DNA of 64,000 bases from Caenorhabditis elegans (lineage: Eukaryota; Nematoda; Chromadorea; Rhabditida; Rhabditidae). The notes beneath the pieces are model-generated. The model searched no databases, was not told where the DNA came from, and saw nothing but the letters and a program-made list of their open reading frames with translations. The position numbers and the translations under genes are program-made. The stretch covers positions 3,840,501-3,904,500 of the forward strand of contig NC_003280.10 of assembly GCF_000002985.6 (NCBI RefSeq), read 5' to 3'. Shown in pieces: positions 1-64,000 of the stretch. Each line of letters starts with the position of its first letter. The first letter of the stretch is position 1.

Positions 1-848
1 ATCGAAATTTCTTCAATTTCTAGTATTCAGAGCTGGAAATACTTTCCAAATATGCGTGAACAGTTGCTCGATTTTCTGGATGACTCGAGTCAAGATTTTG
101 GGAACTTGCCAAGATCGAATCAACGTACCCATGTGTATGAAATTCATCGGGAATTATCTAATTTTTTGACAAATATTTCAGAACCTGCGTTCATGCCCGC
201 AGAGGTGATTTTGTGGATGTTGGCTTTCAGGCAGCCGACCCAGATTTTATCCGAAATTCTGTCAAGTATATTGCGGAAAATTTTATTCCAGAAATTGAAT
301 ACAAAAAAGTCCATCGAAAAGTTGTAATTTTCGGCGATGACCTGGAATTTATGAGAAGCTTATTTGAAAACTCTGTGGTGTCAACTGACGAGCCAGAATA
401 TATGTTCCCGGCAGAATACTATATATCTCAAAACTCACCAGCCGAAGATTTGACCTACTCGAAACAAAACTGTGATATCGTTCTGATTAGTGGTATGTTG
501 GGTTTTTATCTATTACCTATATATCTATTCAAGTTTTAGCGCCAAAATCTACATTCGGCTGGTGGATTGGGTATTTTTCAAAAGGAAATAAAGTATTCTA
601 TCGAGATATCCGATATGCAAAAGATCGGGGCTATGTAAGTACTCATATTTCCAAAACTGCCATAACTATTTTCAAAAAAACTTTCTTTGCACAATTATGT
701 AATTTTGGACCATTTTTGGTACAAAGTCTCAGACTATCTATTCCAGGACTGCGGACGAATAAACGAGAATGATTTCTACCCGTCTCACTGGGTTCCGTTG
801 AAGTTTTCCGCGTCGGATGTCATGACAATCGTCGAGAGTTTGCAATAA
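1..848 (+). CDS. Alpha-1,2-fucosyltransferase-like protein (GT11), 5' end outside window
   Basis: Four exons are visible: 1-134, 182-492, 540-634 and 747-848 (TAA). They join in frame and give the C-terminal 213 residues of a GT11-type fucosyltransferase. GT11 enzymes transfer fucose from GDP-fucose to galactose in the secretory pathway. Seen directly: CVHARRGDF at 186-212, the GT11 HxRRGDF nucleotide-sugar motif, with its first residues completed across the 135-181 intron; CDIVLIS followed by the conserved APKSTFGWWIGYFS across intron 493-539; and a cysteine-containing C-terminal exon. The start codon and the N-terminal membrane anchor lie upstream of position 1. No frame break is seen in the visible part. 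The donor sugar is known for the family; the acceptor cannot be told from sequence. Confidence 0.88.
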
Positions 849-1413
849 TTTTATGAGCGCCGGACATTTTGCGGGTCCCTTATTTATACTGTTAACTTTA
901 TTTTTGGTGGTTTTGAATAAATTTTTGACAAGCTGACATTTTTTGTGAAAAAATATTTTTCTCAATTTTTTGAGGGTTGAATCAAGAAAAATCTAGGAAT
1001 GGAAATCATGATGGCTTTAATAAAAATACCTGAAAACGTTTTTGGTGACGTTAAAAAAGAACTTTGCCGGTTTAGTTTGTACCGAAATGTTCTGATTTTG
1101 TACTGGGTAGTCCATGAGTACTGTAAAATTGCTGTAGCCTTCTGAAATATTCATTTTGGGATAATTTACACTTTTGACAACATGATTTTTTTCTTAAAAT
1201 CTCACCAATTTTTTTCACTGTTTTTTCAGAGTTTGCTGAAAATTGTTAAACTTGTTTTGGGTGTGTTGTTGTCAATCATAAATAATTTATTTCCAGGTTA
1301 TTGTATTGTGTTGGGTGAAAGATTACTGTAGGGGTACTGTAGCTTTCTGTAGTTTGGTTCTAACACTGTTTATTTAAATATTAAAAAATAACAAAACATT
1401 CACATAGAAAATC
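849..1413. other. Intergenic, convergent 3' ends
   Basis: This separates the convergent 3' ends of the GT11 gene and the minus-strand FkbM-like gene. It is AT-rich, with a few degenerate CTGTAG/TACTGTA words of the dispersed CTACAGTA repeat around 1110-1360. I see no exon-like frame. Confidence 0.5.
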
Positions 1414-2905
1414 CTAGAGAATATAGTTATGGGCACAGTTATCATCCTTGAAATTGAGCAGATAAAGACGCATGTGCTTTCCTTTTACTGGTCTGAAAAT
1501 TATAACATGTTTCTGGGATACAAGACACGTCGAGATTTCACGAGCCTGCCTTGAAAATTTGATTTTTACAAGCTGGAAGAAGGACGGGCTTGCCTGACAT
1601 AAAATCATAGAGCAAAAAAAGGAATTACCTAAAAATAGCATATCTTCGATCTTTCATCAGCTGAAAAATAAAGTCGTGAATCAGTTTTTTCTGGTGGGTG
1701 TCGGGAACATGAATCTGGAAAGGATTTTTTTTGAATTTATTAATTTCCATTTAAATCACAAACCTCAATATTGATTTGGCAAAATTTAATGTTATTTTTA
1801 TCAAATTCTCCACCATTATAGAAAAACTCAAACATTCCATATTCAGCGCCTTCTGCGTCCATCCACAGATCATCGATTACCTGAAATTTCAGTGTATTCA
1901 AGTTTTCAGTTTTTCCTAAAGTAATTTACAGTTCTATTGATCAATTTTGTCAGAAAATATATAATATCCACATTGACAACTGTTTTTGTAGTGTATGAAG
2001 CTGAAAATGGTTCAATGATTCAATGAAAATATGCTGATCAACTTACTATCAATTAGCACATTAGCTTCCGCAAGTCCAGGAGCTGCTCCGACTGCAAATG
2101 GAAAGTATTTTCCTGGGATACTTGTGTATAAATTTTCGTTGATTTCGTGCATGGGATCGGCCCCAAAGAACTCGGATCCTTCTGGTAGTTGCTGAAAACT
2201 GGATTCGTTAAATTAAATGGCTAGAACAACAAAACCTGAAGAAGCTTCTCCTCTGCTCCGGTATCATGTCCGATGCCCAGAGTGACTATGGTACTAGGTT
2301 GGTTCTGAGCAAAAAAGGTTGTCAAATTTTTCTCCACAAATTAAAATTTTAAATACCATTTTTGGAAGTATATGTCTTTTCGCCTCGTCAGAATTCAGAA
2401 AATCCAGAATTGGTAAATATTTCATTTCTTTGATATATTCGCATCTTCGGATCCCGTTGAACATGTTGTCCCAAAGCTAAAAAATCATTGTCTTTGAAAT
2501 TAGTATTTTGCTTTAAATGTGAAAAATGTACCGTGAAAACCTAATACAACTGTTATCTTATCTTGTGAAATTGAGTCGCAAACTTTGGAACAGTTTCATT
2601 CTATAAAAAAGACCAAACAATGTTAAATATTTCATTTCAGACCAAAGGATATCCCTATGAAGTTGAGGTAGGGACAAGTCTAAGCCTAAGCCTAAGCCTA
2701 AGCTTTAGCTACTTACCTCGTCTGGATAACCTTCAAAGTGTGAAATATTATTCATAAAACAACTGTGCCAAGCGTCATAGTTTTCCTCCATTGTCTTAAT
2801 TCCAGGATTTTTGGAACTGAATTGAAATCTCGACTGCGTCCGTATATAACACAGAAAAAATAGAAAAATAGTCGAGAAAAAAACTAAAGCTGAGCTTTGC
2901 CGCAT
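1414..2905 (-). CDS. FkbM-domain methyltransferase-like secreted or type II membrane protein
   Basis: Minus-strand exons in transcript order: 2905-2717, [2600-2562 doubtful], 2476-2357, 2304-2236, 2191-2047, 2000-1930, 1880-1764, 1714-1629 and 1492-1414. They give about 291 residues (304 with the doubtful exon). The N-terminus has a hydrophobic signal/anchor (residues ~5-20). The core reads TLGIGHDTGAEEKLLQ, FFGADPMHEINENLY, YFPFAVGAA, then IDDLWMDAEGAEYGMFEFF and HMRLYLLNF at the C-terminus. This is the pattern of the nematode-expanded FkbM (Methyltransf_21) family, with the GxGxD-like SAM loop and the WxDAEGAE motif. The substrate is unknown. The candidate second exon reads NETVPKFATQFHK, but the position where a donor is expected is AAG|ATAAGAT instead of GT, and every frame stops before the next GT. 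Exon 1 joins exon 3 in frame if it is skipped. The telomere-like repeat at 2680-2703 lies in intron 1. Confidence 0.82.
2680..2703. repeat. Interstitial telomeric repeat (TTAGGC)n
   Basis: Three to four tandem copies of TAAGCC, the complement of the nematode telomere unit TTAGGC, followed by a diverged copy. They lie in the first intron of the minus-strand FkbM-like gene. It is short and far from any chromosome end as far as this window shows. Confidence 0.85.
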
Positions 2906-3108
2906 TTTTGTGAAATTTAAATGAAAATGGAAATGACTTAAATAGCAAATCTGCTACACTTCAGCCTCAAAAATTCAGGAACGAGATAATCTTTTCTTTC
3001 TTTGATTTCAATCTGGATGGCGATGAGGATCGCCAGATAAGCACTCAAAGAAATTCTGCGAAACATTTGCCATTAAAGTTTCTAAAATTCGGCACCTGGC
3101 ATTCAACA

Positions 3109-5009
3109 ATGGACATAGTTCTTCAAAAGTTTAAAACTCGATGTTTTATTTTCTCCCAGCAACTCTTATCAAAAAGACACGGTTTTGACCGCATCGATCG
3201 GATTGCGTTACTGGCAGTTTTTGTGGTGGCACTGATCAATTACATCTCTTTCCCAGAGCGGAGAAAGTTTCAGTAAGCTTTGAAAAATTTTTCTAATTCC
3301 AGTAATAATTTTTTTTAGAATACCAGCAGAGTTATATGCATATTCTCCAGCTATTCTACCATATAAGGAGTTCTTCTTTCCGTGAGTTGTTCGCCTCTGT
3401 CAAATCATAGTAAAAATCCTATTGGGGTATTTTTTAGTTTATCTAATGTTAATAAAATTACAGGGAGTTGTTTTTGGCAATTTTTATTCCAACGAATTTT
3501 TTTATATTTTGTACTGAGAAATAAAAAATCTCGTTAGTTTTTAAAAAATGTCCGGAGAGTTTCTTGTGTTCGATATAACTTTGATATCTAGTAAAATAAA
3601 TTCTTTGATTTTCAGTATAAAATCTAAATTTATCGGAAATAAATGTCAATTGCAATAATTTTTTTTCAAAAGTTTAAACGGTATTCTGTCTAACAGCATT
3701 TGAATAATACTTGTGTTCAGTAATCCGACAGTACCCCTACATTACTTCGACACCATTTAGAATTTCAAAATTTTCAAATTCAGAGACACAATTTGAGTTG
3801 TCAATGTGCGTTGCACCACTCTAGAGGATGAGCCGAAGTGGTTGACTGCGTACAGTATTATTACAGTAATCCTATAGCTCCTCTACAGTATCTCGGTACT
3901 ATTCCCGGCAAGCTCTGACCGTAAACTTCTAGTTTTGCCAAAACTACAGAACTATTACAGTACACTACAGCTCCACTACAGCATCTCGATACTGTCCCAC
4001 ACCAGCCCCATATAACTTTTCAAAAGCTCAAGAGACATTGTTTCCAAAACTACAGTACTCCTACAGTACTTTTTCTAATAAAATGTTTTCAGAACTCGAG
4101 ATGTTCAAATCCTAATCCAAGGAATCGAACATTCCCCTGCCACGTTCACACTTCCAACATCCGGCCAGATATTTTGCTTCGTTGAAACTTCTACAAAATA
4201 TTACAAAGACCGTGTCCCATCAGTTGCCTCCACGTGGCTTCCAAGGTGTGATCACGGACGATTCTTTACAAAAACTCATCTTCCTTACCCTGACATTGCA
4301 TATTCTACAGTTTACCGAAATCTAAGGGATACCTATGATGATTTGTTCCGAAAATCAATATTCAGTTTGTATTACTCATATACCAGCATTTCAAAACATT
4401 TTGATTGGTACCTGAAGACAGATGATGATACATTTGTGGCAATGGATCATTTAAGGGAGTATCTAAACACTTTGAATCCAGCAGAACCTTTATACTTGGG
4501 ATATCGATTAGCACCTTTCATGGTAGGTTGATTGCAGGAAAGGACAGAATTAACTGAAAAGTTGTTTTCATTCCAGAACAATGGCTACAATTCTGGAGGC
4601 TCCGGGTACATTTTGTCGAACGCAGCAATGCGAATGTTTGTGGAACAACTCTACCACAACGTAAGGCTATGTCCTTACGATAGAGGAGAGGATCGAGGAA
4701 TGGGAAGATGCCTAGAATCAGTTGGAATCACACCTTCGGATACTAGAGACGATCAGGAGTTGAACCGATTTATGCCATTCAGACCGGCCGAAATACCCAT
4801 TATTGGTTCCAAGTGGCATTATTTTCCATTGAAAGTGGGTTGATATGGCCCGAAACCTTCAAATAATTATTTTTCAGTATCCATTCATATCGAAAAAGTT
4901 TGTGACACTTCATCGAGTTCCTCCGGAAATGATGATATCCCTCGACAAATCACTTTATTCAGAAAACGGAGAACCAACATTTAATGTTACAGATTTCTTC
5001 AATTATTAA
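3109..5009 (+). CDS. Core-1 beta-1,3-galactosyltransferase-like protein (C1GALT type, GT31)
   Basis: Exons 3109-3272, 3319-3381, 4093-4522, 4577-4834 and 4878-5009 give 348 residues. A type II signal anchor lies at about residues 29-46 (ALLAVFVVALINYISF), as expected for a Golgi enzyme. Family signatures: FCFVETSTKYY, ASTWLPRCDHGRFF, the DxD-type metal/UDP-Gal site in WYLKTDDDTFVAMD, PLYLGYR, and SGGSGYILSNAAMRMF, which parallels the SGGAGYVLS segment of C1GALT. Length and order match C1GALT paralogues, which build Gal-beta1,3-GalNAc on O-glycans; acceptor use here is unknown. An upstream in-frame ATG at 3067 would add 14 residues; I chose 3109 because it leaves a short cytosolic tail before the anchor. 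Intron 2 (3382-4092) is unusually long and repeat-filled. No break is seen. Confidence 0.9.
3720..4080 (+). repeat. CTACAGTA-type dispersed repeat in intron
   Basis: Many short copies of (C)TACAGTA with CTCGGTACT/CTCGATACTG variants lie in intron 2 of the C1GALT-like gene. The same words recur at 6398-6505 and 33480-34060. Confidence 0.7.
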
Positions 5010-5782
5010 TTTTTTTAAAGATGATGTAGTTTTTAGCGATAATTTTTGAAGATAATGTTTTAATTATTAAATAGTTTTTCAAAAATAAATTTTTGTTCTC
5101 TTTGTTGCTTCTAATGTAAATCTGAAAATACTTAACATTTGTTCAGTCAAAAACCTTGGTGTTTACTTCAGTTGTGTCGATTTTGAAATTTTTCTTTAAC
5201 GAGTTTATGCAAGACTAGTCTATTAAGTTTTTCTGGATTTGTTAATAAAAAATAGATGTTGAAATGCAAACTGATCAGCGTATTGAATGCTGTTGTGTTC
5301 TGGAATTTTTCATTAACGAATCCAGAAATAAACCTGAATAGATATTAATCAGCAGGCTGGACTTTTTCACGCTTCTTTTTATTTTCGAGAAAAGATTGTA
5401 GGAGATATTATAGAGTTCGATAGAGATCAATATTTAGAGAAAGTCGAGACATGTTTCAGGTAAAGAAATTATTGCAAAATAAAACAAAATTTTTTGAAAA
5501 AGAACAAAATGTTGAGCATTCAAACATATTAAGAAATTTGGAACGAATTGGCTAATCAGTTAGGCTTAAAGGCCCTAAAATGTGACAAACCACAAAACTG
5601 CACATTTGCAGTTGATTTGGTATCATGCATATATACAATTAAATTTTATTTTCAAAAAGAAAAATTTGATGGTTTTAGAAAAAAGTGAAGTCCCTCTTTT
5701 CTATTTTTACCGAGAAATTTTTAGCGCGCAACATCCGTGTAGACCTGGGCGGCACGAGATTTTGTAGATATTATCGGCTTCA
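5010..5782. other. Intergenic between two glycosyltransferase genes
   Basis: AT-rich. An AATAAA near 5085 could serve as poly(A) signal for the C1GALT-like gene. The stretch 5582-5767 has no splice or family support. I see no other gene. Confidence 0.5.
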
Positions 5783-5827
5783 TTGAAATGGAACAAGGCT
5801 TCACAAGCCTGCCAATCTCACTTTGCC

Positions 5828-7545
5828 ATGGACATCCCGATCAAAATGAAAAAAGTTCAACGAACGGGTACTTTAATTCTCTCAATGATTTTTATTCTAA
5901 TTATAATTTTGTACAAGAACTATTCAAACGGACGTTGCACGGAGCCTAAGTCCAAAAACTACAATTCTAAATATTGCATAAATGAAATGGATCGATTTGA
6001 TTGGTATTCCATGAAAAATCAAAACTCGGTGAGTTTTTTCAAAATTTGAGCTTCATATTTCAATTTTCAATTACAGTCTATACCCGCCACAGAAGTTAGC
6101 ACTCTGTACGCTTATAAATTTGAGCATGAAATCACAATTACACTATCATCCTGGAAATTTATTGGGTAATTCTGAAAATATATAAACTTTCAACATAGTT
6201 TTTTAGCTACCGAGTTCACTGCCGGTACGTCGATAAGGATGGCGCAGAAATTGGTCGTCCCTATGAAACTTTTTCATATCCGGAGTTTGTGGTAAATTGC
6301 CCGAAGCGAGACGGAACTTATGAAATTGGGTTGAGTGTAGAGGAGTTTGGAAGCTTCAAACCATTACCAATAATTTATCGCGTGTTGAAAAGTAGGTTTT
6401 TGTACCCCTACAGTAATCCTACAGTACCCCTACAGTATTTCTACAGTACCCCTACAGTAACCCTACATAAATTTTACACTCCCACAATACTCCTACAGTA
6501 TTTATAATACACCTAATTTAAAATTTCTCAAATTCAGAACCCTTATTTGAATTGTCCATGTGCGTTGCACCACTCTATGGAGACGAGCCGAAATGGTTGA
6601 TGTTTATAGAAATGATTGAACACTACAAACTACAGGTAAGACCTCACTCCGGCCTACGCAGGCAGACCTTTTCTGTGCATACCTCATTAAATTTTTTTCA
6701 GGGTGTTGAGCATTTTTATAACTACATCCATGAGATTTCGGATTATGACTCTAAAGTTATTGACTACTACGCCGGACTTGGAATCGTCGAGAATCACTAT
6801 CTCCTCGAGAAAGGTCTGAGAACTGATCGTCATCGGCATATCAATGAAGTTGTGGTAAGTACTTTAGGAGTCTCGCAAACTGAAAAATTTGGAAAGCTTG
6901 AAGGACTGCAACATCTGGTCTCGAGGTCACTCAAAATGGACAATCTTCGCTGATTTAGACGAGCGTCTAGTGATGACCGACTACCCGGGAACAATCTTGA
7001 ACTATATCCGAGAAGTGGACGATGAGAAAATCGGTAGCTTGAAGTTCAGACAGCAATGGATATTGAAGACAGAGCTGATGCCACAGGAATATGAAGGAAA
7101 AGATCAGGTGAATATAGTGCTAGGCTTAACTTTTAGAAAATAATGATTCAGCTGCTGCAATGGATGGCGGCTCACCGCTGGCACAATTCAACCGGAATCG
7201 CCCGTCCTGGACACACAACCAAATGTATTGTGGACTCAACAAAAGTATTCATAATGTCAATTCATCTAGTAATTGAATTCTTCCCCGGGAATGGGTACTA
7301 TGAGAAAGAGCTCAAGCCTGAAGAGGGACTCGTCAGGTATTTTTTGTTATTTTTTACTTATAATATTTTTCAATTTCAGACACTATCGTGACCAATCACT
7401 TGGAGAATGGGGAGAGAAGTGGTTGAAAACCGTGATGGAATTCGGTCCTCTGAGAAATACTGACTATCCTAGAAAGTATATAGGAAATCTCACGGAAAAT
7501 GTTGTAAATACTGCTGCAATTGTATACGGGAATCTAATTATTTAA
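5828..7545 (+). CDS. Glycosyltransferase family 92 protein
   Basis: Eight exons (5828-6028, 6077-6165, 6207-6391, 6538-6635, 6702-6854, 6904-7107, 7152-7336, 7380-7545) give 426 residues. The N-terminus has a type II anchor (LILSMIFILIIILY). GT92 (formerly DUF23) hallmarks are present: CVAPLYGDEPKWLMF, DCNIWSRGHSKWTIFADLDERL with its DxD-like DLDER, RQQW, and the C-terminal HYRDQS segment. Known GT92 members (for example nematode galt-1) are UDP-galactose transferases acting on fucosylated N-glycans; the acceptor here is not predictable. The exon 6 acceptor (TTGAAG before 6904) has a poor polypyrimidine tract but is the only one that keeps frame and motif. An in-frame ATG at 5783 would add 15 residues. 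The gene appears intact. Confidence 0.88.
6398..6505 (+). repeat. CTACAGTA tandem tract in GT92 intron 3
   Basis: About nine degenerate tandem copies of CCTACAGTA(CCC) fill the intron between 6391 and 6538. Same repeat type as 3720-4080 and 33480-34060. Confidence 0.75.
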
Positions 7546-8595
7546 TTTTTAAATTTATGTGGCTTTATTTTTTTGTACGTTTAACATGTACTTTCTTTCA
7601 ATTTTCATTGGCACAATTTTAATATTACATAAAGCTATAGTGATAATGGTTAATTAATTTTCAGAAAAAAATAAAGATGGAGTACTGAAATCTGAGACAT
7701 TTCAGACCCAAAATGGCACAAAACGATCGAATTTTGAAATGCGGTTCAAAGTTTTGAAAAAACGTTTATTTTCAGGTGAAACATCAAATTTTGCTAACTT
7801 TCTGAAACTAATAAGTATGTAGATCAGAGTAATGGTACTATTTTAAAAAGCAACCTATTCAATCTGACCTAATATTCAAGCGACACATCGCTTCTGAAAA
7901 TAGTGTCAACGCGCCGGGTCTTTTCGGAGATCAATATCTTTTTCCCTTTTCACTGCAACCAAACTACAATATTCCGTCCTCCCGTTGTGTACTTTTTTTT
8001 TTTTTCAGAACATGTTTATTATTCCTTTACAACAGCAATTAACAACGGGCGACTAAGGGTGATTTTCGAGCAAGTAGCAAGTGGGAAAGGATCTTCGAAA
8101 TTCCAGGAATATTTTTTTGCACTGTAGATTCATTGAAAACTCGAAAACTGATAAATATCTATTGAATCTTCTCTACTCACCGTACCTTTGTGACCCTATT
8201 AGACATCTCGTCTAAATAATTTGTGTCATGGTCGATTTTCAAAAAAAAAACCCTCGAAAATATAATTTAGATACTCTGAAAGGCTGAAATTGCTTTGATC
8301 AAGTTGGATGGCGATATGTTCATTTTTGGAGCAGTCTCTTGCATCTTCCACATATTTCTCGAAGCTTTTCGACCTATCCTGAAGTTCCCAATTGTTCCCA
8401 ATTTTTTCTAGAATTTCCCATTAAATTTACAGATTTAAACAAATCCAGAATTTTCAGGAGTACTCTAAAGTTTCCTGGAAGTATTAATAATAACAAGAAG
8501 TACGCAAGTATTTTGGGGCAAATGGGATTTAAGTCGCAGTGAAATTGATTTTTAATTATCAATAATTTATTTGGTTACAGATAATTACATAATAT
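7546..8595. other. Intergenic with dispersed repeat copy
   Basis: At 7676-7800 is a copy of a dispersed element (GGAGTACTGAAATCTGAGAC..., GACCCAAAATGGCACAAAACG...), also present at 28060-28245. The stretch 7903-8127 is open for 74 codons but has no recognisable motif or flanking splice logic, so I do not call it a gene. The outer edge of the inverted duplication begins at about 8590. Confidence 0.55.
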
Positions 8596-9939
8596 TTATA
8601 TAGGCATGCCAACCTTCAGATGCAGGCAAATCAAGTCGTGATAAATGTTCTGAAAGTATATCAAGTATAAAATTGAATTGAAAATAAATTAAATACCGTC
8701 ACTGTTACAATTTGCAATGTTATATTCCCGAGTCGAATTGCTATGTCACAATCGTCCATTTTAAGTTGATTCTGATAATAATAAATTTAATGAAAATTAA
8801 TTTCATTACAAAAATTCTCACTTTATAATAATTCCTTAATGCTGAACTGACTCCATCATAATGATCCTCAGCTACAGTTTTCATTGTCCGAGAAGTTGAG
8901 AAAAATCCCAGTTTCCAAATGCAAAAGGCTTTGAACGCTGCGAACTCGTAGATGTTCAGCTTCAACTCAGCGAATGCGGAGCCCAGAGTTGACTTGACTT
9001 GTTGGAGGAATTCAGTTAGTCTGCTGGAACAAGAACTCTATATTTTAATCATTAAGCTTAAATACCCACTCATCTCGTCCTGAAACTTCTTTAAAACAAT
9101 CTATATCCGAGACCGAATAAGCACGAACAGAGTCAATCCATACATTGGCGAATTGAACATATTTCAGTAAAACCTTGAGATCTTCCTGTTCCAAGTGATC
9201 TACCCCCGGACAGTCAATACATGCTTCCATTGCAGAACCGTGTTCATGAGCAGTTATTATCATCAGCTCGTTGAATGATTTTGCAAGGAGAATGTTCTGA
9301 AATATTTAAATTTTGGCTTGAATACTCAGCGGGAGTTCAAATTGCTTATTGGTCGGAAATTGACCAACCTTTGACACATTTCTCCTTTTTTGACTCATTG
9401 TCTTCTCAACTTCTTCCAGATAAAATTGCAGCAGATCTTCATGATGAATCTTCAGAATTTTGCTGAATCCAGAGTATGTCTGTGGAGAATTTGATCTTGA
9501 AGTTGATGAAGAATTTGAAGATCCGCTTGACGGAATACTTCTTTGACTTGATGCTTCGTTTCCTTAAATATCCATGATTTTAGAGCCTAGTAGTTTACTA
9601 CATACCTCTGCTCATTCCTGCTTTCAGACAATTGGTGTAACGGCACGCACGGCATAGAATCTTTCGCTCTGAAATAATGTTAACTATCTCTAGAAAATCA
9701 GAACTCAGAATCTTACCATAGGAAGTTGCACAGTTATTGTTTCGACTACATGCATATTGATTTTCTGTAGTCCTTCGGAAAAATGCAGCACACGCAGCAC
9801 AAGAATTGACTCCAAAGTGCATGCTAGTGTTTTTGACATCATTGCAAACCAGACATGGACCTGCATTTGTTTTTATTTATTTGACTCAAGTTATAATTAT
9901 ATCATTTGAATTAGAAAGCTCACCATAAAATACGTTCAT
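8596..9939 (-). CDS. Nuclear hormone receptor (left copy A)
   Basis: Eight exons in transcript order (9939-9924, 9860-9717, 9668-9606, 9562-9369, 9296-9070, 9023-8822, 8771-8697, 8649-8596) give 324 residues. The zinc-finger DNA-binding domain is complete: CLVCND, VNSCAACAAFFRRT (P-box region), CSRNNNC, and LCRACRYTNCLKAGM (second finger). A Ser-rich hinge (SSGSSNSSSTSRS) leads into a ligand-binding domain of the nematode-expanded type, with an FSKILKIHHEDLLQFY helix and NVWIDSVRAYS. It presumably acts in the nucleus as a ligand-regulated transcription factor; ligand and targets are unknown. The first coding exon is only 16 bp. It is paired with 26397-27743, where the same hinge carries a stop codon. 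Confidence 0.9.
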
Positions 9940-12489
9940 TATTGAAGCGCAAATTGAAAATGAGTGAAATTCGGCGACTCACTTGCTACCCGTAAAATTG
10001 CATGAGAACTTTAATCTAAGGGTTCATCAAGAATATCCATCGCGCCTTTTCGTTCGGGAATATGTAGGCCAATATATTAGAAGATTGAGTATTCATTGCC
10101 TCATTATGAAAATTTTAAAGTATGGAAGGGTTCCATGAAAGATGAAAACTTACCTCCACAAGCTCTGACTTGGTCAAGTTGGAAAATTTTGCATGTTTTC
10201 AAATTTTTGAACCGACATAACTTTTTTGAGAAAATTCCAGAACGTCTCATCAAAAAGAAATCATGCCATTCAGGTCCCCTACCTAGAAGAAGTTTCTGTG
10301 ATATTTGGAAAATGAAGTATTAAAGAAGTTTTTATTACCTGTCGGAGTTGTCTTGTATGCTTTGCAAATACTTTTTTTTTGGTTGCCTGTAATTTTACTT
10401 CCATATGTATATTTGAGAATTTTTGGAGAAAATCTTCAAAATCATTGCTATTCTTACAAACATCACGAAGAGAGTACTATCTTCACTTTAATCTACAATA
10501 ATGCGCCTAGGTTTTTAAGTGGTTAAGTACACTCCGAACGTTTTTTAAAAATAGTTAATAATGTTATCAGATACAGCACAACCAAAAACGTTTATAGCTC
10601 TAATTAAAGTATTGAATTCTTTTCTCAAAATATTGCAAATAACTTTTTTCGAAATGCATCAAATTTTGAGATTTGAAATTATATTTACATATCTGTGTCT
10701 TCCGGTCGTGTATTGTAATTCAATTTTTCACAAAAAAAACTTTAAAACTTGACTTAAATATTTTTAATTTTTCTCAATTTTCTCAACTTGAGAAAAATGA
10801 AAAGATCAAGGTAGCCGTCAAATAATTTTTGCGGAAAAGATCCAAAAATTAGATACTTCTCGAAAGGTTTCTTGACTGAAAACATCAAATCTATTTTCGG
10901 ATCTTTGTGTTGTAGATGCAGTGAGTTCCAAGCTGTTTGCCCAGTATATGCATACATCCGTTCCAAAAATAGTGAATCAAAAATTACAATAAAAATTATT
11001 ACAGTAACTTACAGAAGAAATGTGCAATTGACACCTGTGGATTGGTGTAGAAACTCCTGTTTTGGTGCACTAAAATTTAAAGTTTTGAAATAAAAATGAA
11101 AAGTTCAAATTCGCATTAAAAGTACTTTAAGGAATATATGTTCAATTCCTTATATATTTCAGATACCACTTTGTTTCAAATTGCTTTTAGCACTTCGAGC
11201 AAATTATTCATATAAAATTATTTAGTAACTGCTGAAGAAACGTGAAAATTTGAAACATATAAAATTTTTGGAAAATTATGGGTTTTTTAAAAATAAAACT
11301 AGTGTATTCTAAGTATTTATAAAGAAGCTGAAACATGTTTGAAAACAATTAAATACCGGTTGAGATGACCAATGTACATGCAATTAATACAAACACCAAG
11401 TCTAAAACGTCTCGTGACCTCCAACTGCGTGTACTGTGGATGGATGTGTTAGATAGGGTGTCCTTAAAGAATTAGGAGAGTAGCATTGAGGATGTAGCTC
11501 ACACATGGTTGAGATAATGTGCTAATTTTCTTTACAGATGAGCTCGTTATATTGATCAGAAAGTGATGATGCCAAAGGTCTCAGGGATAGGCGAACATTA
11601 TGACTGATAAAACGAAATGAAAACAGGTTTCCTTGCACAAAACTACTTGAATACAGTACTCATCTTCAAAAAGGGTAGATTTGAAACTTTCCCAACGTGA
11701 TATGGGAATTTAGTTTATCTCAAATTCCCAAAACCCTTTTTTAACTTCAAAAATTTTAGGCCAGCCGTGTCTGTAATTCGATGGATTTTTCGGAAAAGAT
11801 CCGATAATTAGATATCTAGTTCCCTTAGACGGCCGCAAGAACTTTATGAATCCTTGTTCAAACTACATGACAAGCTATTCTTCACATGCATACACCAATT
11901 CCAAAAAAATTTAGTGGACTGTTGAAAAATATTCACATTTCAAGCCTGCGACAATTTTGAAGTACTGGGTGAAAATGAACGTTTGGAAAATAGAATGAGG
12001 AGTTATTAAACATTTGGCGTAAATAATATATTTTTGATTTCTTACTCGGCATTCGGCTCTAGCTTCTTGCCCAAGTTGCGCCCAAAAATACTAATTTGGA
12101 TAAGAAGCTGGTTAAACTTGGGCAAAAGTTGGGCAATACTTTAGCAACTTTAGGCCAACCTTTTATTGTTTCGTCTCAATTGTGGGTAGAAGTTTGGCAA
12201 AAGTTGAGTGAATCTGGGGTTAAACTTTGGTGAAGTCCGAATCCAAGTAAAATATTATTAAATTTTTTAATTGATAAGCGCCACTGTTCAGTCGAATATA
12301 ATACATTTTTGAATACACAAATAATGATCAAAGTAAATTCATTAATTTAAAACATCAAGAAACAACACTTCTCGTGACCCCCCGCCTTTTGGCCCCGCAC
12401 CTTTAGATGAGAAAGATAAGGATGTCCTTTAAGAATTTCGAACGTAGCATCGGGTACTCTTCAAGATCTTTCATTTATTCAATAACAAG
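9940..12489. other. Intergenic, mostly shared with the opposite arm
   Basis: The shared upstream region of the divergent nhr-A and nhr-B genes. 10020-11100 and 12050-12480 have reverse-complement counterparts in the right arm. 11100-12000 seems largely specific to this arm. Scattered open frames (for example 10305-10526, mirrored at 25782-26009) have no recognisable product, and I treat them as non-coding or relic. Confidence 0.5.
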
Positions 12490-14115
12490 ATGGATAGAAA
12501 AAACGGTGCGTTTATTTTCTTCACCTTAACCCGCTGCTCACTGATGTCAAAAAGTAAGCAGGGCCAGCACAAACCCGCGAGGTGTCGGCCTCTGCTGGGG
12601 GCGTGTCCAAAGTCTGTGATTGGATGGTGTCTTGTAAATAACCTATAGGGTTTTCAGGTCCATGTAGAATCTGTAACGACCCTGAAACAACGAGTCCCCA
12701 TTTTGGAGCAATTGTTTGCACTGCCTGTGCATCCTTCTTTGGTAGAACTACTGTAGACAAATTCAGATGTATTGCAAATAATAAATGTGTTATTTCTTGT
12801 GGTGAGAGCTATGAATTTCAGGATAATAGTAATGTTGCTCTAGTTTCAGCAAAGAAAATTACTTGTCGATCATGTCGATACGATAGCTGTATCAGAGCAG
12901 GAATGAACAAATTTTGTGAGTTTTTTCTATCACGTCAGGAAACTTGAAACTTATATTTTTTAGACATAAGGAAAATCAAAGCTCCCAAACAACAAGTAAT
13001 ACAAGAAGTAGATCAGAACAAAACATTTCCAAGTTAGTTTTGAGTAGTGTTGTGATGAGTTTGATAACTGAAAATTTACAGATTCTGAAATGTTGCCCAA
13101 CTTCACCCGAGAAAATTCCCATAAATTCAGTGAAGTTTTAAATCTTCCAAACAATGAAATTCTACAGTTTTATGTGAAAGAAGTTGAGAAGTCACTGTCA
13201 CTGAAAAAGAGGAATTTTTCAAAGGTATGAATAAATTTTCTGATAACTTTAAAAATTGGGGAAATCATTCTGCCAGTTCAAATTTAAAAAATACATAAAA
13301 TATACCTAAGTAGCGAATATTCGAAGCAAACTTAATAATTCTTGAAATAAAAAAAGTTGTATAGAATTTCTCTGAAAATTAAAAAAAAATCCGTTTTCCA
13401 GAACATTCTCAATGCAGAATCAATCAATGATCTTTTAATCATTTCTGCTCATCTTACCGGCTCAGCAATGGAATCATGTTTTCAATGCCCCGGGATAAAC
13501 TTATTGGAAAAAGAAGATATTCAAGTATTTCTACGATACTTTGAATTTTCAAATGTTTGGATTGATTCTCTTCGTGAGTACTCACTAATGTCCCATTCTC
13601 ACAACAAGGAAATTTCTAGAACTGACAAGTAAGTTTTCAATCAATAATTCAATGTAGAAGATTTCAATTGCAGAAAAGTAATGAAATTCATTAATCAAGT
13701 TAAATCAACTCTTGGAACTGCACTTATTCATTTGAAACTGAACATTTATGAATTCGCAGCATTCAAATCGTTTTGCATCTGGAATATAAAATTTCACAAA
13801 ACGTCGCAGACCATGAGAATTGTTGCACAAGGCCATTACGTGGCAGTTTCATCTGCTTTGAGAGTGTACTATAAGGTGAATGTTTTTCTGATATTTCTTG
13901 AAACAACAATATTTAATAAAACCTAACTCTGAATATTTCAGAACCAACTGAAACTGAGCGACATGGAAATCGCCATTCGAATCGGAGATATTACATTGCA
14001 AATTGCCACCGTTTCTGTGAGTTTTTGGAATTGATTTTCAACTAAATTATAGAGATTTCAGACAATTTATCATGATTTGATTCGACTATACCAAGATGTT
14101 GGAAGGTCATTATGA
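12490..14115 (+). CDS. Nuclear hormone receptor (left copy B)
   Basis: Exons 12490-12505, 12658-12915, 12964-13032, 13082-13224, 13402-13628, 13674-13875, 13942-14016 and 14062-14115 give 347 residues. Zinc fingers: CRICND, GAIVCTACASFFGRTT, a long insertion before ITCRSCRYDSCIRAGM. The ligand-binding region resembles copy A (SAHLTGSAMESCFQCPG, NVWIDSLREYS, NIYEFAAFKSFCIW). The P-box region has FFGR where most receptors have FF(K/R)R, so DNA contact may differ. The first coding exon is a 16-bp ATG exon, as in copy A, and the last four exons are the same lengths as in copy A (227, 202, 75 and 54 bp), which points to a tandem paralogue that predates the inversion. The reading frame is intact. 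Confidence 0.9.
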
Positions 14116-15420
14116 CTGGGAAGTTTTAATTGATAATACAACTTTTTTAAAGTAAGAAAAAGTTTTAAGGCTGTGATTATATTGTTATTTATATAATTTA
14201 ATAGCGTGATTTTATTTTAATTCTAAATTATAATAAAAGAGTTTATCGATTTGAAATGCGAAATTTTGTAATAATTTTTTTTAATATCAAACTACTTACG
14301 TCCCCATATATGCAAAAATATACTTCCTCGAAAGTCCACAAAGCGCAGATGTGTATCAATAGTCGCGGAATGACACACACTGCCTTATACCGACCGAGAT
14401 TTTTCAAAAAATTGGAGATCTAAACGATAGATCCGTCTACTGTTCTTCTTGGAAGTGGCAAAGAAATCGCGAATTAGTTCAATCTACATGGTGTTTCTCT
14501 CTGCACCCGAGTATTGATGAAGAAGTATAGCTTTTTAAAACACTGCTGAAATACAGAAGAAAAAGTAGTAATTCGCTCTAAAAAAATTTGTTCCGAACAA
14601 AGTGCGACTCATTTCAATTAAAAGTCTATAATGAATTTTTATGATAAAAATTTTAAGAAAATTATCAGAGTGATTGAATTTTGAATTTAAATATGTAATT
14701 AAAACTTTTATTGATATTTTAAGTGAAGAATTATGCTAACAATTTGTTGTTTTTTTAACCATTGCATTAAGAACCACTCTAACCCTGTGAATCTCTGTAT
14801 GATGAATGACATTTTCAGAATTAAGCATATTCAGCACATTGGCAAATTCATTTCAATAATAGGTTATAAAGTTATTTTCGACTTCAAAACTAGATAAATA
14901 AAACTTTTCGAAACGTTCTTATTTATCAATATATAATTATATTGGAGCACAAAATTGACGTTGCCGTAGATTGCAATCTCCGTGAAATTTTAGGACAGAA
15001 GATTTTTTCCCATAAAACAGTGAGAAGCTAAAATCTCAATCATCATCCTCAAAAGTGCTACGTGGAAAATTGGATAAAATCTTGATCTTGAAGCTAGACT
15101 TAAAAAAAAAAGCTCTTAGAATTAAAAACTTCTAACAGTCGCGGAATAATAAGAACATTCAGCAAAAAGACCTTAAATTTTCTGGAAAAATATTTTTTAA
15201 ATTGAATACTTAGACCAAAAAATCATCTTAAAACTGTTCAGAGTATTCTTTTATTCTTTTAATTTCATCCACCAAGAAAAATCTTATCTTCCAGGATATC
15301 TTTTATTTTCAAAAGTGAAAGAGGGCTGGGTAGAGAAAACTTTGATGTCAATCTATTAAACTTAATAGTTCAGGAGAGTGTGTTTTCTTTTCTTAGATTT
15401 GTAGATTCTGCTAATTCGTT
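14116..15420. other. Intergenic with a dispersed ~270-bp repeat
   Basis: 14335-14620 contains, in reverse orientation, a repeat marked by TCGCGGAATGACACACAC and CACCGAGTATTGATGAAG-like sequence. Plus-oriented copies are at about 20880-21140, 21540-21815 and 28380-28625. No gene is evident. Confidence 0.55.
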
Positions 15421-16928
15421 ATGGAAAAAGAAAAGTCATCGAAAAGATTGGACCTGCAAGGAATACGTGGAATCGCAATAATTGTAGTACTTGGATTTCA
15501 CTTTTTCCCGGATACATTCCCAAATGGATATCTCGGAGTTGATCAGTAGGTTCAATAGTTGTTTTTTTCTGGATTCCCTGAAACTTTCTCACTTGCCACA
15601 TTCCAGATTCTTCGTTCATCTAAATTCCTTATGACCATGCTGCTCAAAAGATCTGAAAATCAATCCGCTTTCTCTTTAACCGCTTTGTTTTATCTCAAAA
15701 TGTTCAAGCAAATTCTTCCATTATATCTTCTATGTGTTTCGTGTGTTTCCATGTGTGTTTCCATGATTGCCTTATACAATATCTTCCCGGATACCGCTGT
15801 GGAAAGTAACAAGGACTCCGCCGTTCAAGCACTACTTTTTGTGTCAAATAGACCGGCTACAGAGCAAGAAGATTATTTTTAAATGGTACGTTCACTGTAG
15901 TCAACAACTTTCACAGTTTCCGCAGATTATCACTTGGACCACCCTTCACATTTTTCTTAATTTTAATGTTACAAATTTATGATTTTCAGCTCTCCGACGC
16001 AATAGACATTTTCACTCACACCTGGTCCTTGTCTGTGGAAATTCAATTCTACTTGCTTCATTCCATTCATATATTTAATTGCATCTAAGCTCTCGAGAAA
16101 GTTTCAGTGCTTCTACTTCGTCGTTTTAGGTTTGAACAATCTGAAATTCGATTTTAAACATCTCGATTTTAGGAATTTTCTCGTACTTATTTCACTACAT
16201 ATCTCAACCAACAGTTGCTTTTAATAGCGTTTTTGCCATAGTTTGGCAAATTTCAATAGGTAAGTTTAGAGTTTTTATTAAAGTAGTTTGTTTACTTTCA
16301 ACTTTCAGGAATAATAGTTTATTTTCTATCTCATACGAATACTCATGTCCCGGGCAAAATATTAGAAAATGACCATGGAAAACGATTCAGGTTGTGAACC
16401 CTTTTATCCTAGCTTGGGAACTGCAAAATGCAAATCTAACTTCACTAGCTTCAAGGAGAGAATTCGGGATGAACAGCCTGACTATGCGTTTATAATCACA
16501 AAGTTCTAATGTTGGTGTCTAAATCTAAATCAGTAAACGTTTCAGACACATTTCAATTGGAGTGCCAAAAAACGCAACAAATTTCGATGACGACTCAATC
16601 TATCAGACGATGAAAACCCAAGTGCTAGCATTTATCTCCAATATAAAGTATAAGCTTTTCAAACTCAATACCAAGTATTCGAAGGGACAGTGTTTCACAA
16701 ATTGCGTCGTTGGTTAAACGGGGAAAGGATACAGCTACCATTGATGTGGGGGAATTCTATTTATTTTATTTTAACTCTTTTTCACCGGTGTTTTACAACA
16801 ATGACACTGAAACTTATCGATATTACGACGAAAAGGGATTCATATATTTGTCGTCTTTGAACCATTTAACACCCTACGGATTAGAGCATGTCAGACATGT
16901 TTGGACAGAAGTTTGTGCCAAGCTTTGA
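15421..16928 (+). pseudogene. Decayed oac-type acyltransferase-3 gene (left copy)
   Basis: It starts like its mirror copy, with the acyltransferase-3 opening LDLQGIRGIAIIVVLGFHFFPD (15421-15545), but is disabled in several ways. Relative to the right copy, exon 2 lacks one base just after 15600 (frameshift in VLSxFLM). The codon before ATG at about 15881 is TAA where the right copy has CAA. The sequence between about 16260 and 16320 jumps from exon-4-like to exon-8-like material, so exons 5-7 (membrane segments and the start of the SGNH domain) are missing. Later exons remain recognisable: HTWSLSVEIQFY near 16020, EQPDYAFIIT near 16480, and NHLTPYGLEHVRHVWTE at 16860-16913. It is called broken by direct comparison with 17642-20426. 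Confidence 0.88.
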
Positions 16929-16989
16929 TGGAGATAATTGTGAAGTTTAATAATTTGTTGTGTTAAAATAAATGCAAATAATTTTTTCA

Positions 16990-17641
16990 ATCCCCTTTCC
17001 CTTCGCTCCTATAACTCCGCTCATCTTCTCATCGGATTTCTGTTACGATTAAATTTTCAAGTTTCAATTTGATTCTCTACCCCCGTTCTTAAGACATGCA
17101 TGAACAAAGAAATCTTGAACAGGTTTTTCAGGTGATCCGTCCGTATTTGTGCTATCTAGACTTTTCTGGAACATCCTGGAAGAAAAGAGTGTGAAACAAG
17201 AATTCAGATAATGATCCGGGATGAATAAATCTTTTTAATGAGATGTTGGAAAAAATGGAGGGAAAAATGACAAAGTATAGCCACTCAGGTAGACATTGAT
17301 ATTCGGAATGTCTCTATTGGGAAAGTTTGGGAAACCCCAAACGCTGGACGTACCACTTAGCCTTGCACTGATGTTTCGCATTTGATCTCTCACAGGTGGG
17401 AACATGAAATTTGCGTGTAACTGGTCTGTATTTCGAAAAACCAAGGATACAGGCACATAACATGCCTGTGTTCCAAATCACAGGTGTTTTACAGTTGCTC
17501 ACCTGCGACAGACCAAACATGAACCACCAATGCTAGAAAACCACACGGCCGTTGAAAATTCATGCTATCCGAAAGACTGAACGATAGAGAAAAACTATTT
17601 ATTTCACAACAGAAAAAATGTCTAAAAAACCATTTCAAAAA
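16990..17641. other. Spacer between the inverted arms
   Basis: About 0.6 kb with no counterpart seen elsewhere in the window, lying between the 3' ends of the two convergent oac copies. Open frames at 17235-17520 have no family signature or splice context. I see no gene. Confidence 0.5.
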
Positions 17642-20426
17642 TTATCCAAGATTTGAGCAAATCCGTGTCCAGATGTGCCGAATCCGTTCAACTCCGTACG
17701 GTGAGAGGTGATTGCCGAACGTCATGTAAGAAAACCCATTCCTGTCGAAATATCGGAAAGTTCCACTGGAGTGATTGTAAAACTCTGGAGCATAATCAAC
17801 GAGAACACATTTTCCGTTGCAGTCTTCCACGAGTTGTGCATGTCGTTTTCTTGCCAACTCGTAGCCCTTTGTGTCCACCAAGGCGTTCTGGAATAATTTG
17901 AAGTTTTCTGGTTCAATATTTTCACACTGGTTCAATATTTTCACACTTTTCATTATAATTCATATCCGCAAATTAATCCAGTTCATACGTGACAAGTACG
18001 AACTGCATGTCCTAGTTTTGAATGGTTCACGTCACATTTCAATCAATGTTGGCAAAGCAGCTTCTAAAGATTGAGTAAACTCACATCAATACTTTTTGGG
18101 CTGCTACCTTCTTTCATCATCGTTGCCACTCTCGATGCGACACCTACTTGAACCCTTGGAATTGCATCAAGAATGTAAAGCTTATGTTTGATATTCGAGA
18201 CAAATTTAAACATCTGAGCTTTCATAATTTGATAAATAGGATCTTCATCGAAACTTTCCGGTTCCTGAGATAACGGGTCTCCAATTGTCATGTGTCTGAA
18301 ATTTATCTAATTAACATGAAAGTGGAACAAGTTTTTTCACCGTGTGAAAATAAATCCATAATCCGGTTGTTCGTCGGCCAGATGCTCCGCAAATTGCGTA
18401 AAATTGTCCATACATTCTGGCTTTTTCATGCTAGGATATAGAGCTTCACAGCCTGAAAGTCGAATTTAAAGTTTACAACTTTTCAGAAAAATTTCACTAA
18501 CCAAATGCGGCGCCTTGTAAGATGCTTTTCGCATTTCCTCCACATTCTTCATAGAACATTTTAGCGTGATTTGCGGTCCAGCTATTCCCAATTATAGCCA
18601 TCTTGTATAGACCGGTTTTAGAAAGACCCTAAACTTCATAAGGTGTGGTTTTTTTTTCAACCAAAAAAATTCATACCGAATGTCGACACCACATATTCTG
18701 ATTGGAACTTGAGTCAAAAATACACGTGGGAGAATCCAAGTTACTGTGATCATTGATACTCCATCTATAGTTGAGCTTCAATGCATCATCAATAGTCATT
18801 TCGCTGGAGACAAAATCCGGATCGGAGTTGTTCCTATGACCTGATTGCACATACATTGCATCCTTATCAATGATGATTAAGTTTAGACTAAATAAAATGG
18901 AGATCAGTGCGACCATTTGAGCATTTGGAAGTTTTAGGTACCACTTCTCGAAAGTTTCAAATGTGATTACAGCAAGAATACAAGACGCAACCAGAGCACT
19001 GATTAGTACTGAATTTGATATTTCAAGGTGAGTTGAACTTAAAATTTTCCTACTCACAGTATGAATCTCCATCACACGTCAGCTTCCAATATGCATAAAT
19101 TGGCCAATGGATTAGATAAAGGGAGTATGATATATCTCCAATATAAGTCAATCCTTTTACCGATAACAATACATTGTTGGAAGAAACAAGCATTAGTAGG
19201 CCAGTACCAAGTGTGATTAGGGGTCTGAAAGGCTAAAAATTATTTTTAAAAAAGTAAACTGGGATCACCTAAAAATATAAGATGATAGCAAAAAGGGGAA
19301 CATGGTTATGATGAGAAGAAATATCAATGCTGTATTGCACATAAATCTCTGACGTCTTTCTTCTCCAGGCGTGTAGTCCTCTTGGAAAATTTTCAAACTT
19401 TTAGTAGTGATCTTTTTGTCGTGTCCCATCCGATAGACGATCATGCCTATCAAAAACTGCCAGACCCTTGCAAACATGTTATTGAACGCCACAGTCGGGG
19501 GAGATGAGTAGTAAAATACGAGAGAGGAGAGACCTTTAAAAATTGATTTTTTTTTTCGCGTTTGAACATGAATTTGATTAAAAACCTAAAATTCCATAAT
19601 ACACATTGTGAAACTTCTTTGCTATTTTAGTTCCAAAAATGTAGATGAATGGAACCAAGAAGTAAAACTGAATCTCCAATGATAACGACCAGGTGTGAGT
19701 GAAGATGTCGACGGCGGAGAAAAGCTGAAAATATGCGCTTTTGGTTTTTTAAAAATATTTTTATTATTATTTTTGAATTGCGTAAATTTTTCAATTTTTC
19801 TTGTTGACAAAAGTTTCAACTTCACTCTGTGAAAAGTTCATGCAGCTGACATTTCCCGGGTTCAATATTTCAAGAGAAGTTTAGACTATTTTAAAACCGA
19901 TTTATCAGACGGCCTTTATTCTGACACTGATTATAAGCTTCAAGCCTAATATTCTGCATACTTACCATTTGAAAATAATCCTCCTGTGCAGTTTTAGGTC
20001 TGTTCGACACAAATAGTAGTGCACCCATCGCCGACTTTTTGTTACTTTCAACAGTGGTCTCAGGGAAGAAATTATACAGAGCAACCATAGAAAGCAAGAT
20101 GACAAGCAGATAAAGTGGAAGGATTCGCTTGAATCTTTTGACGTAAAATGTACTGACTAGAGAAATTAATGACTGATTTTCAGCACGTTTGAGCAGCATG
20201 CACATTAGAAATCCGGATAGAACAAAGAATCTGGAATATGGCAAGTTGGTAAGTGCAGGGAAATCTGATTTCCAAAGAAAAATCCAGAAAAATAAACCTA
20301 CTGATCAACTCCGAGATATCCATTTGGAAATGCATCCGGGAAAAAGTGGAAGCCAAGTACTACAATTATAGCGATACCACGTATTCCTTGCAAGTCCGAT
20401 CTTTTTGGTGACTTTTCTTTTTCCAT
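17642..20426 (-). CDS. Acyltransferase-3 / SGNH membrane protein (oac type, right copy)
   Basis: Ten exons in transcript order (20426-20302, 20230-19966, 19724-19586, 19533-19269, 19224-19058, 19008-18677, 18628-18502, 18452-18341, 18295-18085, 17887-17642) give 662 residues in one frame. An acyltransferase-3 domain of many membrane helices comes first (SDLQGIRGIAIIVVLGFHFF; FFVLSGFLM; HTWSLSLEIQFYFLVPFIY; YIGDISYSLYLIHWPIY). It is followed by an SGNH-type domain with IGNSWTANHAK and a terminal GNHLSPYGVERIRHIW containing the expected catalytic-type His; the Asp usually three residues ahead of it is replaced by Phe (FGNH). Such proteins are thought to O-acylate lipids, glycans or peptides; the substrate is unknown. 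It is the intact member of the mirrored pair. Confidence 0.9.
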
Positions 20427-22691
20427 AACGAATTAGCAAAATCTAGAATGCCTTGAAAATGAAGCACACTCTCCTGAAATATGAAGCTTAATAGATTGCC
20501 ATCGAATTTCTCTACCCAACCCTCTTCCACTCTTGAAATGAAATAGATTCTGGAAGATAAGAATTTTCATGGTGGAGGGAATTTTTTAAAACGGAAAAAA
20601 AACTAGAACTGGTCAAACTGAACAGTTTTCAAATGATTTTTTAATCTTTTTTTTTTTGAATAATATTTTTTTAGGAGAAGCCTGATAGCTTGACTTCTTC
20701 AAAAGAAAAATTTCAAATTGCTTCCAAAATATTTGCCCATCCTGTTTTATAAAAGAATGCCCCGAACAGATAGTTCGAGCGCAGAAGTATCATTCTTATT
20801 GGCAACTTTCACACTATTTTATTGATGAGAATGTGAAGTTTTGTTTGGTAGAAATAATTGTGTTCAGCAAATTCCTACTTTTTCCTGTATTTTAGCAGTG
20901 TTTTCTGAAATTATAGAACCTCTTTCAATTCTCGTGTGCAGAGAGGAACACCATGTGGCTTGAACTAATTCGCGATTTCTTTGTCACTGTTCAAAATGAC
21001 ATTAGACGGGTCTATCATTTAGATCTCTAATTCTTTGAAAAATCTCGGCCGGTATAAGGCAGTGTGTGTCATTCCGCGACTATTGATTAATATCTGCGCT
21101 TTATGGACTTTTAAAAAGTATATTTTTGCACATATAAAAATGCTTGGGGGACCTAAATAATTTGATATAAAAAATTATAACAAAATTTCGCATTTCAAAT
21201 GCCGATAAACTTGTGTATTAAAACTTGAAATGAAAATCAAATCAAGCTATTAAGTTAACAATATAATCACAGCCTTAATACTTTTTCTTACTCCAAAAAA
21301 GTTGTTCGATCAAATTAAATTTTCCCAGTCATAATAACCTTCCAACATCAACATCTATATAATGTAATCAAATCATGATAAATTGCCTGAAAATTTGCAA
21401 AACTCTTCATTTCAAATACCAATAAAAGTTTTATTCATGTATATTTTCAATATAAAATTAAATCATTATGCTAATTATTTTAAAAGTTTTGTCGCAAAAT
21501 TCATTACAAATTTCTGATTGAAAAGAGTTTGGAGTTTGTTCGGAACACATTTTTTTTGAGCGAATTACTACTTTTTCTTCTGTATTTCAGCAGTGTTTTA
21601 AGAAGCTATACTCCTTCATCAATACTCGGGTGCAGAGAGAAACACCATGTGGCTTGAACTAATTCGCGATTTCTTTGTCACTTCTCAAAAGGACAGTAGA
21701 AAGATCTATCGTTTAGATCTCTGATTTTTTGAAAACTCTCGGTCGGAATGAGGCAGTGTGTGTCATTCCGCGACCACTGATTGACATCTGCGCTTTGTGG
21801 ACTTTCAATAAAATATATTTTTGCTTGAAGAAGTCCGATAGCCAAAAATGAGTATTTTATTTCACCAAGCAAGATAAGGGACATTATAGAAAAAATAAAT
21901 ATCTCTGCAATCATCGTTTCTGCGATGCTTATATGCAGCAAAATAGATGGAAACATTATGCAAAACTGATAGAATATTTTTGAACGATGTATAAAACCTA
22001 ATTTAAAAATGAATGAGACTGATTTCATAGCCACAATGACTGAAAATAGGAAGACTCTTCCATTTTCGTGCACATGTAAGTTGCAGGTAAGCTTATGGTC
22101 TGTTGTCACGTGACGCCTAAGTTTTAATTGCCGAAAATAAATTCACAAAGATTCATTTACTAGTTTTATGACAGATAAAACCTATCTAGTTCACAAAGAA
22201 CCCATTTTCAGAATTTAGATAATTTTCACTTTTTTGAATTTTTGAAAATTTCCCGAAATTTTTTTAAATTTTGCTCTTTAAAACAATTCTTCCAATAATA
22301 GTTATGTTTTGATCATTTTCATATTATAGTGAATTTTCAACTCAAACGAATAACTTTGAAACAAGTTGTTGTCAAACAACTAAAATTGGATAGAATTATG
22401 GCCGGCACTGTATATGAAAATGTTTGGGCGACGTAAATAATTTGATCTCTTTGACTGAAAAAATCCGGGAGCCGAAAATGAGTATTTTATTTCAACAAGC
22501 AGGATGAGTGATATTTTAGAAAAAATAAATGTTCTTTTAAACGAAATGTCGCTTTTCAAACGCCAATAAACTTGTTCATCTTGGAGTCGAATTTGAATCA
22601 CGCTATTAAATTATATGTATAACAATATAATCACAGCCTTAAAACGTTTTCTTACTTCAAAAAAGTTGATTATCAAATTAAAATTTCCCAG
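20427..22691. other. Intergenic with locally duplicated nhr-B 3' flank
   Basis: The 3' flank of nhr-B is present about twice here. The GTCATTCCGCGAC-containing repeat occurs at about 20880-21140 and 21540-21815, and a related AAAATGAGTATTTTATTTCA block occurs near 21850 and 22480. The left arm has one copy of the repeat (14335-14620). No intact gene is seen. Confidence 0.55.
21329..21386 (-). pseudogene. Orphan last exon of nhr-B
   Basis: Reads IYHDLI... then a TGA at 21329-21331, preceded on the minus strand by a TCAG acceptor. It matches the 54-bp last exon of nhr-B (14062-14115 and its mirror at the start of 22692) with several differences and a small insertion. Earlier exons are absent, so it is a duplication remnant. 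Confidence 0.75.
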
Positions 22692-24252
22692 TCATAATGA
22701 CCTTCCAACATCTTGGTATAGTCGAATCAAATCATGATAAATTGTCTGAAATCTTTATAATTTAGTTGAAAATCAATTCCAAAAACTCACAGAAACGGTG
22801 GCAATTTGCAATGTAATATCTCCGATTCGAATGGCGATTTCCATGTCGCTCAGTTTCAGTTGGTTCTGAAATATTCAGAGTTAGGTTTTATTAAATATTG
22901 TTGTTTCAAGAAATATCAGAAAAACATTCACCTTATAGTACATTCTCAATGCAAAAGAAACTGCCATGTAATGGCTTTGTGCAACAATTCTCATGATTCG
23001 TGACGTTTTATGAAATTTTATATTCCAGATGCAAAACGATTTGAATGCTGCGAATTCATAAATGTTCAGTTTCAAATGAATAAGTGCAGTTCCAAGAGTT
23101 GATTTAACTTGATTAATGAATTTCATTACTTTTCTGCAATTGAAATCTTCTACATTGAATTATTGATTGAAAACTTACTTGTCAGTTCTAGAAATTTCCT
23201 TGTTGTGAGAATGGGACATTAGTGAGTACTCACGAAGAGAATCAATCCAAACATTTGAAAATTCAAAGTATCGTAGAAATACTTGAATATCTTCTTTTTC
23301 CAATAAGTTTATCCCGGGGCATTGAAAACATGATTCCATTGCTGAGCCGGTGTGATGAGCAGAAATGATTAAAAGATCATTGATTGATTCTGCATTGAGA
23401 ATGTTCTGGAAAACAGATTTTTTTAATTTTCAGCGAAATTCTGGTATATTTTATGTATTTTTTTAATTTGAACTGGCAGAATGATTTCCCTAATTTTTAA
23501 AGTTCTAAGAAAATTGATTCATACCTTTGAACAATTCCTCTTTTTCTGTGACAATGATTTCTCAACTTCTTTCACATAAAATTGTAGAATTTCATCGTTT
23601 TGAAGATTTAAAACTTTACTGAATCCATGCATTGCATAGTTTATGTTAGACGACGTCTCGGATTCTTTAAATTTTCAGTTATCAAACTCATCACAACACT
23701 ACTCAAAACTAACTTTGAAATGTTTCGTTTCGATCTACTTCTTGTATTACTTGTTGTTTGGGAGCTTTGATTTTCCTTGTGTCTAAAAAATATAAGTTTC
23801 AGCCTGACGTGATAGAAAAAACTCACAAAATTTGTTCATTCCTGCTCTGATACAGCTATCGTATCGACATGATCGACAAGTAATTTTCTTTGCTGAAACT
23901 AGAGCAACATTACTATTATCCTGAAATTCATAGCTCTCACCACAAGAAATAACACATTTATTATTTGCAATACATCTGAATTTGTCTACAGTAGTTCTAC
24001 CAAAGAAGGATGCACAGGCAGTGCAAACAATTGCTCCAAAATGGGAACTCGTTGTTTCAGGGTCGTTACAGATTCTACATGGACCTGAAAACCCTATAGG
24101 TTATTTACAAGACACCATCCAATCACAGTCTTTGGACACGCCCCCAGCAGAGGCCGACACCTCGCGGGTTTGTGCTGGCCCTGCTAACTTTTTGACATCA
24201 GTGAGCAGCGGGTTAAGGTGAAGAAAATGAACGCACCGTTTTTTCTATCCAT
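22692..24252 (-). CDS. Nuclear hormone receptor (right copy B)
   Basis: Mirror copy of 12490-14115 with the same exon plan: 24252-24237, 24084-23827, 23782-23714, 23664-23525, then the 227-, 202-, 75- and 54-bp exons ending at 22692. The predicted protein is 346 residues. The DNA-binding exon and the first intron are almost identical to copy B, whereas the first half of exon 4 (hinge) is unrelated in sequence (SETSSNINYAMHGFSKVL versus SEMLPNFTRENSHKFSEVL) and 3 bp shorter. The exon 4 acceptor is a weak ATTTAAAG where copy B has ATTTACAG. The frame is open throughout, so both copies could be functional. Confidence 0.88.
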
Positions 24253-26396
24253 CTTATTATTGAATAAATGAAATATCTCGACGAATACCCGATGCTCCAC
24301 TCGAATTTCTTAAAGGACATCCTTATCTTTCTCATCTAAAGGTGCGGGGCCAAAAGGCGGGGGGTCACGAGAAGTGTTGTTTCTTGATGTTTTAAATTCA
24401 TGAATTTACTTTGATCATCACTTATGTATTCAAAAATGTATTATATCCGACTGAGCAGTGGTGCTTATCAACTAAAAAAACTTAATAATATTTTTTATAA
24501 CACAACACTCACATCCCATAAAACTCTCAGTAGGTCTGAAATTAACGAAATAAAAAATGAGATAAAAGACGCACTGACCTCCCGAGCAAACACTTTTTTC
24601 CAAAAATGACCAATGGATCAACAGGCAGTAAATTTTTCGGCGAAAACTATACAATAAGCATCAAGTCGCCATTTGGCCGTATCTTCTTGCCCAAGCTTGG
24701 CTCAAAAGTATTGACTTGAATCAGAAGTTGGCTAAAGTTAGGCGAAAGTAGAGCAAGACTTTGGGAAAACTTGGAATCAGACTGCCCCAAAGTTTCACAA
24801 ACTCTTGCCAAACTTCTACTCAAGTTTGAAATGAAACAAGTCCTAATTTTTTTTAATGTTCACTTTTTATTTCAAAATTGCCACCGGCTTGAAATGTCAA
24901 CATTCTTCAATAGTCCTCTAGATTTTTTTGGATGTAATTTTTGGTGACTTTTTTTGGAATAGATGTTTCAAATCGACTTCTTTTGAGGATGAGTACTATG
25001 TTGAAAAAGTTTCGTGCAAGGAACCATGTTTTCATTTCGTTTTGGAAACCATAATGTTTTCCTATCCCTAAAACCTTTGAAATCATCCTTCAGATCAATA
25101 TAACGAGCTTGTCTGGAAAGAAAGTCAGCACATCCTCCGTTACCTCTCCATATATAATCTACACCCTCAATGCTACCTTCTAAGTTTTTTTTTCTTGACC
25201 AAAACAAAGGTTTCGATGGCACCTTTCCTCAGCAGTGTACTAAATAATTATTATTGCAATGTTTGATTCACTATTTTTGGAACGGATGCATGCATATACA
25301 GGAAAAATAGCTTGGAACTCACTGTATCTACACCTCGAAGATCCGAAAATAGATTTAAAGTTTTTCGGTCCTTCTATAGACCTTTAGAGAAGTATCTTAT
25401 TTTCGGATCTTTTCCGCAAAAATTCGTTGACGGCTACCTTGATCTTTTCATTTTCTCATGTTTAGAAAATTGAGAAGATTCCAAGTCAAGTTTTTAAGTT
25501 TTGCACACTTTTGTGAAAAAATCCAATTGTTTCGATGTTGTGGAAAATAAAAAATGTACAACCGGATAGCACAGATAAATGCAATTTCAAATCTAAAAAT
25601 TTGATGTTTTTCGAAAAAAATTATTTGCAAAATTTTGAGAAAAGAATTCAATACGTTGCTCTTTTTCTCTCAATTTTTAAAATATCAGAGTTCAAAATTA
25701 CAGTTATAAACGTTTTTGGTGTGCTGAATCCGATAACATTATTAACTTTTTTTTAAAAACGTTCGGAACGTACTTAACCACTCAAATGGAGAGGGGGGTA
25801 CAGCAGTTGGGTGTATTATTGTAGATTAAAGTGAAGATAGTACTCATCTGCGTGATGTTTGTGAGACTAGCGATGATTTTGCAGGTTTTTTTTTCGAAAA
25901 CTCTCAAATTTATGGAAGTAAAATTACAGGCAACCAAAAAAAGTATTTGTAAGGCATACAAGACAAACCCGACAGGTAATAAAAACTTCTTTAATGCTAC
26001 ATTTTCCAAATATCAAGCAGAAACTTCTTCTAGGTAGGGGACCTGAATGGCATGATTTCTTTCTGATGGGACGTTCTGGAATTTCTCAAAAGAATGTTAT
26101 GTCGGTTGGAAGCTTTGAAAACATGGTCTGTTTTCGCCTAAAAACGCAAAGTTTTCCGATTTGGCACAGTCAAAATTTGCGGAGGTAAGTTTTCATCTTT
26201 CATGAATCCCTTCCATACTTTAAAATTTTTATAATGAGGCAATGAATACTCAGTCTTCTAATATATTGGGCTACATATTCCCGAACGAAGAGACGCGATG
26301 GATACTCTTGATGAACCCCTAGATAAAAGTTTTCATGTAATTTTAGGGGTGGGAAGTGAGTCGACAAACTTAACATCATTCTCAATTTACGCTACA
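24253..26396. other. Intergenic, mirror of 9940-12489
   Basis: Mostly the reverse-complement counterpart of the divergent promoter region in the left arm, with arm-specific sequence at about 24870-25260. No exon with family support was found. Confidence 0.5.
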
Positions 26397-27743
26397 ATGA
26401 TGATGAACGAATCTTATGGTGAGTATTCTTATTCAATGTATACATTTCTCCCGAAACTCGAGTTAAATAAATTTAAAAAATGCAGTTCCATGTCTGGTTT
26501 GCAATGATGTCAAAAACACTAGCATGCACTTTGGAGTCAATTCTTGTGCTGCGTGTGCTGCATTTTTCCGAAGGACTACAGAAAATCAATATGCATGTAG
26601 TCGAAACAATAACTGTGCAACTTCCTATGGTAAGATTCTAAATTCTGACATTCTAGAAATGGTTAGTTTTATTTCAGAACGAAAGATTCTCTGTCGCGCG
26701 TGCCGGTACACCAATTGTCTGGAAGCAGGAATGAGCAGAGGTATGTATTAAACTTCAAGGCTCTATAATCATGGATATTTAAGGAAACGAAGCATCAAGG
26801 CAAAGAAATATTCCGTCAAGTGAATCTTCAAATTATTCATCATCTTCATGATCAGATTCTCCACAGACGTACTCTGGATATAGCAAAATTCTGAAGACTC
26901 ATCATGAAGATCTGCTGCAATTTTATCTGGAAGAAGTTGAGAAGACAATGAGTCAAAAAAGGAGAAATGTGTCAAAGGTTGGTCAATTTCCGACCAATAA
27001 GCAATTTGAACTCCCGCTGAGTATTCAAGCCAAAATTTGAATATTTCAGAACGTTCTCCTTGCAAAATCATTCAATGAGCTGATGATAATAACTGCTCAT
27101 GAACACGGTTCTGCAATGGAAGCATGTATTGACTGTCCGGGGGTAGATCACTTGGAACAGGAAGATCTCAAGGTTTTACTGAAATATTTTCAATTCGCCA
27201 ATGTATGGATTGACTCTGTTCGTGCTTATTCGGTCTCGGATATAGATTGTTTTAAAGAAGTTCCAGGACGAGATGAGTGCGTATTTCAGTTTAATGATTA
27301 AAATATAGAGTTCTTGTTCCAGCAGACTAACTGAATTCCTCCAACAAGTCAAGTCAACTCTGGGCTCCGCATTCGCTGAGTTGAAGCTGAATACCTTCGA
27401 GTATGCAGCGCTCAAAGCCTTCTGCATTTGGAAACTGGGATTTTTCACAACATCTCGGACAATGAAAACTATAGCCGAGGATCATTATGATGGAGTCAGT
27501 TCTGCATTAAGAAATTACTATAAAGTAAGAATTTTGGAATGAAATTAATTTTCATTGAATTATTCTCAGAATCAACTTAAAATGGACGATTCTGATATAG
27601 CAATTCGCCTTGGGAATATAACATTGCAAATTGTAACAGTGACGGTATTAAATTTATTTTCAATTCAGTTTTATACTTAAATTTTTCAGAACATCTATCA
27701 CGACTTGGTTTGCTTGCATTTGAAGGTTGGCATGCCCATTTAA
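26397..27743 (+). pseudogene. Nuclear hormone receptor copy A, right arm, with premature stop
   Basis: Exons 26397-26418, 26486-26629, 26678-26740, 26784-26977, 27050-27276, 27323-27524, 27570-27644 and 27690-27743 match copy A in length after the first. The zinc fingers are intact (CLVCND, CAACAAFFRRT, LCRACRYTNCLEAGM). In the Ser-rich hinge the codon at 26849-26851 is TGA where copy A has AGA, stopping translation after about 98 residues, just past the DNA-binding domain. All downstream exons and splice sites remain open, so the lesion is recent or the product is a DBD-only protein. The start differs: three ATG codons in a row, then NES. Confidence 0.85.
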
Positions 27744-29400
27744 GCCTGCCTAATATATTATGTACCTTAATGAATTGTTTTTACGTTTACTTTCTGTGAG
27801 CACTGTCTATTATCGTTATTGAGCTGAGAACTCTAATCTCATTTGCGCTTGAGTTGAAACTCGTGGCATTGAGTACCCTTCAAGCCGACAATATATTTTA
27901 GGCAAAATAAAGTACGTCAAGAAATGAATATACATCGTACTACTTTTATTCAAACATAAGCGGTGTTGCAGTGTTCACGAAATGATAGTTCAGGTGCAAA
28001 AGTAGCATTCTTATAGGAAAACTAAAATTTAATAGAATATAAGTTTTCTCTTGGAACCTTTAATTAAAGGTGGGGTACCGAAATTTGAGACTTTGCGTTT
28101 TTAGACCCAAAATAGTCCAAAACTACCGAATTTCGTAATGAGACGTTCTGAAAATTTTTCAAAAAAAAGTTATGGCCTCTCAAAGTTTTGGAAAAAACGG
28201 CCTATTTTTAGCTAAAATCTCAAATTTTGGCAACTTATCGGTGTCGCAGTGATTGGAACTTAATTTTTATTTGATTAACATTCTTTAATGCATGTTTTGG
28301 CATTTTATTACGTGTTGTTTCGTTTATTGAGACGCTTTTTGGGCCAATGGGGACGCAAATATGACACAAATATGACACGAGCTAATTTCTGTTTTTTTTT
28401 TTGATTTGCAGCAGTGTTTTCTGAAGATATGATTTTTTTTCAATGTTTGGGCGTAAAGAGAAACACCGGGTAGCTCGAAGTAATTCGCCATTTCTATGTT
28501 ACGTCTCAGAAGAACAGTAAATGGGTATATCGTTGAGATCTCTAATTTTTTGAAAATCTCGGTCGGTATAAGGCAGTGTGTCTTTCTGCAACTAATGATT
28601 AACATCTGCGCTACGTAGATTAAAAAAAAAAGTATATCGTGTTACTTAAAAACACTAAAAATAAATTATTTGCAAAAGTACGCATTTCAAATGCCGATTA
28701 ACCAACCGCAAAACTCTGTAAATGGCGTGAGGCGCGTACACCTGGGGGCCTTTTTCGAAAAAATCTTAAATATTTTTTATCGAAAATTTTCAGTCAAATT
28801 TTTTTCGGAATTTTTTTCGAACACCTTTTCTGAAAAATGATTGAATTGCCCCAAACTTAACACTTACCGTTACATTAGAAAACATAATATACATTTTTTC
28901 AGTACTTTCCCAGAAACCTTTTCCAGAAGAATTTTTCCTGTAGACCGTCTAGATTTTCATCAAGAAAATACTGAAAACATGTTGAAATTGTGTGCAAGAC
29001 GGTCAATTCAGACGCTGAAGACGCTGAGAAGAATAGTCTTCGCAACAATTTAGGTTTTTTTAAACGTCATAAATTGTTCTCATGGTCACAGGATGTCATA
29101 GAAGCAACATCAAACTAGGAAAACTTTTTAATTTTCAAATTGTTTTTTTTTGCTGGAAAAAAACCCTGAAGCATTTTCAGAACGACTACAGACATGCTTT
29201 TTTTTATATTTCCATGTCAGAGAAGAAAATATTGCTTCTCATTCTGCGATCTATCACAATTTTTCGGCCCACTACCGGATCCTGAAGCTATCTCTCGACG
29301 CAATCAATGAGAGATGGGAACAACTTTTTGCGTATTAAAGTGAAGTCTTATGTAGAATCTTTTGCAATTTTGGGCAGTGTTCAAATTCTTGAAATTAATC
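27744..29400. other. Intergenic with two dispersed repeat copies
   Basis: 28060-28245 matches the dispersed repeat at 7676-7800 (GGTACCGAAATTTGAGAC..., GACCCAAAATAGTCCAAAAC...). 28380-28625 is a diverged copy of the CGGTATAAGGCAGTGTGT repeat of 14.3, 20.9 and 21.6 kb. No gene is recognised. Confidence 0.55.
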
Positions 29401-32400
29401 ATGAAGCGAGATGATTTGCAAGGAGTTCGAGGACTCGCAATCGGAGCAGTTGTAGCATTTCACTTTTTCCCAGAAAGCTTTCCAAATGGATATATTGGAG
29501 TTGACATGTAAGTTTAAGATTTTATACTTTCCTACAAGTGTTTTACAGATTTTTTGTGTTGTCCGGCTTCCTTATGGCAATGATAATTGGCACAAAACCA
29601 ATCACTTGCGATTCAGTGTATCAATTTTATTTTCGTAGGTCAAAACGAATTTTGCCTCTATATTTATTCATAGTTTTTGTTGGTCAGTTGAAACCTTGCA
29701 TAAGCTTTTAAAGCTATTTTATATTTTTAGGTGTTATCCTAGTTTTCGTTCTTTTCCCGAAAACTTTTCTCTCGATGAACATGGATTCCGCGTGGAGCTC
29801 GATATTTTTGTACCATAACATGGCACAGCATTCGGACAATAACATGTATTTTAAGATGGTATAGTGCTTTGTTGTTTTCATTTGAAGCTTTAGAGCCGAA
29901 AATACTAAATTTCTAAATAAGACTTTTCAATAATTTTGAAAAATTCTTTATTTCAAAAACCACCGCTTTCAAGAAATCTGAAGACTTTTGCAACCCTTAG
30001 TTTTCCTCACTTTTTGACTCGAAATGAAACAATTTCCAAAAGTTACATTGATTTCATTCAAAACTCTGCGGTGAAGTTGAAACACTCTTTGTAATTCCAA
30101 AAAAATTTAAGCTAAATCAAGCAGAAGACATCTTCACACACACCTGGTCATTGTGTGTCGAGATGCAGTTTTACATTCTTGCGCCTGCAATATTTTTTGT
30201 ATTTTCACAATGCACAACTGGAACATCCCTTGCTTTGTATCACATAATATTCATTTTCACATCCCTCGGAACCTATTTATTTTCCTCCGATCAAATTGCG
30301 TTTAACAGGTTTTTCTTTTAAAGTCCCACAATTGAAAACTCTCCCTTGTGTTTTTTCAGTGTATTTTGCCGAGTATGGCAATTTTTAATTGGTTCCGCGG
30401 TATTCTTCTATTCCCAAAAAAAATGTGAACAAAGCTGTTCGGTAAATTCGATCGAATATTCAAAATTGCCAGAAAACGAGATGGAAGAACAAATACCACA
30501 AGAAAACAAAAGTTATCTAAACCGATATAGCATTGTTTTATTCATTGCTCTTCTAACTATTGTGTGCATGGTATTTTCACCGTGGCCATTTCCCGGGGAC
30601 ATTTTGAGAGTGGTAAGAAAGTTAAAAGTGGAGAAGCTATAGCGCCAGTGGGGATTTTGTCTAAATACACTTATAGGGATCCAAAACGACCGAATGTCAT
30701 AATAAAATCGTACAAATTTTTTTTATTTTTCACTATTTGCCAAAATTTTTAGCTTTTGAAATTTTGAGGAAATCCACCTTTAAACTCCACCTTCAAACAC
30801 AAAGGTATCTGCATTCTGTTCTACCAAAAAATTCAAATTCTCTGTGTTTTTGGGGGAAAGTTTGAACTAGAAGTACTTTTTTTTGCTGAAAAATTCAAAT
30901 TTTCTGAGAAAAAATTTTTCAGACGAGTACAATTGTAACAGGAGTGCTCATTTTATCTGGAGCACAAAGTGACAAAAATCCTTTGAGAACTGGGTTAGTT
31001 TAAATGAAAGTAGTTAAAAACTCCACTTTACTTACTTATTCAGTGCATTAGTGTACCTTGGAGACGTTTCGTATAGTTTATATCTCATTCATTGGCCAGT
31101 TTTCGTGTATGTGAAGCATTACTACGGAGAACAATTTTTAGGTAAGCAATGTCTGAACAATCACCTCGAGTTTTTTTTAAACTTCAGTATATTTTCTGGC
31201 GATTATTTTCTCTACTCTCCTTGCAATCATAATGTCGGAAACCTACGAGAAATGGTACCTAAGCATAGGAAAGTTCGAAATTCTGTCTCTTATTGGTATT
31301 TTGTACATGCTGGTTATTGCGATTGTTGTCAATATCAAGGGAATTTCTACTTTTGTGGAAAGGGTCAGATTCGGAGAGGAAGACACAATGGTGTCCAACT
31401 TTACAACCAATTTTGGCAACATAACAATAAGCGAGTTTTCCTTTATTTCCGTTAAAATTTTTCTCAGAAAAATTGAATTTCCCGCTTACCAGTAAAATTT
31501 CAGAACAAGCTATTGCGTTAAATAGAAAATGGGCTAGAGACGAATACAAGTACCTTATCATACCGAATTGCTACCCAAATGTTTCTGAGCATGGACTATG
31601 TGAATTTGAGAAATATCAACTGACAGGAAATATGAGTGTGTTTATAGTTGGTAACAGTTTAGCAGCGAATCTAGGCTCACTTGTTTATTCGACGTTCAAA
31701 AACCATGCCAAGTCAATGTTCAAGTACAGTAATTCATGTAAGTAGACATTTTTCATGTCTCTCATATAGTTTCCTACTGCAGTTTGTGAAGTTTTGACCA
31801 TTGCCAATGAGGATCTATGTCGTAAATCGATTAAAGCATACGAGGATGAAGTTTCAAAAAAACAGCCGGATGTATTATTTATTATTGATAAGTAAGTTTT
31901 AGAAATGTTTTGAGAAATTGGAAGAAAATTTGACAAAAATTATTCTTTTAGGCACTCTAAATTGTTAAGCCCACTGACGATTCCTATTGAAAATGATCAA
32001 ATTTTCAAAGAAGCCTTGGCAACCCTGAAGAAATATGAAAAAATTGTGAAAAAAAAGATTTATATGGTAGTATCTTATGTGCCCCCACTGGACTATAAAC
32101 TAACGAAACTTGCAAACTATTTGGATGATGGGAAAAATGTCACCCAAAATGTTTTTACTACTAATTTCATTTATCTCAATGGACTGAAAAGACAGGGAGA
32201 ACTCGTGAAAAGGTAATTTTGAAATTTCGATCGTTTTCAAAAAGTTGAAATAATGGAAAAACTGAAAAATAGAAGAAAAAATTAGAGAAAAAAGATACAA
32301 AAAAGAATGAAAAGATATACAATTGTTTGCAGATGCTCAAAATGCCAACTCATTTATATTTCGGATGTCTTATACAATGGAAACAAAACAAAAAATTTTG

Positions 32401-32510
32401 ATGATACAACCAAACTTGGGTATTACTTCGATGGATTTCATATTACTCCATTTGCTCGTAACCTCATTAAACCTGTGTTTCAAAAACTTTCAGATTCATT
32501 TATAGATTGA
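29401..32510 (+). CDS. Acyltransferase-3 / SGNH membrane protein (oac type, third copy)
   Basis: Exons 29401-29507, 29550-29683, 29731-29858, 30112-30308, 30360-30612, 30923-30993, 31044-31141, 31188-~31430, 31504-31737, 31783-31889, 31952-32212 and 32333-32510. Domain order as in the right-arm oac: RDDLQGVRGLAIGAVVAFHFF, IFFVLSGFLMAM, HTWSLCVEMQFYILAPAIFF, YLGDVSYSLYLIHWPVF, then an SGNH part with VFIVGNSLAANLGS and the C-terminal FDGFHITPFARN carrying the Asp/His pair. The substrate is unknown. One junction is uncertain: between exons 8 and 9 no GT donor gives the required phase; a GC donor at A|GCGAGT (about 31430) would, otherwise the gene has a frame break there. It is sequence-divergent from the mirrored pair, so an older paralogue. 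Confidence 0.82.
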
Positions 32511-33040
32511 TAAAAAATTTGTATCCTTAGAAGTGGAGTTTTCCGTCTTCAAATAAAAGTACTAGGAGCAGAAATTTTTTCATAAACTATGTTTTCTGTC
32601 CGACTTTTTGGCGTTATCAATATTTTTTTGAATAACTTTTTCTTTCCAACCAAAATGTTTTTTCAGAATATTTGGATTTACCGCCAACGAAATGACGTTT
32701 TAATTGTGACGTCACAATAAAAGCAGACAGAAAATTTGACTGTTTTATATAAAAGTAATGATGAATGAACAATTAATTTGATTTTATTAATTAGGGTCAG
32801 ATTATTAAAATAGAAAAAAACAACAACATAAAATTAAGGTTTTAGAGTTTCCTGCTCTTTTGCTGAGCTCTAACGCCGTCGATATTTTCTCCGCCGACAG
32901 CCACGCGAATCACCAACTCCTCGAGCTCACTTGTGGTTAGTTTATTGGGGTTCATTGATTTCCACGGAGCTAATAAACTATTCTTTGATTTTCAAAAATA
33001 CTTCAAAAGCTTGAAATTTGTAACTTTATTGTAAAATTAA
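32511..33040. other. Intergenic containing a duplicated gene fragment
   Basis: From about 32590 to 32940 it resembles 36730-37060 in the same orientation, including upstream AT-rich sequence and part of a coding exon (listed separately). Confidence 0.6.
32842..32938 (-). pseudogene. Fragment of the last exon of the small gene at 36964-37396
   Basis: On the minus strand it reads TSELEELVIRVAVGGENIDG then VRAQQKSRKL and TAA, nearly identical to the C-terminal exon of the 110-residue gene upstream of the neprilysin gene. The earlier part of the exon and exons 1-2 are absent. Together with the intact gene it flanks the neprilysin gene. Confidence 0.85.
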
Positions 33041-36000
33041 TCAGAAAAGATCACATTTTTTCTTTGGATTCATAGGCGATCCTAACGGGCAATTGAATGT
33101 CTCCGCAAATTGCGGCATATTTGCATAAATCCCGTTCACACGAAAATTGTTCGTTGGGTGTTCTCGTTGTAATGCGTACTGCAAATCTGTGGTGTCACGC
33201 TGTCGGCACCAGATCTGGAAATATTTTCAGATTTTTGAAATTCAGCTTGAGCAAACAACTTACCAGAGCTGCCGTTCTGAAATAGAGCTGATCAATATTA
33301 AAGTTCTGAAATCCTACAATTTCAGACTCGTTTGACAAGTCCAACTTTTTGAATGTTCTCCAGGCGGCTTCAACTCCAAATCTGTCAGCCGAGATTTCGT
33401 GAAGGGTTTTTGATCCGTTCAGCTGAAATTAAAACCGTCATGCCTGCCTGCCTACCGCCTATTCAACTACATTTTAATGTGACACTACAATATCACTACT
33501 CTACCACTACAGTACCGTTACAGTAACCCTCCATTACCAGTACAGTAACACTACCATATCACTACAGTATCACTACAGTAACTCTGCGGTACCATCAGAG
33601 TAACCCACCATATCACTACAAAACTACTACAGTAACCCTGACGTATCACTACCAAGGCTGTGCGGCTGGTGAAAAAATTTGGCTGTCGGCTGGCGCCGAC
33701 AGCCGAGTGGTAAGGATTGGGCTTTATTTCTGACGCCGACAGCCGGATTGGGCTTTATTTCTCGGCTGTCGGCTGTCAGCTTTCTTCCTTTCACAGGGAC
33801 AATTTTTCAAATATACGTTTAAAAACGGCCAAAAACTACTATTTTTAGCTTTAATATATGAAATACCTTCTGATCGGAGCATATTTTGGACAATTTTTTT
33901 GTGAATTTGTTTTTGTAAAATTTTTCTAAACAGCCGAGATACTGGCTCTCGGCTGACGCCGACAGCCGACAGCCGCACAGCCCTGATCACTACAGCAACA
34001 GTCTAGTATCCCTACAGTAGTCCCAGTGAACCTACAGTAGCCTACGGAACTACTACAGTAACTTAGAATAACCCAATAAACTCTATCTCTCACATTCCTC
34101 CCAAAATCCGGATCATCATATTCGTCGTGTTGCCTCAACAAGCATCGGAGCCTCTTTCCATACTCTTCTGAATCTTCCGGTGTGAGCCATATCCGTTGTT
34201 GGCCAGCATCATCATAGTTTATCCCGGTGTGATCAAACGCGTGGCCGATCTCGTGTGCCAACACATTCCCGATTACAGCCAGATTCACGTAGCGTGGAAA
34301 AGTTGTGTCGAAAATTGGATCATCTAGGACTGGAGCGAGAATTGCTGGAATCAGAAGCTTTTGAACCTTTTTTTCTGAAATCCAAACTAACCCAAAAAGT
34401 TGGTGTTCTGATAAAACGCATTTGCGTGCAAAATTGGCTGTCGTGGATCTAGTGGGATCTCCGAGGCGACAAACTCCATACACTGCTCATTAGTGAATTT
34501 TTGAATTTTTCTGACGATCGTGTGATATGAATCCGTTTGTTCTATGTTAAGCTGAAATTTAAAGTTTAGAAAAATCACATTACTCTAGAGTTCATACATC
34601 TTTAAACGACCTATCCAATGTCCCAGGTGGCTCGAAAAAATCTGGATAACCAATCATTGATTTGATATTTTTCACTTTTTGAACTGCAACTTTCTTGGAT
34701 TCTTCGTTGAGCCACGTAGACTCCTGAATCATGTCGATGAAGCCCATCTTCACGTCTTCAATCATTCCGGCGACATATTTCCGATTCTCTTTATCCAAAA
34801 AGTTTTGCACAAAGACACGAGTAGAGGCTCTTGGGAGGAAGTCGATGACAACCTGAATTTTTCAATAAATGTTTACTTGATAATATAGGCAAGGTACCCC
34901 TTCGCATTGCTCCTCCGGCAATCTTTTGTATTCCAGCATTACAGATTTCAAATAATTGAAAATCAAGTAATTAACCAGTGATCGGTTTGGTGTGGTTTGG
35001 ATGAGCCTCTCGAGCTGAAAATACGGAACTTCGCTCAAAATAACATAACATCGTTCAGAATAGGCTGACATAGCTCAGAAAAACGTGGCCTCGCTCAGGT
35101 TGACGAGGCCTTGCTCAGGATAAACTAAGTTTGCTCAGGAGAAGTAGAACCGCGCTCAAGATCGCAGTTCGAGGGTTGCTCTTGCTCATCCAGTGAGCAA
35201 GAGCAATCCTTAAACCTCGCTCAAGCTATGCTCGCTTTCCTAACTCAACTCACACTTGTAGTTTCATTGACAAAAAGCATGTGCTTCTTGGTGTTAATCC
35301 GTTTTACTACCTTCCCCAATAAACTTTTCCTCTCAATAATTTGAAATCGGTAATTTTTCAGTAATTTTTGCAGTAAAATAAAACCAGAATTACAAAAAAA
35401 TCCAAGTTTTCAGATCACATCATTTCAAAAATCAACGTTTTGAAATCCACACTTGGCACGAGCGTTTGCAGCTCCGCAAATGACAATTCTTCAGTAGGAT
35501 AATCAGATGTGATCTGAAAACTTGGATTTTTTTGTAATTCTGGTTTTATTTTACTGCAAAAATTACTGAAAAATTACCGATTTCAATTCACGCTGTAGAT
35601 TCTCATACTCCCTCAAATCATTTTCGATGGCTGTGATATTCGGCTGAAATCCGTTTCCTAGGAAGACTTTTGAGATTATCTGAAAATTACAATACTATTT
35701 TTTAGGCAGGCAGGCGTGAGGTAGGCAATAACTTACATCACTAAGATTCTCGCGTGTTGGAAAGTTCCGAGCAGGTTTAATTTCCACAAATGCATCTGAT
35801 GAAATTATAATTTCAAAGAAGCCGAAATTCGAAACACCGAGCCGGATTAGACTGAGCAGCATTTCTGGAATAGTTTGACAGTTTTAAAATTTTTAATTTG
35901 AAACAAAAAATTACCATTTAAATTGAACTTTTTCCCATCCCAATTCTCATCTAAAACAGGCCAGGATCCAATTTTTTGAATGTTCATGAAAATTTCTTGT

Positions 36001-36637
36001 AGTAGATTTTGATTTCCGAGAACCTGAAAAAAGTTTGCTTTTGAAAGTAAAGGCACCCGACATCTACCGGGCTCAAATTTCGTTCAACTTACTTTGATAG
36101 TTTTTGCCTCCTTACACTTCTCGTAGAGTAGCTTCATGGAATTTTCAGATTTTGAGGTGGAACTTTGGTTTTTGTGTAGAAAATCTGAAATGATAGGTAC
36201 TATAGCTTGAACAGGCGCCTCTGCTCACCTCTAATCAATCTTTTGACAATTTGCTGCTTCTGTGCAGTTCTGGAGCCATCTATCACGTTGTGCTCGTTGT
36301 ATTTCCCACATGCGGCCTGATAGAAGTTCTCGCACGGATCGACGGATGGGTCTTGGAAGTTGAGCTGAAAATAAGGTTTTCATGCCTACCTGCCTGCCTA
36401 CCTGCCTAGACCTACCAATTGATGAACCAGTGTTATACATTCTGGAGTCAGGCACATAGGCTTCGGTTTTGGGCTAGCCGAACTGGTTGAGTGATTGGAG
36501 CAGTTTTCAGAAACTTCACCACCAATTTTTCCGGCTTCAAGTAAAAGTACTAGAGGCAGAATGACGATTATGGGTACAGCCAGGATTATTATAACTGTGA
36601 CAAACGAATTTTTGCTTATTATTTCTATTTTTGACAT
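33041..36637 (-). CDS. Neprilysin-like M13 zinc metallopeptidase, possibly disrupted
   Basis: Minus-strand exons: 36637-36416, 36364-36229, 36184-36093, 36023-35915, 35864-35737, 35679-35578, 35513-~35422, ~35340-35254, 35014-34877, 34852-34598, 34551-34392, 34374-34094, 33422-33264 and 33214-33041. It is a type II ectoenzyme: membrane anchor (VTVIIILAVPIIVILPLVLLL), then DPCENFYQAACGKY, STWLNEESKK, ANAFY, the zinc site AHEIGHAFD (HExxH), the third-ligand motif HEISADRFG (ExxxD), and the Cys-containing end CPLGSPMNPKKKCDLF. M13 enzymes cleave extracellular peptides. An 81-bp perfect inverted repeat (35341-35586) covers the end of exon 6, intron 6 and the start of exon 7. Exon 7 then runs into TGA at 35417-35415, and the inverted copy contains no AG acceptor before exon 8, so a normal full-length product looks unlikely. 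An in-frame ATG at 36805 exists upstream; 36637 puts the anchor near the start. Confidence 0.85.
33480..34070. repeat. CTACAGTA-type repeat tract in neprilysin intron
   Basis: Long degenerate array of CACTACAGTA(AC/TC) words filling the intron between the zinc-site exon and the next exon, interrupted by the palindromic element at 33656-33982. Confidence 0.75.
33656..33982. mobile_element. Non-autonomous element with GGCTGTGCGGCTG terminal inverted repeats
   Basis: Ends are GGCTGTGCGGCTG (33656-33668) and its complement CAGCCGCACAGCC (33970-33982). Inside, several CGGCTGTCGGC / GCCGACAGCCG palindromic blocks lie at both sides (33688-33775 and 33933-33975) around an AT-rich core. No coding capacity. 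Target duplication is obscured by the surrounding CACTAC repeats. Confidence 0.7.
35035..35230. repeat. GCTCAG-rich degenerate repeat with hairpin
   Basis: About nine CGCTCAG/TGCTCAGG/AGCTCAG words, ending in a hairpin whose arms are TTGCTCTTGCTCA and TGAGCAAGAGCAA (35174-35204, 5-base loop). It sits in an intron of the neprilysin-like gene. Confidence 0.7.
35341..35586. repeat. Perfect 81-bp inverted repeat (foldback) in neprilysin gene
   Basis: 35341-35421 and 35506-35586 are exact reverse complements by direct reading, separated by 84 bp. The arm comprises the last 9 bases of exon 6, the whole intron 6 and the first 8 bases of exon 7. The loop is the rest of exon 7. Identity over 81 bp including intron sequence implies a recent event. 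Confidence 0.95.
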
Positions 36638-36963
36638 AATTTTTGTGTTAACTCTGGAATATTGCATTAAAACTAGGAGCAAAAAATAAAAATGCATACC
36701 ATTTGCTAAATCTTGAAACGGAGAAATAAATTTGTTTTTCATAAACAACGTTTTTTTTTCGATTTTGACGTTATAATTTTTGAATGATTTATTCTCTCCC
36801 GCCAAAATAATTTCTTCAAAATATTAAATTTCCCGCCAAAAAATTTTTCTCAGAAAAATTAACTATTTTATTTAAATGTAATGATAACTGGATCAATGGA
36901 ATTAAATGGAATTAAAGTCAGATTATTAAAATTTAAAAAAAACTACAACATAAAATTAAGCTT

Positions 36964-37396
36964 CTAGAGTTTCCTGCTCTTCTGCTGAGCTCTGACGTCA
37001 TCGATATTTTCTCCGCCGACAGCCACGCGAATCACCAACTCCTCGAGCTCACTTGTGGCTTTGAATGCTCCTTCCAGACGCTTTCTGACTTCCTAAATTA
37101 GACTTTTCAAATAATTTTCAACTTTTCAGTTTATCACCTACCACTTTGTACGAAGTTCTTCCCAAATTCAAAATAGTATTCAGGTTATGAGATAAGGATC
37201 TGACAGGCTTTTTGAGCTCCTCAATGGCGGAGGTTTTCTGGAAAAATTGGAGTAAAATAAAAGAAATATTTTAAAAAAATTCACAAACCGGATTTTGTAG
37301 CAAAGTTTGAAGGCATCTTAGTTTGCCCTCAATATTTTGCATTTCTCTGGAAGAGAGCAATCGTGGAGTTCTAGGAGTTGTGGTAGCAGAAGTCAT
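36964..37396 (-). CDS. Small uncharacterised protein, 110 residues
   Basis: Three exons (37396-37289, 37237-37142, 37092-36964) give 110 residues ending QQKSRKL. The protein is hydrophilic and mostly helical in character (REMQNIEGKLRCLQTLLQ; VRKRLEGAFKATSELEELV), with no signal peptide or membrane segment, so a soluble intracellular, perhaps coiled-coil subunit is plausible. I do not recognise the family. It lies upstream of the neprilysin-like gene on the same strand, about 330 bp from its start. That spacing is larger than the ~100 bp typical of nematode operons, so co-transcription is uncertain. A second copy of its last exon is at 32842-32938. Frame and splice sites are intact. Confidence 0.72.
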
Positions 37397-38129
37397 TTTA
37401 AGAGAACAAAAAAAAATAGATAAGAGGGGTAGTTGTGAATGAGGCAATAACCTATTCAAGATACGCAAATGCACAATTGTAGGCCACATTGTCTCCTAAC
37501 TTGGTTCATATGGCTGTAACGCCGGCCTGGCTATTTTATGGACGCAAAATCAGTCGATAATATCTGTGTGTTCCGTTTTAGAATTGTCGTCGTTCACGAA
37601 AACAACTGTTGGTGGGAAACAATATTTATAAGACACGGAAAAACCCTATTCACATAATTTTTAGAACTAAAAATGAATAGTAGAGTGGAGACCAATCAGC
37701 GAGCTGCGGAGGGCGTGATCAACGTCGCTGATTGGTCGCCACTTTTGAAACATTTCTTTTTGCTTATTTTTCAGCTATTTTAAGATTTTAAAAACAAGAA
37801 ATTAAATAGGCAGAACTTTCCGATGAACTCAAGGAAAGCGGAAGTAAATACCAGAAGCCCCTATAGGTACTACTAAATGTTGTTGTTTGAAACCCAAACT
37901 ACAAACTACAAACTACATTATGACTTTATATGTACATATATGAGTAACTCTCAACAGGTTTCTTTAGTTCCTCACTTCAAAATGATGTAAGAACGGGTCT
38001 TAATTAAAACTTTTAATTAGCTATGTATTTCTGTTTTTTTTCTTTATTCTTTGACAAAAAAAGCATAACCTCTAGGAAAATAACATCAGGAATCTGTTAT
38101 TTTTTGATTTTTTTCGCTCCGATTAGCAA
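37397..38129. other. Intergenic, divergent promoters
   Basis: Between the minus-strand small gene and the plus-strand srh gene. Contains a short CAAACTACAAACTACA tract near 37898-37918, matching repeats in the srh intron. 37678-37745 includes an imperfect inverted repeat (GTGGAGACCAATCAGCGA / GATTGGTCGCCAC). No gene is seen. Confidence 0.5.
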
Positions 38130-39391
38130 ATGTCAAATTGTTCCTCAGACGCCACGTACTTTGCCTCCCCAAGTTTTCTATTACTAACAACCCGTATTAT
38201 TACTTGCTTCGAAATTCCAATATGGATATTCGGAGCCTATTGTATTCAATTCAAGACACCCGAGAAAATGAAGTCAGTGAAGGGGCTCATGTTGAATGTG
38301 CACTTTTGGAGCACGATTTCTGACTTGACGATTTGCTGTATCGGAGTGCCGTATCTTCATCTGCCATGTTTAGCTGGGTATGGGCTCGGGCTGGTGCAGG
38401 CTCCAGGGCCATTGCTTTATTTGGGATTTACGTTTTTGGGAGGTGTGTTGAAGTTTATATACATACTTTAACTTTTCGAAAAGACTGGAATTTTACTCGA
38501 AATTTTATGGTTTGTCAGCATAACTACAAACTACAAACTACAAAAAGCTCATGGGGAGACAAAGTTCTTACATAATTTTATAGTATTCTGACCATAACAG
38601 ATTGATCAAAACTGACTAACTTTTTGTAGTTTTGTAGTTTGTAGGTTGTAGTTTGTAGTTTGTAGTTTACAGTTTGTAGTTTCTAGTTTACGGTCTATAG
38701 TTTGTAGTTTGTTTTATGATTTTTTCCAGCCTTCGCTGTCTCCATCATCGCCGTCTATGAAAACCGCCTCCTCACTGTCATCAATCCTACCTCTCGCTGG
38801 CACAAGTTCCGAAAGGCCTACCTACCGCTTATGTGCCTATTCCCTCCCACCTACACCATACCGATTTTCGCTTCACTCCCTGAGCAAGAGCATGCTCGTG
38901 AACATGTCTTGAAATCCATCCCATGTCTTAAAGTGTTTTCTCTGAATTTTCAGGAATTATTCGTTTTGACTCTGAAACCAATTGTACCAGCGATTTGTGG
39001 TGTATTTGCAGCGAGTATCGCAATTTTCCCGATTGTAATATTTTTCACACTAACTTTCCGGCAGCTTTTGAAAAGACAGAAAAACTATAAATACTCCTAT
39101 CGAACTGTGAGAGTTCAAAAAAATTTCCTAGTATCCATGTCATTGCAATTTGTTTTTATCATGACTTTTATGTTTATCCCCTGCGTGCTTTTACTGTATA
39201 TTGTAATTTTCAAGTATCACAATCAAATTCTCAATAACTTTATTATAATTTTGTTCTCATGTTTTGGAACCGGATCTACTGTTGTGATAATATTGGTTTA
39301 TAAGCCCTATAGGGAATTTGCGTTTTTAGTACTTACATGTTCTAGGTCGAGAAAAGTTGAAAATGTTGTTGTACCTGCTATATTAACTTGA
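38130..39391 (+). CDS. Seven-transmembrane chemoreceptor, srh class
   Basis: Two exons, 38130-38442 and 38730-39391, give 324 residues. Class H serpentine receptor features: N-terminal segment then FKTPEKMKSVKGLMLNVHFW and SDLTICCIGVPYLHLP (TM2), AVSIIAVYENRLLTVIN (the xENR motif after TM3), PCLKVFSLN, FRQLLKRQKNYKYS before TM6, and VIILVYKPYREF after TM7. Such receptors are expressed mainly in chemosensory neurons; ligand is unknown. The single intron carries an inverted TACAAAC array. The gene appears intact. Confidence 0.88.
38521..38710. repeat. Inverted ACAAACT / AGTTTGT arrays in srh intron
   Basis: ACTACAAACTACAAACTACA at 38523-38542 and about nine copies of GTAGTTT at 38625-38710 face each other and could pair as a hairpin within the intron 38443-38729. 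Confidence 0.75.
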
Positions 39392-39744
39392 ACGAATAAA
39401 TTTGTAGCAATCAAATTTCTTATTATCAAGCAGGAATTTAATTGGGATAGGCAGGCAGGTAGGCACGTATACCTGAAAAGTTGAGAAGCTAGATTTAACG
39501 ATTAAAGATCAAAATCAAGAACATTTTATTATATTTCAGATTTTCAACACATGAATGATTTCAAGCTTTTCTGTTTTGGTTTAGTGAAACGTGTGATTAT
39601 ATCCCGCCGACTATGTACCTGAAGCATGAAATCAGAGTTATCATTACTCCTAGCTACAACTCCTTAGCGTATATCCCTCGCGTGGGCGGAGCGTGAGCCA
39701 GTTTTTGCTTATAAAACTAATCTTATTTATTGCTCCGTGAAGCA
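39392..39744. other. Intergenic
   Basis: Between srh and nhr genes on the same strand. Holds an AGGCAGGCAGGTAGGCA tract at 39449-39466, a common nematode intergenic/intron repeat. Nothing else is supported. Confidence 0.5.
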
Positions 39745-41599
39745 ATGTCCGAACCTCCGAAGAAGCCATTTGCTTGTGCTATCTGCCGAAACAAGTCAAG
39801 TGGATGCCACTATGGGGTAAGTTTTCCTTGTTGTAGGTTGGAAGGTTGGTAGGCAGGTAGATAGGTAGGCAAGTAGGTAGAATATGAGCAATTCAGGCAT
39901 AATGCATAACTATGAATTAAGATTAATCTCATAAGTTTAGGTACTGTCATGTGATGCTTGCAAGATGTTCTTCAAACGAACTTATTTGATGGAGAAGTAC
40001 TATACATGTAGAAGGCAGGAAAGTTGTTACAATATGGACGGTGGGAACAGTGAGTTAAAAATTTTTGAAATAAAAATAGTTCCGGATAATAAAAATAGTT
40101 CCGGAAGCTACCAAAATGCATTATACATCTAATATGCATAAAACACTGCATGTATTACACATCTCAAATTGTATTTTTGTTCAAATGTGTAATATAGCCC
40201 TCTGCAGGCATGGTGCATAATCAACGTGTTCATTTGTGCTCATTTGTGCCTGTGCTCATTTTAACTTCCGGTCCCACTTTTGATGTTTTTTCGTGATCAC
40301 ACGTACCTGTCTGCCAAAGCGTGACTATATTTATCAAACAACCGGAAGTTCACCTAGAGTTTGTACATATTCTTTCTAAGATTATAGACACATCTTTGGA
40401 AAAATGTAAGATCTCGTTGAACTTTGAAACGGATCATTTTCGAGTTTTGTTAGATGTTTGATAAAGTTTTGGTTTCTGTGGTTTTTATAGGCGCGATCTG
40501 TAGACACAACTGTAGGCACAATTTTTTAAAACTTTTCCAGGAAAATGCAAAGCGTGCCGCTTCAAAAAGTGCCTGGAAGTTGGGATGAACCCTGAACTAT
40601 TTTCTCGCTCCGAATCTCAAATAATCTCAACAAATATCCCCACACAACTAATCACTCAAGACCATCGAAATGCTGAATTTCTGCAAAAGCTGAAAATCTT
40701 GGACAAGACTCGCCATGAAGTGTTCAAGATTATCGACACCTACGAGAATCCGAGTTTCGTAGATCTGGTTCGTCAGGAATCCCGACTCAGTTGTTATCTT
40801 AGGCCGGTAAGTGCATATATGAAATGGCGAAAAAACGTGTGTTTTCAGAAAAATATAAGCTGGGAAAATACAGAACGAAAGTTGAAGCCTTGGGGATCTC
40901 TGGGCATGCTTCTCGCTGTTGAAACTATCAAATCTTTGGATTTTTACCCTAAACTTTTGCTTTCTGATAGAGTAAGTCCTTACTTTACTCGAGGCTTCTA
41001 TGAGCTAAAAACTTTTAGATTCTTCTCCTGGAAACCGTCACTCTGAAAAGTTTCCATCTCTCCGTTGCCTTCGATTCATTCTCGCAGAAAAAGGAAAAAA
41101 TATTGGCGCCCGATGGGTCGGAAATGTTTCCAGACTCGCTTAACAAAATGGACTTTTGTAAGGATCTAATTATGAGATTATTGACAACACCAGTTAAGCC
41201 GTTGATTGCAATGAAATTGACTGAAACGGAGTACCTGCTGCTGGGCATCATTGTGATCTGTAATCCAGGTGAGGAGGGAGCCTACCTGCCTGCCTACCTA
41301 CCTATGTACCTACATTTTCTTTTTCAGAAATCGACGGCCTATCCCCCTCGGGAAAAGCGATAATCACCGCATTCCTCCAAAAAACTATTAATGTTCTTCT
41401 CCAGTTCTGCCTCATCAACAATCCTAGATCTGCTCCTAGTCGACTTTTAGAGATAATTTCTATCAATCAGATCCTGAATCGGCAGTTCCACGCAAGCTAC
41501 AAGCTATTTGATGCTCTGCGGAAACAATGGGACCCGACAATGAGCTTCCAAAAAGTTTTGGTAGAAAGTTGCAAAACGAGGGGATATGATTTGAGTTAG
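39745..41599 (+). CDS. Nuclear hormone receptor
   Basis: Exons 39745-39816, 39941-40049, 40541-40806, 40849-40971, 41019-41268 and 41328-41599 give 363 residues. The DNA-binding domain is complete: CAICRNKSSGCHYG, LSCDACKMFFKRTY (canonical CDACKxFFKR P-box region), TCRRQESC and RKCKACRFKKCLEVGM. The ligand-binding domain is of the nematode-expanded type, with PWGSLGMLLAVETIKSL, a TETEYLLLGIIVICNP helix, and the C-terminal NRQFHASYKLFDALRKQW. Unlike the mirrored copies at 8.6-27.7 kb it has a conventional P-box and a different exon plan, so it belongs to a separate nhr subfamily. It is predicted to be a nu­clear transcription factor; ligand unknown. AATAAAG near 41661 may be its poly(A) signal. 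Confidence 0.9.
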
Positions 41600-41959
41600 A
41601 GACAATTATTATAACTTGTCCTTATGATTTGAAATCTATTTTAGTGTGTAGAGTTTGTTCTAATAAAGTTTGTTTTTCTGTTTGTACATCAAACTTATTT
41701 GAGTGATCAACCGCAGACATCAGGTCCAAAATAACAAAAATGAAAATTTCTAGTAGACTTCCTGCCACAAACAAGATGTGAAATATGTGGTATAAACCTT
41801 TAACCGAATACATGAAAAGTTTTCAGAATCCCTGTGAAATTCCCAGCTAAAGTTGTAATCAGAAAGGTACTGTATCTTCTACGAGCCGCCTAATGGAAAA
41901 GGTCTCTATTTTGAGAGCTCATGTCGTCAAAAATGGACTCGCGAAATGTCGGGCGCTGT
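41600..41959. other. Intergenic before LINE-1 copy
   Basis: 3' flank of the nhr gene. On the minus strand 41813-41622 is open and encodes a hydrophobic stretch (YHIFHILFVAGSLLEIFIF), which I cannot assign; it could be a relic of a membrane-protein exon. Confidence 0.4.
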
Positions 41960-44430
41960 ATATACTGTCATTGTTGCCATTATATCCTCGGTGATTTTAA
42001 CCTACCCCAGTTCAAGTGGAATCCCAGTGGTTGTACAAATCCTTCAATGCAACTCATCAATTTCATGACTTCTGGAAACTTATCACAAATGGTCACGCGT
42101 CCGTCAAGAATATCTAATTCCGGAACGAAAAACTTCCTTGATCTTATCTTCACAAACGTGCCTGAAACGATAACCCACTGTGATCTACTTCCCAATTTTC
42201 TGCTCTCGGATCACCTCTCGATATCGTTCACACTTCAAATGCATACGAGACGAACCAACAAAAAGATTGCTGATTCAACCGAGCCTCGCATTCTATTTCG
42301 AAAATGCAACTTCCGGGAACTGAATGCACATTTAAGCTCATTCAATTGGGAACGTCAACTCTCGTATTTCTCAAGCACCGATACCAAGCTCAATCACTTC
42401 TTGAAGCTTTTTAATGAATTGATTAGGTTCTACACGCCTACCTCGCCAGTACGGTATTATAAAACCACAAGTGATAAGTCACGTATTCGTAAAACCGTAA
42501 AACGAAACATCCCACTCGTGACTGCCGTCAACTTCAAGAAGCGAGTGAAACGTGAATTGAAATTCATCAAGAGAAAACTCGCCAAACAGGAATATGATGT
42601 TGTAAACTCCAAAAGCCCGCGTTCACTATTCCAGTTCATCAAGAAGAGAATTTCCTATTCTCCCCCATTGACCTGTCTCACAAAAGAAGATGTAATAATT
42701 ACGGACCCAGCCCAGATGTGCAATGAGTTCATCCGTACATTTGCAAAATCGTTCACTCCCGAGTGTGATCCTTTCCCCGCATTGCCAGCTCGTCAACCGC
42801 ACAAATACTCAATCGATTTCTCGCCGATAAGAATTGCAGGGATTATCACGAAACTGGCTCCAAAAATCGGGTTCTCAACCGACGTCATCAATTTCTTCAT
42901 ACTCAAGAAGTGCTGCCATTCCATATCAGTTCCCTTGTCATTAATATTCTCCGATTCATTCAACTGTGGAAAGTTTCCTTCGTCATTCAAATCGTCAATT
43001 GTGATCCCCGTTCATAAAAAAGGCTCCTTGACCGACTGTAACAACTTCCGCCCAATCTCTCTCACGCATTCAATTTCCCGACTTTTTGAAAAAGTGGTTA
43101 TCACTTCCCTAAAAAGAGAGTTCCACTCGAATATCTCCAGTCAACAATACGGGTTTCAAAACTCCAGATCTTGCACCCTAGCACTTCTGGAATCCACCTC
43201 ACTGATCCACAGAATCCTGAGCACCAGAAACAAGTATGTCGATGTGATTTATCTGGACATCAAGAAGGCATTCGACACTGTGCCGCACAATTTGCTCGTC
43301 CTTAAACTTCAAAACTATCTTTGATCCAAAAACATGCTCATGGTTCAGCTCCTTTCTCAACCAAAGGACTTCAAGAGTCAAAGTTGGAAACCAAATTTCT
43401 CAAGACACTCTACATGTCACTTCAGGAGTGCCCCAAGGAACAGTAGCTGGACCGTACCTCTTCCTAATCTATATAAATGATTTGCTCGATCAATTCCCTC
43501 CCGACGTCCAGGTGTTTGCATTTGCAGACGATTTGAAAGTTGTAGGGGATAATCACCAAAGCATCCAAGAAAGTGCTAATATTGTGGCACGCTGGTGTGA
43601 TATATGGAAACTACAGCTTGCAGAGAACAAATCGGCTGTTGTACACTTTGGGAGGAATAATCCAAAATTCGACTACTCCATCAATGGAGTCAGCATCAGG
43701 AAGCACAACAGTTTCAGTGATCTAGGAATAGTGATTGATGATAACCTGAAGTTTGAGAAACACATTATCTCAATCTCAAATGCCGCTTTACTGAAATGCC
43801 GCCAGCTGCTTCGATCATTCCAGTCTTCCAATGCTCAATTCTATTTCAAACTGTACAACACCTATGTCAGACCAATCCTGGAATATGGTTGCGAGATTTT
43901 TCACCCGTCCACTATTGCCCTTTCAGATAAACTAGAGTCCCCACTTCGCTTCTTTTCACGTAAAGTGTTTCAAAGATGTAATCTGAAATTCTCATCCTAT
44001 TATGATAGACTTTCCCAATTTGAATTGAAAAGCACCCTCCACAGAAGACTCCTCATGATTCTTAAAACATTCTACAACATTGTCACAAAGTCATATCATT
44101 TTCCATCATTATTCCTCTATGTTAAATGTCCTCGTTCCAAAAGATTTCCATATATGTTATGTTCAACTGGTATACCAAATAAGGGGTTACTACATGCTAA
44201 CCTGTCATTATGGAACCACGTTGCTAGACTGTTGCCTAAAATAATGAGTCCATCGGCTTTTGCTGCGCGTATTAATTCCATCCCCGTGACTTATCTTATC
44301 CCATCCACTTGACCTTTGACTGTTGCCGGTCAAAATTTGGTCACTTTATCTTTTTATCTCAAGATCATTTTATATTGTATTTCGCTTTGATTTGATTTTA
44401 CCTTTAAAACTAGATAAATAAACAAATATA
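41960..44430 (+). mobile_element. 5'-truncated, frameshifted non-LTR retrotransposon
   Basis: It encodes the C-terminal part of an AP-like endonuclease (GDFNLPQFKW, FLDLIFTN, LLSDHLSISF, from about 41985) and a reverse transcriptase ([74 protein letters not shown] with the catalytic FADD). A one-base frameshift near 43320 splits the ORF (a stop follows NYL at 43322-43324, and the frame resumes as [18 protein letters not shown]), so the copy is dead. The second part ends with TGA at 44310-44312, followed by an A-rich tail with AATAAACAAATA at about 44417-44430. The 5' boundary is approximate. The layout fits the CR1/L2-like clade of nematode LINEs, but clade assignment is by general resemblance only. 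Confidence 0.85.
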
Positions 44431-44531
44431 TATTGTTGTAGTGATATTACTAAACCAGTGTAAGTTTCTAATGCATTTGGAATATAAATAGTATATATTT
44501 TAACTTCAAAATTTATTAAAACAATTCACTT

Positions 44532-47516
44532 TCAAATTCTTGTATCACTGGATCTATGATAAGAAACGAAGAATTTCACTTCCGCCGTCTCACTTTCAAA
44601 ATGCAACTTCCGAAATATATTCTGTCGATATGGCTGATGTACCATCAGAATCGCTATACTTGCAATGGAACCATGGCACCCAACAGTTATAGTAACCAGA
44701 TTTGTCATTCTTTGAGTCAATTGGCCCCTTAAAAGTTCAATCGCAAAAATGGTATACGGTAGTGTCGTCACAATAATTGGGACGGATGTTTGAATGATTA
44801 TTCCTACAAAGAAATGACGTTGTTGACGGCGAGTTCGAGAAGATGTAATGTTTGCAGGAGCAATGTAGAGATAATATATTGAGCAACCAACGAAAAAGCC
44901 TGCTTGGAATAACACGAAAATTGCTATGACTGGGACAATTTTTGTCATGAATATACTCGTCCAAAAGGTGTCCAACAGAATAAAAGTGGAGGGCAAGAAA
45001 AATTCTTGTGTTGGACAAGGCTCTATTATCTTCAGGCAGTCTTTTTCTGACTCCGATATTCCCAATCGCTGGAAACACGCCGTAATTATCCCAGTTCCCA
45101 AGAAAGGAAACCCTTCCTCGGCCAGTAATTATAGACCGATCTCATTGACAGATCCATTCGCTCGGATTATGGAACGCATCATTTGTTCCCGTATCCGCTC
45201 TGAATTCTCTCATCTGCTCTCTCCCCATCAGCATGGGTTCTTTAACCGCAGAAGCTGCCCTTCCTCTCTAGTTCGCTCCATCTCACTTTATCACTCGATC
45301 CTCAAAAATGAAAAATCTCTCGACATTCTCTTCTTTGACTTTGCGAAAGCATTTGATAAAGTATCTCACCCAATCCTCCTAAAAAAACTGGCCCTCTTTG
45401 GATTAGACAAACTTACATGCTCTTGGTTCAAGGAATTCCTGCACCACAGAACGTTTTCAGTAAAAATCAATAAATTCGTCTCAAGTAATTTTTACCCCAT
45501 TTCCTCAGGTGTCCCCCAGGGCTCCGTATCTGGCCCCCTTCTCTTTATACTATTTATTAATGACTTGTTGATTGACCTCGAACCGAATATCCATGTCTCA
45601 TGCTTTGCGGACGATATTAAAATTTTTCATCATAATCCCTCTACGATCCAAAATTCTATTGACACTATAGTCAAATGGTCAAAGAAAAACAAACTTCCTC
45701 TTGCTCCTGCCAAATCTTCGGTCCTCTCTCTGGGATCCCGTAACACCAACCACACGTATAGAGTTGATAATGTCCCCATTCTTCCATCCTCCACAGTCCG
45801 CGATTTAGGTCTTATCACTGATTGCAAATTAAACTTTGAACCTCATATCATAAAAATTAGCTGCCTAGCCATGCTAAGGGCTAAGCAAATTCTCAAAGCG
45901 TTCTCTTCTAATTCCCACAAGTTTTATAGCCACTTATTTAAAACCTACGTTGCCCCCATCATTAACTATTGCTCTGAGATCTACTCCCCTTCCCCAAACT
46001 CCTCACTCTCTGCCATACTTGAAAAACCACTAAGGACCTTCACCAAACGTGTCCTGCAAAGATGCAATGTTAAATTCACTTCTTACGAAAACAGACTGTG
46101 CATCATGGATCTTTACTCCACCAGACACACTAGAATTAAAGCTCAAATGAAGCTATTATATAGACTTCTTACCGGTTCTTCACATTTCTCTAAATTAACT
46201 CAGTTTGTAAAGTTCTCTAATTCCAATAGGAGGCCCATGATTCTGGTTAGGAAAGACACATGCACCTCTCATTTCTTTGCCAAATCCATTCCTATTTGGA
46301 ACAATCTTGTCAAAAATATTCCGGTATTTCTCTCCCCTTATCAGTTTTCCAACTTTCTCGATCTCAATATTCCCCGGTATTAATTTTTTTATCCGCTGGT
46401 TCTCTTTGACTTTATTTGGTCTCATCTAACTCATTACCCTCTCTCTCTCTCCTTTCCCATCCCAAACTCGAGACGTACTCTTTCTGGGTTAGTCTCGTTT
46501 TACCGTTTTATTTAACATTCAAAATTCAATTGTACTTTGTAAATTGCATTAGTTATGTTAAAATAAATCAATCAATCAATCAAAAGGCATGTACTTCAGG
46601 GCTTCAAGCTTGGCTTCTTCCTGGTTGCTGGGAGGTCTTGAAAATATGGAGAAAGTTAGAAGCATTGGGATAGACCATAGAAAGATGTAGTATATGATTC
46701 GAGTTCTGGTCTTTTTTATTTTGAATATGTTACTTGAAATAGAACTGCTGCGGCTTTCGAATAAGTGAACGATGGAGAATCCGGTGGCTGGAATTAAAAT
46801 TTTGAGACACGGAATTACTACAAAATGCTAGTTTTTATTGGAACATTGCTTGAACTTTATTGGAACTTTTAGATAAAGCATTTACTTGGTTTTTCTTGCT
46901 TTGTCGAGTGGTCGAATTGGCACATAGCCAAACTCCAGTCAATATTTATCAGATTTAGAATTTGATTACTTCTTATATGTACATGATTCATTCAATCAAT
47001 TGAAAGCTTATTCTAAATATAGAAACGCATTGGAAATTTTTTAAAATGAAGACAAATTTTCTCCAACTAAATTAACTTACAATATGCAGAAAAGTACATG
47101 ATCATGTTCTGCCAAACCATTGAGACTCCGATATAACTCAAAAATCCTACGCCAAGAAATCCCATCGACGGAAAGAACATGTATGGAGTTGTGAGAGTGA
47201 AGAATTGAAAGTCTTGGAATGTGCAACTGGAAATATAAATAATTAGCCGAAAAATATTGAAAAAATTTCCAGAAACTCACAAAAAATGCAAAACCAGCAA
47301 GGGAAACTTCGCGGCGCTCATTTTTCCTGGAGTCCTCTTCAAGATCATGTAGAAAGTGAAGAGTTGAATAGGAGACGCAATACATTGAATTACTCTGTAG
47401 GAGTAGAATAAACTGTCTGATGAAGCAAAGAAACTATCGTCAATTTCGCATTTTGAGTAATTTAAATAATAATATTCAGAGACAGTTTTGGCCATTTTGC
47501 AATCTTTTACAAACAC
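44532..47516 (-). pseudogene. srh-like chemoreceptor gene split by a LINE insertion
   Basis: Exons 47516-47281, 47226-47081, 46787-46584 and, beyond the element, 45020-44532. The product is a serpentine receptor: QLFTFYMILKRTPGKMSAAK, TTPYMFFPSMGFLGVGFLSY, STGFSIVHLFESRSSSI (ENR-like position), RTRIIYYIFLWSIPMLLTF, TRRQQRHFFVGIIIQTSVP, and HGSIASIAILMVHQPYRQN at the end of TM7. The retrotransposon at 45021-46583 interrupts the exon in the extracellular loop after TM4, between MP and CPTQEFF. Removing it and one copy of the 4-bp target duplication gives an uninterrupted frame whose total length (1071 bp from 47516) divides by three. No other lesion is seen, so the insertion appears to be the only inactivating change. 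A start at 47495 is also possible. Confidence 0.9.
45021..46583 (+). mobile_element. 5'-truncated non-LTR retrotransposon with open reverse transcriptase
   Basis: The reverse transcriptase is open without stops from the 5' junction to the TAA at 46381-46383: IPNRWKHAVIIPVPKKGNP, NYRPISLTDPFARIMERI, HQHGFFNRRSCPSSL, FFDFAKAFDKVSHPILL, SGVPQGSVSGPLLFILFINDL, CFADDIKIF (FADD), and the C-terminal FTKRVLQRCNVKFTSYENR. The endonuclease and the N-terminal part of the RT are missing, so it cannot move alone. The 3' end has an AATCAATCAATCAATCAAA tail. Flanks give a 4-bp target duplication AAGG (45017-45020 and 46584-46587). It differs strongly in sequence from the copy at 42-44.4 kb, so it is a different family of the same general clade. 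It is inserted antisense to the host receptor gene. Confidence 0.92.
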
Positions 47517-48630
47517 CAGAATAGAAATAAATCTGAGCTTGTCTACTCATTCACCTGCGTTTCCCATAAAATTTGATTAGATTTGTATTTCAATTACTAA
47601 AATTTGATTTTCAGGTATCAGGGGAGTCTAGAAAGTGTTGTTTATCGTGCAATTTTTCCATATTAATTTGGAATATGATTTGGTTGGAAAATGACAGATT
47701 TTTTTATGGATAACAGTTACAATTTTTATATTGCATACGTTACAAAAATGAAGTACAACGCAATAAATACGTATTTGTGTTTTTAAAAAAATATGCAATT
47801 ATCATAAATGAAGTAATTGGAACTTGCTGAAATTTTCGAAAAAAAATCTTTGAATATTAGATTTTTTCTAAACGGCGTAATTTTTTTAAAAGTAGAATAA
47901 AAACTACATGAAAAAATATTTTTTCAGTGTGTATTTTATTATTAAATGAAAGCGACCATTCATAGGTAAAATAGGCAGATTTTCAAAACTATAAGTTCAT
48001 AAATCACTTCAAAATAACTTTTTTCGAAATTTTTTTCAGAAACTTTGATGCCAATTTTAAGCTCTTTCAGAATTTACCAGCAACTTTCCAGTAGGTGCCA
48101 GAAGCTTTAAGCAGTTACAGAAAACGTACATATTCAGCCATACTTTTCATTGCGTATTTTATTATTAAATGAAATCGACCATTTATATGTAAAATAGGCA
48201 GATTTACAAAACTTTGAAAATTCCCAAATCACTTCAAAATAACTTTTTTTTAAAATTTCTTTCAGAAAGTTTGTAGCAAATTTCAAGCTCTTTCAGAATT
48301 TACTAGCAACTTTCCAGTAGATGCCAGATGCTTCAAGTAGTTACAGAAAACGTACAATTTCAGCCATACCTTTCAATGCGTATTTTATTATTAAATGAAA
48401 GCGACCATTCATAGGCAAAATAGGGGGAGACAACTGCAAGGCGACAGAGAGGAGCTGAGCAAGATTGCCAATTGGCTGCGGTTTTGTGGCGGACACAAAG
48501 GGTAGTTACGTATGCTGACAGTAGAGGATGTCATTCCTCCATTGATGTGAGCGACTGGTGGTTGCTCTTGGGTGACTGGTGGTTACCCTTTATTTTTTTG
48601 TTGTTATTTTCTATGATTTAGCAACTGCTC
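47517..48630. other. Intergenic upstream of the split receptor, with tandem repeats
   Basis: 47517-47920 is plain AT-rich sequence; 47925-48425 is the tandem repeat listed separately; 48425-48600 is a more GC-rich stretch with a duplicated GACTGGTGGTT (48550-48590). No gene is supported. Confidence 0.5.
47925..48425. repeat. ~225-bp tandem repeat, two units and a partial third
   Basis: Units begin near 47935, 48160 and 48378 with GTATTTTATTATTAAATGAA and contain CACTTCAAAATAACTTTTTT, AGCTCTTTCAGAATTTACYA and CCAGTAGRTGCCAGA. A diverged further unit lies at 49340-49530, so the array is interrupted by about 0.9 kb. Confidence 0.85.
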
Positions 48631-48639
48631 TATTCCTGA

Positions 48640-48985
48640 TTTTGTACTTCCAATGACTGTTGAGACGCCAGATGGTTGGGAAATTGCTCAATTTGTCGCA
48701 TTTGCGCCAAAAAGCTACGCATACAAGATGCTGAACGCACATAATGAAGAAAAGTGTGTTGTGAAAGCAAACGGGATTACCCTGAGTTGTGTAAATGCAA
48801 ACAGGGTAAGTTTTTACAGTATGATACAAATGGCAAGTGTTTTTCATTTCTTTTCACGGGACAATTTTTAAATTTTTAGGTACTAGATCAGAATGACATG
48901 GCATCGAACAGCAATTCACAACAAAACGGATGCGTATGAAGAGATGCGGGGCAAGCGGAGACCTATTCAACGGACTGGAGACTGT
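48640..48985 (+). pseudogene. Fragment resembling the C-terminal region of a protein-primed family B DNA polymerase (Maverick/Polinton type)
   Basis: 48653-48808 reads ETPDGWEIAQFVAFAPKSYA then YKMLNAHNEEKCVVKANGIT and L. The order FV..xPKxYAY...(C)xVKxxGxTL is characteristic of the segment near the end of Maverick/Polinton-type polymerases, where GPKxYAY and KxKGxTLN are conserved. Beyond an apparent intron a second frame (MTWHRTAIHNKTDAYEEMRG, then KRR) could be the following KR-rich end. No palm-domain motifs, protease, integrase or terminal repeats are visible, so it is a relic. The assignment is by pattern memory and needs a profile search. Confidence 0.4.
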
Positions 48986-49339
48986 CATTGAGGAAAAACA
49001 AGATGCGGCACGGAAATTAATATTTCATTCTTCTCCGACTCTCTTTTTTTTAAAGTTCTTTTAATACTCTGTACAATTTTTTTGAATTATTTTTATTACA
49101 TAAAAAACTCGAGAAAAACCATTTAAAAAACTTATTTTGGAGATCGTGAGTATGACTGGTGCTTCTCAGAAAACTTTGGATTGTTCAGCTCTTCCATGTT
49201 CGACCCTTTAACAATATTAGTTGAAATATTAATCAAGTGTACCGGTGGATGTACCTTGGGTTCATTTCAGGAATGTATACTCCAGTCTGTTTCCGGGGTC
49301 TCCTCGGTGTGCATATCTCCTATCTCTAAAGTAATTGTG

Positions 49340-49530
49340 TTTATAAATCACTTCAAAATAACTTTTTTCAAAATTTCTTTCAGAAACTTTGTTGCAAATT
49401 TTAAGCTCTTTCAGAATTTACCAACAACTTTCCAGTCGGTGCCAGAAGCTTTAAGCAGTTACAGAAAACGTGAATTTTCAGCCATACCTTTTAGTTCCTA
49501 TTTTATTATTTTATTTAGTTGATCATTTAT
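49340..49530. repeat. Detached unit of the 47.9-48.4 kb tandem repeat
   Basis: Shares AAATCACTTCAAAATAACTT, AAGCTCTTTCAGAATTTACC and GCCAGAAGCTTTAAGCAGTT with the array upstream, same orientation. Confidence 0.85.
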
Positions 49531-50892
49531 ATTTATTTTGTTGTGTAAATTTCATTTTCTAGTTGTGCTTTCTATTGTAGCCAGTTTTCTTCTCAATAAA
49601 AAATTACCTTTTTCAGATCTCATAAAACTCTTTGTTCATTTTCAAAAATATTTCCGCAACCCTGCCATCACTTAACCCTCTCAATCCCATTATCAATGAC
49701 GTCCATTTGGCTCTTTTATGTCTGATGCAACGAGGCAATCGTTTGAACGCCGCCGATATTTGCACTTTTCTTCTTTTCATCAAATCTTTTTTTTTGAATT
49801 ATATCTCTTTCTCAGCGATTGAAAGTACAAAGATAACACCTTTTGTGTGATAAAGGAGGGAAATTTAGTAAATTTTCAATTTGCAGTTTTGTTACGGTGA
49901 ATATTAGTAATTCATATTCATTGTGAGATGTCTTACTAGTTAATTAATTTGGGTCCCTTCCGTATCACCTCATTAGTGGACACAGTCCGTGCATTCAAAA
50001 GCTTCAAGCTCCAGATCTCATCCCCGCTCTGAATGCCTTAACCTACCAAGTATCAAATTACCAACTGTGCTTGGCAAGTTGTGATACGGTAGGCAATACG
50101 TCTATGCCCTCACCCCTTCACTAACTCTCTCTCTCTCTCTCCATATATCTCTTCGGTTGGATTTTGAAATATGTTTACAACTAGGCAACCTTGAATGCTT
50201 AGTTTCTCATAACATTTGCAATTGGAGAACACTTTTTTTTGAATTTTAGACTTTTCGATTCTCAATTTTGGTTTTACAACTTCATTGATGAAGCTCGGGT
50301 TCTAGTAGTATGTATTGTGAAACATTCTCACTTTGACTACTCATATCTAGGTTCTCTTTCAAGATATCGGTAAACTTTCAACTACAAAACTGAAGTTTAA
50401 CACTCAACAAATAATTTGTCAGTTTTGAATATTCCTATAAAACAAAAGATAATCGAGATAAAAGCAGTCAAAGTTTAAAGATGATTTGTCGTGTTAGTCA
50501 CGTTTTCCGTCAGCCCACTTCTCTCATCTTTTTGGCAGTTTTTCAAAATTATTACAGAAACGTGGAAAAATATTCGTACTTTTGGAAAATAACTTTATAT
50601 TTGATTATAAGCTCCAAAAAGTTGCTCAAAACCTGACACGAAATAGCTATGTGAATTTATATTTGAGTCAGTTTTTGAACAACTTATCGAAATTCTCCAC
50701 TAAAATTTGAGTTATTTTCAAAAATTACAAATATATTTCTAAATAAATATCTGAAGAAAAAATTAGACATTTTCCCCTGTTTGCCAAAAAACTGCGCCAG
50801 TCTGGAATTTTTTACCTACTTTATTTTTAATATCTTTTTCATGATTCCATGAAAAATAGTTTTCAAGTATTTTTTAAATTAAAATTTTTCAG
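49531..50892. other. Intergenic
   Basis: AT-rich with a pyrimidine-rich (CT)n tract at 50126-50150. The stretch 49632-49850 is open but lacks splice or family support. No gene is recognised. Confidence 0.5.
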
Positions 50893-50923
50893 TGTCCATA
50901 AAACCCTCTTCAAGCCAACCAAA

Positions 50924-53074
50924 ATGCAGCATTCCCGCTCCAGTGAGTATCTTTTTGTTTTAAAAAATATTTCACATCAAGTTTTTTTTTCTGTAATTTC
51001 AAGTTCCCTGTTTCAGATTCCCCATCGTCGCCACCAAGAAGACAGCCAAACAATTTGTTCAACCAACCGGCTAGAGCTGTTTTCCGTAAGATTTTTTCAG
51101 TGACAACTTGAATTTTTAATGCTCAAATAGTTCCAGCTTCCTTTCCAGTCATGGGAGAAGCCGTTCCAATGACCTTTTTTCCGATGAGTGGATCAAACAC
51201 TTCCACACTTTGTGAGTTTTTGGCCTTAAAGTATCGTACCATGTGGCCTCAAATAGAGCAGCTGAAAAACATTTTTATTCACAACTTTTTTTCAGTCCCA
51301 TCTTCGTTTGGACTACAACAGGCTCCGAGTAAGTTTTTTTTAAATTCTGTTAAGTTTGTAAGTTTTGGGTCCTAAATTTTCACATCACATTAAAAAAATT
51401 GCGAATTTAAAATTTAGAAAACAACTAACCTGGCCAAATCATGTAGTAAATCTTATTTCAGGTGCAGCTCCTGCCAGACCAGAACTTCGAGAAAATTCGG
51501 TGGAGATCGTCGAGAGGAACTGTACATGTTTACTTTAAAAAATTGAAAACACTTAGTTGTTCACTTCTATGTAATATAATTTAAAAAAATAATTCAGCTG
51601 CTCCACCACAGCCTGTCGGAGTTCGGCGCAGACCCTCTTGGCAGAACGGTATTTTTTCAATTTTCTAGATAAATTTTAAGCTTTCATCGTTATTCAATTT
51701 TTAGATAGTGCTCAGGCAAGAAATCTCCTAACCCAAGCGGCTCAAAGAAATCTCGAAGTGGACCATCTCAACAATTTGGAGCTGAAAATTGAAGTGGAGC
51801 GGGTCAGGAAAGAACAATTGACGATTCGATTGCAAAGAGAAAGGGAGGAGTTGAACTTTGAGAAGGAAAAATCGGAACTTCTACTGGAAAGAAAAAGAGA
51901 GGAGTTGAACTTCGAGAAAGAGAAATCGGAGCTTCTGAAGAAAGCCAGGGAAAGTGAGCTGGAAGAGCTGAGAACTGCGCCTGCAAGAAGATCCGATATT
52001 CAGGAGAAGCCGGAGGTTGAGCAGGTAAGTCTTGCTTAGGGGATTTAGTCCAAATACACTGATTAAAATTACCAAATATCATAATTAAGTTAATTAGATT
52101 GTTTAAAATTCCCAGCAAAAGATTCGGCTAATTGCCAAAATTTTTAAAAATATATGGATTCTTTGAGTACTGTTGGAGGTTTGAACGTTTAGAATGTTTG
52201 ATAAAAAATAGAAATTGTAGATATTTTTATTAACAAACTGCCAAAATAATTATAAGTTATATCTGACTTTTTTTGCCTTTTGACTGCAATTTGAAATTAT
52301 CAATTTTTGATCAATTTTTTTGGTTTTACTATAGTATTTGGATGCTTTATCACAATGGTAGCTTTTTAGAGAACGCTACTTCTGAAAAGAACACTTAAAT
52401 CCAACATTTCAAAAATTGAATTTATTTTTTCAGAACTCAGGCACTTCGGGGGTCAGCGTTCCTGCCAACGTGCCTGCGAGAAGATCGCAACAAGCGCCGG
52501 CCGATCAGGTAATTTTTGCTAGAAGGATTTAGCCTAAATACTTCAAAAATAATCAAAAATCCCCAGATTTTAAAATTAAGGTTTTTATATTTCCAGCCAC
52601 AGTTTGGTCAATTGCCAAAAATTTTCAAAAAATGTGGACTTTTGAGTAATTTCGAGAATTTTTGCAGATTTTAAAATATATAAACAACGTTAAAAAAAAT
52701 TTTTTTTTGATCAAATTCCAAAATTATGACAGTTACTTCTTTTTGACTGCTAATTGAAAATTTCAACATTTTTTTGAAAAGTTTTACTTTTGATATTGGA
52801 ACATTTTACCACAATGGGAGCCTTTTTTTTGACAACGTCCCTTTTGAACTCAATATTAAAATCAAATTTTTCAAAAATCTGAATATACTTTTTTCAGGTC
52901 CCAGGTCCTTCAAATGTTGCGTGCCGCCGTGGAAAGCGGGGATGCACAAGTACCGTAAGTGAAAATTAATCAGGAAATCTCCCTTTAAATATAATATTAT
53001 TTCAGGCGCCGATTAAAAAGACTGTGGAATTGTGCAAGCGGACCAAAACAATTCCGAAAAAATGTAACAAGTAG
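50924..53074 (+). CDS. Uncharacterised coiled-coil, basic-tailed protein with many tiny exons
   Basis: Ten exons (50924-50942, 51017-51085, 51137-51211, 51296-51328, 51462-51521, 51598-51648, 51705-52024, 52434-52508, 52898-52954, 53006-53074) join in one frame to 275 residues. The N-terminal third is Pro/Ser-rich and low complexity (NSPSSPPRRQPNNLFNQPAR). The middle is a strong charged coiled coil (residues ~115-195) containing two near-identical copies of REELNFEKEKSELL. The C-terminus is basic and Cys-containing (ACRRGKRGC, KKTVELCKRTKTIPKKC). No signal or membrane segment is present; a nuclear or RNP protein is plausible but this is inference. I do not recognise the family. A likely trans-splice acceptor (TTTTTCAG ending 50892) precedes the ATG by 31 nt. 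The next gene at 54581 has a similar small-exon, basic-tail style. Confidence 0.72.
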
Positions 53075-54561
53075 ATAAGGTGGTTTTGAATTTACTTAGT
53101 TTTTAAAAATTAACCGAGATGCTAATTTCAAGGAAAAGCTTTAATGTGGTTTTGAAAGTAATATTGAAAAAAATTTAAAAAATATATAACTTATCTAGTA
53201 TCGCTGGCGTTCAGAACTGAAAATTTGGATTCAACTTCCCATTTTCTCAAGGTCTTAACTTCTAACAACAAAAAAAACCAGTGCAAAAGATAGGGGGTTT
53301 CAAACAAAAACATACACGCCGGTAATCAGGCAGGAGGCTGCTACAGTAGCCCTCGGGGGTTACTTGGCAATCGGCCAAATTGACCTATTGCGCAACACAG
53401 CTCTGTTGCTACTTTTCACGGTGTTCACAGTTTGGATAGATGTCTGCTCATCCGTATATTTTGCAACAAATAGGTGTATCATATTACATGGTGTTCGTTC
53501 ATACTTTTGGTGTGAGGGAGCTTTGAGGTCACCGGCAACTTTGAAAGTTTATGTTAGCTGATTCTTTGATCTATGGAAATTTTTAGGATTGTAGGGATAC
53601 TTGTAACTAGACAGTTAGACTTGTAACTAGGCAATTTGGGCAGGTCAGGCAGAGGGTCTATTCCCTAAAAAGAATTAACCTGGATCAACAAAAAGAACGT
53701 TGAACCAACCAGAAAGATCAAAAAAATTCGCTTGAAAATGTGAAATTCACCACATCACCAGCGACAAGCTGATTTCAGGCAATACCGTGTTTTGAAAAGA
53801 CAAAATCCTTTTAACACAAAAGGACACAGATTCCAATCGAAACAAATTTCAGAGTGAAGCCTCCGACCAAAAGATTCTTCTCCCGTTTTTTCTCCGGCTC
53901 CCTACTGACTCAATCCATGCTCATTATCTCCAGGAAAACTTCACTTTCAATAATCTTTTTTTTATTTTTCCATGATTCTCAGTATCTCAGCGATTGTTTT
54001 GAAATTTTCTGTTCAGTTTATTTCAATCAATTATCACATACCTTCCATATTCCTCAACTTTTCTATTTTTTAATAAAATTCTTGTTTTTAAGAGGCAAAT
54101 ATAATTTTTAGGATTTTACAGAAATTTTTCGCAGATGGTTTTTCTGGCAATTTCAGCGACGTTCAGACAATTGCTAGGCAGTCCCAAAAAATATTCTTAC
54201 AATTTAATTTTTTAAGACTTCAAAATTTGATCGCCTTTTCATCAACTAAAGAAAAACCGTGTATTTTTTTCAGATGTTCTCTACTTCTCTCATTTTCTAG
54301 GCATATTTTTCTCAGAGTATGTATCATCATTTTGCACATTATGACCCCACCCTTCCTGGGGGGCATACCATCGCCTGTCGACCTCTCTTTCACTATTAAC
54401 ATTTACGTTTTATTGGGATGGGAGAGGAGGCAACCATTTTTCCCACCCATAAAAATTCACATTTTTGCCAAAAATTATATATTCTGTCTTGTGATATTTT
54501 TAACATTGAGATTGAAAGTGTGTCTTTTGTTGTAAATTTTCAAACTCCAATTTTGTTTCAG
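53075..54561. other. 3' flank and intergenic region
   Basis: 53850-54075 is pyrimidine-rich, preceded by a TTTCAG and ended by AATAAAATTC, like a nematode 3' UTR; it may be a spliced 3' UTR of the gene at 50924, or an unrelated relic. 53320-53350 has a CAGGCAGGAGGCTGCTACAGTAG repeat word. No coding exon is supported. Confidence 0.4.
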
Positions 54562-54580
54562 AAAGCTTCAAAAATCTAAA

Positions 54581-55739
54581 ATGAGCCACGTGTATGGGTA
54601 CGGAAGAGCCGGCTATCGCGATGGAAGTAATTTTGACTCAACCCTGCGAGCTCATCAAAGAGTTCAACACATTCCAAGTACGTTTTTTGTCACCAAGTTT
54701 TTATCTCATCACGATATCTTATTCTTCCAGACGTCTGGCATTTCCTCGTTCCGGGCTCCGAGGCCAACCAAAATCCATTAGCTCAACAGTGGGAAGCATA
54801 CTATCCAGCTCCCAGCATAGCAGGTATGAAATTTACGTCTGAAACTTGAAGTATATAGATATATCCATACAGATTCCGAAAATATGGGTTTTGTTGCAAC
54901 TTGGGATGAGCATCTTGCCAGGGACAGAGAGCCGGTTAGAGATGTGGAGCAACCTGGAATTTCCAATGGAGGTGACTTAAATTTTGACGATTTTTTGAGC
55001 CTCATGAGAAAAATATTTGGGCTCACTTTTCTAGGCTAGCTTTTCGTCGGTTTTATTTCAACAAATCTATCATTTTTCAGATGCCGAGATCCAAGAAATT
55101 GACGAAGATGACATAGAAATTATCGAGGATCCAAATGTTGCACCTGAAATTATTATTGAAGCAGAGCTCACTCCACAGCGTCAAGTCAACAGGAAAGACG
55201 TTACGATTGAAGTCATCGACCTGGCTAGTGATGGCGAGTCAGAAACAGAAAACGTATCTTCACAAAATGTAGAGAAATTGGTAAGTCTGAGGCTAAATCA
55301 TTTGTTAGCGGGCGGTAGCGGGTTTTCTCGAATCAATTTTCCAAGTTTTCAGGTTTCTGAAGCTGGTGAGGCTTCTGAAGCTACTGAAGCGAAACGCCGA
55401 AAAAGAAAGCAAAGGGGCCAGCAATCTTGTTGGACTCGGAAGAGACAAGTGGGTTTAGCTTAATTGTATTTGCACATCCATAATGTAGTCCAATTTCAGA
55501 AAGGAACATATTTGAAAAAGAATCAAGAAAGTGGTTTGGGGGACAAGAAAAGAAGAAGAACGTCGACACCCACGGAAGAAGAAAATCATTTGAGAAAAAA
55601 TAAAGTAGTTTTCGACGCGTTTTTTCAAGTCATTATAAAAAATAACATTTTTCAGAGTGTCAAGAGGAAGATGAGCTCCATTTCGGACATCGGAACAAGC
55701 TCCAGAAGAGCTTTGGCAGCGAGCAAAGACTGTAACTAA
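54581..55739 (+). CDS. Uncharacterised acidic/basic protein with SUMO-interaction-like motif
   Basis: Seven exons (54581-54677, 54731-54823, 54873-54971, 55081-55280, 55353-55448, 55500-55604, 55656-55739) join in frame to 257 residues. The N-terminus is Gly/Tyr/Arg-rich (SHVYGYGRAGYRDG). An acidic middle segment (IQEIDEDDIEIIEDPN) is followed by VTIEVIDLASDGESE, which fits the hydrophobic core plus acidic tail of a SUMO-interacting motif (V-I-D-L then S/D/E). The C-terminal third is strongly basic (AKRRKRKQRG, DKKRRRTSTPTEEE, SVKRKMSS), suggesting nuclear localisation. I do not recognise the family. A TTTGTTTCAG ending at 54561 lies 19 nt before the ATG and is probably an SL acceptor. A 3'-UTR-like pyrimidine-rich stretch with AATAAA lies at 55920-56166. 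Confidence 0.72.
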
Positions 55740-57641
55740 ATGAAAATGATAGGTACATACATATATTATTGATTTTTCCTACTATAGTGCCTACCTGATT
55801 CCTAGACGATTAGGTTCAGAATTTTATGATGTGTTCTCTAGGTTAGGAAGGCAGTAGGTATTTAGCAGGCAGCCTACCTGGAAGGTTTAATGTTTACAAT
55901 TTTCAGAACTACCTTACTGCCGGATGACAAGAAAGATGATTTCTTCTATTCTGTTTTGTTTTTTCTTTCCTTTTTTGTTTTTGATCCAAAGTTGCAACAT
56001 TCCCGATCGATTCTGTAATTTTTCTAAATTTTTTCCCAATCCTCCGTCTTCCGTGCTCCTTCTGTTTGCTTACCACTTCGACACAATTCCCCTTCTTTCT
56101 GAATTTATCCAGTCGGATCTCTTTTCTTCCTTTTGACTCTAAACTCTCCTCGTTGAACTTTAATAAAATTTTAGATTTCAGCAGTCATTAATCAAGCTTT
56201 GAACCTGCAAAAAAATTTTTGAGAAATTTTCAGAACATCTCATTATTCGTCAGTTTTTTGACTCCCCCTTTAATAAAATTGATTTTATGACAGTTCCTTA
56301 TCGCTGTGGCCTTGAACGGCACCCAGGTGTTCGCCAGCCATCTCCAGAAGCTCCGACTTGACCGGTGCTGCTCCAAAGGGTCCCCTCTCTTCCCTCTTCC
56401 ATGTCTCCGTCTTCTTTGTTTTGAAGAGAGAGAAAACAGGAGCTCGTAGCACAAATACGTCACAACAATTTGACGTCAAACTTATTGTCAAACACATTTT
56501 TCACTGCTGTTTCAAAAACCCTGAAACAAGTCTATTTATTTATATCTCTTATATCAATTGTTGGGTTCCGGTCCATGTGCTATTTTTATCTATTACCCTC
56601 TCTTCAATCTCTAACTATCTGCGTCTAGTGCCCTTTATTGTTCCACGTTTCTTCTTTCTCTATCTCTCCGCTTCTCCTCCTATCTATATAATGGTCAGCT
56701 GTACATTTTCTTGCGCAGCCTGCGCGGAAATATCTCTCCCCGTTTCTGCGTAAATTCTGACTACTATGGAATATTACTAATGAACATTTTAATTTTATTG
56801 ATTTTTCATCAGTATCAACAATAATTCAAGAAGAATTTTTTTTAATGAAGAATTTTAAATTTAGTTCTGAATTTTTTCAAACTTAGCACGTTTGAATAAC
56901 AATTTTAGTGGTCAATTTGTTAAAAATGGCTTGAATAAATGGATTTGACAATTATTAACAAATTCTGACAAGAAAAAAAATTTGGGTGAATTTTCTTTCA
57001 AAAAATAGGGGTTTTTTTTAAATGTTTTCCGTATTAAAAATAACTTCAAAATACTTTTTAAAGAAAACTTTGCGATTTTCAGTTGAAAAAAGTAGTTTTA
57101 AAAATTCAAAATGTTATATCTCTAAAAACAACAAAAAATTGTATCGTGAAATATAAACAGAAACGTTTTTACAAATTTTATAATACTTTTAGAAAAAATA
57201 TTTGAAAATTTTGTAGCTTATCAGGTTCTGAAGTTACGTCAGTTTTGGGTTAGGTATTGGATCCACCTGGTAAAATTTCTCCAAACACAGCTGTAAAAAA
57301 CTATAAGTTTGACCTCAAATAAGTTTCCGTAACCCTATAAAATTATTCCTGCGGCGTATTCCCCCGTTACAAGTGTTTGTCTTCTCTACTCCCTCTTTCC
57401 CATCTCTAACTGTCTAAGTCCACTGCGTAATGAGAGAAATGTGTCTAAAAATAAATTCTATGACGTCAATGAGTGTATACAATTTGTGACGTCATTTCGA
57501 GTATTTCAACACGTTTCTCGACATACGTGAATGATCTCATTATTGTTTCATCTTTCAAGTTTCTCCAACTCTCAAGAGTTCTAATACAATATACAACTGC
57601 ACATATTGCATGCTACGCAGACAAGTATCTATAAGTTACAG
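55740..57641. other. 3' flank and long intergenic region
   Basis: 55840-55890 has AGGCAGTAGGTATTTAGCAG-type repeat words. 55920-56166 looks like a 3' UTR. 56290-56400 is locally GC-richer and open on the minus strand (VKSELLEMAGEHLGAVQGHS), possibly a relic of a coding exon, not identified. A TCTCTAACTRTCTRMGTC word occurs twice (56610 and 57400). Confidence 0.4.
57635..57641 (+). promoter_or_regulatory. Likely trans-splice acceptor of CX gene 1
   Basis: GTTACAG ending 57641, then a 19-nt leader AATTTGTGTCACTGCAAGA directly before the ATG at 57661. The equivalent sites of the other three paralogues have the same spacing. Confidence 0.5.
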
Positions 57642-57660
57642 AATTTGTGTCACTGCAAGA

Positions 57661-59066
57661 ATGAATCGCCTGATTTGGAGCTTCTTGCTCATTTTCTCTT
57701 TATTGGGTAGAAATCTGGATGCAAGAGGCGGTAGAGGCCGTGGCGGCGGCGGCGGTGGCCGTGGTTCTAGTGGTGCACGAGGTGGTGTAGGAGGACGCGG
57801 TGGCGGTGGACGTGGTGGCGGCGGCGGCGGCTTCAGATCAGGAGGTGCCCGATCGAGCTTCAGCAGTTTTAGGTAATCACTCTCTTTGTATTTTGAATAT
57901 GGGAAATATTTTATCAGGGGAGGAAGTAGTCATTATAGCTCGAGTTTCCGGCAGAATGTATTCCACACCAGCTCGACTTCCAGGACATTTGTATTTTCTC
58001 CGATGACTCGTACTATTGTAATCATCTCACCTGCTTCTCCTATGATGTAAGTGTAGGCCCTTCATACTTTGTTAAAAATTAAGACTGAAACTAATATTTC
58101 GGTCGACCGGTTCGGGGTTCGGGTCGGGGCTGTCATATTTTCTAGCGGTTTCTCTTGTTTTTGGGAATTTCTCTAGTCAAATTTTGATTAAAACATTTGT
58201 TGAATACACTTTCTATTTTCAGAGTAGTTTCACAGAGTACTTAAAGTTTCCGAGAGTATCACAAGGCATAGCAGTGGACTCTCGGAAATTACTCTTCTTT
58301 TAGGAAATTAACCTTCTCTTTGTACTCACTGAACAATTTTGAATGATCTTTGGAAAAAAACAACTAAAAGCAGGCCAAGACTATCTTTAGATCTTCCTTG
58401 TGGATATTTTATAGACATTTTCGAATAATATTATTTTTTTTTAATAGTGATGAAAAATCTGCGGAAAAAAATGAAGGCTTACGTTTTCTTCCGAGACGGC
58501 TATGTTTCTTTCAGTTACGAAAACAACCATTACTACTGGGCAGGGCATCATGTGAATACTACAGAAAAACCTTACAAGTGTGATTATCAAATCACTTATG
58601 AGGATATGGAATTGAGACATGTTAGTTGTTTCCAGATCTTCTTCTTTCATATATATTCTACATTTTTCAGGTGACATTCGCAAATGGCACAAAACCAGGA
58701 AATATAACATTTGGATGCGCAGAATATCAGAGTTGTTGTGGAATGGAATGTTGTACTGAATTAAGTGATTTCCAAGAATGGTAAGTATAACTCGTTGAGA
58801 AAGTAATTATTTACTGACTTTAGTATGATTATAATTGGAGTATTCCTGACGGCAGGCCTCTGCTTGTTGATCCGCAGATGGGTCAGACAAAAAGGATATT
58901 GTAACGGCAAAATGGTAATTCTTAATCAATTAAATACATTTTAAAGTAAATTTTTGCATAGACTTGCAAAAGAGACAGTCGGCCGACATCGGGTCCAGAA
59001 TTTCAAGAACTAACTCACAGAGCTCATGGTGATACAAATCGTGTCAACACTTCACTGAAAACATGA
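57661..59066 (+). CDS. CX-module single-pass membrane protein 1, Gly/Arg-rich
   Basis: Six exons (57661-57872, 57918-58046, 58515-58620, 58671-58780, 58824-58914, 58962-59066) give 250 residues. Order: signal peptide (MNRLIWSFLLIFSLLG), a long Gly/Arg repeat (RGRGGGGGGRGSSGARGG and following), a Ser-rich stretch (SSHYSSSFRQNVFHTSSTS), then the CX module (NHYYWAGHHVNTTEKPYKCD, VTFANGTKPGNITFGCAEYQ, CCGMECC), a transmembrane helix (MIIIGVFLTAGLCLLI) and a short basic/polar tail (FQELTH). The CX module is a nematode domain of unknown function with six conserved cysteines, presumed extracellular and disulphide-bonded. It is the first of four head-to-tail paralogues. No lesion is seen. Confidence 0.88.
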
Positions 59067-59314
59067 TATATATATTTATATATTATAGTTTTTTATCTGT
59101 TGCATTCCTACTTTCTTTCTACCTTTCATTCGATCTTTCAACCGGTTTTAAATCACTTTCTTGCCATTCTCAACTGCACCTTTCTTGTTAATTATGAAAA
59201 GTCCAACTGAATAACATTTTTTTTTCGAATTCTTTCACATTTAGTGGCAAACGTCTCATTATCGTTTCATATTTCTTTACTCTATTTCTTTACCTAATCC
59301 TTGATAACGAAAAC

Positions 59315-59320
59315 TTTCAG
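59315..59320 (+). promoter_or_regulatory. Likely trans-splice acceptor of CX gene 2
   Basis: TTTCAG ending 59320, 19 nt before the ATG at 59340. Confidence 0.6.
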
Positions 59321-59339
59321 AATTTTTTACACTGTTTGA

Positions 59340-60283
59340 ATGAGTCGCCTAATCTGGAGCTTCTTGCTCATATGCTCTTTATTGAGTAGAAATTTGGAAG
59401 CAGGAGGCTGCCAACGTACTGGCCCCGTCTTCAAATCAGGAGGTGCCAGATCGAGCTCCACTAGTTTCAGGTAATCATTATCTTTGTATGTTAAAAAGAG
59501 AAAGTATGTTTTAGGGATGGACTATAGGTCGGGTTTCCAACAGAATGTATTCCATTCCAACTCGACTTCCGAAGCATTTGCATATTCTCCGATGACTCAT
59601 ACTTATGTCATCATCTCACCTGCTACTCCGATGATGTAAGTGTATGCTTGTATAATTTTTTAATTAGTTAAGCCTGTAACGGGGGTCAGGATTTGTTTTC
59701 TTTTAGTTACCGAAACTACCACTACTATTGGGCAGGGCATCATGTGAACACTACAGAAAAACCATTCAAGTGTAATTATGTAATAACTGATGAGGACATG
59801 GAACTGAGCAATGTTAGTTTTCTTGATATTCTTCTTTTGAATATATTCAACATTTTGCAGGTGGCATTCGCAAATGGCACAAGACCGGCACTTATCACCT
59901 TTGGATGTGCAGAGTATACGTATTGTTGTGGAATGACCTGTTGTCCTAGTTTCAGTGATACACAACTATTGTAAGTATAAATTGTTTGGAAAGTGTTAGT
60001 TGTACATATACTTACTTCAGAATATTCATTGTGTTGTTAGTGGCGGGAATTATTTTTGTGCTGATCTGCACTGAGAAGGCAAACGAAAGACGTGGTCAAG
60101 GCAGTCCGGTAATATTTTATTGAACGAAATCCGTTTCAAATCACAATAACTATACAGACCACAAGCTACAATCATCCAAGATCAGTTCCAGAAGTTCAAG
60201 AACTTACTCCCAGTGCTCCTAATGATACAAAAAAAGTCACCTCCTCATTTAAAAAATTCTATCTATTTTTAGTTCGAAAGTGA
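59340..60283 (+). CDS. CX-module single-pass membrane protein 2, Gly-rich region lost
   Basis: Exons 59340-59470, 59528-59635, 59707-59812, 59861-59970, 60021-60108 and 60158-60283 give 222 residues. Signal peptide SRLIWSFLLICSLLS, then only a short GGCQRTGPVFKSGGARSSS where paralogues 1 and 4 have a long Gly/Arg tract, then the CX module (NYHYYWAGHHVNTTEKPFKC, VAFANGTRPALITFGCAEYT, CCGMTCC) and a TM helix (FIVLLVAGIIFVLIC). The second exon must start at 59528 after GGACTATAG; the acceptor at the position used by the paralogues (TTTTAG, 59514) would shift the frame and hit a stop. So an acceptor move, or a lesion, distinguishes this copy. Confidence 0.82.
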
Positions 60284-60900
60284 ATTATTTTACCGGCATT
60301 TAACTGTTTATCTTCATCATTTTGTTCCTCTCTATCTTTTTTTTCTACCTCTCACTTGAACTTTCAAACGTTTTCAAATCACTGCCTCGCCATTCGGACT
60401 ACTTTATATTGTTTTCTTATCTGTAAAAGCTGAAAATAACACTTCTGTTGTTACTTTTGGTAATTCTTATTGAATGAAATTCATTTCAAATCACAATAAC
60501 TATACAGACCACAAAACACAATCTTCCAAGATCAGTTCCGGAAGTTCAAGAACCTACTCCTCCCAGTGCTCCCAATGCTACAAACCGAGTCACCACCTTG
60601 TTTAAAAAAGTGGTATCTATTTTAGTTCGAAAATGAACTACTTTACCCGCAATTAGCTGTTTTATAGTTTCTTTTTTGTTCCTCTATGTCTTCTTTCTAC
60701 CTCTCACTTGATTTTTCATTACTTTTTCAAATCACTGCCTCGCCATTTTCATCATTTTCAATCAATTTCTTCGATTTGTAAAAGCTGAGAATAACACTTT
60801 TGTCTGTTTTTTGTCTTGATTAACTGAATAACATTAAATGGAACACGTAAATGATCGTTTCATACTTCTAACTCTCCCACAAAATATCATTTTTGAAGAA
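60284..60900. other. Intergenic between CX genes 2 and 3
   Basis: Contains a duplicated last exon (60508-60636) and duplicated 3' flank of CX gene 2 (TTTTACCCGCAATTAGCTGT, CCTCGCCATT words repeated). Confidence 0.6.
60508..60636 (+). pseudogene. Orphan last exon of a CX-module gene
   Basis: After a TATACAG acceptor it reads TTKHNLPRSVPEVQEPTPPS, then APNATNRVTTLFKKVVSILV, RK and TGA, matching the C-terminal tail exon of CX genes 2 and 3. No other exons of this copy are present. It stays open, so it could in principle serve as an alternative last exon of CX gene 2. Confidence 0.8.
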
Positions 60901-60901
60901 A

Positions 60902-60907
60902 TTTCAG
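60902..60907 (+). promoter_or_regulatory. Likely trans-splice acceptor of CX gene 3
   Basis: TTTCAG ending 60907, 19 nt before the ATG at 60927. Confidence 0.6.
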
Positions 60908-60926
60908 AACTTTTTACACTGTGTAA

Positions 60927-62025
60927 ATGAGTCGCCTAATCTGGAGCTTCTTGCTTATATGTTCTTTATTGAGTAAATGTCTGGATGCAAGAGCCTTTGG
61001 AGGCTTTGGAGACAACAGAAATTTTAGGTTATCGTTATGGAAATATTTCAATTTTGGAATGATTTGTTTCCAGGGGAGGAGGTCGTCGTTATATCGCGAG
61101 TTTCCGGCAGAATCTATTCCATATCAGATCAACTGCCAAGTTATTTTCATATTCTCCGATAACTCGTACTCATGTCATCATATCACCTGCTTCTCCGATA
61201 ATGTAAGTGTAGGCTTGTATAATTTCCCAATTAGTTAGGTCTGCAACGCGGATTCCAGATGACCTCGGAAAAATGGGGTCACAAGCCTATAAGTAGCCGA
61301 CGACTAGCATCATTTTCTAAGGGTTGGGCGGGCCGCCAACATTGTTTTTTTTTATTGTAAAATTAAATGATTTTCAGTCACCTAAAAGTGGGATACGGCA
61401 ACATATATATAACCTATATTCTATGTTTTCCTTTCAGTTACGGAGATTACCATTACTATTGGGAAGGGCATCATGTTTATACTACACAAAAACCTGACAA
61501 GTGTGATTATCAAATAATCGATAAGGATAAGGAATTGAGAAATGTTAGTTGTTTCCAGATCTTTTCCTTTTTAACATATTTTCCTACGATTGCAGATAAC
61601 ATTCGCAAATGGCACAAGACCAGCAATTATCACCTTTGGATGTGCAGAGTATACTTATTGTTGTGGATTGGAATGTTGTACTGGTTTAAGTCAGTTAGAG
61701 GAAGGGTAAGTATAAATTGTTCAGAAAGTAGTTATTCACTTACTTCAGATTATTTTTAATTGGAGTTTCACTGGCGGTACTTTTTCTCGCGGTGATCACC
61801 GTTTTGTTGGACAAATGTAAAAAGAGAACGGTAATTTTTAATGAATGAAATCCATTTTAAATCACAATAACTATACAGACTAAACGATTCAATCTTCCAA
61901 GATCAACTCCAGAAGTTCAAGAACTGACTCCCAGTGCTCCTAATGCTACAAACAAAGTCACCACTTTATTTAAAAAAGTGGTATCTATTTTTAGTTCGAG
62001 AGTGAACTATTTTACCCGCATTTAA
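60927..62025 (+). CDS. CX-module single-pass membrane protein 3
   Basis: Exons 60927-61027, 61074-61202, 61438-61543, 61596-61705, 61749-61830 and 61879-62025 give 224 residues. Signal peptide as in paralogue 2; the Gly tract is reduced to AFGGFGDNRNFRGGG. The CX module reads DYHYYWEGHHVYTTQKPDKC, ITFANGTRPAIITFGCAEYT, CCGLECC, followed by a TM helix (LFLIGVSLAVLFLAVITVLL) and a tail with STPEVQELTPSAPN. The last exon runs past the stop used by paralogue 2 (VRK) because of a small frame difference, ending NYFTRI. All splice sites conform. Confidence 0.86.
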
Positions 62026-62154
62026 CTGCATCATTTTGCTCCTTTCTGCTTTTTTTCAACCTCTCACTTGATCGTTTAATCGTTTTCAAATCGCTGCCCC
62101 GCCATTTCGATTATTTTATATTGATCTCTTTCATTTGTAAAAGCTGACAATAAT

Positions 62155-62255
62155 ACCTTTGTTGTTACCTGTGTTACTGATGAACTGATGTTACTGATGA
62201 TGATGACTTGTGTTACTGTGTTACTGATGTTACTGATGATGTTGTTACTGATGAA
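62155..62255 (+). repeat. GTTACTGATGA-type microsatellite
   Basis: Imperfect tandem copies of (TG)TTACTGATG(ATG) upstream of CX gene 4. Confidence 0.8.
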
Positions 62256-62355
62256 CTGAATAACATTTTTTGGAATTCCTACGCAATTAATGGCAAACGT
62301 AAATGATCGTTTCATACTTCTAACTTTTCTACAATAGATCATTTTTAATGAAAAA

Positions 62356-62361
62356 TTTCAG
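62356..62361 (+). promoter_or_regulatory. Likely trans-splice acceptor of CX gene 4
   Basis: TTTCAG ending 62361, 20 nt before the ATG at 62382. Confidence 0.6.
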
Positions 62362-62381
62362 AATTTGGTTTCACTGTTTAA

Positions 62382-64000
62382 ATGAGTCGCCTTATCTGGA
62401 GCTTCTTGCTCATATGCTCTTTATTGAGTAGAAGTATAGATGCAAGAGGCGGTGGAGGTCGTGGCGGCGGTGGCGGTGGTGCGCGAGGTGGTGTAGGCGG
62501 ACGCGGTGGAGGTGGCAGCTTCAGATCAGGAGGAGCCCGATCGAGCTCCAGTAGTTTTAGGTAATTTTTATACTAGTTTTTCAAGTTTGGAAAGGTTTTT
62601 CCAGGGGAGGAAGTAGTCACTATAGCTCGAGTTTCCGGCAGAATGTATTCCACACCAGCTCAACTGCTAAGACATTCGCCTATTCTCCAATGACTCGCAC
62701 TCATCTCATCATCTCACCTGCTTCTCCGATGATGTAAGTGTATGCTTGTATAATTTCCCAATTAGTTAGGCCTGTAACACGGGTCAGGATGGCGGCCACA
62801 ACCAACAGACTCGGATTCCAGATGACCCCCGGAAATGGGGGTTACAGACCCTTATCTATTTTCTTTCAGTTACGGAAACTACCATTACTATTGGGCAGGA
62901 CATCATGTGAACACGACAGAAAAACCGTATAAGTGTGATTATCAAATATCTGATGAGGATATGGAATTGAGAAATGTTAGTTTTTTGGTCTTTTTAGTTC
63001 AAATAAATTCTACATTTCACAGGTAACATTTGCAAATGGTACAAGACCAGCAAATATTACTTTTGGGTGCGCAGAATATCAGATCTGTTGTGGAATGGAA
63101 TGTTGTACTGGTTTAAGTGATTTGGAAGGATTGTTAGTATAAGCTGTTTAGAAAGTAATTATTTACTGATTTCAGTATGGTTCTTATTGGTGCGATACTG
63201 GTGGCATTTCCCTTTGGGTTGCTGATTATTTGGATGGATAAAAAAGGATATTGTCAAGGCGACACGGTAAATCTTACTAGGGACTCTTTTTTGATGACAA
63301 GAGAGTTATGGGTCGAATGATATGTTTTCTGAAAGCTAAGACAATGAGCATTTTGAATTCAAAATAAAGTCTTGCCCAAATTGATGTTTAGACAATTTTT
63401 TTTGCTCCGAATGCGTATTTAAGCCAAAATGTCGTTGTTTTTAAAGCTTCATATCTTAATGGGCTTTGAAGATACAACATAATAATTTACTAACAAAATG
63501 TTAAAAACAATACAAAAATTATTATATCAATATGAACACTTTGATTTTTCCATTTCATTTGAAAATATGAGACGATGAAATTTTAAGCTAATTTATAGCT
63601 ATTTAAATGCTTATAACTACAGGAGTACGTAACATATCAAATGAATTTATAGTTTACGATAATTTTCGTATTGTTCCTAACATTTTGTTAGTTGATTATT
63701 ATGTTGTATCTTCAAAGCCCATTAAGATATGAAGCTTTAAAAACAACGACATTTTGGCTTAAATACGCATTCGAAGCAAAAAAAATTGTCTAAACATATA
63801 TTTGGGCAAGATTTTATTTTGAATTCAGAATGTTCATTGTCTTAGCTTTCAGAAAATATATTTCTCAACCCATAACTCTCTTGTCGCCAAAAAAGAGTCC
63901 CTAGTTAGTGAAAAATTCAAATCACAATAACTTTACAGACTATCACAGGAAACGAGCGTCCTAGATCAGCTCCAGAATTTCAAGAACTCACTCCCAGGGC
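62382..64000 (+). CDS. CX-module single-pass membrane protein 4, Gly/Arg-rich, 3' end outside window
   Basis: Exons 62382-62560, 62605-62733, 62870-62975, 63023-63132, 63176-63266 and 63939->64000. Signal peptide SRLIWSFLLICSLLS, Gly/Arg tract (GGGGRGGGGGGARGGVGGRG), Ser-rich part, CX module (NYHYYWAGHHVNTTEKPYKC, NGTRPANITFGCAEYQICCG, MECC), and TM helix (MVLIGAILVAFPFGLLIIW). The tail begins TITGNERPRSAPEFQELTPR and continues beyond the window. It is closest to paralogue 1 in architecture. Intron 5 is swollen to 672 bp by the foldback element at 63277-63904. Confidence 0.87.
63277..63904. mobile_element. Foldback / MITE-like element with ~240-bp terminal inverted repeats
   Basis: Begins CTAGGGACTCTTTTTTG and ends with the complementary GAGTCCCTAG. 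The arms remain alignable for roughly 240 bp each with scattered mismatches, including the exact shared block CTTCATATCTTAATGGGCTT. Flanked on both sides by TTA (63274-63276 and 63905-63907), a 3-bp target duplication of the kind made by PIF/Harbinger-type transposases. No coding capacity. Confidence 0.88.

Follow-up and report, generated by a model that had tools for sequence, protein, structure and literature searches.

We have identified an 81-bp perfect foldback in a gene of the M13 (neprilysin) peptidase family of Caenorhabditis elegans, which is most likely the result of an ordinary, fairly young, frame-breaking template-switch mutation, long and clean. One fold-back template switch probably inserted 77 nt into an exon of this gene and broke it; both the loss of function and the relative youth of the event are what we infer. 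The analyzed window is a stretch of 64,000 nt (positions 3,840,501–3,904,500 of the second contig) from a genome of 100,286,401 bases assembled in seven contigs. The features discussed below are collected in Table 1.

Table 1. Features of the foldback and of the gene harboring it (window coordinates).
Feature	Position	Strand	Basis or comment
Neprilysin-like (M13) gene	33041..36637	−	ATG to TGA
Stop codon TGA of the gene	33043–33041	−	Gene model translation
Source arm (exon 6 end, intron 6, exon 7 start)	35506..35586	−	
Spacer, or hairpin loop, 84 nt (exon 7 body)	35422..35505	−	Arm positions, exon comparison
Inverted copy of the source arm	35341..35421	−	81/81 complementary
Inferred net insertion, 77 nt	35341..35417	−	Joined flanks in frame, gapless against L022 and L027
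Rest of the original exon (exon 8 of the initial annotation)	35254..35340	−	Continuous with exon 7 in 7/7 paralogues
In-frame TGA from the insert	35415..35417	−	Codon 296
Candidate 89-nt intron	35330..35418	−	GAT/GTGATC ... TTGAGAG/G (slash, exon–intron border); in frame, four original codons lost

Results

The host gene and its neighborhood

Judging by its N- and C-terminal domains and the HEXXH motif, the gene is a predicted M13 (neprilysin) peptidase gene. Two matches to PF05649 (59.4 and 63.9 bits, profile positions 1–123 and 255–381) and one to PF01431 (276.6 bits) are above the Pfam cut-offs in the pieces flanking the insert, and the catalytic motif, HEIGH, is encoded by exon 12. The middle of the PF05649 profile, where the insert sits, is unmatched, the query having consisted of the two flanking pieces with exon 8 left out. 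Besides the insert, no further frame or splice-site break was found across the gene from 33041 to 36637. The splice sites of its 12 other introns, taken from the gene model, are all of the GT...CAG type, the 47-nt intron at 34391–34345 being placed by comparison with the paralogue L018.

The candidate gene name C49D10.10 / nep-3 gained no support from a literature search and was not adopted. The locus is named in no title or abstract opening among the literature matches listed, and the available text of a paper on the M13 family (PMC2259306) mentions neither pseudogenes nor the M13 gene of this locus.

The intron near the 3′ end of the gene is 671 nt long and contains degenerate repeats of the CTACAGTA type, recurring in steps of 11 nt, as well as GGCTGTCGGCTG inverted elements (33502–34062). 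The gene is surrounded by a partial direct duplication (32576–32936 versus 36735–37058, 75% identity in a 364-column alignment), together with a 35-nt, 89% match to exon 1 at 32539–32573. This duplication (32539–32936 / 36527–37058) is old and partial, and the 3′ end of a small neighboring minus-strand gene, seen by eye, seems to be part of it. A fragment of a close relative, with an in-frame stop, is found at L063 6333–6856 (contig C2 3,836,833–3,837,356, plus strand); it is 81% identical to the gene at the DNA level in a 543-column alignment, with only the last two of 14 exon queries matching well within the 10 kb covered, and is a putative pseudogene copy about 36 kb from the gene.

A perfect inverted pair built from the gene's own sequence

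The perfect 81-bp foldback described in the initial annotation is correct to the exact coordinate: two arms of 81 nt each, complementary in 81 of 81 positions, are separated by a spacer of 84 nt. The composition claimed there for the source arm is likewise confirmed, as it holds 9 nt of the exon 6 end (35586–35578), the whole of intron 6 (64 nt, 35577–35514), and 8 nt of the exon 7 start (35513–35506). In 20 single-base shuffles of the window, the longest exact inverted arms within 1.5 kb are 13–18 nt. Exact inverted arms of at least 50 nt within 1.5 kb were observed only twice in 178,625 bases (18 merged segments), one pair being the 81-nt foldback and the other, the 79-nt core of an inverted repeat at the right end of the window. 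The latter repeat (63273–63522 / 63659–63908; 250 nt, 92%, arms 136 nt apart) is perhaps a palindromic element. No Rfam family matched the hairpin at the gathering score in the 35200–35750 region.

Scanning of the genome with the 35330–35600 fragment yielded no match except its own position and its own reverse complement, in a search that scores only the best candidates and passes over very common words. C. elegans carries many inverted-repeat elements, and an inverted repeat lies at 63273–63908, so that insertion of a palindromic transposon or MITE should be considered. However, the genome search gave self-matches only, and the arm consists of the gene's own exon–intron–exon sequence; with no second genomic copy found, a transposon or MITE origin is refuted within the reach of this search, and we regard it as extremely improbable.

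The insertion point in paralogous genes

In all seven paralogues examined (L007, L012, L018, L022, L027, L030, and L031), a count that leaves out other matched M13 genes, including the near ones L046 and L053, the homologous point lies inside a single unbroken exon. A tblastn search with the exon 7–8 peptide retrieved four of them (L018, L022, L012, L007), and three (L027, L030, L031) were located by position between flanking exon matches. The initial annotation had placed the copy between exons 7 and 8; this needs to be corrected, as these two are one exon in 7/7 paralogues and the copy sits inside it. Exon 8 as a separate exon is ruled out by the same comparison. The copy is lacking in all seven of these paralogues.

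When the flanks are joined without the insert, they are in frame (...FEMM followed by IIERK..., or, in a longer form, ...VPSVDFKTLIFEMM followed by IIERKSLLGKVVK...). The joined flanks align without gaps to L022 and L027; the alignment with L018, L030, and L031 is gapless at the point itself, with length differences further along, and L007 and L012 are short of one residue just beyond the point. In L012 (reverse strand, approximately 1900–2440) the reading frame, read by eye, seems to shift some 13 codons beyond this position, and hence this paralogue may itself be damaged.

GATG at 35418–35421 is common to the flank and to the start of the copy, and constitutes a 4-nt microhomology (GATG/CATC) at one junction; exact microhomology was also looked for at the second junction, and none was found. 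As the flanks are in frame and gapless, and the paralogues have a single exon at this point, the simplest history would be that the exon gained 77 nt by insertion and lost nothing, GATG being already present before the event. The frame would also fit an insertion of 80 nt, in which case the microhomology would be 3 nt long and 2 nt (AT) would be duplicated.

The origin and age of the insert

The initial annotation attributed the foldback to template switching rather than to a transposon, and we come to the same conclusion, based on the single genomic match, the neighboring reverse copy, the microhomology at one junction, and the in-frame flanks. The copy is the reverse complement of nearby sequence, at 81/81 positions and 84 nt away, and synthesis appears to have returned to the original template with the flanks preserved, these being in frame when joined, and gapless relative to L022 and L027.

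Such a switch would occur at a stalled fork or by priming from a break end. The 3′ end of the growing strand, ...GATG, would pair with a CATC located 84 nt earlier on the same strand, 77 nt of this strand (exon 6, intron 6, and exon 7 sequence) would then be copied in reverse, and synthesis would go back to the next template base. We lean slightly towards replication rather than break repair, because there is apparently no deletion at the junction.

Fold-back artefacts occur in sequencing, and the foldback might have arisen during assembly or cloning and be absent from the worms. However, the sequence resumes at the apparent next original base with the frame kept, while an artefactual foldback is not expected to return, and the genome is assembled in seven contigs; we consider an artefact very unlikely.

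Points against the template-switch reading preferred here are the second junction without exact microhomology, the length of 77 nt compared to the median of 12 nt in great apes, and the alternative of an 80-nt insertion. Moreover, the gene is otherwise unbroken, which fits a young loss, but equally a gene still in use.

With mutation rates of 2.1–2.7 per billion bases per generation, zero differences in 81 pairs yield a 95% upper bound of approximately 7 to 9 million generations for the age of the copy. Gene conversion between the arms could mask a greater age.

Consequences for the transcript

If the insert is kept, the first stop is codon 296 of 696, ahead of the catalytic motif and its exon (696 codons being 695 residues and the stop with the insert left out, that is, (2166 − 1 base past the stop − 77)/3). 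The earlier statement that the foldback leaves a TGA after exon 7 agrees with this in-frame stop. Retention of the insert is the expected default, because neither the acceptor of exon 7 nor the donor of exon 8 is damaged; translation of such a transcript would end ahead of the catalytic exon, and the transcript itself would be degraded.

The RNA of the 35250–35690 region is predicted to fold into an 81-bp stem with an energy of −169.6 kcal/mol, compared to −90.7 ± 5.8 kcal/mol in 100 shuffles (z-score −13.6), and the predicted stem spans two splice sites, the donor of intron 6 and the acceptor of exon 7. In silico, this supports the fold over the latter site that was proposed earlier, and the pre-mRNA may form a hairpin burying both sites. 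An effect of this hairpin on splicing is plausible, since complementary stretches flanking exons promote skipping and back-splicing in C. elegans, according to the available text of PMC8330042.

Possible in-frame removal of the insert

An alternative reading is that one template switch gave birth to an intron or made an exon skippable, by providing the reversed intron copy with a donor site and a partner stem, and the gene survives via in-frame splicing-out of this copy (89 nt) or of the whole exon; we consider this unlikely, and both the newborn intron and the forced skipping are unproven. Among splice pairs with products longer than 620 aa, to which the list was restricted (shorter ones, e.g., exon 5 to exon 9, are outside it), 26 bypass the insert and keep the frame. 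The scores given below come from a small splice-site matrix trained on the same gene family and including the sites scored.

The smallest removal among the 26 pairs (donor 5.0, acceptor −4.8) is that of the candidate 89-nt intron, from the GT at the left edge of the copy (35418) to an AG of the old exon (35330). The initial annotation argued that the copy has no AG on the coding strand to serve as an acceptor; this is true of the copy itself, but the argument needs correcting for the adjacent sequence, where AGs end 9 and 11 nt beyond the copy (35332 and 35330). Splicing of this intron would preserve the reading frame and yield a protease of 691 aa, with four residues fewer than the protein of the empty site; the donor score lies only slightly under the range of the 12 other donors in the gene (5.7–10.5), and the gene has no other visible lesion. 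However, the acceptor score is below those of all 29 acceptors compared (3.0 to 13.4), and the base at its position −3 is G, found in none of these 29 (26 C, 3 T). The AG at 35332 scores higher (1.9), but it also has G at −3 and is out of frame with this donor, being in frame only with other donors, e.g., that of exon 6. Moreover, the donor would sit within the hairpin stem. With so small a matrix, the scores count against a new intron without being decisive; its birth appears quite improbable.

The strongest pair of sites among the 26 bypasses joins exon 6 to exon 9, dropping the insert together with 61 residues and keeping the frame (634 aa), and could be forced by the hairpin, if intron 6 pairs with the insert and thereby masks the exon 7 acceptor. 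Other skipping variants use the AG at 35332, with products of 660 aa from exon 6 and 626 aa from exon 5. The exon 6 donor (6.7) and the exon 9 acceptor (13.4) are normal, and reverse-complementary matches flanking exons promote skipping in C. elegans (PMC8330042, available text). Still, the intron 6 donor shares the stem and would be hidden as well, the matches described in that text lie in introns around the skipped exon, while here one arm is inside an exon, and folding may fail in a product whose M13 N-terminal region is 61 residues short. Hairpin-forced skipping has, in our estimate, a low probability.

Discussion

The preferred reading, a template-switch insertion, may be compared with several known systems, described here as far as the available texts of the cited papers go. 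Short template switches in great apes have reverse fragments with a median length of 12 nt and a maximum of 128 nt, and 65.0% of events lengthen the sequence (PMC7954356); template switches are held to make RNA stems in one step (PMC8794818). The studied case resembles such four-point switches (PMC7954356, PMC8794818) in the use of a nearby reverse complement, the perfect inverted repeat made in one step, the lengthening, and the return to the template. It differs in length, as 77 nt is far over the great-ape median, although under the maximum (PMC7954356), and also in that the copy spans an exon–intron–exon stretch, lands in a coding exon, and is recognized from paralogues rather than from an ancestral allele.

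For Pol theta, two paired bases can suffice to start fold-back synthesis, which may account for inverted insertions, and templated insertions have been reported in C. elegans, among others (PMC11292364). The insert is similar to those arising by Pol theta stem-loop priming or templated end joining in being inverted, templated, and primed by few bases, but the insertions in the available part of that paper are short, whereas here the insert is long and apparently no base was lost at the junction.

With the matches behind skipping and circular RNAs in C. elegans (PMC8330042, available text), the foldback shares complementary stretches enclosing exon sequence, which could be looped out. In zip-2, deletion of either reverse-complementary match almost abolished skipping and back-splicing products (PMC8330042). 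The differences are that here one arm is in an exon, the stem lies over splice sites, and the RNA structure is a predicted one. Long perfect inverted repeats within protein genes are also observed in mitochondrial coding palindromes of Nematomorpha, where, in the available text (PMC6649704), both arms encode conserved protein, while the copy studied here adds a stop.

Template-switch mutations are a known kind of event, and the case described here is a long one in the genome of a model animal, in which one can read the source of the copy, the place where it landed, and the frame. An exonic 81-bp hairpin over two splice sites could mean the death of a gene, a new intron, or forced skipping accompanied by double-stranded RNA. 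If the intron or skipping reading were true, reverse copying would be a route to intron gain or alternative splicing, caught in the act.
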